From contig JAAELO010000494.1 in assembly GCA_024226555.1 (NCBI GenBank), positions 62,001 through 126,000 on the forward strand: DNA of 64,000 bases. Direction: 5' to 3'. Source of the DNA: Desulfobacterales bacterium (GTDB lineage Bacteria; Desulfobacterota; Desulfobacteria; Desulfobacterales; JAAELO01). Each line of letters begins with the position of its first letter. Within the stretch, counting starts at the first letter, position 1. Of this stretch, positions 1 through 64,000 are shown one piece after another. The notes under the pieces are model-generated. The model worked only from the letters and a program-made list of their open reading frames with translations, ran no database searches and was not told where the DNA came from. Position numbers and translations under genes: made by a program.

Positions 1-623
1 AGAAAAGCAGCATTTGTGTTTGAATCATCACCGCCAACTATTACGATTGCATCCAGACCAAGGTTTTGACAGGTTTCTTTAGAAAATTTCTTCTTTCTAT
101 CAGAATCTATCTTGGTTCTTCCCGTTTTAATCATGGAAAAACCACCTAAATTTCTGTATTTATCGACAATTTCCTTTGTTATTTCAATTGTTTCATTTTC
201 GATAATACCATCAGGTCCAAGTAAAAAACCAAATATCTTATTCTCTGGATTTGCATTTTTTGCAGCATCAAAAATTCCTGCTATTACGTTATGTCCACCG
301 GGAGCGGGACCACCTGAAAAAACCACTCCGATTTTTCTTAGCTTTACAAATTTTTCTTTATCAGTTGAATTGGAGTCATTTGAACCAATAACCTGTTGAA
401 CATTATTTCCTATAATAGCAGGGAGCTTTTTCTCTGCCTCTCTATCAATTTTAAAAGGGTATTGGGGCGCTTCTTCAAGGAATGTAAAATCATTCTTAAA
501 TGCATCACATTTTGCAGGTTTGTATCTTCTTCTCTCATAAACTTCCTGGCTAACATTGTTTATTGCTTTGTCTACACTTTTATTTTTGAAAAGTTCTTCG
601 ACTGATATAAATTGTCGCGTCAT
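1..623 (-). CDS. pfp: PPi-dependent phosphofructokinase, 5' part (runs off the window)
   Basis: Only the first 207 residues are inside the window. Phosphofructokinases of this family phosphorylate fructose 6-phosphate in glycolysis, and this type uses pyrophosphate, reversibly. Residues 102-112 read FSGGPAPGGHN, the glycine-rich phosphate-binding loop, and residues 197-205 read GGDDSNTNA. The second Asp of GGDD, where ATP enzymes have Gly, is the known determinant of PPi use. The roughly 95-residue N-terminal extension before the first loop fits the long PFP class. The ATG at 623 is preceded by GGAGGAG at good spacing. The C-terminal half with the sugar-phosphate site is not visible. Confidence 0.9.
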   Translation of the reverse strand, partial: MTRQFISVEELFKNKSVDKAINNVSQEVYERRRYKPAKCDAFKNDFTFLEEAPQYPFKIDREAEKKLPAIIGNNVQQVIGSNDSNSTDKEKFVKLRKIGVVFSGGPAPGGHNVIAGIFDAAKNANPENKIFGFLLGPDGIIENETIEITKEIVDKYRNLGGFSMIKTGRTKIDSDRKKKFSKETCQNLGLDAIVIVGGDDSNTNAAF

Positions 624-704
624 TAATCTCCTCCGTTACTCATATAAATTAAATACTTTGTATTTTTAACCTGATTTTATGAACTCTTCAAGTGAAAAGC
701 TTTC

Positions 705-1358
705 CTATTCAATAGAAAACCTTATGTATTTTATGGTTTTATTCTCTTTTAGATATTTCATTTCGTAGGTTGTTTGTATAGAAGTCAGATCATTCAGATA
801 TTTTGAATTATACAGATCATCAGTTGCAGCATGGATCTTTGCACCTGTCTCTTCAAGGGTCTCCATTGTAAAATTAAACAGAGTATCATCATCTGTTTTC
901 AAATGAAGAGTCGCCCCTTTTTTTAATACTTTCCTGTAAATATTCAGAAATCTTTCAGATGTTAATCTTTTTTTTCCATTTTTCTTTGGTCTTTTGAGGT
1001 ATGGATCGGGAAAAGTTATCCAAAGCTCTGAAACAGAATCCCGGGATAAAAATTTGTCTAAATGTTCTATCTGCATCCTTAAAAAAAGAGCATTATCAAT
1101 ATTCTCTTCAAGCGCTATCTTTGCCCCATGCCAGAGACGTGCACCTTTTATATCAACACCAATAAAGTTTTTATCCGGATATTTCCTTGCAAGGTTTACA
1201 CAATAGTCTCCCTTACCACAACCAAGCTCGAGTATAATATCTCTATCCTGATTACAGAAATCCTTAAGCTCTTTTATATCTGTTTCTTCCTCTCTACAGG
1301 GCAAAACATTTGAAAAGGTTGCAACTTCACTATATTTTCTTAATTTATTTTTTCCCAC
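705..1358 (-). CDS. trmB: tRNA (guanine-N7-)-methyltransferase
   Basis: This 217-residue protein should place m7G at position 46 of tRNAs using S-adenosylmethionine. The SAM-binding motif ILELGCGKG is at residues 42-50, the acidic end of strand 2 is at GVDIKG (67-72), and the family signature FPDPYLKRPKK lies at 116-126. Length is normal for bacterial TrmB. The start is GTG, with no strong ribosome binding site; no better in-frame ATG precedes it. It lies between the phosphofructokinase gene and a repeat element and points the same way as the former. Confidence 0.93.
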   Translation of the reverse strand: MGKNKLRKYSEVATFSNVLPCREEETDIKELKDFCNQDRDIILELGCGKGDYCVNLARKYPDKNFIGVDIKGARLWHGAKIALEENIDNALFLRMQIEHLDKFLSRDSVSELWITFPDPYLKRPKKNGKKRLTSERFLNIYRKVLKKGATLHLKTDDDTLFNFTMETLEETGAKIHAATDDLYNSKYLNDLTSIQTTYEMKYLKENKTIKYIRFSIE

Positions 1359-1379
1359 ACAACACTCATAATTTAAAAG

Positions 1380-1511
1380 TGGAACCTCTAATAACTGCCT
1401 TTTGACCGAATTACTGCGTTATTCCCAAAAAAGAACTGTTGTAAAAACCGATTCGTTATTTTTTTCTATAGCCTTGTATTTCAATCAAAATCCTAATTAT
1501 TAGAGGTTCCT
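1380..1511 (-). mobile_element. Dispersed inverted-repeat element, copy 1
   Basis: This 132-bp copy has ends GGAACCTCTAATAA and TTATTAGAGGTTCC. It is in reverse orientation, with the arm carrying CTGCCTTTTGACCGAA coming first. The outermost G of each end is lost and no flanking duplication is obvious, so this looks like an older copy. It sits just upstream of the trmB start. Confidence 0.8.
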
Positions 1512-1581
1512 ATTAATTAAAGAACAGGAATACTTATCAATCTGTTTAATAAAAATCCAGTATTATTTCAAAAACATAAAA

Positions 1582-1616
1582 AAGGTTAATCAAAACATCT
1601 CGTTATGATTAACCTT
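1582..1616 (-). terminator. Rho-independent terminator of the ugpBAE operon
   Basis: An 11-bp perfect stem, AAGGTTAATCA / TGATTAACCTT, encloses a 13-nt loop. Read on the minus strand it runs into a T-rich tract. It lies about 160 bp past the ugpE stop in the correct direction. Confidence 0.75.
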
Positions 1617-1677
1617 AAATTTAAATAAAAATTATTAGATCTTTTCTAAAAAATAAGATTTTGGTTATAGTTCAAGG

Positions 1678-1740
1678 CTAATCCAAATTTTATACCGCAG
1701 GCATACTCGTAGTATGTTGAGGATTTTAAGTTTGGATTAG
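1678..1740. repeat. Compound inverted repeat downstream of ugpE
   Basis: An outer perfect pair, CTAATCCAAA (1678-1687) and TTTGGATTAG (1731-1740), encloses a second perfect hairpin, CATACT-CGT-AGTATG (1702-1716). The structure lies between the ugpE stop and the terminator, in the transcribed 3' end. It has no T tract of its own, so it may protect the mRNA end. Its function is unknown. Confidence 0.5.
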
Positions 1741-1774
1741 ACGTAGAAACTGGACCAAAAGATATTTTTGAGAT

Positions 1775-2665
1775 CTATTTTTCTGCGTCTACTAACCCCT
1801 TAATAAACCACCTCTGCATAAATAGAACCACAAGAATTGGCGGCAGCATTACAAGTAGTGCAGCAGCTAATGCTATATTCCATTCAGGAATATCATCTGC
1901 CTGGGGAATAAGGTTTTGAAGTCCGATAACAGCTGTTATCATTTTTGGGTTTGTAGTTATTAAAAGTGGCCATAGATACTGATTGTAACCATAAACAAAT
2001 TCAATTACGACAAGTGCCGCTATATTGGTTTTTGAAAGAGGAATAAGAATTTTCCTTAAGAATGTCATCGGTGAAGCCCCATCCATTTTAGCTGCTTCAC
2101 AAAGCTCCTCCGGGACAGTAAGAAAAAACTGTCTGAATAGAAATGTACAGGTAGCTGAAGCTATCAGTGGTAAAATCAGTCCTGTATAGCTATCTAAAAG
2201 ATTCCACTCAAGTTCAAGTTCCACATTAGAGAACAGATTTACAAGGTAATTGACTGGTTCAAGGAAATTTACAGCTGCCATCTCATAAGTTGGAAGAATT
2301 CTTACCTCAACAGGAAGCATCAGTGTGCAAAATACTGATATAAAGGCAATAACTCTGAATTTGTAATCGAAATATACAATTGAAAAAGCACCTAAAAGTG
2401 ATACTGTAATTTTTCCAATTGTTATACCTGTTGCCATAATGAATGAGTTCAATATCTGGGTTCCAAGATTTCCTTTTTCCCATGCTGCTTTAATGTTTAC
2501 AAGAAACTGATCTCCAAACATAAAGGGCATAGGTACTTTTGAAACGTCTTCCAAAGGAAGAGTTGCTGCTATAATAGTATATAAAACCGGAAATCCTACA
2601 ATCACCACTCCTAAAATCAAAAAGAAGTATGTTAAAAAATCCAGTATGGGTGTTCGTTCTACCAT
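1775..2665 (-). CDS. ugpE: Glycerol-3-phosphate-type ABC transporter permease UgpE
   Basis: This is one of the two inner-membrane permeases of a CUT1-family importer; it forms the channel with UgpA. The 296 residues contain about six hydrophobic segments, the first at residues 10-34. The EAA loop that docks on the ATPase is at about 190-210 (EAAKMDGASP). The ATG at 2665 follows AGGAT. It begins 4 nt after the ugpA stop, so the two are translationally linked. Family membership is clear; the exact substrate rests on ugpB and glpK. Confidence 0.88.
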   Translation of the reverse strand: MVERTPILDFLTYFFLILGVVIVGFPVLYTIIAATLPLEDVSKVPMPFMFGDQFLVNIKAAWEKGNLGTQILNSFIMATGITIGKITVSLLGAFSIVYFDYKFRVIAFISVFCTLMLPVEVRILPTYEMAAVNFLEPVNYLVNLFSNVELELEWNLLDSYTGLILPLIASATCTFLFRQFFLTVPEELCEAAKMDGASPMTFLRKILIPLSKTNIAALVVIEFVYGYNQYLWPLLITTNPKMITAVIGLQNLIPQADDIPEWNIALAAALLVMLPPILVVLFMQRWFIKGLVDAEK

Positions 2666-2669
2666 GTTT

Positions 2670-3560
2670 TTATCCTGTATATTGTACTTTTTTCTCTACA
2701 TATTTAAACTGAATAACAGTTATGCCTATAATCAAAAACATCAGAAGTACCGATTGAGCTGCTGAAGATCCAAGGTTTAATCCAACAAATCCGTCCTGAT
2801 AGATTTTGTAAACCAATGTATTTGTTGATCCTCCGGGGCCTCCCTGTGTAATTACATGGATGATACCGAAAGTCTCAAAAAATGCATAAATTATATTCAT
2901 AACCATCAGAAAAAAGAGTGTTGGTGATAGAAGAGGTAATGTAATTCTGAAAAATCTTGTAAAAGGTCCTGCACCATCTAAAGCGGCTGCTTCAATCAGA
3001 GATTTTGGTATAGCCTGCATACCAGCTACAAAGAAAACAAAATTATAACTGATCTCTTTCCATGCACTTGCCATAATAATCATAGTCATCGCATCGCCAC
3101 CATCAAGAACCGGGTTCCAGTCAACCTGAAAATATTTCTTCATAAATATTGAAACAATTCCAAATGAGGGGTGGAGAAGGAACAGCCATAAAACTCCTGA
3201 AATTGCAGGTGCTACAGCATAAGGCCAGATCAGCATAGTTCTCATGGTCCACTTGAATTTAAGAGCCCTGTTTGCCATTGCTGCTATTATCAATCCAAGT
3301 GATATTGACACAAATGCAGTACCAAAACTGAACATTAGTGTTATTCCAACAGATTTAAGATAAAGAGGATCCAGAAGCAATTCTACAAAATTATCAAACC
3401 ATACAAATTTTGATCTGTTGCCAAAAGGGTCCGTCACCATAAATGATTGTAAAAGACCTTTAATTGCCGGCCAGTAAAAAAAGGTAACTGTTACAAGTAT
3501 CTGGGGTAGTATTAAGAGGTATGGTAAACCTCTGGATTTAAAAATCGATCTTTTTATCAT
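2670..3560 (-). CDS. ugpA: Glycerol-3-phosphate-type ABC transporter permease UgpA
   Basis: This is the partner permease of UgpE. The N-terminus from the ATG at 3560 (IFKSRGLPYLLILPQ) aligns with known UgpA proteins. The frame stays open up to a TTG at 3587, right beside a repeat element, but that would add nine atypical residues. The EAA loop lies about 80 residues before the end (IEAAALDGAGP). No clear ribosome binding site precedes 3560. The leader towards ugpB carries a transposed repeat copy and a split hairpin, so expression relative to ugpB may have been altered. Confidence 0.87.
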   Translation of the reverse strand: MIKRSIFKSRGLPYLLILPQILVTVTFFYWPAIKGLLQSFMVTDPFGNRSKFVWFDNFVELLLDPLYLKSVGITLMFSFGTAFVSISLGLIIAAMANRALKFKWTMRTMLIWPYAVAPAISGVLWLFLLHPSFGIVSIFMKKYFQVDWNPVLDGGDAMTMIIMASAWKEISYNFVFFVAGMQAIPKSLIEAAALDGAGPFTRFFRITLPLLSPTLFFLMVMNIIYAFFETFGIIHVITQGGPGGSTNTLVYKIYQDGFVGLNLGSSAAQSVLLMFLIIGITVIQFKYVEKKVQYTG

Positions 3561-3571
3561 ATGTAAAGAAT

Positions 3572-3767
3572 GTAAGAACCTGATCAAGGGAATTTCTAAT
3601 AATTAGAATTTTGGTTTAAATACAAGGCGTAAGAAAAAACAACGAGCTGATTCGTTTATAAAAAGCTTTTATTTTATAAACATTACAACAGTTCTTTTTT
3701 CTAAACAACGCTGTAGTTCGATCAAAAGGCAGTTATTAGAGATTCCCTCAAATGATTCGGTTCTTAC
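3572..3767. repeat. Hairpin between ugpB and ugpA, split by an element
   Basis: GTAAGAACC (3572-3580) and GGTTCTTAC (3759-3767) are a perfect 9-bp inverted pair. Removing the element and one copy of its TCAA duplication leaves a stem with a 14-nt loop. The empty site was therefore an intercistronic hairpin, of the kind that tunes expression of a binding protein relative to its permeases. The stem is read directly; the role is inferred. Confidence 0.6.
3588..3747 (+). mobile_element. Dispersed inverted-repeat element, copy 2 (TSD TCAA)
   Basis: This 160-bp copy begins GGGAATTTCTAATAATTAG and ends GTTATTAGAGATTCCC. TCAA occurs immediately on both sides (3584-3587 and 3748-3751), a target-site duplication. 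It is of the long subtype, with the central palindromic insert TTTATAAAAAGC...TTTATAAA. It lies in the ugpB-ugpA gap inside the loop of a hairpin. Confidence 0.9.
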
Positions 3768-3780
3768 ATATGGTCCAATC

Positions 3781-5100
3781 TTAGTTATAAGTTCTTTCGA
3801 ATTTTCTTAATTCTTTATTACTTCTTGCAACTGCTGTATCCATAGCTGCCTGAGGTGTCTTCTTACCATTCCATACAAGTTCAAGCTCTTCATTAATAAT
3901 GTTTCGAATCTGAATAAAGTAACCTAAGCGAAGACCTCTGGAGATCTTTGTTGGTTTTTGACGCATTAACTGCTTAATACCAACTTCCTGAAGAGGATTT
4001 TTCTTATAGTATCCATCTTTTTTAAGTTGCTTGTATGCATTGATTGTAATTGGGAAATATCCGGTTTCTTTATGCCAGTATATCTGCATTTCGTTGTTTG
4101 AAAGAAACTTAAGGAATTTTGCAACACCCTTATACTCTTTTTTCTTGTGTCCCTTGAGAACCCAAAGAGAAGCTCCACCGATAATTGAGTTCTGTGGAAC
4201 TTTCATTGATGCTTCAACAGGAAGAGGAGCAACATCCCACGAGAAATCTTTAACAGCTTTTTTAAGTTTGGCAATACCACTGATTGAATCTATATATACA
4301 CCAACATTTTGTGCAAGAAACTCGGCTTTTGGTCCCTGATATTTCTGACCACCATAAACGAAACGTTTGTTTTTTGACCAGTTCATTAATCTTGAGATAT
4401 GATTAACAACCATTTTGTTATTAATTGTTAAATTGCAATCAAGTCCTTCATAACCATTGGACTTTGTTGCAAAAGGAATGTTGTGTATTGCGCTGTAGTT
4501 TTCAACCTGGGTCCAGCTCTGCCATGCAGTAACCATTCCACCCTTAGCACCTGATTTTACAAGTTTTCCTGTAATAACACCAAGCTCATCCCATGTAATT
4601 GCCTTTGTCTTTGAAAGTGGCTTTACACCGGCTTTTTTGAAAAGATCTTTGTTGTAGTACATAACAGGAGTTGATGAGTTGAAAGGCATGGAAAGAAGTT
4701 TACCATCCTTGTTCATATAATATGAAAGGACAGGCTGAAGATAATCATCCCAGTTTACATCAATCTTTGCATCTTTCATAAGTTTAAAAACAGGATAGAT
4801 TGCTCCGGAAAGCATCATTGTTTGTGTCCCTACTTCAAAAGCCTGCAAAATATGAGGTTGTTTTCTTGCTCTGAAAGCTGCAACACCAGCATTGATAGTT
4901 TCATCATAATTACCTTTAAAAGCTCCAACAACTTCATACTCTGATTGTGAATCGTTAAAAGCTTTAATCATTGTATTTGCAACTTCGCCACGAGCTGATC
5001 TCATAGCATGCCACCAGTATATCTTAACAGGTTTTGCTGAAGATGCAGCCGGCATAACAATAAAAGCAAGCAAAGCAACAGCAATTAGTAGTTTCTTCAT
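3781..5100 (-). CDS. ugpB: Periplasmic glycerol-3-phosphate-binding protein UgpB
   Basis: This is the extracytoplasmic solute-binding protein that feeds UgpAEC. The chosen ATG at 5100 follows GGGGGAAAAG and opens a normal signal peptide (MKKLLIAVALLAF, cleavage near residue 22). The longer in-frame start adds 15 residues that would spoil the signal peptide. After cleavage the protein reads YWWHAMRSARGE, and the segment KGNYDETINAGVAAFR is characteristic of UgpB. Length of about 440 residues matches. It is divergent from ugpC-glpK and should be the first gene of ugpBAE. Confidence 0.9.
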   Translation of the reverse strand: MKKLLIAVALLAFIVMPAASSAKPVKIYWWHAMRSARGEVANTMIKAFNDSQSEYEVVGAFKGNYDETINAGVAAFRARKQPHILQAFEVGTQTMMLSGAIYPVFKLMKDAKIDVNWDDYLQPVLSYYMNKDGKLLSMPFNSSTPVMYYNKDLFKKAGVKPLSKTKAITWDELGVITGKLVKSGAKGGMVTAWQSWTQVENYSAIHNIPFATKSNGYEGLDCNLTINNKMVVNHISRLMNWSKNKRFVYGGQKYQGPKAEFLAQNVGVYIDSISGIAKLKKAVKDFSWDVAPLPVEASMKVPQNSIIGGASLWVLKGHKKKEYKGVAKFLKFLSNNEMQIYWHKETGYFPITINAYKQLKKDGYYKKNPLQEVGIKQLMRQKPTKISRGLRLGYFIQIRNIINEELELVWNGKKTPQAAMDTAVARSNKELRKFERTYN

Positions 5101-5364
5101 CTTTTCCCCCGAAATTGAATTATAATTTATTAAAAAAAATAACAAAATATCCTAAGTTTATTTTGTCGACATTTTTGATTTTTTTCATTTAATAGTCAAG
5201 ATGAAAGTTTGCCTGTAATTTATTTTTATTTGCAAAAAAAATGTTAATGTTATTCCAATGTTAATTTTGTTTAAAAAATTTTTTTATTGAAATATTTGTA
5301 AATAAATCTATTATGTTCCTAAATTTTAAAAATTAATTGATAAATATTAAGGAATATTAAAAAA
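5101..5364. promoter_or_regulatory. Divergent promoter region between ugpB and ugpC
   Basis: This 264-bp, very AT-rich gap separates the divergent ugpBAE and ugpC-glpK units and must hold both promoters. An 8-bp palindrome TGTCGACA (5164-5171) stands out from the AT background and could be part of an operator. I could not assign -35 and -10 boxes with confidence. Confidence 0.4.
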
Positions 5365-6462
5365 ATGGCTCGGGTTGCTTTAAAAAATCTCGTCAAAAAA
5401 TATGGTAAAACACAGGTTGTTCATAGTATCAATCTGGATATAAAAGACAGGGAGTTCATTGTTTTTGTCGGGCCATCAGGTTGCGGAAAATCAACGACTC
5501 TCAGAATGATTGCAGGACTTGAAGAGATCTCAGGTGGCGAGATCACTATAGAGGATAAGGTTGTTAATGATATAGAACCAAAAAACAGAGATGTTGCAAT
5601 GGTTTTTCAAAATTATGCACTCTATCCCCACATGAATGTTTTTGAAAATATGTCTTTTGGACTTAAAATTAGCAAAGTTCCAAAAAAAGAGATTGAAGAA
5701 AGAGTACAAGAGGCAGCTAATATACTTGGTCTGGAAGACTTTCTTAAAAGAAAACCCAGTGAACTATCTGGTGGACAGAGGCAAAGAGTAGCAATGGGTA
5801 GAGCTATTGTGCGTAATCCCAAAATTTTTCTATTCGATGAACCTCTATCAAACCTGGATGCAAAACTTCGTGGACAGATGAGAGTTGAGATGAAAAAACT
5901 CCATCAAAGAGTTAAGTCCACAATAATATACGTAACACATGACCAGGTTGAAGCGATGACACTTGGTGACAGAATAGTTGTTATGAGAGACGGTATTATT
6001 GAACAGGTTGGTAATCCAATTGAACTTTTCCAGGAACCTGTAAACACTTTTGTTGCAGGATTTATTGGAAACCCTTCCATGAATCTTGAACCCTGTATAA
6101 TTGAAGAAAAAGATAGCAGCCTTTTTCTGAAGTTTGAAAGTGGTCTTTCAATACCAATTCCCGATAAAGATGGTGTAGATCTAAAAACCGGATCAAAGGT
6201 TATAATGGGTTTAAGAACTGAAGACCTTTTCCATGGTAATGGCGAAGAGAAGATTCCTGCTGAATGGAAGTTTTCAGGAGAGGTTGATGTTGTAGAACCC
6301 CTTGGAAGTGAAACATATATGCACATGAATATAATGGGTACCGCTCTAACAGCCAGATGTGATGGCAGAAAAATTTTCAAACCCGGTGATAAGATTGAAC
6401 TGTGTGCGAACTTAAAACATCTTCATATTTTTGACGGAGAAACTCAAAACTCAATCTACTAA
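5365..6462 (+). CDS. ugpC: ABC transporter ATPase UgpC
   Basis: This is the ATP-hydrolysing subunit of the CUT1 importer. The Walker A motif GPSGCGKST is at residues 36-44, the Q-loop VFQNYALYP near 82, the signature LSGGQRQR near 134, and the Walker B FLFDEPLSNLD near 155. A C-terminal region of about 120 residues is of the MalK/UgpC TOBE type. The length of 365 is normal. The ATG follows AAGGAAT at slightly long spacing. It is separated from ugpBAE but 17 bp before glpK, so ATPase and kinase are co-transcribed. Confidence 0.9.
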   Translation: MARVALKNLVKKYGKTQVVHSINLDIKDREFIVFVGPSGCGKSTTLRMIAGLEEISGGEITIEDKVVNDIEPKNRDVAMVFQNYALYPHMNVFENMSFGLKISKVPKKEIEERVQEAANILGLEDFLKRKPSELSGGQRQRVAMGRAIVRNPKIFLFDEPLSNLDAKLRGQMRVEMKKLHQRVKSTIIYVTHDQVEAMTLGDRIVVMRDGIIEQVGNPIELFQEPVNTFVAGFIGNPSMNLEPCIIEEKDSSLFLKFESGLSIPIPDKDGVDLKTGSKVIMGLRTEDLFHGNGEEKIPAEWKFSGEVDVVEPLGSETYMHMNIMGTALTARCDGRKIFKPGDKIELCANLKHLHIFDGETQNSIY

Positions 6463-6479
6463 ATTCGGAGGATTTTTAA

Positions 6480-7988
6480 ATGGGAAATTATGTTGGTGCT
6501 ATAGATCTTGGAACAACAAGCAACCGTTTTATCGTTTTTGATAAAAGTGGAAATATTATAGGATATGATCAGAAAGAGCATGAACAGATTTTTCCAAAAC
6601 CAGGGTGGGTTGAACATAGCCCCATGGAAATTTGGGAAAATACAGTTGAAGTAATTGAAAAAACCCTTTTAAAAACAAACCTCACTTATAAAGATATAGA
6701 TTCAATTGGTGTTACAAACCAGAGAGAAACAACGGTTTTATGGAATAAAAAGTCTGGAAAACCTTACTATAATGCTATTGTCTGGCAATGCACCAGAACA
6801 GATGAAATTTGTAACGACCTGGCTGAAACCTATGGCCAGGATAGATTTAGAGAGATAACAGGGCTTCCTGTTGCTACATATTTTTCCGGCCCAAAAGCCA
6901 GGTGGATTTTAGATAATGTACCTGATGCAAGAAAAGATGCTGAAAAAGGTGAAGTACTTTTTGGTACTATTGAAACCTGGATAATATGGCACCTGACAGG
7001 TGGACCTGGAAAAGGAAGCCATATTACTGATATATCCAACGCCAGCAGAACAATGATGATGGACCTTAAAACCCTCTCGTGGGATGAGGATATTTTAAAA
7101 ATCCTTGGAGTTCCATCACAAATGCTTCCTAAAATAGTACCATCCATAGATAAAAACACCTGGGGTACAACCACAAAAAATGGCCCTTTTAAAGGTTCTA
7201 TTCCTGTTTGTGGTGCACTTGGTGACCAGCAGGCTGCCCTTGTGGGACAAACATGTTTCTCAAAAGGAGAAGCCAAAAATACATATGGCACTGGTTGTTT
7301 TCTTCTTATGAACACAGGAGAAAATATTGTAGCTTCAACCCACGGACTTATTACAACATGTGGATATCAAATCCGGGGAGAAAAACCAGTATATTGCCTT
7401 GAAGGATCAATCGCAATTGCAGGTTCTCTAATACAATGGCTTCGTGATAATCTTGGGATCATTAAAGATGCTCCTGAAGTTGAAAAACTTGCAAAAACAG
7501 TTGATGATAATGGAGATGTATATATAGTTCCTGCATTTTCAGGACTGTTTGCGCCCTACTGGAGATCCGATGCAAGAGGAGTTATTGCAGGCTTAACAAG
7601 ATTTGCAAACAAAGGTCATATTGCAAGAGCAGCCCTTGAATCATGTGGATACCAGACTAAGGATATTGTCGAATCCATGACAAAAGACTCCGGTGTTACC
7701 CTTAAAAAGCTTAAGGTTGATGGTGGAATGGTAGTGAATAATTTAATGATGCAATTTCAATCAGATATTTTAAATGTTCCTGTTGTAAGACCAAAAGTAA
7801 TTGAAACAACTGCTCTTGGTGCAGCATATGCAGCCGGACTGGCAACAGGATTCTGGTCAGGGATAGAAGATCTTAAAAAGAACTGGGCAGAAGACAGAAC
7901 CTTTACACCGGCAATGAGAGAATATAACAGAGCTGAACTCTATTCCGGGTGGAAGAAAGCGATTGAGAAATCTCTTTCCTGGAAGTAG
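6480..7988 (+). CDS. glpK: Glycerol kinase
   Basis: This FGGY-family kinase converts glycerol and ATP to glycerol 3-phosphate. The N-terminal phosphate loop DLGTTSNRF is at residues 9-17. Other family segments include GWVEHSPMEIW, VTNQRETTVLW and the late motif KVDGGMVVNN. At 502 residues it is full length. A strong ribosome binding site (GGAGG) precedes the ATG, 17 bp after ugpC. Its linkage to the transporter ATPase suggests the locus handles glycerol, or glycerol released from imported glycerol phosphodiesters, as well as glycerol 3-phosphate. Confidence 0.95.
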   Translation: MGNYVGAIDLGTTSNRFIVFDKSGNIIGYDQKEHEQIFPKPGWVEHSPMEIWENTVEVIEKTLLKTNLTYKDIDSIGVTNQRETTVLWNKKSGKPYYNAIVWQCTRTDEICNDLAETYGQDRFREITGLPVATYFSGPKARWILDNVPDARKDAEKGEVLFGTIETWIIWHLTGGPGKGSHITDISNASRTMMMDLKTLSWDEDILKILGVPSQMLPKIVPSIDKNTWGTTTKNGPFKGSIPVCGALGDQQAALVGQTCFSKGEAKNTYGTGCFLLMNTGENIVASTHGLITTCGYQIRGEKPVYCLEGSIAIAGSLIQWLRDNLGIIKDAPEVEKLAKTVDDNGDVYIVPAFSGLFAPYWRSDARGVIAGLTRFANKGHIARAALESCGYQTKDIVESMTKDSGVTLKKLKVDGGMVVNNLMMQFQSDILNVPVVRPKVIETTALGAAYAAGLATGFWSGIEDLKKNWAEDRTFTPAMREYNRAELYSGWKKAIEKSLSWK

Positions 7989-8008
7989 CCCTTTTTTTCA
8001 AAATACTC

Positions 8009-8067
8009 TATTGTTTTTCCAAAACAATATAAGTAGTTCGATTAAAAAACGGTTATTAGAGATTCCC
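8009..8067 (+). repeat. Truncated dispersed element (right end only)
   Basis: GTAGTTCGATTAAAAAACGG followed by TTATTAGAGATTCCC matches the right end of the family. No left end is found before the glpK stop, so this is a deletion relic. It lies just past glpK. Confidence 0.65.
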
Positions 8068-8689
8068 TTAAATTGTCTTTTCACTTTAAAAAAAATAAAA
8101 TATCTAACCAGAGCGTAACCACGTCCTTTTTTCTATGATTGCGTAGAATTCAATCCTTTGAAAAAAAATTCCTTATTTTTTTAATGAAAAATTCAAAATT
8201 ATCCTGTTTTTTAAATATCCTTTTGGTGAAGCCAAAAAATTTAGATCTTATTTTTCATCAAGTTAATTGATTTGATGTATAATTTGGATGGCACTGTTAT
8301 ATATTCTTATAAATATTAGGAATCCTAATTAAAATTGCTCTTAAAAGCACCTTTTTTTGGGGCGAAAAAATAGCTTTTAGGCCAAAAAAGGGTATTTTTT
8401 GAAGGTATCTGTTATTATTTGACAAACCCTTTAATGGCGACCCTATTAAAAAGCATGCCAGTTGTATATATTGACTGTCCCTACCTTCCTAACAAATTTC
8501 TTTCTTATTTTTCTGAATTGTTTTTTAAAACAGCTTTGCTTTGTCATGAAACCAGAGACCTGATTCTTGGAAAATTATTTATAATTACCTGTATTTTCAA
8601 TTTTTATCATTTGATTTTGATCGTCTTGCAGGTTATCATCAGAATATATAGTTTCACCATCGGATTTGAAACCACAAAAAGGTCAAACT
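8068..8689. other. Long non-coding gap
   Basis: I see no convincing gene in this 620-bp gap. The region is AT-rich, and the open frame across 8419-8772 lacks a ribosome binding site and any recognisable motif and overlaps the next gene. A 13-bp palindrome, TTAGGAATCCTAA, near 8317-8330 is the only notable structure. The promoter of the following two-gene unit should lie near the right end. Confidence 0.4.
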
Positions 8690-9700
8690 ATGAAAAATAT
8701 TACTACAGGTATTGTTTCAGCTCTCACCTTAACAGCAATAGCGGTTATTTGCTGCTATTTTATCGTCACTAAACAAGCTGATTTTCCAACAACGCAGGAA
8801 CCATTATCTATTGGGATTTCAAAATCATTTCTCTCTATTCCGGTTTATATCGCTCAGGCCAAAGGATTTTTTGCAGAAGAGGGTATTGATATTACAATAA
8901 ACGAATACACAAGTGGAAAGATGGCTACAAAGAAACTGTTCGATGGCGAAGTCAATATATCAACAGTTGCTGATATTCCTGTAGTTTTTAACAGCTTTAA
9001 ACGGAATGATTTCAGCATCACTGCCACATTTGCCGCTTCATATCATTTTGTTAGAATGATTGCCAGAAAAGATAAAGGTATTAAAACTACTAAAGACTTA
9101 AAAGGGAAAAAAATCGGCACAAATATGAAAACAACAAGTCACTTTTTCCTTGGAACTTTTCTTACCCACAATTTGTTACCGATATCAGATGTTATACCTG
9201 TTCACTATAAAACAACTGATCTGCCGACGGCATTGGCAAACGATGAAGTGGATGCAATTTCTGTCTGGCAGCCCTATGACCACAAAGCCTGGCTCCTTTT
9301 AGGAAAAAATGCTGTAGAAATGCCAAACAAAGATATATACAGGGCAACTTTCAGTTTTGCCTCGATGAATCATTTTGCAGAAAACAACGGAGCAAGGCTG
9401 GAAAAATTCCTGAAGGCGATTAATAAAGCAGCTATATTCACCCAAACAAACAAAGAGGAATCACAGGAAATAATAACGGGTATTTTTAAAATTGATAAAG
9501 AATATATTCGTAAAATCTGGGATACTTACGTTTTTGGAATTTTTCTGGACCAGTCATTATTGTTAGGATTAGATGATGTAGCTCGCTGGGCTATTGAGAA
9601 CAGATTTACTGAAAAAAAAAAGATACCCAACTACCTCGATTATTTACACTTAGATGCATTGCAGACAGTAAAGCCTGAATCAATATCAATAATTCGTTAG
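8690..9700 (+). CDS. NMT1/SsuA-like periplasmic substrate-binding protein
   Basis: This 336-residue protein resembles the binding proteins of nitrate/sulfonate/taurine/thiamine-precursor ABC transporters. After an N-terminal hydrophobic segment (about 5-25, export signal or anchor) it has LSIGISKSFLSIPVYIA, AKGFFAEEGIDI and DLKGKKIGTN, typical of the family. The ATG at 8690 is preferred over an upstream TTG because it starts the hydrophobic segment directly. There is no permease or ATPase gene nearby. It is 11 bp from a membrane histidine kinase gene, so it more likely presents a ligand to that sensor than to a transporter. The ligand is unknown. Confidence 0.75.
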   Translation: MKNITTGIVSALTLTAIAVICCYFIVTKQADFPTTQEPLSIGISKSFLSIPVYIAQAKGFFAEEGIDITINEYTSGKMATKKLFDGEVNISTVADIPVVFNSFKRNDFSITATFAASYHFVRMIARKDKGIKTTKDLKGKKIGTNMKTTSHFFLGTFLTHNLLPISDVIPVHYKTTDLPTALANDEVDAISVWQPYDHKAWLLLGKNAVEMPNKDIYRATFSFASMNHFAENNGARLEKFLKAINKAAIFTQTNKEESQEIITGIFKIDKEYIRKIWDTYVFGIFLDQSLLLGLDDVARWAIENRFTEKKKIPNYLDYLHLDALQTVKPESISIIR

Positions 9701-9711
9701 CGGAGAAATTA

Positions 9712-11407
9712 ATGCGACTGAAAACAAGGCTCCAGATTAGTGTATCAATAACAACGTTGGTGGTTGTTCTGGTTAGCTCAGTCATATTTTTTTCCATTCA
9801 TAGAAAAAATGAGGAGAGCAGGAAAAACAGAGAGATCAGCCGTTTAATAAAAGAGATAGCTGAGTTGAAATTTATTACTCAGGAATACATGCTTCACCAC
9901 GAGGAGAGAGCATTAACTCAGTGGAAGGCTAAACACAAGTCTTTTACAAAATTTCTTAACAGAAAAACACTTGATATCCCTGACAGTAATTTAATTTTAG
10001 AAAGAATTCGTCACAATAATAAAGTTTTCAACGAAATTTTCCAGGCCTTTATATCTGATTATGAAAAAAATCGTATTTTTCCCGTTGAAAGAAATTCTGT
10101 TATACAAAGGCTGGAAAACCGAAGGGGCAATCAGTTGCTGCTAAAAGCACAGATTATGGTTTCCGATGCATATCTTCTTCATGCAATAGTAGACTCAAAA
10201 TTAGAACAACTTGAGCAGCGAGACGGCATATTGATTGGCGGTGCCTTATTTGGTCTTTTATTCTTTAGCACTTCTATATCAGTATGGATATTCAGAAGTA
10301 TTGCCATACCTGTTGCTAAACTTGAAAAAGGTGCAAGAATTGTCAGTAGCGGTAATCTTGAGTATAAAACCAGTATCGAGCAGGATGACGAAATTGGACA
10401 TTTATCACAAGCCTTCGATAAAATGACCGAAAGTTTGTCCAGTACTTTGATCTCAAAAGACTATGTGGAAAATATACTAAAGTCGATGTACGAAATGCTG
10501 ATCGTGCTCGATACAGATTCATACATCAAACTGGTTAACTCTGAGACGTTAAATCTTTTAGGGTATAAAGAAAGTCAATTATATGGAAAGGAGATCTCTG
10601 AAATAACTGATGATGATAAAATCCTCCGTTATACTACCGAAGCTGTTTCGCTATCCAAAAAAAATGACACAATCGAGATTGAAACAACCTGTATAAAAAA
10701 TAATAATGAACTAATACCTGTTCATTTTTTCGGTTCGGTTATGCATAATAAAAAAGGCGAATTTGATGGTATTATATTTGTGGCTTTAGACATAACAAAA
10801 AGGAAACAGGTTGAGGCTGAATTAATCAGCCATAAAGAAAGTCTGGAATTAATTGTTGAGACGCGGACTGAAGAAGTTAATGAAAAGAATATAAAACTGA
10901 AAAATGAGATAGCTGAACGCAATCGATTTGAGGCTGAACTTCAAAAATCGCTAACTGAGAAAGAAATTCTTCTCCGTGAAATTCACCACCGTGTAAAAAA
11001 CAACCTGACATCAATAATTTCACTCATCGGACTTCAGATGAATGACATCAATAATTTCACTCATCGGACTTCAGATGAATGAAATTACTGACAAGGATCT
11101 ATATGATCAAATGCTGGACCTTGAAAATCGTATCCGGAGTATGAGTCACACGCACCCATATGAACGTGAAACCCTATTTAATGATCTGAACCAGACTTAT
11201 TTAGATGTCATGATGCCCTCTCTGGCAGGTTTGACAATTGTTTCTTATTTATCTGCAACTGTTGCTCATCTGGGATTAACTTCGAGTGGCTTAACTGTTG
11301 GCGTTCAAATCATAGAGCCCTATCTGGAGGATCGCACTCCTATTCATATGACCAGAATAATTGAAGAGATTTTTGGTAATTTTACACCACTGCCTGATTT
11401 TGACTAA
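9712..11407 (+). pseudogene. Membrane histidine kinase broken by a 37-bp tandem duplication
   Basis: Domain order: transmembrane segment (about 14-28), periplasmic region, second transmembrane segment (about 172-192), HAMP (to about 245), PAS (about 255-370), coiled coil, then an HisKA_2-type phosphoacceptor motif EIHHRVKNN (His about 425). At 11009-11082 a 37-bp unit occurs twice in tandem; since 37 is not a multiple of three, the frame shifts and the first frame stops at 11082. Removing one unit joins the frame to the one ending at 11407. Even then no ATP-binding HATPase motifs (N, G1, G2 boxes) are visible in the last 75 residues, so the C-terminus is also lost or replaced. A good ribosome binding site (GGAG) precedes the start. 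Confidence 0.8.
11009..11082 (+). repeat. 37-bp perfect tandem duplication
   Basis: The unit runs 11009-11045 and is repeated at 11046-11082 (acatcaataatttcactc... to ...cagatgaatg). It lies inside the phosphoacceptor helix of the histidine kinase gene and causes a frameshift. The two copies are identical, so the event is recent. Confidence 0.95.
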
Positions 11408-11408
11408 A

Positions 11409-11627
11409 GGGTTCTAATAAAATTTTGCTTGAAATAACGTGAAGCAAACAAAATTAAAACTATTTTTCTTTTATGGGAACCTCTAATAATTAGAATTTTT
11501 GATGAAAAACAAGGCATAACAAAAAATAACGGGTTGATTTTACTACAGTTTTATTTTTGTTATATCTGTGTTTCGCAAAAAGATCAGTTATTAGAGATTC
11601 CCTTATTGTAGTTCGATAAAAATTCCC
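11409..11627 (+). repeat. Older dispersed element interrupted by copy 4
   Basis: GGGTTCTAATAA at 11409-11420 followed by TTTTGCTTGAAATAAC resembles the left end, and GTAGTTCGATAAAAATTCCC near 11608-11627 resembles the right end. Between them lies a complete copy with its own TTAT duplication. This is best read as an element inserted into an older element right after the kinase stop codon. Confidence 0.6.
11475..11602 (+). mobile_element. Dispersed inverted-repeat element, copy 4 (TSD TTAT)
   Basis: This is a 128-bp short-subtype copy, GGGAACCTCTAATAATTAG...AGTTATTAGAGATTCCC. TTAT flanks both sides (11471-11474, 11603-11606). Both arms carry ATAACAAAAA next to the A-rich core, so the halves pair. 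Confidence 0.9.
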
Positions 11628-11652
11628 AAAGCAATCATAGAGTAACTTTTAA

Positions 11653-12315
11653 TTACCAGGAAGTTACAAATACGCTTTTATTTTCTTCATAGTTATTAAT
11701 AAAGTTCTCTTTAATATTTTTGAGGTTATACATGTTTCCTTGTGGGTCACTGAATTCCAATAATTTCTCAAAACTTTCTTTATCAGCATAATAGAAGTCA
11801 TTATTGAAATATTCATAAAACTCTCTTGTCATACCTTTTCTTTGATATCCAACTTCCTCGCAGTGATATACATTTTGTACAATTCCATCGTAAGCAATAT
11901 CTATGAATCCTATATCAGAATCATTAATATTGATATTGTCTCCATAAATACTCTTCTCAAAACCTGACAAGTTATTATTTTTTTCAAACTCAACAATAGC
12001 CTGTTCACACGAATCATATGTTCCAACCAATTTTAATTTATAATCAGACAGACCATCATTTAATCCAAGTTTATCTTTAGCTCTCTGTAACTCTTCTTTT
12101 GTGTTGAATATCGCTATTAAAGAAATATACTCTCTAACTTTTGCTTCACTTATATATTCTTTATAATTAAATTTATCAGCATCTATGCAAAGGTCCAGTT
12201 CCTTACAAATTATATAGTTTTTATATTTTTGTGGCTCTTTTTTTAGTTTATAGTGATAAATATCAAGGCCCATTAAGTAAACTATCCTCTCCTGTTCAAT
12301 AGTTTTTCTGTTCAT
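11653..12315 (-). CDS. Hypothetical protein
   Basis: This 220-residue, acidic, soluble protein has no signal peptide or membrane segment. I do not recognise a family, although the segment MGLDIYHYKLKK (from residue 15) resembles the start of small uncharacterised accessory or phage-associated proteins, and translation might begin at that Met. The annotated ATG overlaps the stop of the upstream gene as ATGA, a translational-coupling arrangement. It probably works with the zinc-ribbon/propeller protein encoded upstream. Confidence 0.65.
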   Translation of the reverse strand: MNRKTIEQERIVYLMGLDIYHYKLKKEPQKYKNYIICKELDLCIDADKFNYKEYISEAKVREYISLIAIFNTKEELQRAKDKLGLNDGLSDYKLKLVGTYDSCEQAIVEFEKNNNLSGFEKSIYGDNININDSDIGFIDIAYDGIVQNVYHCEEVGYQRKGMTREFYEYFNNDFYYADKESFEKLLEFSDPQGNMYNLKNIKENFINNYEENKSVFVTSW

Positions 12316-13553
12316 TCTATTTTACTGATTATTTGCACACTGTTTTTTGAAATATCATAAATATACAACTCATTTCTAAAACTGACTGCAAGAATATTCT
12401 TTTGTGGAGAATAGCCTGTAACATAATGCTCGTATAATTCTCTGTTTACTGGGACAAATGTATTCTCGTCAAGCGGACTTATATATTTGGCTCTTGCTTT
12501 CCCATGTTTTTCTTCTAAAACATGAATGGTGTCAGTTATAAATAATATTTTTTTCCCTTGCATCTCCACATTGAAAACCCCATCAATATCAGTGAATTTC
12601 TTAAATTTATCACTGTCTCTTGTTATTGTACGTGCTGGCTTAGGTAGTGGATAGTGCCTGTTTATCTCTTGTAAGGTTTCTCCATTTAGCCTTAAGAAAC
12701 CAAAAGGCATGGCAGGAAGATCGTCAAAACCTTCTTCATTATTTACATATCCAAGCATAATAGATCCGTCTGTATCCCAGAATACCTCCTGAACATTGAG
12801 CCATATCTCTTCATATGATGCCACATGAATAACGGGTTCAGGTTTTCCAGGCTGTAAAGCATACATTTCCAGTTGATACTTATCACTGCCATATTTGTGC
12901 GGATGGATGCGAAGCATTCTCTTGCCAAATGGCTCAAAAAAAACCTTACCACCACTTATTCCTTCGTGATAATCAAGACTGTGCTTAGTCCATGTTTTGC
13001 TCTCAAGTGTATAGATATGCATACCTGAGCGTTTATATAACATTGTCTCCCACTCAATAAAAAGATGGTTCTCAGTTAAGTGTGATTCTCGAAAATCGAA
13101 TCCGGGTATATCAAATGTATCAATCTCCTCCCCGGTTTCTGCATCATTAATACTGCCATCTCTGTTAAAAAAACTTTTCCCATCAGGATGCCATGACTCC
13201 GGCCATTTGCAGTCACTCAAATGAGTGTTCCAGTTTTTCCCATCAAAAGCTGCCATCCAGATATAACAACTCTCAGGAAAAACAGCGAGTTTGTTACCAT
13301 CAGGGGAAAAAGAGAGTTTAAGGGCAGATAATGATGTGTCGGGAGTGGGGCTGTCGATGCTTGCATTAATAGGCTCAGCGGTACCAGTATCAAGCCATAT
13401 CCTGAATTTGACATTAATGTTCTCACTGCATTGGCTGCATTTACGACTTTCAAAGACATCGTAGTATTCAAAATCTCCCGGTGTTATCCAGAAAGGTTTC
13501 GGTTTCTTTTTTATTCTGGGTTTTATCTTTTTTTTGCAGTGAGGGCATTTCAT
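12312..13553 (-). CDS. Zinc-ribbon plus beta-propeller-like hypothetical protein
   Basis: The 413 residues begin with MKCPHCKKK, and a second Cys pair (CSQC) follows at about residues 39-42, making a four-Cys zinc ribbon split by about 30 residues. The rest has repeated propeller-like strands such as LSFSPDGNKLAVFP (about 80-93) and a similar C-terminal blade, as in TolB/WD40-like folds. There is no signal peptide, so it should be cytoplasmic. It overlaps the next gene by 4 nt and is read first. Function is unknown. Confidence 0.65.
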   Translation of the reverse strand: MKCPHCKKKIKPRIKKKPKPFWITPGDFEYYDVFESRKCSQCSENINVKFRIWLDTGTAEPINASIDSPTPDTSLSALKLSFSPDGNKLAVFPESCYIWMAAFDGKNWNTHLSDCKWPESWHPDGKSFFNRDGSINDAETGEEIDTFDIPGFDFRESHLTENHLFIEWETMLYKRSGMHIYTLESKTWTKHSLDYHEGISGGKVFFEPFGKRMLRIHPHKYGSDKYQLEMYALQPGKPEPVIHVASYEEIWLNVQEVFWDTDGSIMLGYVNNEEGFDDLPAMPFGFLRLNGETLQEINRHYPLPKPARTITRDSDKFKKFTDIDGVFNVEMQGKKILFITDTIHVLEEKHGKARAKYISPLDENTFVPVNRELYEHYVTGYSPQKNILAVSFRNELYIYDISKNSVQIISKIE

Positions 13554-13617
13554 ACTAAAGTCCTTTTTTTATTTACTGTTACAGAGAATAACAAATTTTC
13601 AAAAGCTAAATAGTCTG

Positions 13618-14418
13618 TTAATTCCTGTGTTCCACTGGTTCCAAAAAAGAACCAAAGACCCAACCAACAACTTCCGGTTTTTTTCTCCAGCTAAATTTTT
13701 GCATAATTTTGTACCAGTTATGGGTTCCCCATTTTTTCTTTGTTTCTTTTGGACCAATCTCTAAAATCTTTATTTTTGTACCGGTATTCAGTTTTTTTAA
13801 CACCCTTGAATTGGCAGATATAGCTTCTCTGACCAGAACAGAATTCATATTGATTGTAGTTCTTTCATTTACTCTGGGGACTATAAATGAATAGTTCCCT
13901 GTGTATCCTTTTTCCGGCATCTTTACCGGGGAACCGGAAACGATCCATCTTTCAAATTCCTTTTTAACAGAATCAACAGTATAAAGTATTGTTTTGGGTA
14001 GAATATTATATTTTACATCTTTTTCACCATAACTGCGGTTGTAGTAAGTATCTATCTTTAAAATTTTCTTATGCTTAAAATAAGCGTTTCCGTAAAATTC
14101 AGATACTTCATCGCTATCTTTGAAAGTTAAAAAACACAGTTCTCCTTTTTTAGTATAATAGTAAATTCGCATGTCAATTGACCCGGGATACTGGATATTG
14201 CGGATAACTTTTCTGATTCTTTTTTTAATATCATAGTATAAAAACATATGCCCCTCAAAGGTTGTATGTCCATCTTTGGTTAAGGCTGAATTATTAATAG
14301 TTTTTATTTCTTCTTTAATCTCAGAAATCAGGCTGTTGGAATCATCTGCATATGATGTATTTTGAATGATCAACAGACATATTACGATTTGAATAGATTG
14401 AATAAATAATTTTCTCAT
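13618..14418 (-). CDS. Secreted protein with C-terminal SH3-like domain
   Basis: The protein has a signal peptide (MRKLFIQSIQIVICLLIIQ, cleavage near the ADD at about 25) and 266 residues. The last 75 residues form a bacterial SH3b-type domain: VLVREAISANSRVLKKLNTG, then W/Y-rich strands and VGWVFGSFLEPV. Such domains usually bind peptidoglycan or peptides in the periplasm. The middle region is not recognised. It is followed in the same direction by the zinc-ribbon gene after 64 bp. Confidence 0.72.
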   Translation of the reverse strand: MRKLFIQSIQIVICLLIIQNTSYADDSNSLISEIKEEIKTINNSALTKDGHTTFEGHMFLYYDIKKRIRKVIRNIQYPGSIDMRIYYYTKKGELCFLTFKDSDEVSEFYGNAYFKHKKILKIDTYYNRSYGEKDVKYNILPKTILYTVDSVKKEFERWIVSGSPVKMPEKGYTGNYSFIVPRVNERTTINMNSVLVREAISANSRVLKKLNTGTKIKILEIGPKETKKKWGTHNWYKIMQKFSWRKKPEVVGWVFGSFLEPVEHRN

Positions 14419-14604
14419 CTTTAGATATCTTCTTTCTACTAGATTATTAATGATCTGATCGATTCAGTTTTCATATTACAACAATACTTTGAATTATGAA
14501 TGTTAAATCTGACACATAGATTTACTTTTAGATAGCTGGGCTTTAATTTTTTATACAAATACCCGCATTGTGGATTGACTAGTATAAACTATTAAGGAAT
14601 ACTA

Positions 14605-14872
14605 ATGGTACAGGAATGTTCTGAAGATATCTCTGGTTTTCAGAAATCATCATTCATAATTAATGTTAAAGATTCAAATACTCTGGAACTCAACTTCACA
14701 GTAATTGAACCAATACTAAATATGGATGAAGCTTATCCCCTTTAGAATGATTTATATTTTTAATAATATTTTCAAAATTGATAAATTGCACGAATTTCCA
14801 GTTTATGAATGGGATCGATTGTTTTACATTGTCATGGGTTCAACTCTTACAGGAAATCCATTAGAATCATAA
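14605..14872 (+). pseudogene. Possible small frameshifted ORF pair
   Basis: Two short open frames follow each other: 14605-14745 (46 residues; AAGGA upstream) and 14747-14872 (41 residues, another frame). They may be one small gene with a frameshift, or chance. No family is recognised. The rest of the gap 14419-15032 holds no other gene that I can support. Confidence 0.2.
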
Positions 14873-14908
14873 CCTGATATAAGTCCTTTGCATAAGATCA
14901 ATAGTAAT
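14862..14908 (+). repeat. Direct repeat unit a (partner at 15592)
   Basis: The segment AGAATCATAACCTGATATAA, continuing with GTCCTTTGCATAAGATCAAT, recurs with a few changes at 15592-15640. The pair brackets the small membrane-protein gene at 15033-15452. It could be a duplication scar or part of a second, unrecognised repeat family. Confidence 0.55.
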
Positions 14909-15032
14909 TGTAGGTTCCCTCTGTATAATCCAACAAAACAGCCCTTTCAAAAACGTCGGTTTTCGTATACTGAATTCTTTAAAAAACTTTTACACGGATC
15001 AAACTGAGTTTAATTTTTTCCCAGGAATTATT

Positions 15033-15452
15033 TTAAAAATGGTTCTTTTTTGATTTTCTAATATACCTGAAAGGATAATAAATCCATGACAACATAGGTA
15101 GAAATAGTATTATCAGTATTGATATTCGAAACCATTCCGGGCTTAGTTCACTTCTTAAAAAACTTGAATACTCTTCACCATAAAGATCTATAAAACCAAT
15201 AATACCAAACACAAACAGAACAATACAGACAATTAATGAAACAACAACTGTTGAAATGTGTTCTGTTTTTCTGGCTATAAAAAATGTTAAAATAAGGCTT
15301 ATACATACAGCCATTGTTAAAAGTATTGTTTCAATATTTAATCTGGGGTTCCACGAAAATAAATTACAGGCAACAATCAGATGAGCTGTTGAAAAAAGCA
15401 GTGATAATCCAACAACAATCCACGCTATAGATTCAAATATTAATCTCACCAT
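15033..15452 (-). CDS. Small polytopic membrane protein, unknown
   Basis: The protein has 139 residues and four hydrophobic segments (about 8-30, 42-60, 69-90, 107-127). The basic C-terminal tail RYIRKSKKNHF predicts a cytoplasmic C-terminus. No family is recognised and no linked gene gives a clue. It is flanked by the two copies of a direct repeat. Confidence 0.55.
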   Translation of the reverse strand: MVRLIFESIAWIVVGLSLLFSTAHLIVACNLFSWNPRLNIETILLTMAVCISLILTFFIARKTEHISTVVVSLIVCIVLFVFGIIGFIDLYGEEYSSFLRSELSPEWFRISILIILFLPMLSWIYYPFRYIRKSKKNHF

Positions 15453-15539
15453 TTGGAAGTTCCTTTTTTTGTCTTTTTAACATCGATAACATAAAAAAAA
15501 AGATCACTCAAACTAATCATATTGAGAAGACTCAATACA

Positions 15540-15579
15540 GTAGGTTGGATTGAATATTGGGAACCTCAAGCCAACCTAC
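15540..15579. repeat. 9-bp inverted repeat
   Basis: GTAGGTTGG (15540-15548) and CCAACCTAC (15571-15579) form a perfect stem with a 22-nt loop. It is in the gap 15453-15850 upstream of the membrane-protein gene. It could be an operator or a transcript structure; otherwise this gap appears empty apart from the direct repeat. Confidence 0.45.
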
Positions 15580-15591
15580 AAGTTCACTATA

Positions 15592-15640
15592 TAGAATCAT
15601 AAATCTGATATAAAGTCCTTTGCATTAGATCAATAGTTAC
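15592..15640 (+). repeat. Direct repeat unit b (partner at 14862)
   Basis: AGAATCATAAATCTGATATA followed by AAGTCCTTTGCATTAGATCA matches the unit at 14862 with a few substitutions and 1-nt indels. Confidence 0.55.
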
Positions 15641-15850
15641 ATAAAGCCCTTCACGGGATGTTGTGGACAGATCATCCTTAAATCTACTATTGCTAATAGA
15701 AATAAGAAAATCCATCATTACATTTATTCTTCGTAGTCCTTCAAGTGGAGTGTCAAAGTCGTTGTAGATCTCGTATAGTCATATTAGTTTCCATTATATT
15801 TTCCATTTTAATTTATTATTATAAGGTCATTTTAATTGGAAACCTGTAAA

Positions 15851-16537
15851 CTAAATAGCTCTCAACCCGGGAGATGTTTCTTTTTCAAGTGAGATGGTTT
15901 GTATAAACTCTAATCGCTTCTTTTTGCATCTCAATTGATATTGAACCATTTCATTGAAGACATTCATTAAACCATTAACATTTATTTCCCGATTGCAAAC
16001 ACCTGATTTCTGTAGTTCTTTTATCAAATAATATGATGATTCAATTGTTGAGAGACAATACTCTTTTGGTTGTTTTTTTATAAGAAATTTTGAACGATAT
16101 TCGTTGCTGAATGACAATTTTGGTAATTCCTGAAGGGTTTTGCTTATATGCATCATTTTGCGGGCAAAAGACCAGGTGGCGTCAATAAGAAAGACCAGTA
16201 AAGTTTTTTTCTCAGTAGATTTTTCAAAGTTAAAAGTTTCTGTATAAAACGCTTCTTTTCCCGGATAGAGAATCATAGGGTAGTATAATGGATCTGATAA
16301 AAGCTCCTGTGTACGGAAATTATCATCAAAAGAAGTATCAATTATTATCTCAGAATTCTTAAGAGAAAGGCTTGCCAGTCTACCCGTACCTGTTTTTTGT
16401 TTATATGCTTCCCGGGGATGCATGAGAAATACAAATTTTATTCCTGTATCAATCTCTGAGATTGATTGACAATAACAGCTTTGAGTTGACCGGAAGCATT
16501 GTAAACATTTTTCTGACATGAGCGAATAATAGAACAC
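15851..16537 (-). CDS. tapT: DTW-domain tRNA-uridine aminocarboxypropyltransferase
   Basis: DTW-domain enzymes transfer the 3-amino-3-carboxypropyl group of SAM to a tRNA uridine (acp3U). Evidence here is the N-terminal Cys cluster CLQCFRSTQSCYC, the segment FLMHPREAYKQKTGTGRLA, and the family signature region FLIDATWSFARKMM, in which the D-x-T-W core is kept. Length (228) is slightly above the usual 200-220. The start is GTG; an ATG six codons later is equally possible. It stands alone, with an element cluster just upstream. Confidence 0.83.
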   Translation of the reverse strand: MFYYSLMSEKCLQCFRSTQSCYCQSISEIDTGIKFVFLMHPREAYKQKTGTGRLASLSLKNSEIIIDTSFDDNFRTQELLSDPLYYPMILYPGKEAFYTETFNFEKSTEKKTLLVFLIDATWSFARKMMHISKTLQELPKLSFSNEYRSKFLIKKQPKEYCLSTIESSYYLIKELQKSGVCNREINVNGLMNVFNEMVQYQLRCKKKRLEFIQTISLEKETSPGLRAI

Positions 16538-16567
16538 CTTGTATTATAGGGCAAGATATTAATTCTT

Positions 16568-16788
16568 GGGAACCTCTAATAAATAGAATTTTGATTGAAA
16601 TTCAGATTTATAAAACCTTTTAGTTTTATAAAATCTCTACATTAGAATAAATAACGAATCAACCCGTTGTTTTTTGTTATACCTTGTTTTTCATCAAAAA
16701 TTCTAATTATTTGAGATTCCCTGAAGTTTACAATTTTTTTTCCTAATAACGAAGTAGTTCGATAAAATGGCGGTTATTTGAACCTCTT
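16568..16788 (+). mobile_element. Composite dispersed element, copy 5
   Basis: The left end GGGAACCTCTAATAAATAG opens a long-subtype element. At 16721 it closes with a second left-type arm in reverse (TTGTTTTTTGTTATACC ... GAGATTCCC). A separate right-type arm then follows: AACGAAGTAGTTCGATAAAA ... TTATTTGAACC, to about 16788. This looks like one element inserted into, or recombined with, another. No clean flanking duplication remains. Confidence 0.65.
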
Positions 16789-16898
16789 ATTTTTGTAAAC
16801 AGATTCCTCTCAAAGATTTATGTTCATTTAAAGGTGATATTTCGACAATTCTAAAAATATGGTTGACAAGTAACTTTTTATTGGTTAACTTTATAATT

Positions 16899-17198
16899 AT
16901 GGAAAATGAAATAGCAGCAAAAAAATTAGCAGAACTTGGACATACAACGAGACTTTCTATCTTTAGATACCTTGTTAAGATTGGAAATGAAGGAGCACCA
17001 GTTGGGCAAATTCAGGAGAATTTAAATATTCCGGGTTCCACTCTCTCACACCACATTAGCAGATTGGTTTCAGTGGGTTTAATAAAACAGGTTAGGGAAA
17101 GCAGAATTTTATACTGCATACCTCAATATGAAGTATTAAATGAACTTGTAGAATTTCTTAAATCTGAGTGCTGTATAGAAAGCAAATGTAACAAATAA
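16899..17198 (+). CDS. arsR: ArsR-family metalloid-responsive repressor
   Basis: From the ATG at 16899 the protein has 99 residues. A winged helix-turn-helix is seen at TRLSIFRYLVK, GQIQENLNIPGSTLSHHISR and the wing VRESRILYC. The C-terminus ECCIESKC supplies a Cys cluster suited to binding As(III) or similar metalloids. The frame stays open to a TTG at 16863, but the ATG gives the standard N-terminus. It is 66 bp upstream of the ArsP-like permease gene and should repress both until metalloid binds. Confidence 0.85.
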   Translation: MENEIAAKKLAELGHTTRLSIFRYLVKIGNEGAPVGQIQENLNIPGSTLSHHISRLVSVGLIKQVRESRILYCIPQYEVLNELVEFLKSECCIESKCNK

Positions 17199-17264
17199 TT
17201 TTTTTTACCTTTATATTTCGATTATATTAGAAATATAGATTTAAAATAAAAATGGAGGATAAAA

Positions 17265-18359
17265 ATGATGGATGAAATTTTAAAAATAGCAAATTTTATG
17301 ATAGATGCCTTTTTTCATATATGGCCTTACCTTGTGATCACTATTCCAATAGCTGTTGCTGTGAACATGTCCGGAGCATCAAAGTATATAAAACGTGCTT
17401 TTGATGCAGGACCTTTTACCGCTATTTTTCTGGCAACCCTTGTTGGGGCCTTTAGTCCATTTTGCTCATGTGGTGTTATACCGGTTGTTGCAGCCCTTTT
17501 AATAGGTGGAGTTCCATTAGCCCCGGTAATGGCATTTTGGATTGCATCGCCGTCAATGGATCCTGAAATATTCTTTTTAAGTGTTGGAACTATTGGTCTG
17601 GATTTAGCTGTTTGGCGTTTAGCGGGTACACTTGTCTTAAGCCTCAGTGCTGGATTTATAACTCATTTTCTGGTTAAGAAAGGATGGATTGGTAAAGATA
17701 TTCTAAAATACAATAGTAGCTTTAGTGAGAAGAAAATATCAACTTTTCAAAAGATAAAATCGACTATAGTCACAGGAACAAAAGATCTGCTATTTGGCTC
17801 AAAAGAGATGTTGCCTGCTACTGCTTGTTGTACTAATACAAATCTAATAACTGAGACTTCTCCTTCTGTTAGTGTGCAGATGATTTCAGATTCACAATCT
17901 AATGTTATTGATTCTGAGCAGAACGAAAGCTGTGGATGTGATGATAATGAAGGTTTCTGGGAGCGTTTATTTAAAGAATCTATGGACGCAACCTTTATGG
18001 TTATTAAGTTTATGACCCTGGCTTTTTTTCTTGAAGCATTAATCATTCTTTATGTACCAGAAGAGTGGATTACAAATATGATGGGAAAAGGCAATTCCTG
18101 GGCAATTCTAACGGCAGCTTTTATAGGTATTCCTGTTTACACCAGTAATTTGAGTGCTCTACCAATGGTTAGTGGTCTTTTAACCCAGGGGATGAGCCCT
18201 GCTGCAGCCCTGGCATTTCTGATTGCCGGTCCAACAACTACCTTACCTGCAATGGCTGCAGTATGGACACTTGTAAAGTATCGCGTTTTTATCCTGTACG
18301 TTTCATTATCTCTTATGGGAGCAATTATTATAGGGTATTTAAAGCTATTCACAGGGTAA
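17265..18359 (+). CDS. arsP: ArsP/YraQ-family permease
   Basis: A 364-residue integral membrane protein with about eight to ten hydrophobic segments in two halves joined by a hydrophilic Cys-rich loop. The family hallmark FSPFCSCGVIPV is at about residues 62-73; ArsP proteins with Cys in this helix export trivalent organoarsenicals. The central loop has further Cys (ATACCTN, ESCGCDDN). The ATG follows GGAGGA. Downstream of arsR and before a hairpin terminator, it forms a two-gene arsenic-type operon. Without arsB, arsC or arsM nearby the substrate stays uncertain. Confidence 0.83.
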   Translation: MMDEILKIANFMIDAFFHIWPYLVITIPIAVAVNMSGASKYIKRAFDAGPFTAIFLATLVGAFSPFCSCGVIPVVAALLIGGVPLAPVMAFWIASPSMDPEIFFLSVGTIGLDLAVWRLAGTLVLSLSAGFITHFLVKKGWIGKDILKYNSSFSEKKISTFQKIKSTIVTGTKDLLFGSKEMLPATACCTNTNLITETSPSVSVQMISDSQSNVIDSEQNESCGCDDNEGFWERLFKESMDATFMVIKFMTLAFFLEALIILYVPEEWITNMMGKGNSWAILTAAFIGIPVYTSNLSALPMVSGLLTQGMSPAAALAFLIAGPTTTLPAMAAVWTLVKYRVFILYVSLSLMGAIIIGYLKLFTG

Positions 18360-18365
18360 ACATGA

Positions 18366-18399
18366 CTAAAGGAGATAGAAATTAATCTATCTCCTTTAG
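18366..18399 (+). terminator. Hairpin terminator after arsP
   Basis: CTAAAGGAGATAG (18366-18378) and CTATCTCCTTTAG (18387-18399) form a perfect 13-bp stem with an 8-nt loop, six bases after the arsP stop. The T-rich tract lies about 15 nt further on, so termination may be imperfect. Confidence 0.7.
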
Positions 18400-18978
18400 G
18401 TATCTTAAGAAAAGTTTATTTTTTAAGGAGCTTATTCGTGATCTTTTCATCTACAATATAACCTGTGATATTTCTTTCTGATTTTTTTTTCTAAATCCAC
18501 ATGAGTTAACTGTAAATATGATCGAAATTATTAATGAAATATAAGGCATTTCAAAATAACTCCCTATAGCATCATATTAAAAGGTCCAGAAAGTAACCTT
18601 GAATAAACTTTATAAATCAGGAGATCACTGGAAAAAAAATCACATAAAAAAAGAAATAGTTGATTGGTTGTGGGATGCTACTTAGTTGACAAAATAGGGG
18701 TCACCCATTAATGGAAGACAAAATCAGGCCTTCAGTTAACCTTTACTATTTAAAACCTATAATATGCTTGACTCGGGAACAAATCTCGATTTACTTCTTT
18801 GTGAATTAAAAACTAATTTAATATAATCCATTTTTCATCATATTTTATATTAATATTTACAGCTGGTAAAATTAATGGTAGTTTTGCTTTCATGTTTTCA
18901 GTCTGTCCGATTTCTCATATACACAATTTTAGTAGTTATTTACAAGTTCTTTAAAGCCTTTAAAAAAGGAAACAAAAA
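18400..18978. other. Long gap with an element relic
   Basis: No gene is supportable. Around 18523-18563 the text ATGAAATATAAGGCATTTCA matches the interior of the dispersed element (as in the copy at 21933), so a decayed copy was here. A 34-codon open frame ending near 18686 (KNHIKKEIVDWLWDAT) could be a gene remnant but has no start or match that I know. Confidence 0.4.
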
Positions 18979-19986
18979 ATGGAAAAATCTATTAAATCGT
19001 GGAATGATGTGGAAAAACTTTCCAATAAGAATGGCTTTATTCCCCTGGAAGTATATTCGGAAAACAAAAAAAAATTCATAATCTTCAAATCCCGTAATCC
19101 TGAACAGGCTAAAGATGAAGCTTCAGTCTGGAATACTTACCTTTCCACAAAAAGAACCGGTTACAAAAATCATAATATGTATTCTGAAATGTACCGTTTT
19201 GGATGGTATGAAGGAAAAAAAAGGAGTGGGTTCTGGGGAAATATAGAGGCCGCAATTGGTGATTTACAATTGAGTAATTCTCCCAATATTACTATTTTTT
19301 CAGCAGGTAGTGGCCGTGATCTTTTAAAAGTTGGTCTTGCTGCTGGAGTATGGACTTCGATTGCCCCTAAGAAGATAAAAGGAACCTGCAAAGAGATTTC
19401 GGGTAAATATTTTCGACTTGAAAAGCCTTGTGCACGGATAATTGTTACTGAATTCGATGAAAACAATTATTGTGAGCTTAAGAAAACTATTGATGATCTT
19501 AAAAGTAAAAAATTGTTAACTGACGAGATGATAAGCTTGTGTCAGTGGGATTTCAGAGAAAGATCACCCGTTGCTGAAGCAACGCAGGATATTGTAGTTT
19601 TTTCGCTTACGGGAAATTATGCAACAATAGATGAACAGCCGTATATTTTAAAAGAAATTGCAAAAAGTATAAAGTTGGGCGGCCACTTAATTGCTTCTAC
19701 CATGGCATCTCATTATTCTTTTTCGGCAAACTCTAAACCTCTTAATATTGCAAAATTTATACTTTCAACAAAACTTGAATTGTCAATAGCAAGAGATTTC
19801 CTACGCTGGGGATTAAAATGGTCAAAGATGGCGTGTAAAATGTATGAAAAGGGTTATTGGGCAAATGCTTCGGCTGAAATATGGTCAGACTTCATAGCCC
19901 CTTCAGGGATGAATAAAATAAAGATATATGAGGGACCATCAAAATTAGTGCCTGTTGAGGTTCTTGTTGCTGAAAAAATTTTGTAG
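18979..19986 (+). CDS. SAM-dependent methyltransferase-like protein
   Basis: 335 residues, soluble. The segment NITIFSAGSGRDLLKVGLAAG (about 104-124) resembles the glycine-rich motif I of Rossmann methyltransferases, and a later strand ITVTEFDE-like region (IIVTEFDENN) could carry the acidic residue that holds the ribose. GGHLIASTM near 235 fits the post-motif region. The N-terminal 90 residues (NGFIPLEVYSENKKK) are unassigned. The ATG follows AAAGGAAAC. It is isolated between long gaps, so the substrate cannot be guessed. Confidence 0.6.
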   Translation: MEKSIKSWNDVEKLSNKNGFIPLEVYSENKKKFIIFKSRNPEQAKDEASVWNTYLSTKRTGYKNHNMYSEMYRFGWYEGKKRSGFWGNIEAAIGDLQLSNSPNITIFSAGSGRDLLKVGLAAGVWTSIAPKKIKGTCKEISGKYFRLEKPCARIIVTEFDENNYCELKKTIDDLKSKKLLTDEMISLCQWDFRERSPVAEATQDIVVFSLTGNYATIDEQPYILKEIAKSIKLGGHLIASTMASHYSFSANSKPLNIAKFILSTKLELSIARDFLRWGLKWSKMACKMYEKGYWANASAEIWSDFIAPSGMNKIKIYEGPSKLVPVEVLVAEKIL

Positions 19987-20015
19987 GCCGATTTGTGTAT
20001 ATTTAAGAGATTATA

Positions 20016-20198
20016 GGGAACCTCTAAAATTAGAATTATGATTGGAATTCAGATTATAAAGCTTTTAGTTTTAAAAATCTATGCCTGAGAAAGATAATAA
20101 CGAGCCGGTTTGTTTATAAAAAAGCTTTAATTTTATAAAGTTTACAGTTCTTTTTTTTGAAGAACGAAGTAGTTCGGTCAAAAAGCAGTTATTTTTCC
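20016..20198 (+). mobile_element. Dispersed inverted-repeat element, copy 6 (eroded right end)
   Basis: The copy begins GGGAACCTCTAAAATTAG and has the long-subtype core (TTTATAAAAAAGC ... TTTATAAAG) and right arm AACGAAGTAGTTCGGTCAAA. The right terminus has lost part of its inverted repeat (TTATTTTTCC). It is about 180 bp. The rest of the gap to 20508 shows no gene. Confidence 0.75.
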
Positions 20199-20508
20199 TA
20201 TCAATAATGACAGTTAATGATGAATTTAGATAATCTTTTTTAATGGTTGTTAGAACAAGGGGCCAACCTTCAAACACTTTGTAAAAAGCAACTGAAGATT
20301 TGACCAGATCCTTTTAAACGTTATTCCCGATAATTCGAGTGTAACGTTTTTTTTTGTTGAAATAAGATCTCGATTTGTTCCTTGTTTTTATTAACACATA
20401 AAATGTAACCCCTTGATTACACACCAATATTAATGTATAGATATAATTATTAACTTCCCATAAACAATGCTAAATTTACATTTTTTTTATATCTGTAAAG
20501 GTGTTTGG

Positions 20509-20976
20509 ATGGATTCAAAAAATCTAAGAGATATTATTCTTGGCAGTAAAGGTATAAAAATTATTAAGTGGACTGGAATAATTTGGTGCTCAACTTTATT
20601 ATTAACATTACTAATTTATATTCTATTCTCATATGATATAATGACGAATTATTTAAAATATTTACTGCTTGATATAGGGTATCCAATATATATCCTGATT
20701 ATTGGATCTACTCTGGGAGTACCACTGTATAGTATCTCAAGATTTTGGATAAATAATTATGATAGAGGAAAGGCTATATTTTATATAGTTACAGGTTTGG
20801 TCTTTTTATCTATTTTTACTTGTGTCCCTGAATATTATCTATCTATATTCTTTCCTGTTTTCACACAATTTCTCAACTGTATTTTTCTACTTATTATTAT
20901 GATCTTTGGTATTTATGCCATTATCTCTAAATATTTAAATCAAAATAAAAAACATAAAACTGATGGTTATAAATGA
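20509..20976 (+). CDS. Small polytopic membrane protein, unknown
   Basis: The ATG at 20509 follows AAAGGTG, and the upstream in-frame start would add a 14-residue tail without a binding site. The 155 residues have four hydrophobic segments (about 20-40, 52-70, 85-105, 114-135) and a basic C-terminus (NQNKKHKTDGYK). No family is recognised. It is followed at 10 bp by a repeat element. Confidence 0.55.
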   Translation: MDSKNLRDIILGSKGIKIIKWTGIIWCSTLLLTLLIYILFSYDIMTNYLKYLLLDIGYPIYILIIGSTLGVPLYSISRFWINNYDRGKAIFYIVTGLVFLSIFTCVPEYYLSIFFPVFTQFLNCIFLLIIMIFGIYAIISKYLNQNKKHKTDGYK

Positions 20977-20986
20977 AGTGACATGA

Positions 20987-21144
20987 GGGAATCTCTAATA
21001 ATTTGAATTTTTGATGAAAAACAAGGCATAACAAAAAACAACGGGTTGATTCGTTTATAAAAAAGGTTTTATTTTATAAAGTATACAGTTTTATTTTTGT
21101 TATAACGATGCGTTTCGCAAAAAGATCAGTTATTAGAGATTCCC
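20987..21144 (+). mobile_element. Dispersed inverted-repeat element, copy 7 (TSD ATGA)
   Basis: 158 bp, long subtype, GGGAATCTCTAATAATTTG...CAGTTATTAGAGATTCCC. ATGA flanks both ends (20983-20986 and 21145-21148). Both arms carry ATAACAAAAA. It lies just past the stop of the membrane-protein gene and is one of the best preserved copies. Confidence 0.92.
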
Positions 21145-21241
21145 ATGATCTATTTGAATGAAAAAAAACCATATGTTAGTTTGTTTGTAATGCTAACGTG
21201 CTATACTGTTCATAAGAATCAAAGGTAGGTTTTTCTCCTTG

Positions 21242-21709
21242 TCACTTTGTTGGTTTGGCAAATAAAATCCCGCCTACCTTGATAGTAGAAAAATACATCT
21301 CAAAATTTACTTTCTGTCCATTTTTTAAATATATTATACCCAATGCAGGAATGGTATAATGCCATTTTTTAGCTAATGAATTGATACTGACAGATTTTAT
21401 AAATATTTCTCTAACATGTTTTTCTAAAACTGTTTCCGGAGGATAAAAAGAGGGGCCTATTAATATTTTATCTATTTTATCCTTTCCTCCTAACCATATT
21501 AATAAAGAATATCCATCTTTCACCGATGAGTCACCAGCAAATGTATTTGGTCCTGTATCTGGCAAGACTTTTTTTATTACTATTTTCAGATAATCTGTAT
21601 GAATTGGTTCCATTGCTTCACTATTGATACTTGATTTTGTGAAATGTGATGTACGAGACAAACACCCCAGAAGGAAGGTAAACAAAATACAAATCAGAAT
21701 AGTTCTCAT
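21242..21709 (-). CDS. Lipoprotein, unknown function
   Basis: 155 residues. A lipoprotein signal peptide ends at the lipobox LLGC (Cys16), so the mature protein should be lipidated and envelope-anchored. The remainder has no motif I recognise; conserved-looking strands include YLKIVIKKVLPDTGP and GYSLLIWLGG. A GGGGAAAAG ribosome binding site precedes the ATG. No linked partner. Confidence 0.65.
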   Translation of the reverse strand: MRTILICILFTFLLGCLSRTSHFTKSSINSEAMEPIHTDYLKIVIKKVLPDTGPNTFAGDSSVKDGYSLLIWLGGKDKIDKILIGPSFYPPETVLEKHVREIFIKSVSINSLAKKWHYTIPALGIIYLKNGQKVNFEMYFSTIKVGGILFAKPTK

Positions 21710-21932
21710 CTTTTCCCCTCCTACTTTGAATGTTTTTCTTACCTTCCTGACTACTATTTCAATATGTGATGAGACTGTTATTTATCTTTTTATCAAAAAA
21801 AACTCTTAAATGCACTTTTTTGATACTAAATTTAGTTCTGAGAACAAAAATGTTTTTTACTATTCCAAAAAAAGACAAGATAAGATCTTCAGTTGACCTT
21901 TGAAGCATATTATTCAGCTATATATAGATATG

Positions 21933-22060
21933 AGGAATCTCTAATAACCTCTCTTTTGGCGAAATACTTTGTTATTTCCAAAAAAAATGTAATAAAATCG
22001 GCTCGTTATTTTTTGAAATGCCTTGTATTTCATCCAAAATTTTAATTATTAGAGGTTCCC
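21933..22060 (-). mobile_element. Dispersed inverted-repeat element, copy 8 (TSD TATG)
   Basis: 128 bp, reverse orientation, ends AGGAATCTCTAATAACC and TTATTAGAGGTTCCC. TATG flanks both sides (21929-21932, 22061-22064). Both arms carry an ATTTC/ATTTCC variant next to the A-rich core. It inserted into the 3' end of the small gene at 22049-22210 and now supplies its stop codon. Confidence 0.9.
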
Positions 22061-22210
22061 TATGATAATTGCTAATGGAGAATTTAGGGTAGGAAGTATT
22101 GAGTTCGTTTCCGGAAAAATGCTGATTGCAGAGTTTGCTTTTGCAATAAAAATACAACCAAATAAAAGCATTAGAGCCAAAAGATAAGTAAAAAAATTTA
22201 ATTTTTTCAT
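22049..22210 (-). CDS. Small secreted or lipoprotein-like peptide ending in an element
   Basis: 53 residues: MKKLNFFTYLLALMLLFGC, then a short tail. The hydrophobic core followed by LFGC could be a lipobox (Cys19), or a plain signal peptide cut after AKANSA. A GGAGAG ribosome binding site precedes the ATG. The last three codons (Gly-Asn-Leu) and the TAA come from the inserted repeat element. Without it and its TATG duplication the frame would end four codons later as Ser-Ile-Tyr-Ser-stop. Function unknown. Confidence 0.5.
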   Translation of the reverse strand: MKKLNFFTYLLALMLLFGCIFIAKANSAISIFPETNSILPTLNSPLAIIIGNL

Positions 22211-22753
22211 ATACAACTCTCCTATAAAACATTGTAATTTTATAATAAGGCATTCTCAAAAACTTCTGTTACCAAATAGTTAAGGCTATTAAATTGTTAT
22301 TGTGAATTAAAACAACAAATATACTTTTCTTGAAAATGTATTTAACTTTAAAGTCTAAGAACATACATTAAAATTAAGAAAGAATATTGTTAGATTGTGT
22401 AATTAATTTGATTAAATATGAAATTAAGGTCAGGTTTCAGGCTATCCAAATTGGATATAGCGTTTTTTGTTTAAAGTGATGAACTTTAATGAATTAAAAT
22501 CAAAAGAATTAACACTATGTCTCTTCTATTAGCTTTACAATTAATACATTTGAATACAGGTTTTGAACGTTTGATTTCAATTATATTCAGATGAAGTATC
22601 GTATATCCCTGTTCATAGGCATACATCATATGATGGAACAAAATGATTGACACAAGAATTTCTACACAATAAGCTGACATCATCATTTTGATGCAGGTAC
22701 TCGAAACTGATGTCAGACTTTTTACATCGCCACTCAAAAATCAGGAGAAACAC
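22211..22753. other. Long non-coding gap
   Basis: No gene is supportable. An imperfect palindrome around GCTATCCAAATTGGATATAGC (near 22441-22462) is the only clear structure. The promoter of the acyl-CoA synthetase gene should be here. Confidence 0.35.
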
Positions 22754-24421
22754 ATGACTAAAACAGTAATGGGTTTTCCATCCACATCGCAGGATCATTA
22801 CCAGCTTAACACAATCAATATTTTCAAAGGCGCGGAAAAAGCTTTTGCTGACCAGGAAATTGTTTGTCGGACTTCTTCCGGGATGATGAGGTATACATAC
22901 TCTGATGCTTACAAAAGAATAAAAAAACTTGGGACTGCTCTTAAAAAACTTGAGGTTCAGGTTGGTGACAGGGTTGGGGTACTTGACTGGAACACGCATC
23001 GACATTTTGAAATGTACTATGGGATTCCGGGCATTGGCGCAGTTATTCTTTTGCTGAATCTGAGGCTGTCGCCTCCTGATCTTGGCTATGTTATTAACCA
23101 TTCAGAAACATCATATATTGCTGTTGATGAATCGCTTATCCCCATTGCAGAATCGGTCCAAAGCCTCTGCAATGCAGTAAAGGGCTATATTATTATTACG
23201 GACAAGCCCATCTTGGAAATTAAAACAACCCTGTCTCCAATATATAGTTATGAAGAACTGCTGAGCGATGCGGATGAAATAGACGAATGGCCCGTAATGG
23301 ATGAAAAGTCTGCCTACGGGGCATGCTATACAACAGGCACAACCGGAAAACCAAAAGGGGTCTATTATTCACACAGAAACGTTTATCTTCATGCAATGGC
23401 GCTGGCATCCTTTATTGGTATGACCAGCAAGGACTGCTTTTATCAGCTTGTTCCAATGTTTCACGCGTTAGGTTGGGGGGCGCCTCACTCTGCTATAATG
23501 GTTGGAGCCAAATTTCTTTTGCCCGGCATGTATAATATTGCCAATCTTGGTGATCTTGCCAAGCCACTGATTAATGAAAACGTTACCTGCAGTGCAGGTG
23601 CCCCAGCTCTTTTTATGCCAATGCTTGAATATATAAAAACAATGGATACAATTCCTGATCTTACTGGCGCAAAATTTTTGTGCGGGGCATCTGAACCATC
23701 CTACACTATGATGAAAGAATTCTATGATTTAACCGGCGCTGAAATTATACATGCCTATGGAGCTACAGAAACATCACCTCTTGCAGCCTTCAACGGGCCA
23801 CGTCCATGGGTTGATAAAAATATCTCTGAAGAAGAAAGATGGGAAAACAAAAAGAAGCAGGGGTTTCCGGCTCCCGGTCTTGATATAAAAATTGTTGATG
23901 CTTTTGGAAAAGAATTGCCCGCAGATGGAGAATCAGCTGGTGAAATTTATATTAGAGGGCCTTGGATAACAGGTTCCTATTATAAAAACGAAAAAAGTAG
24001 CGACAGCTTTTCTGAAGACGGATACTGGAAAACAGGGGATGCCGGAACCATTGACAAAAACGGATTAATCAAAATTACTGACAGAGTAAAAGACATTATA
24101 AAAAGCGGGGGTGAGTGGATATCATCAATAGATATGGAAAACGAAATAGTATCCCATGAAGCAGTTTTAGAGGCTGCGGTAGTTGGTGTAAAACACCCGA
24201 AATGGGAAGAGAGACCAGTGGCCATCGTTGTATTACGAGAAGAATTTAAGAATGAAATTTCGGAAGATGAAATAAGAAAGCACCTTGAAAAGAAATTTGC
24301 AAAATGGCAACTTCCCGAAAAAGTCATTTTTACTGATTTAATACCCAAAACAAGTGTTGGTAAATATGACAAAAAAGTTATGAGAGAGACATATCAGTAT
24401 ATTTATACTATAAAAAACTGA
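22754..24421 (+). CDS. Fatty acyl-CoA synthetase (AMP-forming)
   Basis: This ANL-superfamily enzyme activates a fatty acid to acyl-AMP and then to acyl-CoA. The ATP-binding loop is YTTGTTGKPKG, the A5 motif YGATETSP, the A7 motif GYWKTGDAG, the hinge DRVKDIIKSGGEW, and the catalytic Lys lies near the end in TSVGKYDKK. The ATG at 22754 follows AGGAGA and gives 555 residues, normal for medium/long-chain ligases; an open extension upstream to 22688 has no binding site. The gene looks richer in G+C and in codons such as GGC and GCC than its neighbours, so it may have been acquired. It probably fed the nearby hydratase/dehydrogenase. Confidence 0.9.
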   Translation: MTKTVMGFPSTSQDHYQLNTINIFKGAEKAFADQEIVCRTSSGMMRYTYSDAYKRIKKLGTALKKLEVQVGDRVGVLDWNTHRHFEMYYGIPGIGAVILLLNLRLSPPDLGYVINHSETSYIAVDESLIPIAESVQSLCNAVKGYIIITDKPILEIKTTLSPIYSYEELLSDADEIDEWPVMDEKSAYGACYTTGTTGKPKGVYYSHRNVYLHAMALASFIGMTSKDCFYQLVPMFHALGWGAPHSAIMVGAKFLLPGMYNIANLGDLAKPLINENVTCSAGAPALFMPMLEYIKTMDTIPDLTGAKFLCGASEPSYTMMKEFYDLTGAEIIHAYGATETSPLAAFNGPRPWVDKNISEEERWENKKKQGFPAPGLDIKIVDAFGKELPADGESAGEIYIRGPWITGSYYKNEKSSDSFSEDGYWKTGDAGTIDKNGLIKITDRVKDIIKSGGEWISSIDMENEIVSHEAVLEAAVVGVKHPKWEERPVAIVVLREEFKNEISEDEIRKHLEKKFAKWQLPEKVIFTDLIPKTSVGKYDKKVMRETYQYIYTIKN

Positions 24422-24466
24422 CTTTTGAAGATTGCAGATAGGTTTTAAAAATCCTCAATGACATAT

Positions 24467-24599
24467 GGGAACCTCTAATAACTGATCTTTTTGCGTAATA
24501 TTGCTTTCTCAAAAAAAACAACTGTAGTAAAATCAACCCGTTGTTTTTTTCTCAGCCTTGTGTATTTTCATCAAAAATTCTATTTATTTAGAGATTCCC
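24467..24599 (-). mobile_element. Dispersed inverted-repeat element, copy 9 (TSD ATAT)
   Basis: 133 bp, reverse orientation, ends GGGAACCTCTAATAACTG and TTTAGAGATTCCC. ATAT flanks both sides (24463-24466, 24600-24603). It lies 46 bp past the acyl-CoA synthetase stop, between convergent genes. Confidence 0.9.
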
Positions 24600-24629
24600 A
24601 TATTGAAAAAAGACAAATGTTGATTAGGA

Positions 24630-25373
24630 TTATTCGATTTTATTCTTTTCAAGGATTTTCAAGTAAATACCATTTCTCTTAATGCTCAGGAGAGCCTCAT
24701 TTATCCTTTTTGTGATGGATAAATGATCAGGATAAGTACGGGATATCATTAAGTGAAGGTAATCTTGTTGAAGAGGCTTTTTGACTGTACAAAATTTGTT
24801 TATTTCTTCAGGATACATTTTCCTGATTAATGCCCAACCAACTAATTCATTTGTTGCAAGGAAATCATATCTTCCTGCATAAAGTTTTTTAAAACCGATT
24901 TTGTCGTTGTAACCATAATCAATTGTAAGATTCGCTTTTTCGAACTTGGTGCGATACCAATACCCAATAGATCCTCCTATTGTATATGGTTTTAGATCTT
25001 CATACCTCATCCATTTTATATCTGACTTTATTCTACTTTTTAAATAAAATAATCTGCTTGTTGACTTAACTATTCCTTTGCTGAAATTAAATTTTTTCTT
25101 CCTATCATCATTTATGAAATAAGGAAATGCAGCAAATGCAATACCTTTTTTGAGGTTATATTCACATCTTAACCAGGGATAAAATTTATATTCAAAATCT
25201 AACCCGGCTTCCTCAAAAACCGCTGATACAATCTCTGTAAAAAAACCATATCCTTTAATTCTGTATGATGTATAGGGTGACCATTCGCCTGTTACGAGAA
25301 CTATTTTCTGTTTTGCAAAAATATTCGATGAAAAGATGAATAAAAATAATACAAAAATTAATAATCGCTTCAT
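24630..25373 (-). CDS. Periplasmic binding protein, SBP_bac_3-like
   Basis: 247 residues with a cleavable signal peptide (to about residue 20, NIFAKQ). The mature part has the class of polar-amino-acid-binding fold: VTGEWSPYTSY, GFFTEIVSAVFEEAGLDFEY, and AFPYFINDDRKKKFNFS. The usual Arg that binds the ligand carboxylate is not obvious, as in many stand-alone members with other roles. No permease or ATPase gene is adjacent, so a transport role is unproven; it may act as a sensor domain or orphan receptor. Confidence 0.7.
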   Translation of the reverse strand: MKRLLIFVLFLFIFSSNIFAKQKIVLVTGEWSPYTSYRIKGYGFFTEIVSAVFEEAGLDFEYKFYPWLRCEYNLKKGIAFAAFPYFINDDRKKKFNFSKGIVKSTSRLFYLKSRIKSDIKWMRYEDLKPYTIGGSIGYWYRTKFEKANLTIDYGYNDKIGFKKLYAGRYDFLATNELVGWALIRKMYPEEINKFCTVKKPLQQDYLHLMISRTYPDHLSITKRINEALLSIKRNGIYLKILEKNKIE

Positions 25374-25905
25374 TTTATCCTCGACCAGCTCTCGGGTTTA
25401 TTGACGAAAATTAAATAATTCAGAGATGTTGTAAAATAACACATTTTTAGTTTAATAAGCAAGATAATGTAACTAAAACAGATACTTCAGCATGGATAGA
25501 AATGATATAAGGCCATTCTATTAGGAAAATAGGGGGACAAATATACTGATGTGCCCAGGTTGCTCTAATCTTTTAAATTTGCGGTTTATCAAAACTGCTT
25601 AGGATCGTATCTTCAAACCAAAAATTATATTGAGTTTTTATTGACATATGTAATAATTACCCATGCTTCTTCGCATGTGATAACATGGGTTAATTATCTT
25701 AATAAATGTTTGATACGATGTTATTAAGAGCCTCACAAAGCCAGCCGAATTATGATTATGCAATCAGAACTTGACCTGTGACCTTTATAGCCTCCCTCTA
25801 CTAAGTCCTTGCCCTTCTCTTTGAAAAGATACTTGCATACAAGCTATATTTAGGGTAAAAAATCTCCAGCAAATTTATTATCATATAAAAAAGAAAGGAA
25901 AACAG
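25374..25905. promoter_or_regulatory. Long gap with an inverted repeat upstream of the enoyl-CoA hydratase
   Basis: The 530-bp gap carries no gene I can support. At 25656-25696, AATTA-CCCATG and CATGGGTTAATT form an inverted pair with a small inner GCATG/CATG pairing. It could be a repressor operator or a transcript hairpin. It lies about 210 bp before the hydratase start. Confidence 0.4.
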
Positions 25906-26676
25906 ATGCTTAAAAAAGATATACAGGATAATATTGTAATAGCCCAACTCTCAGACGGAGCCAGTAATGCCATTGATATTGAGACCTTGAGGGAGCTTAA
26001 AAAGATAATTGATGAGGTTAATGAAAAGGATGAACTCAAAGGTCTTATCCTTACAGGTGAAGGACGTTTTTTCTCAAGTGGATTCAGCCTTCCAATGTTC
26101 GTAGGTTTTAAGAGTAATGAAGAGGTTGTATCATTTTTCGAGGAGGAGGAGGGTATCCTTTTAGATTACTTCACTTGTAAAAAACCTGTTGTTTGTGCAA
26201 TGAATGGTCATTCAGCAGCAATGGGACTTATCCTTGCAATGGCTTCAGATTACAGAATAATAGCAAACCACCCTAAAATAAAAGTTGGTATGAGTGAGAT
26301 AAAGATTGGCCTTGGACTTTCAATAGCCCAGTCAGCTATAGTCAAGTTTGGACTTGACTCAGATAGATTATACCGTGATGTTATGTATTTTGGTAGAATG
26401 GGTGGGGTGGAAAAAGCTCTTGAACTTAAAATGGTGGATGAAGTTGTTGAACAAGATAACCTTATAAACCGAGCAAAAGAAATTATTTCTCTATGGATAG
26501 ATACACCTAACAGACCATTTATCCAGATAAAAGCCGGATTGAAAAAAGAGACTGCTGACAGAATCAGCCATGACCTTAAAACAGTTAAATGGCAGGAACT
26601 TATGGCATCAACTCTTATGAACCAGGAAGTTAAAGATACTCTTGCTTTTGTTCAGGCAGCTATGGAACAGAAATAG
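25906..26676 (+). CDS. Enoyl-CoA hydratase/isomerase family protein
   Basis: 256 residues of the crotonase fold, acting on acyl-CoA thioesters. Oxyanion-hole segments are at GRFFSSGFSL (about 53-62) and NGHSAAMGLILAMASDYRI (about 98-116). MSEIKIGLGLS follows at about 128-138, where the catalytic acidic residue of hydratases or isomerases lies. Whether it hydrates or isomerises cannot be told. The ATG follows AAAGGAAA. It converges on a broken acyl-CoA dehydrogenase gene and lies near an acyl-CoA synthetase gene, suggesting a former fatty-acid degradation cluster. Confidence 0.85.
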   Translation: MLKKDIQDNIVIAQLSDGASNAIDIETLRELKKIIDEVNEKDELKGLILTGEGRFFSSGFSLPMFVGFKSNEEVVSFFEEEEGILLDYFTCKKPVVCAMNGHSAAMGLILAMASDYRIIANHPKIKVGMSEIKIGLGLSIAQSAIVKFGLDSDRLYRDVMYFGRMGGVEKALELKMVDEVVEQDNLINRAKEIISLWIDTPNRPFIQIKAGLKKETADRISHDLKTVKWQELMASTLMNQEVKDTLAFVQAAMEQK

Positions 26677-26693
26677 GCATATTTAAAAATTCA

Positions 26694-26729
26694 AAAGGGG
26701 CATAAAGTAGTAAAATTGCCCCTTTGTTT
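26694..26729 (+). terminator. Rho-independent terminator
   Basis: AAAGGGGCA (26694-26702) and TGCCCCTTT (26717-26725) form a 9-bp stem followed by GTTTTT. It closes the enoyl-CoA hydratase transcript. Confidence 0.85.
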
Positions 26730-26776
26730 TTATGGCTTTCAAAAAGCATCTTCTTCCACCAATAGGGAAGCATCAC

Positions 26777-28226
26777 TCAACCCTGAACCGCTTTCATTTT
26801 TCCTGAAGTAACAGGTAGCTCTGTTTCCATATAAAACCTTGCTGTTGTAATAATACCCTCGTAGAAAATACTTTTTTTCTCCTTTGGATTGTTTTCAAGG
26901 GCTTTTGTTGCTGTAAGTGCGCGCCATAGATGCATCCACCCAAGGATAATATCTCCCATAACCATTAGAAAAGGATGTGCATTGGCAAATGCGGAAGCAT
27001 ATTTTTCGCTCAAGGCTGCTTTTCCAATTGTCATGGCGGTTAGTCCAAGCTCTTCAATCTGCTCTTCAAGGATATTGGCAAGGGATCAGAGACTCCTTTT
27101 CCTTTGCAGCAGCAATGACTTTACCTATTTCACCCAGAAAATTTAAAAATAATTTACCATTTTCCATACCCATTTTCCGACCAAGGAGATCTATGGCCTG
27201 GATGCCGTCAGTACCTTCATTGATAGTTGCTATTTTCACATCCCTTGCCAGCTGCTCAACCGGGAATTCACTTGTAAATCCATAACCACCGAAGACCTGA
27301 ATAGCTTCAACACAAACATCAAATCCTTTTTTTGCGCAATAGGCTTTAACCACAGGAGTCATAAGTTCAATCATACCCTCACAAAGCTTCCTTTCTTCAG
27401 GGTCGTTTGAAAGATCCTTTTTATCAAAACAGTAATATAGTAAACAAAACTTCTCATGCCGTCCACATTAGCTTTCATCCAGGTCAGCATTCTCCGAACA
27501 TCCGGGTGTTGGATAATTGGGATAGATTTTGCATCAGGGTCTTTGGCACTTAAAAGATCCTTTCCCTGAACTCTATGCTTTGCGTACTCCAAAGCATAGA
27601 GGTAGGCCAATGAAGCTGTTGTGCTTCCCTGGAAACCTACATTAAGGCGTGCTTCATTCATCATATGGAACATGATCTGAAGACCTTTGTTTTCCTCTCC
27701 AAGTAGAAACCCCCGGCATTTACCACTTGAACCAAGGGACATGGAGCAGGTGCAGATCCGTGCACCCCCATTTTTTTCTCAATTCCCACGAACTGGATAT
27801 CGTTATCTTCACCGATTGTCCCATCTTCATTAACCCAAAGTTTTGGAACAATGAATATGGATATCCCCCGGCTTCCGGCAGTAGCACCTTCAATTCTGGC
27901 AAGCACTGGGTGGATGATATTATCTGTCATGTCATGGTCACCCCCTGTGATAAAAATCTTGTTTCCAGTGATATTGTAGGTTCCATCCACATTTTTTTTG
28001 GCTGAGGTGTTAAGTGCTCCCACATCCGATCCAGCTTCAGGTTCAGTAAGTACCATAGTGCCTGCCCACTTTGAGGTATATAAATTCTCAAGAAAGATAT
28101 CTTTTAGCTGATCAGTTCCAAAAAGTTCGATCATTTTGCCTGTACCATGGCCCATATGAGTATCCACTAAGGGAGTAATTGGCACCTATCACATAGTCCA
28201 TAATAGTCATTGAAACAGAATAGGGT
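26777..28226 (-). pseudogene. Acyl-CoA dehydrogenase, multiply frameshifted and 5'-truncated
   Basis: Consecutive frames together read as one acyl-CoA dehydrogenase of the long class with a C-terminal extension. Recognisable parts are GTMVLTEPEAGSDVGAL, ITGNKIFITGGDHD, the helical domain GFQGSTTASLAYLYALEYA, and the late motif QVFGGYGFTSEFPVEQLARD. Frame changes are seen near 28157, 27730, 27436 and 27083. On the upstream side homology starts abruptly at IPYSVSMTIMDYVIGAN, so roughly the first 80-130 residues are missing. The break falls where an old repeat element begins (about 28226). The enzyme cannot be made. Confidence 0.88.
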
Positions 28227-28518
28227 ATGAGAAATAAATAACGATATGCTTTGTTTATAAAAGCTTTTATTTTAGGGAACCTCTAATAACTGCTCTTTTG
28301 GCGAAATCCTTTGTTGTTTCCAAAAAAAACTGTAATAAAGTCGGCTCGTTATTTTTGGAAATGCCTTGTATTTCATCCCAAATTCTAATTATTAGAGGAT
28401 CCCTTTATAAAGTTTACATTTCTTTTTTTTGAAGAGGCTCCGTTGTTTTGTTTAACAACTTAAAAATTTCCTATAAAACAAAACTAAAGCCTTTTGTTTT
28501 ATAGGCAGTTATTAGATT
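28226..28518 (+). repeat. Older dispersed element split by copy 10
   Basis: To the left, AAATAAATAACGA ... TTTATAAAAGCTTTTATTTTA matches the core of the long subtype. To the right it resumes as TTTATAAAGTTTACATTTC and ends with GCAGTTATTAGATTCCC. The left terminus is absent and joins the truncated acyl-CoA dehydrogenase. About 50 bp of unrelated sequence is present near 28433-28500. Confidence 0.7.
28275..28403 (-). mobile_element. Dispersed inverted-repeat element, copy 10 (TSD TTTA), nested
   Basis: 129 bp, reverse orientation, ends GGGAACCTCTAATAACTG and TTATTAGAGGATCCC. TTTA flanks both sides (28271-28274, 28404-28407). Deleting the copy and one TTTA restores the normal core sequence of the surrounding older element, so the insertion point is proven to the base. 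Confidence 0.93.
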
Positions 28519-28580
28519 CCCTTAAATCTAAAGATTTGGTATAAAACTCTTAAAAAAAATTATAATTAAGGTTTAATCAA

Positions 28581-29102
28581 ATGAAGGAAATTTTCAAATC
28601 ATCTCTTAAAAAAAACGGAATAGATAAAGAGTGGTATTTTAAAGATGGGATGAATTTTAGAGATAACACTTTATGGTGGGGAGAGTGTAAAAAAAGGACA
28701 GCTTCCCATGAAGGAATCGATTTCGGTTACGTAATTGGTGATGATGGTATATGCAATATAAATGAAGATTTTATAGTTTCAAATTTTCTTGATGGTTCGA
28801 TAATAAAAGTGATTGATGACTTCATTGGGAAATCTGTGTTTGTAAAACATGAGATTTTCAATGAATCAAAAGAACTGTTTTCGATATTTGGACATGTTAA
28901 AACCCAATTAGAAGAAGGGCCAATAGGATCCTTTGATAATATTGGTACTATTTCCACAAGGAAAAATATACCTGTTCATTTCCATTATTCGCTGGTATGG
29001 ATACCTGAAAAAACAAGTTTTGACTTACTTGCATGGGATAAATTAAATAGTAATGAATCTGTTCTCTTTATCGATCCAAAGTCTTTCAAAATGCCTAAAT
29101 AG
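28581..29102 (+). CDS. M23-like metallopeptidase domain protein
   Basis: 173 residues. The pattern HEGIDFGY (His and Asp zinc ligands), GSIIKVIDDFIGKSVFVKHE, and HFHYSL (H-x-H) matches the LytM/M23 peptidase core, which normally cleaves peptidoglycan cross-links. No signal peptide or membrane segment is visible, unusual for a wall hydrolase, so it may act in the cytoplasm or be degenerate. It is 29 bp before an M48 protease gene in the same direction. Confidence 0.68.
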   Translation: MKEIFKSSLKKNGIDKEWYFKDGMNFRDNTLWWGECKKRTASHEGIDFGYVIGDDGICNINEDFIVSNFLDGSIIKVIDDFIGKSVFVKHEIFNESKELFSIFGHVKTQLEEGPIGSFDNIGTISTRKNIPVHFHYSLVWIPEKTSFDLLAWDKLNSNESVLFIDPKSFKMPK

Positions 29103-29131
29103 GTTAAATTAATTTCAAACAGGGAAATTTT

Positions 29132-30370
29132 ATGAATAACATAGCAATTCTTATTTTAACTGCTTTAATAATCGAAACAGTTTTAAATTTCTATTCAGAG
29201 TTTTTAAATATGAATAGTGTTAAAACAAATCTTCCAGATGAGTTTAAAGACCTTTACGATGAAGATACTTATAAGAAATCACAGGAATACCTTAAAGCAA
29301 ACACTAAGTTTGGTTGGGTAAGCTCATTCTTAGATCTGTTTATCCTTATGATTTTCTGGTTTTGTAAAGGCTTTCCCCTTTTGGATCAGTTTGTGCGGGG
29401 TTTTGGTTACGGAACTGTGGTTTCCGGTTTAATCTTCATGGGCATAATCCTTGGAGTAAAATTTGTAATATCTTTACCATTCAATATCTACTCAACTTTT
29501 GTTCTTGAAGAGAGGTTTGGATTCAATAAAACCACACCTAAAACTTTTGTAGTGGATCTAATCAAAGCTATTGTTCTTGGAACAATATTAGGAACTATAC
29601 TTCTTTCTGCAATTCTTGCTTTCTTTGAATACAGCGGTGAATATGCATGGATATATTGTTATGTTGGAGTTACAACTTTCATATTTCTAATTCAATATCT
29701 TTATCCTGTATTCATAATGCCTCTTTTTAATAAATTTGAAGAGATAGAGGATGGGGACTTAAAAACATCACTAATGGAATACGCCAAATCCATAGATTTC
29801 CCTCTAACCAAAATTTTCAGAATGGATGGGTCAAAGCGCTCTACTAAATCCAATGCATTTTTCACAGGATTTGGTAAAAACAAAAGAATTGTACTTTTTG
29901 ATACTTTAATTGAAAAACATACAGTTGAGGAGCTTGTCGCTGTTCTTGCTCATGAGATGGGGCATTTTAAAAAGAATCATATTAAAAAACTTATGTTTCT
30001 AAGCATTCTCCAGATGGGCGTGATTTTTTATCTTCTGTCATTTTTTCTACATTATGATAAACTTTTTAATGCCTTTTATATGAATGATATTTCCATATAC
30101 GCAGGTCTTATATTTTTCAGTATGCTGTTTTCACCAATATCTTTCTTTCTAAATATAATGATGCAGCATATATCAAGAAGGCACGAGTATGAGGCCGATA
30201 AATTTGCTGTTGATACAACCAGCAAAAGTAAAAATCTGGTTAATGCATTAAAAAAACTATCTGTTGATAATCTTTCAAATTTAAATCCTCATCCACTATA
30301 TGTATTTTTAAACTATTCCCACCCTCCGGTTATGCAGAGAGTTGAGGCTATGAGAAAAATTAAGGGGTAA
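29132..30370 (+). CDS. M48 (Ste24/CAAX prenyl protease-like) membrane peptidase
   Basis: 412 residues with several hydrophobic segments and the zinc motif HEMGH at about 274-278 (VAVLAHEMGHFKKNH). The third zinc ligand lies in RRHEYEADKFA near 355. Length and layout match the Ste24-type CAAX protease family, whose bacterial members act in membrane protein quality control; no prenylated substrate is expected in bacteria. The ATG follows AGGGAAA. It converges on lnt across a shared terminator. Confidence 0.85.
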   Translation: MNNIAILILTALIIETVLNFYSEFLNMNSVKTNLPDEFKDLYDEDTYKKSQEYLKANTKFGWVSSFLDLFILMIFWFCKGFPLLDQFVRGFGYGTVVSGLIFMGIILGVKFVISLPFNIYSTFVLEERFGFNKTTPKTFVVDLIKAIVLGTILGTILLSAILAFFEYSGEYAWIYCYVGVTTFIFLIQYLYPVFIMPLFNKFEEIEDGDLKTSLMEYAKSIDFPLTKIFRMDGSKRSTKSNAFFTGFGKNKRIVLFDTLIEKHTVEELVAVLAHEMGHFKKNHIKKLMFLSILQMGVIFYLLSFFLHYDKLFNAFYMNDISIYAGLIFFSMLFSPISFFLNIMMQHISRRHEYEADKFAVDTTSKSKNLVNALKKLSVDNLSNLNPHPLYVFLNYSHPPVMQRVEAMRKIKG

Positions 30371-30383
30371 TTTTATAGAAAAA

Positions 30384-30405
30384 AAGGCGCAATTTATTGC
30401 GCCTT
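30384..30405. terminator. Bidirectional terminator between convergent genes
   Basis: AAGGCGCAAT and ATTGCGCCTT form a near-perfect stem flanked by an A tract on the left and a T-rich stretch on the right. It serves both the M48 gene and lnt. Confidence 0.8.
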
Positions 30406-30420
30406 ATACTTCAACAAAAC

Positions 30421-31998
30421 TTACACAGCTTTTTTAAATTTAATCCTGTATAGCAACATCAAACCAACAATTATCGTAAGGATTCTAATAATTGATATAA
30501 AAAGTTCCGGATTTTTAGAAAAGAAGCTTCCTCCCCGATCTATATTATAAGGAACTTCAACTATATCACTTACTCTTTCCCATCTTTTTGATTGATAAAT
30601 GATTCTTCCATTGGGCATAACCACAGAGGATTTACCATTATTAATTACATGGATCACAGGGACCCTGTTTTCAACAGCTCTTAAAGGGTTTGATGCACTG
30701 TGTTGTTCTGGTTGAGAGCCTTTTCCATACCAACCATCATTACTTTGAACAACAACAATCTTACCTTTTGTATCACCAACAGCATGTCCAACAAATCTTG
30801 AAAACTGAATTTCATAACATATTAATGGCTGAACCTTCATACCGTTTATCTTGAAAACTCTGTTTTTCTCACCTGCAGTAACACTTGGAAAACCTAATTT
30901 CATAGACAAACCATAAAACCAGTTTAAAACAGGCATATACTCACCAAAAGGAACCAGTTTTCTTTTATGGTAGATACTTTTGAGCTTTCCACTTTTACCA
31001 ATTAAAATAGTACTGTTTCTGTAAACAGTTCTTCCATCCTGAGCAATAGTTGGAAGATCATGGAAAATCAGGGGTATCTTTTTATCTTTCACAAAACTGT
31101 TATATGAATCATGAACTTCCTGATAATTTAAATATCCTCTGTATTGACCTTCAGGCCAAACGATAAAGGCGGGGTTTGATTTTGAAAGCTTATTATAATG
31201 ATCAATCTCAAAAGGCCTTGCTATGGTTTCACCTTTTTCCAACAAAAGTTGAGTAAAGGAAGAAGCTCTGTTCGGCTGTATTATACCAATTTTTTTCTTT
31301 TCCCATGAAGCTATCTTATTATCCCATTTTTCAAGTGAATAGTAACCGTAGCTAAACCAAATTGTAATTATAATTGAAGACAGTGCAATAATAGCAATCT
31401 TATTCTTTGTGAAATCACGTTTTAAAACTTCATAAACAGTCACATTGAACAGTGCTATTATAAAATCAAGTCCATAAGTTCCTGTATATTCGGTGGCCTG
31501 GAGTGCTAAAAGAAATTTTGATGCACCATTACTCATTGTAAAATAAAAAAGATTTGGAAAAAAAGACCACACAGTCACTAAAACAAAAGGAAAGATTATT
31601 ATTTGAGGAATTTTGGTTTTTCTTTTAAAAAATTTAAATAAAACGAAAATTAAACCAAATAACTGTGCATTATAAAAACCATATAAAAACAGGCAGAAAT
31701 AATTAAGGGGTGCAGGAATTCCAACAAATTTTTGGAATAAAAAAGGTATCCATGTATAACCAAAACAAACGAAAACAGTACCTGTTAAAAGTGCAAGATA
31801 ATATGTTTTTTTATAACCTGCACCTCTAACTGCAAAGAAAAGAGGTAAAAAAGCTATCCACTCTAACAGATAAAAGTTTTGGTCAGGAAATGCTAAAAAC
31901 AGTAAAATACCGGAAACAAGTGCAAGAAAGATCTCTTTTATATTATCTTTTATAATCTGAACCAGTTTTTGTCTTTTCATTTTCAAATACTCTTTCAT
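30421..31998 (-). CDS. lnt: Apolipoprotein N-acyltransferase
   Basis: Lnt adds the third acyl chain to the N-terminal Cys of lipoproteins in the inner membrane of diderm bacteria. About 230 residues of N-terminal membrane segments precede a nitrilase-like domain. The catalytic triad is visible as the Glu of VWPEGQYRGY, the Lys of HKRKLVPFGEYMP, and the Cys of PLICYEIQFSR. A final membrane segment closes the 525 residues. An ATG six codons inside (31980) is an alternative start. It fits the nearby lipoprotein genes. Confidence 0.92.
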   Translation of the reverse strand: MKEYLKMKRQKLVQIIKDNIKEIFLALVSGILLFLAFPDQNFYLLEWIAFLPLFFAVRGAGYKKTYYLALLTGTVFVCFGYTWIPFLFQKFVGIPAPLNYFCLFLYGFYNAQLFGLIFVLFKFFKRKTKIPQIIIFPFVLVTVWSFFPNLFYFTMSNGASKFLLALQATEYTGTYGLDFIIALFNVTVYEVLKRDFTKNKIAIIALSSIIITIWFSYGYYSLEKWDNKIASWEKKKIGIIQPNRASSFTQLLLEKGETIARPFEIDHYNKLSKSNPAFIVWPEGQYRGYLNYQEVHDSYNSFVKDKKIPLIFHDLPTIAQDGRTVYRNSTILIGKSGKLKSIYHKRKLVPFGEYMPVLNWFYGLSMKLGFPSVTAGEKNRVFKINGMKVQPLICYEIQFSRFVGHAVGDTKGKIVVVQSNDGWYGKGSQPEQHSASNPLRAVENRVPVIHVINNGKSSVVMPNGRIIYQSKRWERVSDIVEVPYNIDRGGSFFSKNPELFISIIRILTIIVGLMLLYRIKFKKAV

Positions 31999-32118
31999 TA
32001 TATTTTTCTTTTTATTTATTGGAATTTTTAAATCAAAGTTATTAAAAAAAATTAAATTTGGTCTCTTTTTATTACTATATTCCTTGAAAGTAAATATTTT
32101 TTCCAGTTCAAATTATTA

Positions 32119-32247
32119 GTAATCTATAATAACTGATCTTTTTGCGAAACACAGCGTTATAACAAAAATAAAACTGTAGTAAAATCAACCCGTTGTTTTC
32201 TGTTATGCCTTGTTTTTCATCAAAAATTTTAATTATTAGAGATTCCC
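32119..32247 (-). mobile_element. Dispersed inverted-repeat element, copy 11 (TSD ATTA)
   Basis: 129 bp, reverse orientation. The left end is worn (GTAATCTATAATAACTG) and the right is intact (TTATTAGAGATTCCC). ATTA flanks both sides (32115-32118, 32248-32251). Both arms carry ATAACA. It lies upstream of the divergent lnt and lpoB genes. Confidence 0.82.
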
Positions 32248-32458
32248 ATTAATAAAAACATGGTTTTTTTTTAAAAAAAACTCATTTTATTAAATGAGTA
32301 TGAAACGCAACACAGGTTATAATAGTTAATATATGGTAATGGAATTTGTATCAATAAGAGTTATTGATATTGACAATTTTGCTTGATGTTCGCTAAAATG
32401 ACTGGAGTTTATAAAAATAGTAATTCTTTTTTAACTTCAGTATGTAAAAATTTAAATA

Positions 32459-32494
32459 GGGAAACTCTATTAACTGTTTTTTGATCTAACAATC
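32459..32494 (-). repeat. Truncated dispersed element end
   Basis: GGGAAACTCTATTAACTG followed by TTTTTTGATCTAAC resembles one end of the family; no partner end is found. It lies just before the lpoB start, possibly within its leader. Confidence 0.5.
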
Positions 32495-32545
32495 AATTTT
32501 AAAGTTATGAGAGGCTCTCAATATTCTATCAAGGGAGTAATTGAA

Positions 32546-33151
32546 ATGAAAAAAAAGTTAATTTTTTTATTAATACTAAGTACGATATTAGTAATTTCAG
32601 GTTGTACAGGAACAAAAACAAAAAGAGTTGCTGATGATGAGATAATTGATGTTGGAGATAAATGGAATGATACCGATTCCAGACTTGTTGCTGAAGAGAT
32701 GATTACAGATTCCCTAAAACGTCCCTGGTTAAAGAAATTTTTAAGAAAGCATAATGACAAACTTCCCGTTGTAATAATTGGAAGAATCAGAAACAGAAGT
32801 CACGAACATATCAATGTTAAAACTTTCGCTAAAAACATTGAAAGAGCTCTTCTAAACTCAGGTGAAGTTGAGTTTGTTGCAGGACAAAGTGAAAGATCTC
32901 AAACAAGAAGAGAAAGAAAAGACCAACAATCATATTCCAGTGAAGATACAGCAAAAGCCGTTGGAGAAGAGACTGGAGCTGATTATATTCTTGTGGGATC
33001 TTTAAACAGCATTATCAACAAGTCCGGTGGGAAGCAATTGAAATTTTATCAGGTAAATCTCGAGCTAATAGACTTACAGTCCAATAGAAAAGTTTGGATT
33101 GGTGAGAAAAAAATAAAAAAAGTTGTAAAGCAAAGCGGTTTTAGATATTAA
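32546..33151 (+). CDS. LpoB-like penicillin-binding-protein activator lipoprotein
   Basis: 201 residues from the ATG at 32546, which opens the lipoprotein signal peptide ending at VISGC (Cys20). The open frame extends 13 codons upstream without making sense of the signal peptide. The mature part has VVIIGRIRNRSHEHINVKTF and DYILVGSLNSIINKSGGK, the pattern of the LpoB family, which reaches from the outer membrane to stimulate PBP1b in enterobacteria. It is the first of a three-lipoprotein cluster and is followed by its own hairpin. Confidence 0.82.
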   Translation: MKKKLIFLLILSTILVISGCTGTKTKRVADDEIIDVGDKWNDTDSRLVAEEMITDSLKRPWLKKFLRKHNDKLPVVIIGRIRNRSHEHINVKTFAKNIERALLNSGEVEFVAGQSERSQTRRERKDQQSYSSEDTAKAVGEETGADYILVGSLNSIINKSGGKQLKFYQVNLELIDLQSNRKVWIGEKKIKKVVKQSGFRY

Positions 33152-33158
33152 TTTTTGA

Positions 33159-33187
33159 GGGGTTGAATACTATTTTCAACCCCTTTT
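33159..33187 (+). terminator. Hairpin terminator after the LpoB-like gene
   Basis: GGGGTTGAA (33159-33167) and TTCAACCCC (33175-33183) form a strong stem followed by TTTT. Readthrough may still supply the two downstream lipoprotein genes. Confidence 0.8.
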
Positions 33188-33252
33188 ATCTCCTCAAGCA
33201 AAACATCAAATAAATTAACTTTTTCATAGTCAATATCAAAAAGGTAAAAATT

Positions 33253-34551
33253 ATGAAACAAAACATACTTATTGTTTTAATTCTTTTTCTTCTATGTGGT
33301 TGTGGGGTTAGCACAGATTTTAAGCAAATTAATGAGTTTATGTCTCAGGGGGATTGTAACAGTACCATTGAACTCTTAAAAGAGAGCAAAGATGATTATG
33401 GGAGTAAGGCTGAACTTCTTTTTCTTTTGGATTCTGCAATGATTAATATGCAATGTGGTAATCATAGTGAAGCAAATAAATTGTTTCAGGATGCAGAAGC
33501 TCTTGCTCAGGAACTCTGGTCAGAAAGCATTTCTCAAAATGCAGCGGCAATGGTTACCAACGATAATGCTCTTTCATACTCAGGAGAAGATTTTGAACGT
33601 GCAATGATAAACCTTTTTAATTCTATTGCCTATTTGAAATCCAAAGACCTCGATGGTGCGCTCATTGAATGTCGTAAACTTGACGTTCTTCTATCTACCT
33701 ATAATGAAAAATATAAAACAAATAAGAATGTATACAAAGAAGATGCTTTTGGACGGTATATCAGTGCGATTTTGAATGAAGCTGATCGTGAAGTGGATGA
33801 TGCATATATAGACTACTATAAAGCATTCAAAATTTATGGGAATTACACCAAACATTACGGAACCCAAATACCAAAAATACTGATTGAAGATCTTCTCAGA
33901 GTTGCTAAAGCTGCTGACAGATTAAGCGAAGCCAAAAGGCTGATCAGAAACTACAGAAGCTTCAAGGTCGTTGACTACAGAAAAGCAAGAAAACTTGGTA
34001 AAATTGTTTTTATTCATTTAAATGGTCATTCGCCTATAAAAATTGACAAAAAATTTACAGTAGCCTCTCCTAAAGGGCCTGTAAGCGTTGCATTTCCTGA
34101 ATATAGTGTTGACTATGCAGATTGCAGAAACAGTAATATGGTTGTCAGTTCTGGAAATCAAACAATCACAAAAAAAACTTACCTTGTAGAAGATATTAAT
34201 AAGATAGCTGTTAAAGCTTTAGCTGACAGAAAAGCAAGAATTATGGTTAAAGCTATAGCACGTGCTGCTATAAAGCAAGTCGTTAACAAAGGTGTTTCTG
34301 ACAAAATTGGTGGTGTTGGTGGTTTACTTTTCAGGGTTGGGTTTAATGTTTTTAATTCAACAGTACTTGAAAAAGCTGATGTAAGAACATGGCGAACCTT
34401 GCCAGGTGAGATTTATATGACTCGCGCTTATGTTAAACCAGGCCCCATTGAAGTTAGTGTTTCTAAATGCGGATTCAATAAGAAGCTTGAAAACTTTTCA
34501 ATTAAAGCCGGTGAAACAAGGTTTGTAATTTATAACTCAATATATGAGTAA
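33253..34551 (+). CDS. COG3014-like lipoprotein with TPR-like N-terminal half
   Basis: 432 residues. The signal peptide ends in LLCGC, giving a lipid-modified Cys at 15 or 17. The next 230 residues are helical, with repeated pairs such as CNSTIELLKESKDDYG and HSEANKLFQDAEALAQ, as in tetratricopeptide-like proteins. The C-terminal part is beta-rich. This resembles the conserved uncharacterised lipoprotein that accompanies LpoB-like and LPP20-like genes in several diderm lineages. It is 15 bp before the third member. Confidence 0.72.
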   Translation: MKQNILIVLILFLLCGCGVSTDFKQINEFMSQGDCNSTIELLKESKDDYGSKAELLFLLDSAMINMQCGNHSEANKLFQDAEALAQELWSESISQNAAAMVTNDNALSYSGEDFERAMINLFNSIAYLKSKDLDGALIECRKLDVLLSTYNEKYKTNKNVYKEDAFGRYISAILNEADREVDDAYIDYYKAFKIYGNYTKHYGTQIPKILIEDLLRVAKAADRLSEAKRLIRNYRSFKVVDYRKARKLGKIVFIHLNGHSPIKIDKKFTVASPKGPVSVAFPEYSVDYADCRNSNMVVSSGNQTITKKTYLVEDINKIAVKALADRKARIMVKAIARAAIKQVVNKGVSDKIGGVGGLLFRVGFNVFNSTVLEKADVRTWRTLPGEIYMTRAYVKPGPIEVSVSKCGFNKKLENFSIKAGETRFVIYNSIYE

Positions 34552-34565
34552 AATGGAGATCTAAA

Positions 34566-35573
34566 ATGTTCAAAAATAAACTGTTACTTGTAATTTTACT
34601 TTCAGCAGCGCTAGCTTTTAATAGTTGCACTGGAAAAAAAGCCGAAAAACCTGATCAAAAACAAAAAGGCACTGCAAATTTTGTTGAGATGGAATTTCCA
34701 AAAGGTAGATATCTTACTGCAACAGGATCTGGTGATTCTCAATCAGAAGCTTCGAGAAATGCCAAGTCTGAAATTTCAAACATCTTTGAAGCTAAAATTT
34801 CAAGTGATCTTTCTTCAAATACGACCTCAATTGTAGATACAAAAGCTGGGGATTCAATGAAGAAGATTGTCAGAAGAAATATAAATGTTCAATCCAGTGT
34901 TAAGCTGAAAGGCCTTACCATAGGAAAAACATGGAAGGATGGCGGACAACATTACGCTGTTGCTGTTCTTGAAAAAGCAAAAGCAAAGGATCAGTGGTTT
35001 TCTGACATAGAACAGGTTGATAATAAAATAGATGCTCAATTTAAAGTTGTGGAAAAACAAGTTAGTAAAGTTACTAAATTAAAACCACTTAAAAACATCG
35101 TTAACCTTTGGTTGAAAAAGCAGGCCATAATTAGCAGATTAAGAGTTATTGGTTACGCTGCTCCTTCTGCTAATAAACACAATATAAAATCTGTTTTTGA
35201 ACAAATTCCTGCAATTAAAGCTGATATCAATATTTATGTAACTGTTAAGGGTTTAAGAGCACAGGAAATTAGAGATATTGTTTCCAAATACCTTACAAAA
35301 GCAAATTTTAAATTTACTGGTTTCAGTAAAAAGGCTGATGTTATTATTTATGGAAAATCAAAAGCAGAAAGAGTACGAAATAATAACAGAGACTTTGTAT
35401 TCGCAAGGGCAAAATTATTTCTAAGCATCTATGATGTGAAAACAAAAGTTAAAATTGCTGAAATTGCAGAAGATACAAGAAAAGGTGCGTTAACTATAAA
35501 TGAAGCTGCACATAAGGCGATTAAAGGTGTTTCAAAGAAAGCAGCTCAAAAAGTGGTAGAATACTTTGATTAA
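34566..35573 (+). CDS. LPP20-family lipoprotein
   Basis: 335 residues. A signal peptide leads to FNSC (Cys21). The segment YLTATGSGDSQSEASRNAKSE, quoted here only in part as ATGSGDSQSEAS, matches the LPP20 domain. A second, independent domain in the C-terminal half (DINIYVTVKGLRAQEIRD, later KVKIAEIAEDTRKGA) resembles secreted-protein folds that follow LPP20. The ATG follows GGAGATCT. The stop codon TAA overlaps the 4-bp duplication left by a repeat element. Confidence 0.78.
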   Translation: MFKNKLLLVILLSAALAFNSCTGKKAEKPDQKQKGTANFVEMEFPKGRYLTATGSGDSQSEASRNAKSEISNIFEAKISSDLSSNTTSIVDTKAGDSMKKIVRRNINVQSSVKLKGLTIGKTWKDGGQHYAVAVLEKAKAKDQWFSDIEQVDNKIDAQFKVVEKQVSKVTKLKPLKNIVNLWLKKQAIISRLRVIGYAAPSANKHNIKSVFEQIPAIKADINIYVTVKGLRAQEIRDIVSKYLTKANFKFTGFSKKADVIIYGKSKAERVRNNNRDFVFARAKLFLSIYDVKTKVKIAEIAEDTRKGALTINEAAHKAIKGVSKKAAQKVVEYFD

Positions 35574-35574
35574 A

Positions 35575-35685
35575 GGGAATTCTAATAACTATAATTTTGA
35601 TTGAAATACAGTTTATAAACATTTCAACAGTGTTTTTTTCGTAATAACGCAGTAGTTCGATTAAAAGGCGGTTATTATGGTTCCC
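35575..35685 (+). mobile_element. Dispersed inverted-repeat element, copy 12 (TSD TAAA)
   Basis: 111 bp, the shortest full copy, GGGAATTCTAATAAC...GTTATTATGGTTCCC. TAAA flanks both sides (35571-35574, 35686-35689). The left TAAA contains the stop codon of the LPP20 gene. It also lies 11 bp from the end of the convergent kinase-like gene and may terminate both transcripts. Confidence 0.9.
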
Positions 35686-35696
35686 TAAATATTTAA

Positions 35697-38198
35697 TTAT
35701 ACTTTTTCTAACCTTCTATAAAGGGCTTGCCGGGATATTCCTAAATATTTGGCAGCCCTTGTTTTATTACCATCAAATTTGTCCATAGCTTTTACGACAA
35801 TTTCATTACTTAAATCTTTTATATTTAATCTTTTTTCTGGCAGATCAAACTTATCTATATCAATAATACTCTGGTTAATTACATTATTTTGAGAAATGGT
35901 CGATATTATAAGATCCTTTACAGATCTTTTCTCATTTTTATCATTATCTACAATAAGTTCCGCTATCTCATCCATTGTATTAAAATCACCTGCATTAAAA
36001 GAAGTTCTTAATAATTCAGTATGTATTTTTGAAGTTATACCATAATTCTCTTCCCATAGTGTTTTGTCAGTTATAAGTCCCTTCTTTATATATAAAAGAG
36101 CATCCTTAAATCTGAATAATTTGTTCAGATGTATTCCGCAAAAAAGATTCAGCTCTGCCAGGCTTACTTTTTCATGATCTTTTATTATAAATTCCCTGGC
36201 ATCATTTAGAAAATAAACTATTTGAAATATTTTAAAAATATCCTCTTTTGTAAGTTCATTTAATAATACTCTCGCAAAATTCTTTTTTGAAATCCTTACA
36301 TTTTCGATGGTTATATTGGATATTATAAAATTTTGAAGCCTCGATGATCTAAAACATAATTCTGAACCTTTATCATCTTTTGTAATTAACAGATTCAGGT
36401 TATCAGTTAAAAACTCCTCTTTAATGTTAGTTGCTCTTAATACAATCTCTTTCTTAAAGATATAGCCAAAACAGGCTGCTGATTGAATAAAAACCTTTTC
36501 ATCTTCTGTGTACTCATAGAGAATTTTTGATAATAAAGATTCGAGATTTAGCGGAATCTCCGATGATTTTATTCTGTTTAAATTCCACTTAAAAATACCT
36601 CTGTGGCAATTATATTCTATTAAACCTTTTCTTTGAATGTACTTCAAAAGTATATTCACAAAAAGAGGGTCGCCATCTGTTACGCTAAAAATATAGTTGG
36701 TTAATTCCCTTGTCCTTATCTTATTTGAAAATAGTGATCCTGAAACTAACGACAATACAGCTTCACAGGAAAGTTTTTTCATCATTAAAATATTATATTC
36801 TATACTGTTTTTCTCAATAATTTCTGAAATTTTTTCTGATAGTTTATGATTTGAGTCTATAGTTCCAATTATTGTCAAATTATCAAACCTTGCATCTTCT
36901 AAAACAGAACCAATCACTTTTTTGGAGCCACTATCTATAGATTCTATGTCTTCAATAAATATTACTACTTTTTTTTCTTTAAAAAGGTCTTTTATCAAGT
37001 TGTGCAGAATATATATAAAACCATTTTCAGTTTCCACATAAACATCTGAGTTTTCTTTTGATTTTAAACCAATTAGATCTTTTAATTCATTTGGTAGCAA
37101 TTCAAGATTTTGAATTTTATCTTTTACATCTTTGAAGGATGAAACCAATGAATAATATGGAATGTTTTTAGTTGTTTTAGAGTTACTCAAGTGAAGAAAA
37201 AGGATTTTTCTTTCAAAAAGTCTTCTCTTAAAAAATTTTATTACTGAGGTTTTACCTATTCCTGAATTACCAGATAAAAGGAAAAAATCTTTTACTCTAC
37301 TCTTACGGAATGATTTTATAATTGGAGCTATTAATTTAGTCCTTGGATATATGTAATTGTCATTTATCTGAGCTTTTATATCAGTAGAGCCTGGTTTTAA
37401 AGATGAATTGTTTTTCAAACATTTCAATAAATCGTACTTCAACGAAGTTCCACTCTGATACCTTTTAGACGGATCTTTTTCAATCAATTTTAATATGATT
37501 TCGGATAGGAAACTATTAATCGAAGGGTTTACAGATTTGGGAGAAAGAGGCTTTTCATTAATATGATTTTCAATTAAATTCTCATTAAATGGAAAAACAC
37601 CTGTAAAAATTTTATAAAATGAAATTCCAAGTGAATAGAGATCAGTTCTGTAATCAATAGGTTTTGAGATCTCGCCTGTTTGTTCCGGTGATATGTAGAA
37701 AGAATCAACTGCTTTCATTAAAGTTTTATTATCAAATGCTTTGTGTTCCTCTAAAAACAGACTTGTCCCAGTGAGATCTGTAATTTTGATTATTTTTGTT
37801 GCAGGATTATAAATGAAATTATTCAGGTTTACATTATTATGTATAATTCCAACATCATGTAGTTCAATTAATATTTTAGATAGCTTAACAGAGATTATCA
37901 ATCTTTCTTTTATTGATAATTGTACTTTTTCTATTATGTTTAAGAGAGGTTCTCCAAATAAATCTTCATATACTATATACGTTTTATTATCATTTGATTG
38001 ATAACTTAGTGGCCTCACAATGCATCTCAGATCAATTGATGATGATATCATGTACTCATGGCTAATAATGTCACTGTGTAATCCGGATCTGTTTTCTTTT
38101 ATTATATAGCTCTTACCTGAATGAAAGGCCCGATATATACTGTTATAACCCTTTTGATAGATCAATTCTTTTTTAAATATGCTTAAGTCTGAAAACAT
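35697..38198 (-). CDS. Degenerate Ser/Thr kinase - ATPase - Fis-type DNA-binding protein
   Basis: 833 residues. N-terminal 260: protein-kinase fold with the ATP-site Lys at about 34 (YIIKENR), catalytic loop HNNVNLNN (120-127) and DLTG (141-144). The HRD Asp is replaced by Asn122, while Asn127 and Asp141 remain, so phosphotransfer is doubtful. Residues about 285-560: ATPase with Walker A SGNSGIGKT (309-317) and Walker B VVIFIEDIES, of the large AAA/STAND type. A helical region follows. The last 40 residues are a Fis-type helix-turn-helix (MDKFDGNKTRAAKYLGIS). Related chimeras normally carry GAF and sigma-54 AAA+ domains before the Fis helix; both are absent here. Likely a signal-integrating DNA-binding regulator. 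Confidence 0.8.
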   Translation of the reverse strand: MFSDLSIFKKELIYQKGYNSIYRAFHSGKSYIIKENRSGLHSDIISHEYMISSSIDLRCIVRPLSYQSNDNKTYIVYEDLFGEPLLNIIEKVQLSIKERLIISVKLSKILIELHDVGIIHNNVNLNNFIYNPATKIIKITDLTGTSLFLEEHKAFDNKTLMKAVDSFYISPEQTGEISKPIDYRTDLYSLGISFYKIFTGVFPFNENLIENHINEKPLSPKSVNPSINSFLSEIILKLIEKDPSKRYQSGTSLKYDLLKCLKNNSSLKPGSTDIKAQINDNYIYPRTKLIAPIIKSFRKSRVKDFFLLSGNSGIGKTSVIKFFKRRLFERKILFLHLSNSKTTKNIPYYSLVSSFKDVKDKIQNLELLPNELKDLIGLKSKENSDVYVETENGFIYILHNLIKDLFKEKKVVIFIEDIESIDSGSKKVIGSVLEDARFDNLTIIGTIDSNHKLSEKISEIIEKNSIEYNILMMKKLSCEAVLSLVSGSLFSNKIRTRELTNYIFSVTDGDPLFVNILLKYIQRKGLIEYNCHRGIFKWNLNRIKSSEIPLNLESLLSKILYEYTEDEKVFIQSAACFGYIFKKEIVLRATNIKEEFLTDNLNLLITKDDKGSELCFRSSRLQNFIISNITIENVRISKKNFARVLLNELTKEDIFKIFQIVYFLNDAREFIIKDHEKVSLAELNLFCGIHLNKLFRFKDALLYIKKGLITDKTLWEENYGITSKIHTELLRTSFNAGDFNTMDEIAELIVDNDKNEKRSVKDLIISTISQNNVINQSIIDIDKFDLPEKRLNIKDLSNEIVVKAMDKFDGNKTRAAKYLGISRQALYRRLEKV

Positions 38199-38249
38199 TA
38201 GAGAATTTACCAGTTTTATTTTTTATAAAAAATTATAAATTCATAATGG

Positions 38250-38385
38250 AGGAAGCTCTAACAACTAACTTTGACCAAACTACTTTTAAAAGAAATCAAA
38301 GTATATAAAAAAAATGCAAACTTTATAAAATAAAAGCTTTTATAAATGCTGTAATTAAATCAAAAATCGATTTATTCGAGTTTCC
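38250..38385 (-). repeat. Diverged dispersed element, copy 13
   Basis: AGGAAGCTCTAACAACTAAC followed by TTTGACCAAACTAC matches the reversed right arm, and the core has TTTATAAAATAAAAGC...TTTATAAA. The far end is TTTATTCGAGTTTCC. Many changes and no flanking duplication point to an old copy. Confidence 0.6.
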
Positions 38386-38867
38386 ATAGATTTGATAAGT
38401 TTTATAACATAAATATTTATAATAAGGGAAACTCTAATAGAGTTCTTTTTGTATATTTTTATAGTGATTCAACATCTCTATTAAGGGAAACAATATGAAT
38501 TATACCTAATATTTATATTTTTTTTTGGATATAAAAAACAAATTTTAGTACCCCTTAACTATCTGATTTTGTTTTTTTATTTTAACCTTATCTAAATATA
38601 GTTCAATTCTATAAATTTTATTTATATTATGAATAGTATTTGACCTTTTTCAAACCCTGACAACTGATACAACCCTTTAAAATCTGATTAAAAAAAATTT
38701 TAATTATTAAGCGCTCAAAATTATTAATAGAAAATTCATATATTATTCATATCTTATAGAAAATACCTTGAAAATTTCATTACCATATATTAGAAATTTT
38801 TTAATCAGATCAATTTAAATCCAACATAAATCAAACCTCACAGAGGTTAAGAAATGAGGAGATCTCT
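38386..38867. promoter_or_regulatory. Leader and promoter region of the chemoreceptor gene
   Basis: An isolated element end, GGGAAACTCTAATAGAG, sits at 38426-38442. Just before the start, AACCTC (38834-38839) can pair with GAGGTT (38843-38848) or, exclusively, CCTCA (38836-38840) can pair with TGAGG (38855-38859), which overlaps the ribosome binding site. No gene lies in this gap, and I could not assign a sigma-28 type promoter. Confidence 0.4.
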
Positions 38868-40415
38868 ATGCAAAATGAACAAAAATTCTCCAATTTAGAT
38901 CAGGTATCTAATTTTGCTCAAATTTCCGATAAACTCAAAAGCAGAATTCGAACGGCTTCATATCTGGAAATGGGTAGACGTTCTACAACTGCAATACCTG
39001 TCCTGGTTATGTTAGGTTTTATTCTTGGATTAACATCCTATTTTAAAGAACACCTTACTCTTTCAATAGCAATTTTTGCCGTTATGAGTGTTGTAATAAT
39101 ATCAAGAATTGTTACTGGTACAATGCTTCAGAAAAATTACAAAAATAACCCAAAGGCCTGGGAGAGAAGGTTCAAAATCAATACTATATTGATGGCTTTA
39201 TCATGGTCTACTTTTATTAATATTACTATCTATTTATATGGATTTGAATGGACTACAATTATAACAGTTATCGGAACTACAGGCTTTGCTGCAGGGGCAA
39301 CAAATACATTTGCACCAAATTACTCATTGGCCATTGTGTATAATGCATTATTATTATTCCCTATTCCAGCCTGGGGTCTATATGATGGTACGAATAAAGG
39401 CTATACAATGACTGTTATGATACTTCTTTACCTTGTTGCATTAGTTAAAATGAGCCGTGATAACGCTAAATCTTTCTATACTAATTCAACAAATATTGAA
39501 CTTTTAAATGAAAACCGTAAAAATCTGAACTGTATCATAAAGAAGATTAATACAAATTCAGAAACACTAAATCTTTCTTCTGTTCAATTAGCAGATCTTT
39601 CAGATGTTATGTCAAATGGTGCTGGTGATATGTCGAGCCGTTCAAAAAACGTAGCAGCAGCTTCTGAGCAAATGAGTACGAGTTTCATTTCTGTTGCAGA
39701 GTTGATGAATCAGGCCTCTGATAATATTTCTGTAATCGCTGATTCTGCAATGACAATGAATAATAAGATAAATGAGTTTGCCCATTCAACAAATCTGGCA
39801 AATGAAATTTCTCAAAAAGCAGTTGAGCAAACAACACAAGCCTCAAACAATGTTGGAAGTCTTGATATTTCTGCTAATAATATTGGACAAATAACACAGG
39901 TTATTGAAGATATATCTGAACAAACTAACCTTCTGGCTCTAAATGCCACAATTGAAGCAGCAAGGGCAGGAGATGCGGGTAAAGGATTCTCCGTTGTTGC
40001 AAATGAAATAAAAGATCTTGCTAAACAAACTTCAGAAGCAACATCAAAGATTAAAGGACAAGTCTCAGAAATACAAACTTCTACTTTAGATACTGTTAAA
40101 GAGATTTCAAATATATCTGACACTGTACAAAATATTAACACTATAATGTATGAAATTTCAGTTTCAGCAGATGAACAAAAAAAGGAAACTGAAGAGATAG
40201 CAAAAAATGTTAAAAGTGCTTCCACAGGTATTGGAGAAATAAGTGTAAACGTAACTCAAAATTCATCTGCCGCTGAGGAAATTGCAAAGGATATCTCTGA
40301 AATTAATGGATCTACAGAAAAAATGTTTGAGAATACTGTTACTATAAATGAAAATGCAACTGAACTTTCATCACTTTCAAACCAACTGAGAGATTTAGTT
40401 AACGATATTGAATAG
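38868..40415 (+). CDS. Methyl-accepting chemotaxis protein with multi-pass membrane sensor
   Basis: 515 residues. The N-terminal 200 hold about six hydrophobic segments with only short loops, so there is no periplasmic ligand domain; the stimulus is probably sensed in or at the membrane. The cytoplasmic part is a standard signalling coiled coil with the hairpin tip [18 protein letters not shown], followed by [18 protein letters not shown]. No HAMP domain is evident. GAGGAG precedes the ATG. No other chemotaxis gene is in the window. A strong terminator follows. Confidence 0.88.
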
Positions 40416-40421
40416 ATAATC

Positions 40422-40450
40422 AACCTGGGGTTTTTGAACCCCAGGTTTTT
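40422..40450 (+). terminator. Rho-independent terminator after the chemoreceptor gene
   Basis: AACCTGGGGTT (40422-40432) and AACCCCAGGTT (40437-40447) form a perfect 11-bp stem with a 4-nt loop, then TTT. It may also serve the convergent queH. Confidence 0.9.
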
Positions 40451-40469
40451 AATATTGTAAAGGATTTTT

Positions 40470-41009
40470 TTAGGATTTGGTCTTCTTATAAAATCTATCT
40501 TTTTCACTAAATATACAACCACAATAGTTCTGCCTGTACATCCCCATCTCTTTTGACTGTTCGATGCCGTCTTTCCACCCAGGTCTAAAGTCTTCATATA
40601 AAAACTTTACACCAACCTCTTTTCCAACAGATATACCTGTTTCTTTGATTAGTTCATGGTTTTGAAATTTACTGTATAAAAGGGTGGTTGAGAAATAATC
40701 AAATTTTCCTTTCTTTGCTACAAGTGCTGTCTGTCTTAATCTTTTGTAGTAACAGATTTTGCATCTTTCTTTTTCCCGAAATGCTATATCCCGAAAAAAA
40801 ACTTCAATATTATAACCCTCCTGATAGATAACTTTTAAGTCTATTTTTTCACTATACTCTTTTAAATTATCTTCTCTACGTATGCACTCCTGAAAAGGGT
40901 GTATATTATCCCTGTAGAAATATCCCATTACAAAATAGTTTTTCTCTTTCAGGATCTCTAAAGGGTAAATTGAACAAGGTCCGCAGCATGTGTGTAATAA
41001 AACCTTCAA
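40470..41009 (-). CDS. queH: Epoxyqueuosine reductase QueH
   Basis: QueH carries out the last step of queuosine synthesis in tRNA, reducing epoxyqueuosine; it is the alternative to QueG. The 179 residues contain the iron-sulfur/metal Cys pairs of the family: HTCCGPCS at 7-14, CKICYYKR in the middle, and QNYCGCIFS near the end. Its ATG overlaps the yggS stop as ATGA, so the two are coupled. Confidence 0.9.
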   Translation of the reverse strand: MKVLLHTCCGPCSIYPLEILKEKNYFVMGYFYRDNIHPFQECIRREDNLKEYSEKIDLKVIYQEGYNIEVFFRDIAFREKERCKICYYKRLRQTALVAKKGKFDYFSTTLLYSKFQNHELIKETGISVGKEVGVKFLYEDFRPGWKDGIEQSKEMGMYRQNYCGCIFSEKDRFYKKTKS

Positions 41010-41689
41010 GATCTTGCTCCAAAGATTGCTGTTCCTATTCTAACCAAAGTTGAACCTTCCTGAATTGCAACTTCAAAGTCACCAGTCATACCCATTGAAA
41101 GTTCATCCATTAAAACACCTTCTATCTTTTCAGCTTCAATCATCCCTTGTATCTCTTTCATTCTTACAAAGTAAGGTTTTGCCATTTCAGGATTATCATA
41201 ATATGGAGGCATACCCATTAACCCTTTTATCCGAATATTATCAAATCTGCTTATCTCTTTAATAATCTGAATTGTCTTATCTGCTGAAACTCCTGATTTT
41301 GATTCCTCTTCACTGATATTTATCTGAATCAGAATTTCCTGTATTTTATCAATTTTCTTAGCCTGTTTATCTATCTCTTTTGCTAATTTTACTGAATCAA
41401 CAGTGTGGATCATGTCAAAAATTTTTACAGCATATTTTGCCTTATTACTTTGCAGATGACCGATAAAGTGCCAGGAAACATCATATTCCTTTAAAGCTTC
41501 AATCTTCTCTCTTGCTTCCTGTATATAGTTCTCTCCAAGAATTTTAGCACCTGATTCAATTGCAACTCTAACTCTTTCTTGTGACATTTTCTTACTTACT
41601 GCAACAAGTTTTACAGAATCATGGTCTCTACCACATTTCTTTGCAGTATCAATGAGTCTCTTCTCTATATTTTTAATTTTATCTATCAC
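41006..41689 (-). CDS. yggS: PLP homeostasis protein, YggS family
   Basis: This is a pyridoxal-phosphate-binding protein that buffers PLP and affects amino-acid pools. 227 residues. The PLP Lys lies in VKLVAVSKKM (about 25-34). Other family segments are LGENYIQEA, WHFIGHLQSNK, LMGMPPY and the end motif ELSMGMTGDFEVAI followed by VRIGTAIFGAR. First gene of a coupled pair with queH. Confidence 0.93.
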   Translation of the reverse strand: MIDKIKNIEKRLIDTAKKCGRDHDSVKLVAVSKKMSQERVRVAIESGAKILGENYIQEAREKIEALKEYDVSWHFIGHLQSNKAKYAVKIFDMIHTVDSVKLAKEIDKQAKKIDKIQEILIQINISEEESKSGVSADKTIQIIKEISRFDNIRIKGLMGMPPYYDNPEMAKPYFVRMKEIQGMIEAEKIEGVLMDELSMGMTGDFEVAIQEGSTLVRIGTAIFGARS

Positions 41690-41951
41690 TTTATTAATTC
41701 CTGTCTTTAAAAATTTAAAATCAATACTTTATTACTAAAATATCATTAAAAAATCGATAAAAAATTAATTATGAGATCCTCCAATAATTTACCTATCATG
41801 GTAAAAAGATTTGTTAATTTAATAATTTATAGATTGTTGCTTAGTTTAACTGTGATCCCTTTCATATCTTTTTCTTAAACTCTAATCTATTCTATTAATC
41901 AAAATAAATCTATTAGAAACAAGCCTCTAAAGTTTATCAAAAGGAATTTGT

Positions 41952-42830
41952 ATGAAAAAGAATTTACTAATCATCTTAATTACATTGATATCTATTCCGC
42001 TTAAAGCATTTGCTTACGATAACGTAGCTGGTTTGACCTTTATTAATACTAACCCAACTATAGAGTTTGTTGATACTGACCTGGAATTTGAGGGAAAATT
42101 AGCAGGAAAATTAGGTTTTATATATGGTTTTGAAAATATTGAGTTTAAACTTGCACCAATTTCACTATATGATGAGAACAAAGAAAATTCTGATGGTTTT
42201 GCTGTTCTGTTAAGATGGGCTGGAAACAGATGTGGATTTGATTTTGGTTATGAAACAACAAAAGGATTTACAAATAAAACAAATGATCAGTTTGAAAAAG
42301 ATCTTGAATCTGAATCCTATACACTAAATTTTTCTTATTCACTTTCAGAGGAACATAGATTAAAGTCTCCCGCCAAATTTGGAATGGGAGTACACGAACA
42401 CGGTTTTATATTTATGACTTCCATATCAAGACGTACGTTGAAAAATGATACTGGTATTTTAGACAGTAGTACCCAATCCCAACTGGGTCTTTCTTCAAAT
42501 ATTACTGATATCTCTGCAAATATGGGTAGTTTAATGATTGGGTATGGTTATACAGGAAAAACAACTTTTGGTTTATTCTCAACAATCAGGTTTTTTTTAG
42601 GGGGAAATTTTCAAAGAAACGAAGTTAATTATTCTGATGGTAGTAAAATAAAAAAAGACACTAATGGCTCAACAGATAATATTTTTTTTGAAATTGGATA
42701 TGACTTTGGTGATAGATGGATTATTGGTAGTTCCATATACGTCGATAAATTTGCTCTAAAAGTATCGGATAAAGTTGAAACTGATTATCGTCTGAATAAT
42801 ATATCTTTTTTTTTAAAACGCAACTTCTAA
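41952..42830 (+). CDS. Predicted outer-membrane beta-barrel protein
   Basis: 292 residues with a signal peptide (MKKNLLIILITLISIPLKAFA). The mature part alternates polar and hydrophobic residues in strands rich in Gly, Phe and Tyr (GLFSTIRFFLGGNF, FFEIGYDFGDRWIIGSSIYV) and ends in Phe, as outer-membrane barrels do. No specific family is recognised. Its stop overlaps the convergent maf gene by 4 bp. Confidence 0.65.
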   Translation: MKKNLLIILITLISIPLKAFAYDNVAGLTFINTNPTIEFVDTDLEFEGKLAGKLGFIYGFENIEFKLAPISLYDENKENSDGFAVLLRWAGNRCGFDFGYETTKGFTNKTNDQFEKDLESESYTLNFSYSLSEEHRLKSPAKFGMGVHEHGFIFMTSISRRTLKNDTGILDSSTQSQLGLSSNITDISANMGSLMIGYGYTGKTTFGLFSTIRFFLGGNFQRNEVNYSDGSKIKKDTNGSTDNIFFEIGYDFGDRWIIGSSIYVDKFALKVSDKVETDYRLNNISFFLKRNF

Positions 42831-43417
42831 TAGGATGAATAATTCTCTTTTCCTATCTCTCTTTTAACAACCTTGAAAGAGATGAGAGATTCTATTACAG
42901 AACTTACTGGAAGCCCAACAACGTTTGAATATGATCCTTCTATTCCTTTTATCATAAATGTACCAAGGCCCTGTATTGCATATCCTCCGGCTTTATCATA
43001 GGGTTCTTCTGTACTGATATACCATTCAATTTCATCTTTAGTAAGATCTTTAAAGTAAACAGAAGTTTCAACAGATTTTGTAATATGTCTTTTAGGCGAA
43101 TAGATTGTATAGCCAGTTAGAACTGTATGCTTATTACCTGAAAGCTTACTAATCATTTCCCTTGCATAATCTTTATTTTCAGGTTTTTCCAGAATAGTTC
43201 CATCTATATAAACAACAGTATCAGCTCCCAGTACCCATCTATCAGGATTATTTTCCGATATTTCCTGAGCTTTGTAATAAGAGAGATTCTCTACTAATTT
43301 CTTTGGATCTGGTTCATTTATAGCCTCATCGAAATCTCCGGATATTACCTCAAATTTTAATCCTGCCTCTTTAAGAAGAGCTTTTCTCCTGGGTGATTTT
43401 GATCCAAGAATAAACAT
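42827..43417 (-). CDS. maf: Maf-family nucleotide pyrophosphatase
   Basis: Maf enzymes hydrolyse non-canonical or modified nucleoside triphosphates. 196 residues with the N-terminal signature LGSKSPRRKALL (4-15), the central WVLGADTVVYIDG, and the C-terminal YAIQGLGTFMIKGIEGSYSN. The family Lys after the SPRR motif is present. It stands downstream of a terminator, so it has its own promoter. Confidence 0.92.
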   Translation of the reverse strand: MFILGSKSPRRKALLKEAGLKFEVISGDFDEAINEPDPKKLVENLSYYKAQEISENNPDRWVLGADTVVYIDGTILEKPENKDYAREMISKLSGNKHTVLTGYTIYSPKRHITKSVETSVYFKDLTKDEIEWYISTEEPYDKAGGYAIQGLGTFMIKGIEGSYSNVVGLPVSSVIESLISFKVVKREIGKENYSSY

Positions 43418-43492
43418 AAAAAAACCTTAAATTAAATTTTTGTGAAGGAAACCATAGAATAAATTGGAGGGAAAAGTCAAAAAAATAATTAA

Positions 43493-43517
43493 AATACCGG
43501 GGAAAATCCCCGGTATT
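43493..43517 (-). terminator. Rho-independent terminator of the nfeD-floA operon
   Basis: An 11-bp perfect stem AATACCGGGGA / TCCCCGGTATT with a 3-nt loop. On the minus strand it is followed by a T-rich tract. It separates the acidic-protein gene from maf. Confidence 0.9.
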
Positions 43518-43530
43518 CAATTATAAGCTA

Positions 43531-43556
43531 TTTCTAATAAAAGCCTTTATTAGAAA
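43531..43556. repeat. Short perfect inverted repeat
   Basis: TTTCTAATAAA (43531-43541) and TTTATTAGAAA (43546-43556) with a 4-nt loop, followed by ATCCC. It resembles a minimal fused pair of dispersed-element ends and sits just past the stop at 43563. Confidence 0.5.
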
Positions 43557-43562
43557 ATCCCT

Positions 43563-44111
43563 TTACTCTCTCATACTTACAGGTTTTGCAAGAATTTCTG
43601 ACCAGACAACAGCTTTTCTTAATACAGAACTTTTAAGCAACTCATTACGTACTTTGACTTTAAATTCATAAGCATCACTATCATCAATATTTTCGATCGA
43701 TTTATGATGAAAGGGTTCCTTAAAATCAGATGATGTTTTCTTATGATCTATTTTTCCCTGCCCCATAGTTTCGTACTTTATGGGCTCATTTACAATCGGT
43801 TCATGAACTATTGTCTCACGAATAATTGTTTTTTTTGTGGGAATAGGAGGAGGCGCCCCCCCTGATACTGTTTTAGGAGTTTGAAACTTATCCCACAGCT
43901 CTTTAATAGATTGTGGCATCTCCTCTAACTCTTCATCTTCATCATCGTAATCATAGTCGTCATCATCATAATCATCTTCGTCGTAATCATAATCTGACTC
44001 TGAATCGGATGTAGAAGCTTCAGGTAAATTTTTAGCAACACTCTTTATAATACTAACAATTATACCAATAACTATTAGTATGGTTATTAAAGTATCCATG
44101 TTTAACCCCAT
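43563..44111 (-). CDS. Membrane-anchored acidic protein in the floA operon
   Basis: 182 residues. One N-terminal membrane helix (LITILIVIGIIVSIIKSV) is followed by a very acidic Asp/Tyr/Glu tract (residues about 35-65), a Pro-rich linker and a C-terminal region ending VLRKAVVWSEILAKPVSMRE. Translation may begin at 44099 (Met5), which has GGGG at good spacing. It lies 48 bp after floA and ends at the operon terminator, so it probably works with flotillin. Similar acid-tract proteins follow floA in some genomes, but I cannot name a family. Confidence 0.7.
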   Translation of the reverse strand: MGLNMDTLITILIVIGIIVSIIKSVAKNLPEASTSDSESDYDYDEDDYDDDDYDYDDEDEELEEMPQSIKELWDKFQTPKTVSGGAPPPIPTKKTIIRETIVHEPIVNEPIKYETMGQGKIDHKKTSSDFKEPFHHKSIENIDDSDAYEFKVKVRNELLKSSVLRKAVVWSEILAKPVSMRE

Positions 44112-44159
44112 AGGTTTTTAATTTTACAGACATAAAAACCTGAGTTTTAATATTTTATG

Positions 44160-45131
44160 CTATTCATCATCACTACCGATTTTTTCTCTCATCTGAGTAT
44201 CAGCAACAACATTCTTCATCTTGTAGTAATCCATAATACCTAAATTACCGCTTCTAAATGCTTCAGCCATTGCAAGAGGAACTTCAGCTTCAGCTTTTAC
44301 AACTGTAGCATTCATCTCTTCAACTTTAGCTTTCATTTCCTGTTCAACAGCAATAGCCATAGCTCGTCTTTCCTCAGCTTTTGCCTGTGCTATTTTCTTA
44401 TCGGCTTCAGCTCTGTCGGTTTCCAGATCAGCACCAATGTTTTTACCAACATCAACATCAGCAATATCTATTGATAAAATTTCAAACGCTGTTCCTGAGT
44501 CAAGACCCTTTGAAAGAACTGTTTTGGAAATAGTATCAGGATTTTCAAGTACATCTTTATGATACTGGGAAGAACCGATTGTTGAAACAATACCCTCACC
44601 AACTCTTGCAAGAATAGTATCTTCACCGGCACCACCAACAAGACGGTCAATATTAGCTCTAACTGTAACTCTGGCAAGTGCTCTAAGTTGAATACCATCT
44701 TTTGCCATTGCCGTAATAGCAGGTGTTTCAATAACTTTTGGATTAACACTCATCTGTACAGCCTGAAGAACATCACGACCTGCAAGGTCAATAGCTGCTG
44801 CACGGTTAAATTCAAGATCAATATTTGCTTTATCTGCTGCAATAAGTGCCTGTACAACTCTTCCAACATTACCACCAGCAAGATAGTGTGATTCAAAATC
44901 ATCTGTTGAAATTACAAGTCCAGATTTAACAGCCATAATTTTTGATTCAACAATAAGCTTTGGTGGAACCTTTCTAAATCTCATAAAGATAATATTAAAT
45001 AGTCCAACCTTTGCACCTGAAACCAGTGCCTGGATCCAGAGCTGAAGAGATGACATAACAAAAAATACCAATATAAGAAGGACAACTATTGCTATTCCCC
45101 ATGCAATATATCCTGTTTCCAATCCACCCAT
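44160..45131 (-). CDS. floA: Flotillin-like protein FloA
   Basis: 323 residues. An N-terminal hydrophobic hairpin anchors it in the membrane. The PHB/SPFH-type body includes [38 protein letters not shown] in part as [12 protein letters not shown], and [14 protein letters not shown] coiled-coil stretch rich in Ala/Glu ([18 protein letters not shown]) precedes [11 protein letters not shown]-type C-terminal text ([13 protein letters not shown]). FloA scaffolds membrane microdomains. It follows two NfeD genes, the usual partners, 20 bp after the second. Confidence 0.93.
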
Positions 45132-45151
45132 AATTTATTCTCCTTTTTAAT

Positions 45152-45628
45152 TTAAAGTTTTTTAACTATAATCTGATTGCCCGTTATTTTATGGACAACT
45201 ATTTTTGTTGATTTGGAGATATAATCTCCCCTTGAAACAACATCCACTCTTTTTTTATCTATTAATGCAGTTCCTGAAGGTCTTAAATCTGATGTTGCAA
45301 CACCTTCCAGGCCCAAAAGTTCCTCAAGCTCCACAGATTGAGATGTAAAGCCTTTATCACTGGAAAGCTCAGTACTTAATGTTGCAGGTGATTTTGCAAG
45401 AACCTTGAAACTATAAACTATCACTATTGGCAGGATTACAAGATCTGCTGCAACAAAACCCATCCCCATTGCTGTAGAGATCCCTGTGAAAACCATATAA
45501 AGAGAATAACCAAAAAGCCCAATTGCCATTATTGCAAGAAGTCCTCCCGATGGTATGATCACCTCTGCAAAAACAACTACAATTCCAATTACTTGCAAAA
45601 CTATAGGAAGAATTAGATCTTTTCCCAT
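45152..45628 (-). CDS. Short NfeD-like protein
   Basis: 158 residues: three to four membrane segments followed by an OB-fold NfeD domain (GVATSDLRPSGTALIDKKRVDV; key part LRPSGTALI). It begins on the base after the stop of the upstream long NfeD gene and precedes floA, the conserved order for this membrane module. Confidence 0.88.
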   Translation of the reverse strand: MGKDLILPIVLQVIGIVVVFAEVIIPSGGLLAIMAIGLFGYSLYMVFTGISTAMGMGFVAADLVILPIVIVYSFKVLAKSPATLSTELSSDKGFTSQSVELEELLGLEGVATSDLRPSGTALIDKKRVDVVSRGDYISKSTKIVVHKITGNQIIVKKL

Positions 45629-47086
45629 TTACAGATCCTTTCTGGAGACAATAACTCTGTTCCCACTTATTTTTATAACCTCAACGATTGTTCCTTTTTC
45701 AAGAAACTCACCTTCAGATATTGCATCAATGATATCATCATTAACTTTGATCTTACCCGAAGGCCTTAAATATGATTCAGCCACTGCTGTGTCCCCTACT
45801 TTTACAGATAAGGTTTCAAATGAATCAGCCTTTGAATCTTCAAGGGTCTTAGTTAAATAAGGTCCCTTTTTAGCGATAGAAAGATTTGGAAACACATATC
45901 TTAATATTAGCATTCCAGATATGAAAGCGATCACAACTGAACTAACAATTAATGTTAAATTTTTAAATAACAACTCCTTTTGCCAGGGATAGGTTGGAAT
46001 TGTAAAATCCTGAAGGGAGAGAACCATCCCTGTAATTATAAGACAAAAACCAGCAACACCAGCTATTCCAAAACCTGGTATAACAAAGAGCTCAAGAATT
46101 AATAGAATTAAACCGACGGCTATTATTAAAAATTCAGTATAATTTGCCAGGCCTACTAAAAACTGGCTACCAAATGCTAAAGATAAGCAGATAGCAGCAG
46201 TAATTCCGGGAAAACCAAAACCGGGCATTTTAAACTCTGTAAAAAGTGCTATCAAACCAATTATTATTAAAACAGGAGTAAATGGTAAAATATAGTTAAC
46301 AAGGGTCTCAGACCAATTTAGTTTATAACTGTAATATTTTGTATTTTTGTAGTCCATATCAAAAAGAATTTCATCTTTTGTTTCAACAGTTTTCTTTGAA
46401 AAACCAAGATTAATAGCTTCTGAGTTATCCATTGTTAAAAGCTCACCTTTTTTCACAACTACTTTTTTTGATGTAATCTTTTTTAACTTGTCCTTAGAGA
46501 GTCCATTATAGGATTTCAAATCCATATATTTTTTACTACCATCTCTGTATTTTATCTCATACACTTCTATGTTTTCACTTACCATAGATTCTGCTAAACT
46601 TTCGCTGTACCCACTTTTTTTAGCAAGTGTTCTGAATTTAGCCCGGAGAGGAGACTGGAATTTTTCGCCTAACATTTGAACCTGATTATTATAGTAAGAT
46701 ATTGGAGCACAATCTCCAATTGTTGTACTTTTCTTCATATATATTCGATTACATGCAAGAGAGATTAAAGCTCCTGCTGAAATAGCTTTTGTCTTTATGA
46801 AGGCAACTGTTTTAATATCATCAGGTACATTTACAATAGTATCTACTATTTTGTAAGCAGCATTCAGACCCCCACCAAAAGTATCCATTTCAAAGATAAT
46901 CATGGAAACTTTGTTTTTTATTCCTTCATCAACAGCTCTCTGTATAAATGAGCCAGCTGCTGAATCAATTTTTCCGGATACTGGTACAACAGCTATTTTT
47001 TTGGTTTGCTCCTGTCCATAGACACTTGAGACTGATATTAAAACTATGAATAATGATGTTATAATTGAGAGAATTTTTTTTTTCAT
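45629..47086 (-). CDS. Long NfeD protein with ClpP-class serine protease domain
   Basis: 485 residues. A signal peptide (to about 24) precedes a ClpP/SppA-like protease domain: IIFEMDTFGGGLNAA, then the nucleophile region TKAISAGALISLACNRIYM (Ser about 105) and TIGDCAPI. Four to five membrane helices follow (about 270-400), then a C-terminal NfeD OB domain (YLRPSGKIKVN). Members cleave hydrophobic membrane-protein segments such as stomatin C-termini. It is the first gene of the nfeD-nfeD-floA operon. Confidence 0.9.
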   Translation of the reverse strand: MKKKILSIITSLFIVLISVSSVYGQEQTKKIAVVPVSGKIDSAAGSFIQRAVDEGIKNKVSMIIFEMDTFGGGLNAAYKIVDTIVNVPDDIKTVAFIKTKAISAGALISLACNRIYMKKSTTIGDCAPISYYNNQVQMLGEKFQSPLRAKFRTLAKKSGYSESLAESMVSENIEVYEIKYRDGSKKYMDLKSYNGLSKDKLKKITSKKVVVKKGELLTMDNSEAINLGFSKKTVETKDEILFDMDYKNTKYYSYKLNWSETLVNYILPFTPVLIIIGLIALFTEFKMPGFGFPGITAAICLSLAFGSQFLVGLANYTEFLIIAVGLILLILELFVIPGFGIAGVAGFCLIITGMVLSLQDFTIPTYPWQKELLFKNLTLIVSSVVIAFISGMLILRYVFPNLSIAKKGPYLTKTLEDSKADSFETLSVKVGDTAVAESYLRPSGKIKVNDDIIDAISEGEFLEKGTIVEVIKISGNRVIVSRKDL

Positions 47087-47280
47087 CTGCTGAGGCTCCG
47101 TGTTGAGAAAAAAATGTTTCTAAAAATATTATGCTTTCCAGCTTTAAAAAGCAAGGTCGAAAGATCATTTAAAACGACCTGTTACTTTAATATACAGAAT
47201 TATTATTGATATATTTTTATATTCATGCAAAATTTCTAATAATTTAAGGCCACCAATAACTTTCAACTTTCTGGATACAT

Positions 47281-48768
47281 ATGAATAAAGAAAATAAACT
47301 AACACCCAAAGAGAAAGAATTTTGTCAAAATGTTGAGAAAGCTATCCTTGTAAATCAGTTTAGTGATGAAAGAGGTGCTTTGGATCTTAAAATTGCTGGT
47401 CTTTCTGAAAATAAAGGGTATGAAGAAACTTATGAAGCAGCTGTTGTAGAGGTTAATAACCAGATATATAAATTAGCCAAAAGAGGCATAACCTCACTTA
47501 CAAGAATCTCTACAAAAGATCGCAAACTTCTTCAAAATCTTTATTTGTTTGAGTTTTTCCATCTGTTTTTAGATGAGTTTGATGAATTCATATTGGATCA
47601 GGTAGACAACACAGAAAATAAATTGGTGGAATTTTCAGATAATGCTTTTAATTATCTACACGATAAAGGTTTTTCAACTGATGAATCAAGACACTTTTTC
47701 TCTCTGTCATTTCAGATAAGAAGAGCATTCTACTTTATCGACAGAAATCTGGTTGGTATTAGTGATAGTATGAAACAGTTCAGGAGAAACCTCTGGGATA
47801 ATGTTTTCACATGCGACCTTGATCTTTACAATGATTACCTGTGGAACAGGATGGAAGATTTTTCCACTCTTATATTAGGAGATACAGGCACAGGAAAAGG
47901 TACTGCTGCAAAAGCTATTGGAATGTCAGGCTATATCCCCTTTGATGAGAGAAAACAGAAATTTAAAGAGAATTTTAATAACTCATTTATTTCAATAAAC
48001 CTTTCACAATATTCTGAATCCTTAATAGAATCTGAACTTTTTGGCCATAAAAAAGGAGCTTTTACTGGTGCAGTTGGTGATCATCAGGGAGTTTTTGAAA
48101 CGTGTAGCAGCTATGGGTCTATCTTCCTGGATGAGATAGGGGATGTTTCCAAACCTGTTCAGATAAAACTGCTAAAGGTTTTGGAAGAGAGAGTTTACAC
48201 CCCGGTTGGTAGTCACACTGAAAAAAGATTTAAAGGAAGAATAATTGCTGCAACAAATAAAAATATTGATTCTCTACTATCTAAAGGGCATATGAGAGAT
48301 GATTTTTTCTATAGATTAAGTTCGGATATTATTGAAGTTCCTAAACTCTCACAAAGAATTAGAGAAAATTCATCGGAACTTACAGATATGGTAAATTTTA
48401 CAGTTCATAAAATTGTTGGTAAAAATTCAAAGGATCTGTCTAAACAGGTTAAATCATCCCTGCTTAAAACCCCTGGAAAAAACTATAACTGGCCTGGAAA
48501 CGTAAGGGAACTTGCTCAGGCTGTTAGAAGAATCCTTCTAAAAAAATCCTATGAAGGAAGGGGAACAGTTCATAGTGAGGGTAGCAACTCCATGTTATCC
48601 CGAAAGATGGATAGCGGAGAGATTGATGCTTTAAACCTTACCAAGGGCTATTGTTTCATGCTCTATGAAAGATATGGAACCTATGGTGAGGTTGCCAGAA
48701 GAACACAATTAGATAGAAGAACTGTTAAAAAATATATAGATGATTGGGACAATGAAACTTTAACATAA
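47281..48768 (+). CDS. Sigma-54-dependent transcriptional activator
   Basis: 495 residues. The AAA+ domain (about 190-430) has Walker A GDTGTGKGT (200-208), the sigma-54 contact loop GAFTGA (259-264), Walker B IFLDEIGD, and NWPGNVREL. The N-terminal 190 residues are mainly helical and match no sensor domain I know. The C-terminal helix-turn-helix is GEVARRTQLDRRTVKKYI, not the usual Fis type. The residue after the Walker Lys is Gly-Thr instead of Glu-Leu/Thr. It lies upstream of a giant membrane-protein gene and may control it. Confidence 0.85.
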   Translation: MNKENKLTPKEKEFCQNVEKAILVNQFSDERGALDLKIAGLSENKGYEETYEAAVVEVNNQIYKLAKRGITSLTRISTKDRKLLQNLYLFEFFHLFLDEFDEFILDQVDNTENKLVEFSDNAFNYLHDKGFSTDESRHFFSLSFQIRRAFYFIDRNLVGISDSMKQFRRNLWDNVFTCDLDLYNDYLWNRMEDFSTLILGDTGTGKGTAAKAIGMSGYIPFDERKQKFKENFNNSFISINLSQYSESLIESELFGHKKGAFTGAVGDHQGVFETCSSYGSIFLDEIGDVSKPVQIKLLKVLEERVYTPVGSHTEKRFKGRIIAATNKNIDSLLSKGHMRDDFFYRLSSDIIEVPKLSQRIRENSSELTDMVNFTVHKIVGKNSKDLSKQVKSSLLKTPGKNYNWPGNVRELAQAVRRILLKKSYEGRGTVHSEGSNSMLSRKMDSGEIDALNLTKGYCFMLYERYGTYGEVARRTQLDRRTVKKYIDDWDNETLT

Positions 48769-48815
48769 TAGGAAATTTATTTTAACTAAGAATGTATAAT
48801 AACTACCTTTTGGAA

Positions 48816-48872
48816 GTCAGCTATAAAACAAATATAAAAGAATGACATTTTTTTATTTGTATTTTAGCTGAC
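48816..48872. repeat. 19-bp imperfect inverted repeat
   Basis: GTCAGCTATAAAACAAATA (48816-48834) pairs with TATTTGTATTTTAGCTGAC (48854-48872), 17 of 19 positions. Next to it, ATGTATAATAACTACCTTTT resembles an end of the dispersed element. It could terminate the activator gene. The rest of the gap to 49119 shows no gene. Confidence 0.55.
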
Positions 48873-49119
48873 TAAAAAAACCATTTTCCCTATCATTAAT
48901 TGCTTTTCCCTTTATTCACCAAAAAAACATAAAACCTTCATATTTGTCTTTATCATTTCATGTAGGTTGTAAAGAAGTTATTATGTTTTTTACAACTATT
49001 TTACATTTGCTTTACTTTCAGATGACATCTTTATTCTTTAAACTTGTAACATAGTTGACAAAAGCGGGTAAATATTTAAAGGGCTACCTATAATCATCAA
49101 TAAATTAAGGGAGATAACT

Positions 49120-52100
49120 ATGAAGTTAATATTAAGGTGTTTTTTCTTCTCAACACTTTTCTTACTATTTTCATACAGTGCTTTTTCAGCACCTGCAAAG
49201 AACGTAGACACTGTTACAATGTCCTTTGAAGATTTTCTGAAATTGAGAGAGAAGGCGAAAGATAAGGAGATTAAAAGGAGTAAGCTCTTTTCCTATGAGA
49301 AGGCGATACTAACGGGAAAGGGTTTTATAAAGAAAAGTGAATATTTTATTAATTTTAATTCTAATATTTCTGTTACCTCCCATGAAGACAGAGACATTCT
49401 GGTGCCATTTTTATCCTCAGATCTAAACCTTGAATCTTTGACTGTTGATGGATTTGAATCTACCTGGATCAAAGAGGGAAAATCTTACAAGGTATATATT
49501 AAAGGTTCTGGAAAGCATGTTGTTAAGGCTAAGTTTACAGTAAAGCTAAGTGCGAAGGTCTGGCCAAGAAGTTTGTATCTGCCACTAATAAAAATACCTG
49601 GAAGCAGGATAAAAATAAAGGTTCCTGATAGGAATATTTCGGCTGAGTTTGACAGGGGAATAGCTTTTGAAAGTGCTCTTGGTAATGAGATTAATGGATA
49701 TATCCCTTCTGTTTCTGGTGTAACAATCAAATGGTTAAAGAAAAATACAACGAAGAAAAAAGTTCCTCTTAAGATGAATGCTACTGTTCATACGTATATA
49801 TCCCTTGAAGAAAAAGGTGCTTCGAGTGTTAGTGAGGTAAATTTCAAGGTTTTAAAAGGTGAAACAAACTTTTTTAAAATACGTGTTCCATCATCGGTTG
49901 ACATTTTGAATATTTTACCAAAAAATGGTGGTAAGCCTGTTTCCCAGTGGTTCTCAGAGAAAAGCGGCGATGATACAATAGTAAATATTTTTTCATCATA
50001 TAAGCAGAACAGATCTTTTGGAGTGAGGCTTTACTACGAAAAAACAGAAACAAAAGCTAATTTTATTTATGAAACCGCTCATATAAAACCTTTAAAAGTT
50101 GAACGCTTTGAAGAGCTTATTGCTGTTGGTTCTGGATCAAATGTTGAGATTGGAGAAGAGAGTGGTGAAAAAATTGAAAGGCGTGATGTTCGGTTTTTAC
50201 CTGCTGAGATCCAACGGGTTGCAAAATCCAATGCTCTTTTTTATTACAAAGCAAAAGCTTTGGATTTCAATTTAAAATTTAATGTTAAAAGTCATGAAAA
50301 TGCTCCTGTTTTAAAAATGAGAGTCAAAAGAGTTGATGTTGATAGTGTTATTACCAAAGAGGGAACGGTAATGACAAAAATTAAATATTCTGTTCAAAAC
50401 AACCAGGAACAGTATTTAAAAATACAGATACCCGAAAAATCAAAGCTTTTGTCTGCATTTTTAAGTGGAAAAGAGGTTCAACCTACAATTGATGATGACT
50501 ATTATCTAATCCCTATTACAAAATCCACGGGTAAGACATTTCCGGTTGAAATTGCCTTTTTGACTGAAAAAAAGGCTTTTAGTTCAATTGGTTATTGTTC
50601 TTTCGACCTTCCGTTAAAAGACATTCCTGTTGGTGAACTCTACTGGAATCTATACACCCCATCGGATTATCAACCAATATATTTTGGTGGAAATATAGTT
50701 AGAAGAAAACACAGTTTTTTTGATAATATCGCATTTTTTGTTCAAAATTCTTCTGAAACATCAAATGTTGCCTATGCAGGTGGTGGTTTTGAAAGTCAGA
50801 ATTATGAATATAACACAAAGGGACTTAGGAAAAGATTCAAATCAAAGGCTGGATATTTTAGCAAAAAAAATGAATCGTTAAATAATCAGATTAAAGTTAG
50901 TATTCCTGTTACCGGAACTAAATATAGATTTTCATCATACCTTGTGAATGGATTTTCTCCTGAGATATCATTTTTTTATATTAATGATAGTATAAAAAAC
51001 TTTATATCCTTTTTTGTAAGTATTTTCATGTTCTGTTTCACCTTTATTACACTGATATTTTTTATTGAGAGAGCTTCAATTCCTGAAAATCTTAAGAATA
51101 ATAAAATATATATATCTTTATGTGGAATTGCTTTTTTAATTTTAGTAGTTCTAATGACTTTTTCATTTGGAATATACTGGTGGCTATACAGCAGTGTTGT
51201 TAATGCATTTAAAGTATTTACAATTTATCAAAACAGATTGGTATCTAAAAGAATGAAAACTGAGTTTTCAGGATTTAAGAGATTTATAGCTGATGCGTAT
51301 ATTGTGGTTTTAATTTTAACTCTGCTAAGCTCAAGTAATAATACATTTCAACTGGTATTTTGCACATTATCTATAACATTTCATATCCTTCTGCCTGTTC
51401 TTATCAAAATCTTATCAAAGATTTTAGATTCGTTCCTGTCAATTTTCAGAGCGAAACCCAGTAAGGCTGTTCCACCAGCTCTTTTAATTATTTTTGTACT
51501 ATGCGGCTCTCTTCTATTTAATGAAAATGCCTTTGCAAACAAAGGAACTGTAACTCTTTCATATAAAACTGTTGAGAAAATGCTAAAGAAAATTGAGGAT
51601 AAAAAAAGAGCTGATCTGACTAAAATAGATAAAGATTATATATTTGGAAATGTTGCGATAAAGGGGCACATCTCCAAAAAATATGCAAAAATGAATCTTT
51701 CTGTTCCTGTTAGTATCATTTCAGATAATTATGTTATTGTTCCAATGTTTTCATCTGACATATCTATTATGAAAGCAACATTTCGCGGAAGACCCCTTTC
51801 TCTTTTCAACAAAAATAATCAGATCTGTTTTGAAACCCGGAAATTAAAAGGCAGGAAAGGACTTCTAAAAGTTGATTTAATAGTTCCTGTTAAAGAGAAA
51901 GGCGGAGTCCATGAATTTGCTCTAAATACCAGCCTTTTAAGAGGTGGAACTGTTGAATTTGGCTTTGAAAAGGAGATTAAATCTATCAATCTTAAAGGCG
52001 TTACCTGGCAAACAAGAACTGGTCAAAAGATAAAAGCTGCTCTTGGAAGATTTAAAACACTTCGGGGAGAACTTGCAACTTTTAAAAGGGAGAATGATGC

Positions 52101-53580
52101 AATAGCTGACAACTCAAAAAGAGTTAAAAAGCTTTACTCAAAAACATATACACTCCTGTCTTTTGAGGATGAAGTCGCAACATTTTACTCCTCTGTAAGG
52201 TATAAAATACTGAATGATCAAATCAGAGAGTTCAAGGTTAGCCTACCGGATAATGTTACTGTTAATGAGATTATCGGAGATGACCTTGAGGAGTGGAACC
52301 TTTTAAAAAAGGAGAAGGGTGTTAGCACGTACCTTGTGAAAGTTCTTTATCCTGCAACTGGAAAGTATGATCTTTCAATCCAATATGAGAAAGCGATCGA
52401 TAAAAGTTCAGATTTTGAAGTTCCTGAGCTGAAGATATTTGGTGTTGCCAGAAATGAAGGATACATCGGAGTTGAGATGCTCTCACAGGCAGAGATAACT
52501 TTAAAGGAGATTGATAAAGCAAAAGTTATTGATATTAAAGAGCTTCCCGGAATTATTAAAGAGGATGCCTATTCGCCATTTGTTTATGCCTTAAGATATA
52601 TTGAGACTCCATATAAAATTACTTTTGAAACTAAGAGATATACGAACTTTCAGATGGACCCTGCAATTTGTGACAGGATTGAATATATTCATGTAATTTC
52701 TCCTGAAGGGCAAATGCTGTCTCAAATTAGAATGTGGGTTAGAAATAGCCGGAAGCAATTTATTAAAGTAAAGTTGCCTGAAAATGGTAAAATTTTAAGT
52801 ACTTATCTTGACGGTAGAAGTGTAAAACCATCTCTTGGAAAAAAAGGAGAGATTCTTCTACCTTTAAAAAGGCAATCAGGCAGACCTTTTATCTTAGAAG
52901 CTGTATACAATGGAGGCTCTGTTGACATTGGTGATATCTCATCCTTTTCTAAAATAGTTCACCCATCTCTTGATATTGCATCTTCTGTTGTTGAAACTAT
53001 CCTGTATGTACCAAAAGATATTAAATTATCAATACTACCATCAGTTTTTAATGAAACACAGGGTATGAGGTTTATTGGGTGGGGAGCAAGTGATGGATTG
53101 GTTCCAAAAGATGAAATCAGTGACGATTTGGACACAGAAGTATTTAATTTGGCACCAAATCGAATAGTTAATAATAAACAGCAACAAAAAGCACTTGTAA
53201 AAGAGAAAAAAATTGGTGGAACCCTATCCATTAAAATTGATCTGCCAAAACATGGGAGAGTGTATTCTTTTGATACTCTTTATGTTCCTGTGAACAAAGA
53301 ACTTGTACTAAGTTTTTTCACAACTAACAAAATAACATATGTGATTGTGACTTTTTTACTTGTGATATTTTTCATAGTGACAGGATTTTTAATCAGATAT
53401 GTTCTTATAAGAAAAAACAGTATTAGGGTCAGTTTTATCGCTCTAAACTGTATTTTTATATACCTTTCAAATATGCCATGGACTGAAATTATAACATGTA
53501 TAGTAATTGGAACAATTGCTTCATTTTTATACAACAGATATGGCGAAAAGATTAAAGGTAAAATTAAAGCATGGGCTTAG
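49120..53580 (+). CDS. Giant internally duplicated membrane/extracytoplasmic protein
   Basis: 1486 residues. A signal peptide (residues 1-24, ending AFSAPAK) opens a beta-rich extracytoplasmic region to about 620, then four to five membrane helices (about 624-784). A second signal-like helix (LLIIFVLCGSLLFNENAFA, to about 806) opens another beta-rich region, ending in two or three helices (about 1390-1475). The units match: VTMSFEDFLKLREKAKDK versus VTLSYKTVEKMLKKIEDK, and DILVPFLSSDLNLESLTVDG versus YVIVPMFSSDISIMKATFRG. So this is a fused tandem duplication. I know no family name. The ATG follows GGGAGA; a sigma-54 activator gene is upstream and a terminator downstream. Confidence 0.75.
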   Translation: MKLILRCFFFSTLFLLFSYSAFSAPAKNVDTVTMSFEDFLKLREKAKDKEIKRSKLFSYEKAILTGKGFIKKSEYFINFNSNISVTSHEDRDILVPFLSSDLNLESLTVDGFESTWIKEGKSYKVYIKGSGKHVVKAKFTVKLSAKVWPRSLYLPLIKIPGSRIKIKVPDRNISAEFDRGIAFESALGNEINGYIPSVSGVTIKWLKKNTTKKKVPLKMNATVHTYISLEEKGASSVSEVNFKVLKGETNFFKIRVPSSVDILNILPKNGGKPVSQWFSEKSGDDTIVNIFSSYKQNRSFGVRLYYEKTETKANFIYETAHIKPLKVERFEELIAVGSGSNVEIGEESGEKIERRDVRFLPAEIQRVAKSNALFYYKAKALDFNLKFNVKSHENAPVLKMRVKRVDVDSVITKEGTVMTKIKYSVQNNQEQYLKIQIPEKSKLLSAFLSGKEVQPTIDDDYYLIPITKSTGKTFPVEIAFLTEKKAFSSIGYCSFDLPLKDIPVGELYWNLYTPSDYQPIYFGGNIVRRKHSFFDNIAFFVQNSSETSNVAYAGGGFESQNYEYNTKGLRKRFKSKAGYFSKKNESLNNQIKVSIPVTGTKYRFSSYLVNGFSPEISFFYINDSIKNFISFFVSIFMFCFTFITLIFFIERASIPENLKNNKIYISLCGIAFLILVVLMTFSFGIYWWLYSSVVNAFKVFTIYQNRLVSKRMKTEFSGFKRFIADAYIVVLILTLLSSSNNTFQLVFCTLSITFHILLPVLIKILSKILDSFLSIFRAKPSKAVPPALLIIFVLCGSLLFNENAFANKGTVTLSYKTVEKMLKKIEDKKRADLTKIDKDYIFGNVAIKGHISKKYAKMNLSVPVSIISDNYVIVPMFSSDISIMKATFRGRPLSLFNKNNQICFETRKLKGRKGLLKVDLIVPVKEKGGVHEFALNTSLLRGGTVEFGFEKEIKSINLKGVTWQTRTGQKIKAALGRFKTLRGELATFKRENDAIADNSKRVKKLYSKTYTLLSFEDEVATFYSSVRYKILNDQIREFKVSLPDNVTVNEIIGDDLEEWNLLKKEKGVSTYLVKVLYPATGKYDLSIQYEKAIDKSSDFEVPELKIFGVARNEGYIGVEMLSQAEITLKEIDKAKVIDIKELPGIIKEDAYSPFVYALRYIETPYKITFETKRYTNFQMDPAICDRIEYIHVISPEGQMLSQIRMWVRNSRKQFIKVKLPENGKILSTYLDGRSVKPSLGKKGEILLPLKRQSGRPFILEAVYNGGSVDIGDISSFSKIVHPSLDIASSVVETILYVPKDIKLSILPSVFNETQGMRFIGWGASDGLVPKDEISDDLDTEVFNLAPNRIVNNKQQQKALVKEKKIGGTLSIKIDLPKHGRVYSFDTLYVPVNKELVLSFFTTNKITYVIVTFLLVIFFIVTGFLIRYVLIRKNSIRVSFIALNCIFIYLSNMPWTEIITCIVIGTIASFLYNRYGEKIKGKIKAWA

Positions 53581-53591
53581 GTTCTATAAAG

Positions 53592-53613
53592 AGGCGGGCT
53601 TTAAACCCCGCCT
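53592..53613 (+). terminator. Hairpin terminator after the giant gene
   Basis: AGGCGGG (53592-53598) and CCCGCCT (53607-53613) form a GC-rich stem 11 bases after the stop, without a long T tract. Confidence 0.7.
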
Positions 53614-53615
53614 AT

Positions 53616-53671
53616 AGGAACCTCTAATAAGTGTCTTTTGATCGAACTACAGCGTTGTTCTAAAAGATCCC
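53616..53671 (-). repeat. Truncated dispersed element
   Basis: AGGAACCTCTAATAAGTG followed by TCTTTTGATCGAACTACAGC matches the reversed right arm. It is cut after about 55 bp and ends AAGATCCC. It lies in the leader of the next gene. Confidence 0.7.
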
Positions 53672-53696
53672 ATGTACTAAAGAAAGGAAAAATAAA

Positions 53697-54269
53697 ATGG
53701 TTAAATTAATTTCGGTTATAATATGTTTTATATTTGGTTTTTTTCTAATCTCATATTCATCATCAACATCACCAGAGGCGATTACAAAATATAGTAATGA
53801 AGAAGTTAGCATTGAATTTAATGAAAAGATATTAATAAAGGAACCTGGCTTTGATAAGCCTGAGCAACCTTATTTTGCAACTGCTATTTCATTAGTTAAG
53901 TTTAACAAAGTTAAAATACAGGAAGGGAATATTCAACAGGTTATTCCGGGTAAAGATGGATATTTATCGAAGATGTTCATACTGCCTTACAGATCACCTG
54001 AATTTGTTAAAGAAATTCTTGGCAAAATCACATTAATGAAGAAAAAACATGAACAATATGTTCCTTTTTCAATGGAGAGTTCTGAGAAACAAACAATGGG
54101 ATGGCGTTATCAGGTAGGAAAATTGACTTTTGATCACTATATGGTTTTTGGAAAGAAATATAACTACCTCTTTATATCTTCACACTATGGAAGTACTGGA
54201 GCTATTGAGAAAGTTATCAGGATTATGAGTTATAATGAATCTCTTATAAGTTATTTAAATAAGAACTAA
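53697..54269 (+). CDS. Exported or membrane-anchored hypothetical protein
   Basis: 190 residues. An N-terminal hydrophobic segment (ISVIICFIFGFFLISYS) is followed by a soluble region; no lipobox Cys. No family is recognised. AAAGGAAAAA precedes the ATG. Its stop overlaps the start of the next small gene (TAATG). Confidence 0.6.
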   Translation: MVKLISVIICFIFGFFLISYSSSTSPEAITKYSNEEVSIEFNEKILIKEPGFDKPEQPYFATAISLVKFNKVKIQEGNIQQVIPGKDGYLSKMFILPYRSPEFVKEILGKITLMKKKHEQYVPFSMESSEKQTMGWRYQVGKLTFDHYMVFGKKYNYLFISSHYGSTGAIEKVIRIMSYNESLISYLNKN

Positions 54270-54454
54270 TGGAAATCCGGAACTCATTGGCAATATTAAA
54301 GAATGAACTGAAAATATTCAATATAAAGAACAGATTAAGGGACTCAAAGCTCTACTTAACGGAAAGGCAACTAATAAATGCAAAGTATAATTATCAGCTT
54401 TCGATACTAAAAATTGAATATGTTAAAGGAACTATTTTAAATATCGATATTTAG
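54269..54454 (+). CDS. Small basic helical protein
   Basis: 61 residues, rich in Lys, Asn and Leu, predicted helical with coiled-coil character (LAILKNELKIFNIKNRLRDS). Its start overlaps the previous stop as TAATG, which argues for real translation by coupling. Function unknown. Confidence 0.4.
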   Translation: MEIRNSLAILKNELKIFNIKNRLRDSKLYLTERQLINAKYNYQLSILKIEYVKGTILNIDI

Positions 54455-54503
54455 TAACTATGAAATTATTGTATGAAATTTGATAATAAATACAGGTCAT
54501 AAA

Positions 54504-54527
54504 AAAGGGGTGGTTTTCCACCCCTTT
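54504..54527 (-). terminator. Terminator of the ech operon (bidirectional)
   Basis: A 10-bp perfect stem AAAGGGGTGG / CCACCCCTTT with a TTTT loop. On the minus strand it is followed by six T, directly after the echF stop; on the plus strand it can stop the small-gene transcript. Confidence 0.92.
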
Positions 54528-54533
54528 ATTTAA

Positions 54534-54893
54534 TTAGGCTTTCTTCGTTTTCTTTACTGGCGGTTCTCCCTTTAAGGAGATCATTTCCCTATTTCTTGAT
54601 GGCTTTCTGTGTATATTTTTTTGTGTTAAACATCCTTTTGGACATGCATCTACACATATTCCACAATATACGCAAAGAAAGGGATCGCAATCCCAAACAC
54701 CTTCTTTTCTTACAACTGTAATACATTGTGAAGGACACTTCTTCTGACATATTCCACAGAAAGTACATTCAGACACAGAGTTTATAAGTTCTCCTCTGTA
54801 ATTTTCGAATACATCTCTAATCTCTATTGGGTACTTTCTTGTGGCACTACCACCAATAAAATTTTTTAGAACACTTGATAGCATCTTAGGCAT
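54534..54893 (-). CDS. echF: Ech hydrogenase ferredoxin-like subunit EchF
   Basis: 119 residues with two [4Fe-4S] motifs, CTFCGICQKKCPSQC (about 42-56) and CVYCGICVDACPKGC (about 73-87). It passes electrons between reduced ferredoxin and the hydrogenase small subunit on the cytoplasmic face. The Lys/Pro-rich tail is normal variation. Last gene of echABCDEF, 10 bp after echE. Confidence 0.92.
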   Translation of the reverse strand: MPKMLSSVLKNFIGGSATRKYPIEIRDVFENYRGELINSVSECTFCGICQKKCPSQCITVVRKEGVWDCDPFLCVYCGICVDACPKGCLTQKNIHRKPSRNREMISLKGEPPVKKTKKA

Positions 54894-54903
54894 AAATTTC
54901 TCC

Positions 54904-55980
54904 TTATCTCTCAGTACAGCTGATACATGGATCGATTGAAAGTATCAAAACAGAAACATCTGCCAGCTCATTTCCAGGAAGCATTGCTGCAAGGGCTGGA
55001 ACGTTTGCAAAGGTGGGAGTACGTATTCTTACACGTTCAAGGTGTTTGGTTCCATTTCCTTTAATGTAATACATACATTCCCCGCGGGGCTGTTCAACTC
55101 TTTCAATTACTTCTCCCTCTGGTTTTCCCTTAAATTTTGCACTCAAGTCCCCTGCGGGTAATCCTGAAATTGCTTGTCTTACAAGATCTATTGATTGGAA
55201 AGTTTCTTTCATACGTATAACACCTCTGGCGTATGCATCTCCACTTTGCTCAACAACAGGCTCAAAATCCAGTTTATCAAAAGCACCATACTTAAGCATT
55301 CTCATATCCTGAGCTATACCACTACCTCTAAGGGTTGGGCCTGCAGCTCCGAGTTCATAAGCCTGTTCTTTTGTAAGAACTCCTTTACCAACAGTTCTCT
55401 TTTTAACTGTATAATCATCATAAATGACTGTACTTAAAGCCTGGAGTTCTTTTTCAACTGTTTTAAGCTCATCAAGAATCCATGTTATCTGAGAATTATC
55501 AAGGTCTGCCCGAACGCCACCAACCTCATTTACTGATACAATGACTCTGTTACCAGCAGTTGCCTCATTGATATCCATAATTCTTTCACGAACTTTCCAA
55601 AACTCCATGAATACAGATTCAAATCCAAATGCATCTGCGTACAAACCTAACCACAGGAGATGACTATGGATTCTGTGAAGTTCAGACCAGATAATTCTTA
55701 AATATTGAGCTCTTTCAGGAACTTCAACTTTCATCATCTTTTCAATACCCTGGCAGTAGCACATTGCATGAAGCATAGAACAAATTCCGCAAACACGTTC
55801 AACTACCTGTATCATCTGATGGTAATCACGAATTTCAGCTAATTTTTCCAATCCCCTGTGAACATAACCGATAGCAGGAGTAGCTTCTTTTACTATCTCG
55901 TCCTCAACTGTCAGGGATATATGTATAGGCTCAGGGAGCACTGGGTGCTGTGGACCAAATGGTACAATTGTTTTTGACAT
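54904..55980 (-). CDS. echE: Ech [NiFe]-hydrogenase large subunit EchE
   Basis: 358 residues, homologous to NuoD. Unlike NuoD it keeps all four nickel ligands: RVCGIC (Cys64, Cys67) and DPCISC near the end (Cys352, Cys355). So the active site is a true H2-forming or H2-using centre. The protein ends only three residues after the last Cys, so there is no cleavable C-terminal extension, as known for EchE. No maturation (hyp) genes are in the window. Confidence 0.95.
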   Translation of the reverse strand: MSKTIVPFGPQHPVLPEPIHISLTVEDEIVKEATPAIGYVHRGLEKLAEIRDYHQMIQVVERVCGICSMLHAMCYCQGIEKMMKVEVPERAQYLRIIWSELHRIHSHLLWLGLYADAFGFESVFMEFWKVRERIMDINEATAGNRVIVSVNEVGGVRADLDNSQITWILDELKTVEKELQALSTVIYDDYTVKKRTVGKGVLTKEQAYELGAAGPTLRGSGIAQDMRMLKYGAFDKLDFEPVVEQSGDAYARGVIRMKETFQSIDLVRQAISGLPAGDLSAKFKGKPEGEVIERVEQPRGECMYYIKGNGTKHLERVRIRTPTFANVPALAAMLPGNELADVSVLILSIDPCISCTER

Positions 55981-56009
55981 TATCTCTTCCTAAAATACAT
56001 AAAATAGTA

Positions 56010-56378
56010 TTATTTTCTATTAACTCCATATCTACAGAAAGGAGTTCTGTGTATATCATCACTCTCATCAAGATAGAGAGTTCCGCCAAAATCCAGTACC
56101 AACCCATCGAACTTAATCCCAAAAAGATCAATTATTTCGTTCTCAACAAGGAAAGCTGCAAAAAAGTTTTCGGAAATACTTGGTGCATTTTTTCCTTTTT
56201 CAATGGTTGTTCTGAAATTGACAAGTTCAAGATCCTTATCAAAGTGATAAAGCATCTCAAAGCTGTTCTCATCAATCTCAACACAGGTTATTGTTACAAA
56301 CCTGTATCCACTCGATTTCATCTCTTTAACCTTTGAAGGTATTGCATCAAGATCTATGGATACTGCTTCTAAATTCAT
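56010..56378 (-). CDS. echD: Ech hydrogenase subunit EchD (NuoC-like)
   Basis: 122 residues, cytoplasmic, corresponding to the 30-kDa (NuoC) subunit of complex I in short form. Family text is weak (GYRFVTITCVEID, FEMLYHFDKDLELVNFR, DLFGIKFDGLVLDFGG), but position between the small and large subunits and the length fit EchD. Confidence 0.88.
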   Translation of the reverse strand: MNLEAVSIDLDAIPSKVKEMKSSGYRFVTITCVEIDENSFEMLYHFDKDLELVNFRTTIEKGKNAPSISENFFAAFLVENEIIDLFGIKFDGLVLDFGGTLYLDESDDIHRTPFCRYGVNRK

Positions 56379-56393
56379 TTTACTTTCCTTTTC

Positions 56394-56837
56394 TTAAGCA
56401 CTCTTTTTCTGCAATTCAGCGAGTTTTCCAAGAGCTTCCACAACGCCATCGATTATAGCTTCGGGTTTTGGCGGGCATCCAGGTACATAAACATCAACAG
56501 GAATAACCTTATCAATACCACCTACAACATTGTAAGCATCTTTGAAAATTCCACCTGAAAGTCCACATGCACCTAACGCGATTACAAGTTTAGGTGCTGG
56601 CATTTGGTCATATAAGTTCTTTAGGACATGCTTGTTTCGGTGATTCACTGTTCCTGTGACGATAAGAACATCTGCATGCTTTGGATTACCAATATTGATA
56701 ACTCCGAATCGTTCAACATCATAGAGAGGGGTTAAACATGCCAGTGTCTCTATATCGCAGCCATTACAACTTCCACAATCATAGTGAATTAACCATGGTG
56801 ACTTAAGTTGTGATTTTTTAATTAGACTTTTTATCAT
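56394..56837 (-). CDS. echC: Ech hydrogenase small subunit EchC
   Basis: 147 residues, NuoB-like, holding the proximal [4Fe-4S] cluster. Cys ligands are seen in DCGSCNGCDIE (21-27), ALGACGLSGG (about 95) and VPGCPPKPEAI (about 127). Its ATG overlaps the echB stop. Confidence 0.93.
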   Translation of the reverse strand: MIKSLIKKSQLKSPWLIHYDCGSCNGCDIETLACLTPLYDVERFGVINIGNPKHADVLIVTGTVNHRNKHVLKNLYDQMPAPKLVIALGACGLSGGIFKDAYNVVGGIDKVIPVDVYVPGCPPKPEAIIDGVVEALGKLAELQKKSA

Positions 56838-57703
56838 ATTTTACCGCCTGAGTTTTGTATATATAACCAGACAAGGTTAACTACGCTAAGAATGATACCA
56901 ATTGACCAGACAGATTTGATCATCCATCTGAAATTCATTCTTGCATAGACATTATCAACTATTATTTCGATGAAGTATGTTATTGAAAGCAGTACTGCCA
57001 TACCGATAACACCAGTCGACCAAAACAATGAACATAGCCCAAGAATAAGAACAACTTCATAAAGATGGGCAATCTCAATAAGAGCCAGCATACGCCCTGA
57101 ATATTCAGTGTATACACCACGAACAAGTTCCTGATGTGCATGATGAGATGCTGAAATATCAAAAGGTGATTTTCTAAGCTTGATCGTCAGGGCATAACCT
57201 AAAACAATGAACAGTAATGGTAAGCTTAAAAGAAGTGGTTTATCCATCGCATAGATTTTTGAAATTTCAAAACTACCTGTTTGCATATGAATTCCTGAAA
57301 GAACTAAAATAATCAGTGGTTCATATGTCAAAATCTGTAAGAGTTCTCTGTTTGCACCAATCTGACTATAAGGTGATGGTACAATCATAGCTCCAATTAC
57401 AAGAAAAACAGCCCCAACTGCCTGAACAAAAAATATGAGTAACAGATCGGACTGTCCAAAGAACAGACCCACTGATACAGCAGCAGAAGCAAGATATATA
57501 TATACACAAAGTGGCTGTAGTTTATGAGCAATCATTGGTTCTTTTGCCCATAGTTTAAGTATGTCATAAATTGGTTGCATCACAGGTGGTCCGGTTCTTG
57601 ATTGAAACCTTGCTGTGAGCCTTCTATCTATCCCAGATAGAATTCCACCTGCAAGTGGAGCCAAAATTACAGCTGCAATTGCAATTAAAAAAGTCTGATT
57701 CAA
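56834..57703 (-). CDS. echB: Ech hydrogenase membrane subunit EchB (NuoH-like)
   Basis: 289 residues, about eight membrane helices. It links the hydrogenase module to the ion-pumping subunit. RTGPPVMQPIYDILKLWAKE (33-52) and SPFDISASHHAHQELV (about 174-189) are the conserved NuoH/EchB loops. It overlaps echA and echC by 4 nt each. Confidence 0.93.
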   Translation of the reverse strand: MNQTFLIAIAAVILAPLAGGILSGIDRRLTARFQSRTGPPVMQPIYDILKLWAKEPMIAHKLQPLCVYIYLASAAVSVGLFFGQSDLLLIFFVQAVGAVFLVIGAMIVPSPYSQIGANRELLQILTYEPLIILVLSGIHMQTGSFEISKIYAMDKPLLLSLPLLFIVLGYALTIKLRKSPFDISASHHAHQELVRGVYTEYSGRMLALIEIAHLYEVVLILGLCSLFWSTGVIGMAVLLSITYFIEIIVDNVYARMNFRWMIKSVWSIGIILSVVNLVWLYIQNSGGKI

Positions 57704-59610
57704 AATGCACCCCCTATCATTAATACGATCAATATACCTGCAGCAGCATTAACAAAACCTGTTAATCTGTTTTCTCCAACAAAGGCATTAAGATAGTAAT
57801 TGCTTTGAATTGCGCTAACTATCTTGTCCATTGGACCAATATAAGTACCTGCTTTTTCAGCCTGAATTCCACTCATATATGGTGCAACAACTTTTGTTTT
57901 CTTGCTGACAGATCTTGATCTTAAAATTGCAAAGAGAAAAACTATCATACTGATTACAGATAGTGGATATAAAACAAAACTACCTGATTGATTTGCAAAT
58001 ATACCATTTAGAACCGAAAATGGCTCAGTTCCTGACATATCTGGTATTATAAAACTGGAATAAATTAAAGGTGCTGTAAAACTTAAAAGAATAGCAGCAA
58101 TCAAAAGTACTGCAAGCGGCATAAATGCCATTAGAGATAGTTTTTCAGGTTTCGAATTTCCATCAAATGAGGACCCCATCAAAATTCCTGCCCATCTTGC
58201 CCAGTAAACAACTGTTATGGCACTTCCTAAAGCAAGTAGTAAAATTATAAACAGGTTTCCTGAAGCAGATTCGATAGCCATCCATTTACCAAGAAGCATA
58301 CCAAAAGGTGGTAGTATCATGGTAAGAATTCCTAATGTTATAATAATAGATGTCTTAGGCATTTCGCCATAAAGACCACGCATATCTTCAATATCACGAC
58401 TTCCAATATGCTGTTCGATTGAACCTACGCATAGGAAAAGAAGTGCTTTTGAAACTGCATGAAAAATGATTAATAAGATTGCCGCGGTGATTGCTGATTC
58501 AGTGTTTATACCAGCACATGCAATGATAAGTCCCAGATTGCTTATTGTTGAATAAGCAAGTACTTTTTTACCATTACTTTGTCCCATAGCAAGAGCGGCT
58601 CCGGCCAGAAATGTAAAAGCTCCACATAAGGCAATACCTGTACTTAACAAGGTATCCTGATATAGTGGAGAAAATCGGATAACAATATAAACACCTGCTT
58701 TTACCATAGTGCTTGAGTGTAAAAGAGCTGATGTTGGAGTTGGTGCAACCATAGCACCAAGTAACCATTTTTGAAATGGAAATTGAGCAGCTTTAACAAA
58801 CCCGGCAAGACATAGTAGACCAACAGGAATAAGTATTCCTGGACCAACACCACCTAAGGATATAATTTTCTGTATATCCAGAGTATGATCAATGTTGTAA
58901 ATGGCGACTATTCCTGCAAGAAGTGCAAGACCCCCTAAACTATTCATCCATAATGCTGTGATGGAGTTTTTAACAGAAACTTCGTCCCCGTCATGTCCAA
59001 TCAAAAGGAATGAACAAAGAGTCGTTACTTCAAAAAAGAAGTAAAGGTGTAACAGGTCGTTTGCAAGAACGAGCCCATTCATTGCCCCTAAAAACACGAA
59101 AAGTAACATAAAAAACCTTGGTTGTTTTGATTTATCAACCTTTAGGTGATTTTCATGATTTTTCATGTACGGGATTGCGTAAATACAAATAATCGAACCT
59201 ACAATAGAGATGATCAGAACTAGTATTAATGAAAGGTTATCACAAAATAGTGTAGCCTTTGCAACGTGATCTGGTCCCATCATGTAGAACTCAAAATAGC
59301 CTAAAATTGCCATTTGTGCTGCACACAAAGTAGCAATAATTAGATTTTTATGCTGAATAGCTATTAGAATAATAGCACCAAGGAGCACAAAATCTGCTAT
59401 TTGTACGATTAAATTGACATCAACACCTGAAAATACTCTTATTGCTGAGGTTACTGGGACATAACTCATCAACATTAGGGAGCATACAGTAAGAATGATG
59501 CCAGTTGCAAGTACGAAAAACTGCCTTACGATTGTTATCCTGATTGCATAACAAACTAATGCAGTAGCCAACGGTAACAAAATTAGTGTATTTAGTAATT
59601 GATTTAACAT
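57700..59610 (-). CDS. echA: Ech hydrogenase ion-pumping subunit EchA (NuoL-like)
   Basis: 636 residues with about 14-16 membrane helices, the antiporter-like subunit that couples ferredoxin-driven H2 formation to H+ or Na+ export. Conserved proton-path text includes LLHLYFFFEVTTLCSFLLIG, KAAQFPFQKWLLGAMVAPTP and SALLHSSTMVKAGVY. First gene of the operon. The ATG is preceded by pyrimidine-rich DNA rather than a ribosome binding site, so initiation may be unusual or the transcript nearly leaderless; TTGACA lies at 59648-59643 on this strand. Confidence 0.93.
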   Translation of the reverse strand: MLNQLLNTLILLPLATALVCYAIRITIVRQFFVLATGIILTVCSLMLMSYVPVTSAIRVFSGVDVNLIVQIADFVLLGAIILIAIQHKNLIIATLCAAQMAILGYFEFYMMGPDHVAKATLFCDNLSLILVLIISIVGSIICIYAIPYMKNHENHLKVDKSKQPRFFMLLFVFLGAMNGLVLANDLLHLYFFFEVTTLCSFLLIGHDGDEVSVKNSITALWMNSLGGLALLAGIVAIYNIDHTLDIQKIISLGGVGPGILIPVGLLCLAGFVKAAQFPFQKWLLGAMVAPTPTSALLHSSTMVKAGVYIVIRFSPLYQDTLLSTGIALCGAFTFLAGAALAMGQSNGKKVLAYSTISNLGLIIACAGINTESAITAAILLIIFHAVSKALLFLCVGSIEQHIGSRDIEDMRGLYGEMPKTSIIITLGILTMILPPFGMLLGKWMAIESASGNLFIILLLALGSAITVVYWARWAGILMGSSFDGNSKPEKLSLMAFMPLAVLLIAAILLSFTAPLIYSSFIIPDMSGTEPFSVLNGIFANQSGSFVLYPLSVISMIVFLFAILRSRSVSKKTKVVAPYMSGIQAEKAGTYIGPMDKIVSAIQSNYYLNAFVGENRLTGFVNAAAGILIVLMIGGAF

Positions 59611-60266
59611 AAGGAAGGGTCAGTAATATAATATATTTTATATGTCAATTAATTTGATGATAATTAGGCTATATTATTAGGATTTACATTGGGATGAAGT
59701 AGGTATAAACCCTTTTATACATATATTTAAGCAATTCTAAAAACTAATTTATTAATTCCCTTGTATTCAAATAAACATACTATTTGGATATTGTTTATTA
59801 AATAAAACAATATTATTCAATTGAAAGAAATGTTATAAACACAGAACATAGTTATCGCTACATGGATTTGTAAGGGTTCATTGCTTTTTATTAGCTTTTT
59901 GCGTTGATATTTCTACATCTTAATGGTCTTACCTTTTTTTTCTGAGGAAATGATCAATTTGCTTTTCAACCTGAAAATTATCCTTATAGGATAATTACAA
60001 ATGAAATATTGCATAACAAATGAATGCCGTTGAAACGAGTCTTTTATTCATATTTTCAGATTAAAGTTTACTTTTTAAGCATATATATTATTGACCTGTT
60101 GCATACACCACATACTTAGAATGTACATTTTATAAGAATATGTTTTTTAACAGAACTAAATATATGATTGAACCGCACTGGAAATGCGAATGGATATATT
60201 TTAAAAAACTGGCATATAAATTGTAATAGAAAAACTAACTAAAAATTGAATAGAAAGAAATTTTCC
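59611..60266. promoter_or_regulatory. Divergent upstream region of echA and the hydrolase gene
   Basis: No gene is supportable in this 650-bp AT-rich gap. Two perfect 9-bp inverted repeats are present: ATATTGTTT / AAACAATAT (59788-59813) and AATTATCCT / AGGATAATT (59976-59996). They are candidate operators for the divergent units. Confidence 0.45.
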
Positions 60267-61343
60267 ATGTTTAATATAGAGATGAATTATAAGTATTGCA
60301 TAAGAATAAACAAAGCTCCTTTATTAAAGCTTTTATATATGGTAATAGTTTTTGCTATTGTTGTTAAACCTCTTTACGGGAACAATGAATCTATGGAAAT
60401 CAAAAACTCTAATGCCTTTTTCAGTACAAAAATAAAAGACCTGAATTTCAATAAAAAGAGTATAGATAATGAATATAAAAAGTATTTGGATTTTTATAAT
60501 CTATATAATGAATCATTAGTCATGTATTATGGAATTTTTAATTCTACAGGGTTTTCAAATTTTGGACAAATTTTTGTTCCGGAAAACTACAAATCAATAG
60601 TTATTATAATTCATGGCTACCTTGACCATTCCGGCAATTTAAAAAACTTAATAAACAAATTAACAAAGAAAAAATTTGCTGTTGCTGTTTTTGATCTTCC
60701 TGGTCATGGGCTGTCTAGTGGTAAGAGAGCTGATATAGGTAATTTTACACAATATGTATCTGTTCTTGATGATTTTTGCTCTATTATTAAGGAAAACTTC
60801 AAAGGTGATATCAATTTTATAGGACATAGTACTGGTTGTTCTGTAATATTTGATTATCTTCATCACAACAGATACGAAAGCTCGAGATTTGGTAAAGTTG
60901 TTTTTGTATCACCTTTAGTACGATCCTATATGTATAAGCTTTCAAAAGTTGGAGTGTTCATTTCAAAAATATTTATTTCCAATATTTCGAGAAATTTTAG
61001 TAAAGGACCTTCAGGTGATCCTGATTACTGTAGATTTATTGAACTTGAAGATCCTCTCCAGGCAAGAAAAATTCCACTGGGATGGTTAAATGCAATGTTT
61101 AACTGGAATAAGCGTGTTAAGTCCTTTACTAAAATTGATAAATCAGTTCTGATTTTCCAGGGAGAAAGTGACACAGTCGTTGATTACGAGTATAATATTA
61201 ATTTTTTTAAAGAAAAAGTCAGTAAAGTTGATGTGGTTTACTTTAAAAAAGGCAAGCATCATTTGTTAAATGAAACTTCTGACATTAAAGAGAAAATAAT
61301 TTCAGAAATTTCCACATATCTTGACTTAAAAAAAGGGATTTAA
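60267..61343 (+). CDS. Alpha/beta hydrolase, monoacylglycerol lipase/lysophospholipase-like
   Basis: 358 residues from the ATG at 60267. An N-terminal hydrophobic segment (KLLYMVIVFAIVVKPLYG) anchors or exports it. The hydrolase core has the oxyanion region IIHGYLDHSGN, FDLPGHGLSSG, the nucleophile elbow GHSTG (Ser about 193), an Asp in GESDTVVDYE and His in KGKHHLLNE. This is the pattern of bacterial monoacylglycerol lipases or lysophospholipases. It is 3 bp before an LplT-PlsC fusion gene, so its substrate is probably a lysophospholipid or monoacylglycerol. Confidence 0.8.
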   Translation: MFNIEMNYKYCIRINKAPLLKLLYMVIVFAIVVKPLYGNNESMEIKNSNAFFSTKIKDLNFNKKSIDNEYKKYLDFYNLYNESLVMYYGIFNSTGFSNFGQIFVPENYKSIVIIIHGYLDHSGNLKNLINKLTKKKFAVAVFDLPGHGLSSGKRADIGNFTQYVSVLDDFCSIIKENFKGDINFIGHSTGCSVIFDYLHHNRYESSRFGKVVFVSPLVRSYMYKLSKVGVFISKIFISNISRNFSKGPSGDPDYCRFIELEDPLQARKIPLGWLNAMFNWNKRVKSFTKIDKSVLIFQGESDTVVDYEYNINFFKEKVSKVDVVYFKKGKHHLLNETSDIKEKIISEISTYLDLKKGI

Positions 61344-61346
61344 TAA

Positions 61347-63260
61347 ATGGAAGAAAATAATTCAGGTAAAAATGAAGAAAGAAGTGGGTTCGGACTTCTT
61401 AAAACAAAAAGATTTGCACCCTTTTTCTGGACACAGTTTTTCGGTGCATTCAATGATAATGTTTTTAAACAGGCATTAATAATATTTATAACTTATAAGG
61501 CCAGCGAGGGAATTGCAGCCCAATCTGATTTATATATAAATCTATCAGCAGGATTATTTATTTTACCTTTTTTACTTTTTTCTGCTTTTGCTGGTCAATT
61601 GGCAGATAAATATGAAAAATCCATGCTTATGCGTTATATCAAAATACTTGAAATTTGCATTATGATTTTAGGAGCGATTTCCTTTTACTTCCAATCAGTA
61701 CCATTGCTTATACTGATTCTTTTCCTAATGGGTACCCAATCAACTTTTTTTGGTCCAATAAAATACAGCGTGATTCCACAACATCTTAATAAAGCTGAAA
61801 TCACAGGTGGAAATGCCATGGTAGAGATGGGGACTTTTGTTGCTATCTTACTTGGTACTATTGCCGGAGGAAATATTATCAACTTTCCTAATGGTGAACT
61901 TTATGTTGGATTAGCAGTTATTGTTTTTGCAATTATAGGATGGTTAACAAGCATTCCTATTCCAAAAGCATCTTCATCAGATCCTGATTTGAAAATAGAT
62001 TTGAATTTTTTCACACAAACTATCAGGACAATCCAGATTGCAAGAGAAAATAAAGTTGTATTTCTCTCTGTTTTAGGAAATTCATGGTTTTGGATGTTAG
62101 GGGCGGCTTATCTCACACAAATGGCAAATTTCAATAAGGTTTATCTGTTTTCTCAACCAGAAGTATACACTCTTATTTTATCAATCTTTTCCATTGGAAT
62201 TGGTGCAGGATCTTTATTATGTGAATATTTTTCCGGAAAAACAATAGAGTTTGGTCTTGTTCCTATTGGATCAATTGGATTAAGTATTTTTGGAATTGAT
62301 CTGTATTTTGCCGGATTAGGTAGAGTTCCAACCGGAGAACTATTAAATATTGTTCAATTTCTAAGTGATATATCAAATGTAAGGGTATTAATTGATTTTT
62401 TCCTTATCGGCATTTTTGGTGGTTTTTATATTGTACCTTTATATGCAATTATTCAAACAAGGAGTAGGGAAGCTGTACGATCCAGAGTTATAGCAGCAAC
62501 CAATATTATTAATGCTCTTTTTATGGTATTAGCTGCTGTGGCAGGGATTATTATATTAACATGGTTAAAGTTTACCATACCTCAGTTTTTCCTTATTTTT
62601 GCGCTTTGTAACATAATAGTTGCAGTTTATATCTATTCACTTGTTCCTGAATTTACTATGAGATGTATTGTTTGGTTATTAACCCATCTTATTTACAGAA
62701 TAAAACACAAAGATCTTGAACATATTCCAAAAGAAGGACCTGTTGTGCTGGTTTCTAACCATATCAGCTACATGGATGGTCTTATCCTTGCCGGTGTCTG
62801 CAGAAGACCAGCCAGATTTGTAATGGGTAGTTTTCTTTTCCAGATTCCGGTTCTGTCTTTTTTAATGCGAACAGCTAAAGGAATTCCTATAACATCTAAG
62901 GATAAAGATCCTGAAATCTATAATAAAGCGTTCGAAAGTATTAATACAGCTTTGTCAGAAGATGAATTGTTATGCATTTTTCCAGAAGGTGCTCTTACTC
63001 CTGATGGTGACATTGGTGAATTCAAAAAAGGTATAGAAAAAATTGTACAAACTAACCCTAAAACCGTAGTTGTCCCAGTGGCCTTACGTGGTTTATGGGG
63101 AAGTTTTTTCAGCCACTCCGGACAAGGTATGTTCAAGGGTTTCTTGAAACGTGTATTTTCAAGGGTTGACGTGTTTGTAGGTGCGCCTGTTACTGTGGAT
63201 AGTATCAATGCTGAAGATTTAAGAAAACGTGTTCTTGCTTTAAGAGGAAATAAGAAGTAA
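61347..63260 (+). CDS. LplT-like MFS transporter fused to a PlsC acyltransferase
   Basis: 637 residues. Residues 1 to about 430 are an MFS transporter with about 12 helices, opening FFWTQFFGAFNDNVFKQAL, the signature of the LplT lysophospholipid flippase. Residues about 440-637 are a PlsC-type acyltransferase with NHISYMDGLIL (catalytic HX4D), FPEGALTPDGDI and PVALRGLWGS. In Enterobacteria Aas adds an acyl-ACP synthetase domain; this protein stops after the acyltransferase. It should import lysophospholipids and re-acylate them, working with the upstream hydrolase. Confidence 0.9.
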   Translation: MEENNSGKNEERSGFGLLKTKRFAPFFWTQFFGAFNDNVFKQALIIFITYKASEGIAAQSDLYINLSAGLFILPFLLFSAFAGQLADKYEKSMLMRYIKILEICIMILGAISFYFQSVPLLILILFLMGTQSTFFGPIKYSVIPQHLNKAEITGGNAMVEMGTFVAILLGTIAGGNIINFPNGELYVGLAVIVFAIIGWLTSIPIPKASSSDPDLKIDLNFFTQTIRTIQIARENKVVFLSVLGNSWFWMLGAAYLTQMANFNKVYLFSQPEVYTLILSIFSIGIGAGSLLCEYFSGKTIEFGLVPIGSIGLSIFGIDLYFAGLGRVPTGELLNIVQFLSDISNVRVLIDFFLIGIFGGFYIVPLYAIIQTRSREAVRSRVIAATNIINALFMVLAAVAGIIILTWLKFTIPQFFLIFALCNIIVAVYIYSLVPEFTMRCIVWLLTHLIYRIKHKDLEHIPKEGPVVLVSNHISYMDGLILAGVCRRPARFVMGSFLFQIPVLSFLMRTAKGIPITSKDKDPEIYNKAFESINTALSEDELLCIFPEGALTPDGDIGEFKKGIEKIVQTNPKTVVVPVALRGLWGSFFSHSGQGMFKGFLKRVFSRVDVFVGAPVTVDSINAEDLRKRVLALRGNKK

Positions 63261-63314
63261 AATAGAACATGTTGATTTTATTTTAAATATATATGTTTTT
63301 TGAAAATATAAATT

Positions 63315-63346
63315 AAAGATAAGCAGCCTGTTGGTTGCTTATCTTT
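63315..63346 (+). terminator. Rho-independent terminator
   Basis: AAAGATAAGCA (63315-63325) and TGCTTATCTTT (63336-63346) form an 11-bp stem with an inner CC/GG pair. It ends the hydrolase/LplT-PlsC transcript. Confidence 0.85.
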
Positions 63347-63421
63347 CCCAATAATCGCTGATCTGATCACAAGTTTCTTTCTACTGTTTGCCCTAACTAA
63401 TAAATAAAATTATAGGCGTAT

Positions 63422-64000
63422 ATGTCAAATTTCAAATTTTCTATGTTATTTTTTGTAATATTTTTTCTTTTTTCAGGATGCTACTCTCAAAAAAGTGAGG
63501 TTAAAAAATTAAATCGGTCATATACAGTATACAACAGTTCCTGCGTTGAGAATAAGGTTGATGATATAATTAAAGCTGCGATGAATGTTGATGTGATTTT
63601 ATTTGGTGAAAGTCATGGGAATAAAGTTGCCCATCAACTTGAGATGAAAATACTTGAACATCTTCATAAAAAACGTACGGGAAATATTGTACTCTCCCTT
63701 GAAATGTTTGAAAGAGATGTACAGGTTGTAATGAATGAATATCTTACAGGTTTGATATCAGAGCGACATTTTATCAATTCTTCGAGGGCCTGGGGTAATT
63801 ATAGAAGAGATTACAGACCAATGATAGAATTTTCCAGGAAAAATAAAATACCTGTAATTGCTTCAAACGCTCCAAGAAGATACGTCAATCTAGTTGCAAG
63901 AAAAGGTAAAGATTCTTTAATTAAACTTTCTAAAACTGAAAAAAAATGGATAGCTCCACTTCCATATTTAAATCAAAATGTAGATTATATAAAAAAAATT
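63422..64000 (+). CDS. ChaN-family (haem-binding uptake/Tiki-like) lipoprotein, 5' part
   Basis: The first 193 residues are in the window. A lipoprotein signal ends at FSGC (Cys20). The text VILFGESHGNKVAHQLEM, then LSLEMFERDVQ, and later IPVIASNAPRRYVNLV, matches the ChaN domain, whose members bind haem or act as putative metal-dependent hydrolases related to the Tiki/TraB fold. The Glu-Ser-His and Glu-x-Phe residues of the core are present. It starts after a terminator, so it is a separate unit. Confidence 0.88.
   Translation, partial: MSNFKFSMLFFVIFFLFSGCYSQKSEVKKLNRSYTVYNSSCVENKVDDIIKAAMNVDVILFGESHGNKVAHQLEMKILEHLHKKRTGNIVLSLEMFERDVQVVMNEYLTGLISERHFINSSRAWGNYRRDYRPMIEFSRKNKIPVIASNAPRRYVNLVARKGKDSLIKLSKTEKKWIAPLPYLNQNVDYIKKI

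Follow-up and report, generated by a model that had tools for sequence, protein, structure and literature searches.

A 37-bp tandem duplication in the front half of a probably split histidine kinase gene: probable gene decay after rearrangement and no kinase switch

We analysed a 64,000-nucleotide stretch of DNA (the window) in which a gene for an NMT1/SsuA-like periplasmic substrate-binding protein (8666-9700, forward strand; Pfam PF09084, 5.2e-26) forms an open frame directly upstream of an interrupted histidine kinase gene. Matches to HAMP, PAS_9 and HisKA_2 assigned 9712-11146 on the forward strand to the N-terminal half of a HisKA_2 histidine kinase, consisting of an N-terminal sensor region, HAMP, PAS and the start of HisKA_2 up to about NRIRSM(S), and interrupted by the second unit of a 37-bp tandem duplication. 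Two open reading frames cover this region. ORF1 (9712-11082, 456 aa) encodes HAMP, PAS (PAS_9) and HisKA_2 positions 1-26 including the phosphoacceptor motif EIHHRVKNN, and ORF2 (11042-11407) encodes HisKA_2 positions 10-48 followed by the last 86 or so residues of an amidase-signature protein (11147-11407, forward strand, stop at 11405-11407). A complete HisKA_2 with a HATPase domain in the same frame was not found in these two frames, where HisKA_2 positions 1-26 and then 10-48 were the only matches. The limits of the HisKA_2 and amidase alignments placed the rearrangement breakpoint at which kinase is joined to amidase tail in a zone of six codons (11141-11158, probably 11144-11149). Repeat and own-genome searches identified a MITE-like element of about 134 bp with inverted ends and many copies in the genome at 11472-11605, and an Rfam search of 8000-14500 gave no matches.

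TRF run on the window reported a period of 37 with a 100% match at 11006-11082. Together with a repeat search and a duplication scan of the same genome this resolved two identical 37-bp units on the forward strand, unit 1 at 11006-11042 and unit 2 at 11043-11079 with identity continuing to 11082, confirming the two units described in an earlier interpretation made from the letters alone (the sequence-only reading). The identity between the copies spans 40 bp and the register of the unit may slide by 3 bp, so 11009-11082 is an equally valid set of coordinates. The scan for perfect tandem duplications (unit length 12-399 bp) covered the window and 60 further stretches of the genome, a sample of 61 loci and 1,136,200 bases (about 15% of the 7.69-Mb genome) that was not random, as the contigs were chosen from those met in earlier searches. 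Ten perfect tandem duplications were detected, and the 37-bp unit was the sole one of at least 18 bp, the next largest being 17 bp. A perfect duplication of 37 bp is far beyond random expectation. The single-copy sequence is bordered on both sides by TGA, a 3-bp border repeat that appears to be of the sort used by slippage. The sequence-only reading had proposed a slippage or recombination event, and the perfect copies and the TGA at both single-copy borders support a duplication event; we infer slippage between the TGA repeats in a fragment that was free of selection.

As 37 is not a multiple of three, the copy number of the unit changes the reading frame of the kinase. Translation remains in frame through the first copy (EIHHRVKNNLTSIISLIGLQMN), while the second copy loses the frame and is read as DINNFTHRTSDE, followed by the premature TGA of ORF1 at 11080-11082 (forward strand, ORF list), which is thus caused by the duplication. 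The frameshift had been placed just after EIHHRVKNN, and it does come soon after the motif, but the shift takes effect only within the second copy. When one unit was removed by script a single frame of 552 residues was open to 11407. In this one-unit form the distance from EIHHR to NRIRSM was 37 residues, equal to that in L010 (the pattern was present in one of three comparison stretches), and for this reason the one-unit state is probably ancestral. The expectation that the one-unit frame continues to 11407 was therefore correct as to its length but not its content, since its last 86 or so codons encode amidase and not kinase.

The amidase assignment came from comparison with 39 other genomes, none from the same family. 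ORF2 had matches in three of them, and the tail was 50% identical over 74, 47% over 60 and 39% over 87 positions to the C-terminal parts of three PF01425 amidases (L016, 8e-103; L017, 1.8e-94; L018, 8.3e-90). These alignments began at ORF2 residue 35-36 or 28. The tail aligned to residues 389-477 of the 495-residue L016 amidase and is not a complete amidase domain. It resembles the amidase signature family in its C-terminal part and differs from it by the absence of the first 390 or so residues, which we take to include the active-site region. Searching the genome with the whole L016 amidase returned three rows, the window tail, a gene on C627 that sits in a 476-aa frame and a gene on C542 that encodes a whole PF01425 protein, presumably resembling GatA. 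The N-terminal remainder of the window amidase was not found in this search.

The sequence-only reading had suggested that the kinase could be switched on and off by loss and gain of a unit, and had also suspected that the gene was already degraded. A locus slipping back and forth between one copy and two copies of the 37-bp unit would be a phase-variable switch, and the frame is indeed restored with one unit. Spontaneous duplications of this kind, arising inside an open reading frame and breaking it, are reported to control phase variation in the pneumococcal capsule genes cap8E, tts and the type 3 locus (Waite et al. 2001, 2003, as cited in PMC4022640). The product of the one-unit form would be a 552-residue kinase-amidase fusion without an ATPase domain, however, and the matching ATPase half is encoded elsewhere, on contig C753. 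In the pneumococcal genes the loss of a copy reportedly restores a whole gene, whereas the restored frame of the window encodes a chimera lacking the ATPase and not a whole functional protein. Losing one unit thus cannot restore the kinase, and the sequence as assembled contradicts a switch as it leaves nothing to switch on. The switch was rejected on these grounds and we regard it as highly improbable, while the suspicion that the gene was degraded is supported. A tempting call of phase switching can in this way be decided by examining the product of the restored frame.

The missing half of the kinase was identified with a HisKA_2 profile search of the genome. This search returned five rows, of which two were nearly whole domains on C249 and C332, two were the window pieces and one was an orphan HisKA_2 end on C753 (positions 40-76, at 51817-51927). 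The C753 open reading frame is 167 residues long from a TTG start and encodes HisKA_2 positions 43-76 and HATPase_c. It is preceded by a microbial PARG gene (PF10021) on the opposite strand, and the gene behind it encodes 651 residues with REC, PAS and HATPase domains, including two REC stretches. Two palindrome-like stretches, AGTGTTTAATCAACACT and AGTGTAGTCAATACACT, lie between the PARG start and the kinase half (L102 11764-11812, C753 about 51.76-51.81 kb) and look like operator sites. An earlier candidate, deletion of the ATPase half, was dropped once the ATPase half had been located on C753. In the HisKA_2 profile the two pieces complement each other, the window piece ending at position 48 and the C753 piece starting at 43 (or 40), with an overlap of six codons, and both remain open frames apart from the duplication. 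Their GC contents are 0.352 and 0.356 (amidase tail 0.402, whole window 0.331), which points only weakly to a common origin. The HisKA_2 spacing was 45 residues in 7 of 10 stretches and the other three lacked the second pattern (two of the ten were from the same genome); for this count nine window rows with the two-unit sequence were excluded for containing stops, identical stretches were collapsed into one and short stretches were omitted. The joined halves also gave a spacing of 45, but by construction as the cut was chosen, and this shows only that joining without loss is possible. The C753 half had matches in 9 of the 39 other genomes.

Relatives were sought with the sensor region of the kinase in 291 genomes of the class, and it was found in 14 including its own. 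The other 13 genomes held 14 sensor loci (L119-L132), 13 of which also had an NMT1 homologue. The HHRVKN motif was present in one of the 14, L126 of genome G248, and was not seen in the other 13 within the stretches compared. In L126 an NMT1 gene, a single 486-aa kinase and a REC gene share one strand and fit into 3.5 kb. The kinase has HAMP, HisKA_2 1-76 and HATPase_c and matches both the window and the C753 pieces, with identities of 25% (sensor), 44% and 43% for the kinase pieces, 33% for NMT1 and 53% for REC; at 25-44% in the kinase pieces G248 is a distant relative. The G248 locus (HisKA_2 PF07568 with NMT1 and a REC partner) is thus like the window in its sensor, HAMP, HHRVKNN phosphoacceptor and neighbouring gene order. 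It differs in that the window gene is divided between two contigs, includes a PAS domain, for which the G248 kinase gave no match, and carries the frameshifting 37-bp duplication. An IS1 transposase open reading frame (PF03400, 9e-19) was also seen between NMT1 and the kinase of G248 (L126 2057-2449). In five of 13 distinct loci, one of them in the window's own genome, a REC gene was directly behind or fused to the HisKA_2 kinase.

In G248 the genes for binding protein, intact kinase and REC protein are still clustered within 3.5 kb, and the two halves are therefore probably one gene that was split by rearrangement. The relatives and the gene order support, without proving, a single ancestral operon that was cut in the kinase, and we infer that the halves were once one gene and that the order NMT1, kinase, REC existed in this lineage. 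Alternatively the halves could derive from two separate kinases, each truncated independently of the other, as complementary profile positions are no proof of common origin, the 39 compared genomes included none of the same family, a search of genome contigs for close relatives gave 17 stretches matching the pattern and none that was confirmed, and most sensors of this type in relatives were not seen with HisKA_2. However, the pieces meet within six codons, the HisKA_2 search of the genome gave just one orphan front and one orphan back, and G248 has the same gene order unsplit, and we therefore give this alternative little credence.

A further concern was that the duplication, the kinase-amidase and C753 junctions, or both were artefacts of a fragmented assembly, which comprises 904 contigs and contains a dispersed element in many copies. 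No second perfect tandem duplication of comparable size occurred in the 1.136 Mb scanned, suggesting that the assembly does not tend to produce them. Both junction regions were single-copy in the genome (besides themselves one 33-bp and one 52-bp weak match were found), and false junctions would need two errors at matching places in one gene. An assembly error is thus improbable.

The reading that we hold to be probable from these comparisons is ordinary pseudogene decay, following a rearrangement that cut a kinase operon in HisKA_2, plus a slippage-type duplication, with no switch. An operon of NMT1-type binding protein, HisKA_2 histidine kinase and REC-PAS-kinase would have been cut inside HisKA_2 by a genome rearrangement. 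The front half lies in the window, where its one-unit frame runs on into the amidase tail, and a complementary back half that includes the ATPase lies on C753, with the REC gene behind it. The 37-bp duplication frameshifts the front half some 60 bp upstream of the break. Loss of one unit would only lengthen a kinase-amidase chimera without an ATPase, and for this reason the locus is not a kinase switch. The near-lossless split of what is probably one kinase over two contigs is a clean marker of rearrangement in a repeat-rich genome; apart from this the locus represents ordinary gene decay.

The half that fits the window breakpoint lies on C753 at about 51.82 kb, and the resemblance of the window sequence to RSMSLVHE in the intact G248 kinase suggests that the cut was probably just after RSM or RSMS. 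Beyond the window junction the contig continues for 59.7 kb, and 51.8 kb of C753 precede the other junction; the halves are therefore at least 111 kb apart if they still face each other; otherwise an inversion or translocation separated them. Under a simple inversion, or a reciprocal translocation involving the amidase gene, an amidase N-terminal half would be expected before the C753 half; this was rejected, as the PARG gene is there instead. With the amidase front absent from this position, three breaks or a later loss are required. Duplication and break could also be products of one event, in which a broken chromosome was repaired by template switching and a duplication bordered by microhomology was left next to a multi-way junction. 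We consider a single event unlikely; the break was found by following up the duplication, and their nearness is therefore weak evidence for a joint origin. If true, the other half of such a junction would survive almost without loss elsewhere in the genome.

An insertion of the MITE-like element at the break was also considered and rejected, as none was found at the window junction, where the nearest element begins at 11472, about 330 bp past the breakpoint, and the fragment nearest to the C753 junction (L102 10487-10518) is beyond PARG. The element gave at least 61 match rows in the genome, with 40 of 1401 first-look candidates scored. Sites matching it at E<=1e-10 numbered 11 over 126 kb for C493 and 5 over 180 kb for C398, and by extrapolation a few hundred copies genome-wide are plausible. 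The MITE end TTATTAGAGATTCCCTTA with up to three mismatches had 18 matches in the window compared to 0.27 expected. Identical 18-bp MITE ends in the same orientation (8053-8070 and 11588-11605, 3535 bp apart) flank the NMT1-kinase remnant, and further MITE-like copies were seen at 21934-22060, 24463-24602, 28274-28403 and 32121-32249. Elsewhere in the window, at 27371-28185 on the reverse strand, two overlapping open reading frames in different frames encode the middle of an acyl-CoA dehydrogenase (PF02770) and its C-terminal part (PF00441), and their arrangement suggests that this is perhaps another frameshifted gene.

Follow-up and report, generated by a model that had tools for sequence, protein, structure and literature searches.

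A Tandem Duplication Joined by an Internal Signal-Peptide-Like Helix in a Desulfobacterales Membrane Protein, a Candidate Fusion of Two Adjacent Genes

The cytochrome b/c1 precursor of Bradyrhizobium, FbcH, is encoded by one gene; it carries an internal signal after membrane helices and is cut into two membrane proteins. Cleavable internal signal peptides, although common among viral polyproteins, are rare in bacterial ones, and no paper on a bacterial internal-signal precedent was found in the literature library searched. Here we describe a gene from a 64,000-nucleotide stretch of DNA of a Desulfobacterales bacterium (the window) in which two homologous exported units follow each other in one reading frame, with a helix resembling a signal peptide between them.

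Two homologous units in one reading frame

The fused gene, the single copy of its family in its own genome, encodes 1486 amino acids (Table 1), and GGGAG, a ribosome-site-like sequence, lies directly 5' of its ATG. When residues 1 to 785 were compared with residues 771 to 1486 by blastp, the alignment scored 142 bits (E value, 2e-39), with 22% identity over 711 columns, which bears out an earlier note on this DNA that had proposed two homologous units of about 700 residues. Smith-Waterman alignment of the ectodomains alone scored 350, compared to a mean of 46.6 (standard deviation, 6.8; maximum, 77) for 300 shuffled comparisons. Thus, the similarity between the halves is far above chance level.

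Hydropathy peaks were found at residues 3 to 21, within 624 to 695, within 717 to 771, at 783 to 801, within 1395 to 1434, and within 1444 to 1472. A loose cleavage-site scan gave possible sites at residues 20, 23, and 26 for the signal peptide of unit 1. The membrane helices in the model of unit 2 are at 598 to 623, 627 to 643, and 648 to 679 in mature-unit numbering. The same layout had been claimed for both units; the export helix, the ectodomain, and the first anchor do recur, but the membrane parts are unlike, with about five predicted helices in unit 1 and about three in unit 2, so that the clear repeat does not extend over the whole membrane part.

Table 1. Positions of the fused gene and its parts in the window
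Feature	Position	Strand	Basis
Whole fused gene, 1486 aa and stop (ATG at 49120; stop codon ends at 53580)	49120..53580	+	Open reading frame
Unit 1 N-terminal signal peptide, about aa 1-24	49120..49191	+	Hydropathy peak at 3-21
Unit 1 ectodomain, D1 aa 61-215, D2 and D3 aa 216-539	49300..50736	+	Homology to unit 2 and alignment; boundaries approximate
Membrane region of unit 1 (aa 629-770) with about five helices	51004..51429	+	Hydropathy and alternating loop charge
Internal signal-peptide-like helix, aa 783-806, ending in AFA	51466..51537	+	Hydropathy, orthologue alignment, site scan
Unit 2 past the putative cleavage site, aa 807-1486	51538..53577	+	AlphaFold2 model, mean pLDDT 81.5
Unit 2 ectodomain, D1 aa 840-986, D2 aa 1004-1178, D3 aa 1179-1319	51637..53076	+	Predicted strands; boundaries approximate
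C-terminal part of unit 2, with a beta hairpin, about three membrane helices, and an end in the cytoplasm	53254..53577	+	Model helices, K/R-rich tail

Immediately 5' of the fused gene, at a distance of 352 bases, the window encodes a sigma-54 activator whose AAA domain is RtcR-like (47281 to 48768), for which no link to the fused gene was found. A sigma-54 promoter of the fused gene on which this AAA regulator would act was considered and rejected; there was no consensus site in the gap at 48769 to 49119 and no excess of such sites in the window. Just downstream on the same strand (53697 to 54269) is a gene for a 190-amino-acid protein with a hydrophobic N terminus and no Pfam match.

Relatives and duplication history

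Neither the window protein nor any of 24 family members had a match above a curated cut-off in searches of Pfam, NCBIfam, and PDB sequences, in agreement with the earlier note, to which no known family had come to mind. DUF4898 was rejected as a candidate, because its match to the window protein was under the curated cut-off and only 2 of the 24 members matched it at all. A plasmid search yielded no usable relative. A family profile was started from an alignment of both halves with the first relatives. Within the window's order, this first alignment detected members in 10 of 242 genomes and an improved profile in 14 of 389; across the phylum, the family was present in 10 of 395 genomes. A scan of named genomes gave no match with the window protein alone as the query and four loci with an alignment of unit 2. 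The family is patchy within the Desulfobacterales and the wider phylum, where it occurs in three architectures, and it constitutes a membrane-anchored, beta-ectodomain family missing from Pfam and NCBIfam.

Single units of about 670 to 890 amino acids (L038, L039, L044, and L070-L072) represent the first architecture. Adjacent pairs, in which the two genes are on the same strand, overlap or lie no more than about 10 bases apart, and each have their own signal peptide, were found in every one of the four genomes sampled from one class. Fused doubles are encoded in the window, in Desulfococcaceae bacterium HSG8 (1514 amino acids), and in Desulfobacteraceae bacterium S20.Bin143 (at least 1412 amino acids; the gene runs off its contig), and a partial sequence (L050) continues in frame from the membrane helices via the internal helix into unit 2. 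The earlier proposal that two tandem genes were fused, with relatives that retain two separate genes as its suggested check, is thus supported by the significant self-alignment and by the existence of both separate pairs and single-unit relatives.

In Desulfobacterales bacterium PL23a_bin.99 (PL23), the same two units lie in different frames, which adjoin at a run of six T residues. The first start codon of its second open reading frame is beyond most of the signal helix, so that unit 2 would be without an export signal if the gene is split. This frame break may reflect decay, an assembly error, or a frameshift. A programmed frameshift at the T run was not accepted; a single instance, from a genome in which a further family gene is also broken, is too little for that. 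The other broken gene is a single-unit member (L042:6750-9022) with a deletion of about 100 codons and a frame change.

Other loci differ in composition. Three tandem units are found in G059 (L041:5804-16818), where a separate gene overlaps the start of a fused double of 2539 amino acids. This much-diverged double has its own internal helix, which ends in ENADA before KK. D2-like segments are repeated in longer relatives, one of which follows, in the locus L043:1098-8146, genes for an ECF-type sigma factor and a 991-amino-acid protein that starts with an anti-sigma-like HxxxCxxC motif and has one membrane helix and a segment that by eye is vWA-like. Among the separate pairs (L066-L069), the pair at L066 adjoins genes for FGE-sulfatase-like, metallo-beta-lactamase-fold, and PrsW protease proteins, and the neighbors at the other loci look similar.

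In the phylogenetic tree, the first units (U1) formed one clade and the second units (U2) another, each with support of 100/100, and the window and PL23 were the nearest pair in both, which indicates that U1 and U2 have been passed on together from a time before these lineages diverged. The units of G059 fell outside both clades, but on long branches. This placement suggests, short of proof, that its double arose by an independent fusion.

It is improbable, in our judgment, that the duplication took place inside a single long gene that never passed through a two-gene stage, in which case the internal helix would be merely a copied segment. A topology with U1 and U2 as sister clades was not rejected in the approximately unbiased (AU) test (P = 0.43), and the duplication may thus be confined to this lineage. 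However, the repeat includes a whole signal peptide, and relatives have adjacent separate genes, including the separate G059 copy that overlaps a fused double. AU tests that linked U1 or U2 to the separate pairs gave P values of 0.17 and 0.06. These tests decide neither the sisterhood of U1 and U2 nor their pairing with separate genes, so that the pairs are putative orthologues of U1 and U2 and a putative ancestral state of the fused gene.

Topology and the internal helix

The loops that follow the unit 1 ectodomain in the window protein contain 3, 0, 6, 0, and 5 lysine and arginine residues, and the same alternation was present in HSG8 and in the S20.Bin143 loops that were counted. These alternating charges point to five helices in unit 1 and to an internal helix that starts in the cytoplasm (N-in). 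Hydropathy, the orthologue alignment, and the loop charges are consistent in placing an N-in signal sequence between two exported parts. The export-like helix ending in AFA that had been noted earlier was recovered, with the helix at about residues 783 to 803 and A-F-A at 804 to 806. No ATG, GTG, or TTG codon is present at residues 741 to 800 of the window protein. Thus, it seems unlikely that unit 2 is translated separately with its signal, barring an unusual start.

Alanine occupies the expected −1 position of the putative cleavage site in each of the five orthologues, whether fused or split (AFA in the window, IFA in PL23, and AWA, LQA, and LFA), and the −3 residue is isoleucine or leucine in three of the five, which is permitted but less than ideal. 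The internal helices of the window protein and HSG8 are only 25% identical, compared to 46% for the N-terminal signal peptide (SP1), 24 to 35% for the membrane helices, and 45 to 62% for parts of the ectodomains. Among the fused orthologues, this helix evolves at a signal-peptide-like rate, and the −1 alanine is nonetheless kept.

A plausible though less probable reading than cleavage is that the same fusion has an internal helix serving as an uncleaved signal anchor, giving one chain with about nine membrane helices and the ectodomains side by side. The topology fits equally well without a cut, and a single frame has been retained in the window, HSG8, and S20.Bin143. The cleavage motif is weak by itself, since the loose site scan also matches other membrane helices and motifs this strong arise by chance beside them. 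Retention of the −1 alanine in an otherwise poorly conserved helix argues against an uncleaved anchor, as does the ADA at the end of the corresponding helix in the diverged G059 double.

We favor, at slightly better than even confidence, a fusion of tandem copies whose product would be cleaved by signal peptidase I to give two anchored, periplasm-facing proteins that act together. According to this model, two tandem copies, each with a signal peptide, a beta ectodomain, and a membrane anchor, would have been joined in one reading frame when the stop codon between them was lost. The C-terminal end of the upstream copy is cytoplasmic, and a signal peptide has to begin on that side of the membrane, so loss of the stop would leave both ectodomains outside. 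The signal peptide of the second copy would reopen translocation in the middle of the chain, and signal peptidase I probably cuts after the AFA at residue 806. The cut would yield equal amounts of two membrane-anchored beta-sandwich proteins facing the periplasm, which may act jointly as nonenzymatic scaffold or binding proteins. More tentatively, such self-splitting paralogue pairs may be recurrent, in which case tandem copies of this envelope family would fuse repeatedly via the signal peptide of the downstream copy, and signal peptidase would free a fixed 1:1 pair. The fused family members are open to a direct test by N-terminal proteomics.

Predicted fold and comparison with known systems

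The AlphaFold2 models are locally confident, with a mean pLDDT of 87.3 for D2 plus D3 in addition to the value for unit 2 in Table 1. Comparison with hhalign suggested that D2 and D3 are related (P = 0.00018) and detected no relation of D1 to either. Foldseek ranked ribophorin I/Ost1 first for both models (E values, 3.8e-10 and 9.3e-9; TM-scores, 0.2 to 0.37), followed by integrin alpha, adaptor mu, M1 aminopeptidase, and inter-alpha-inhibitor chains. The low TM-scores suggest tandem beta-sandwich modules rather than membership in any of these families. No catalytic motif was recognized in the tandem beta domains, and the neighbors differ among the loci of the fused genomes, with no conserved neighbor or pathway pointing to a function. 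A role in the periplasm as a scaffold or binding protein is the likeliest.

In Ost1, two beta-rich luminal domains that resemble each other are combined with a membrane anchor (PMC7226087). The resemblance of the window protein to it, although the best structural match, is weak, and no sequence match to ribophorin I was found in Pfam (window protein, E values up to 1) or in PDB (family profile, E values up to 1). A role in an oligosaccharyltransferase was rejected, as no match to STT3 (PF02516) was found in the window's own genome, which is 98% complete, whereas the control search found STT3 in archaea. The weaker matches to the M1 aminopeptidase N-domain, inter-alpha-inhibitor, integrin alpha, and adaptor mu share a general beta-sandwich kind. 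The HExxH zinc motif of M1 aminopeptidase is absent from the translation, which has no Pfam match to that family either, and the fused-gene locus has no peptidase or coat context.

The presence of single genes, abutting genes, and in-frame fusions in one unnamed family shows how a polyprotein of this type could arise. The closest counterpart in organization is FbcH, but the two products of FbcH are unrelated to each other, whereas the units of the window protein are paralogues and their separation by cleavage is putative.
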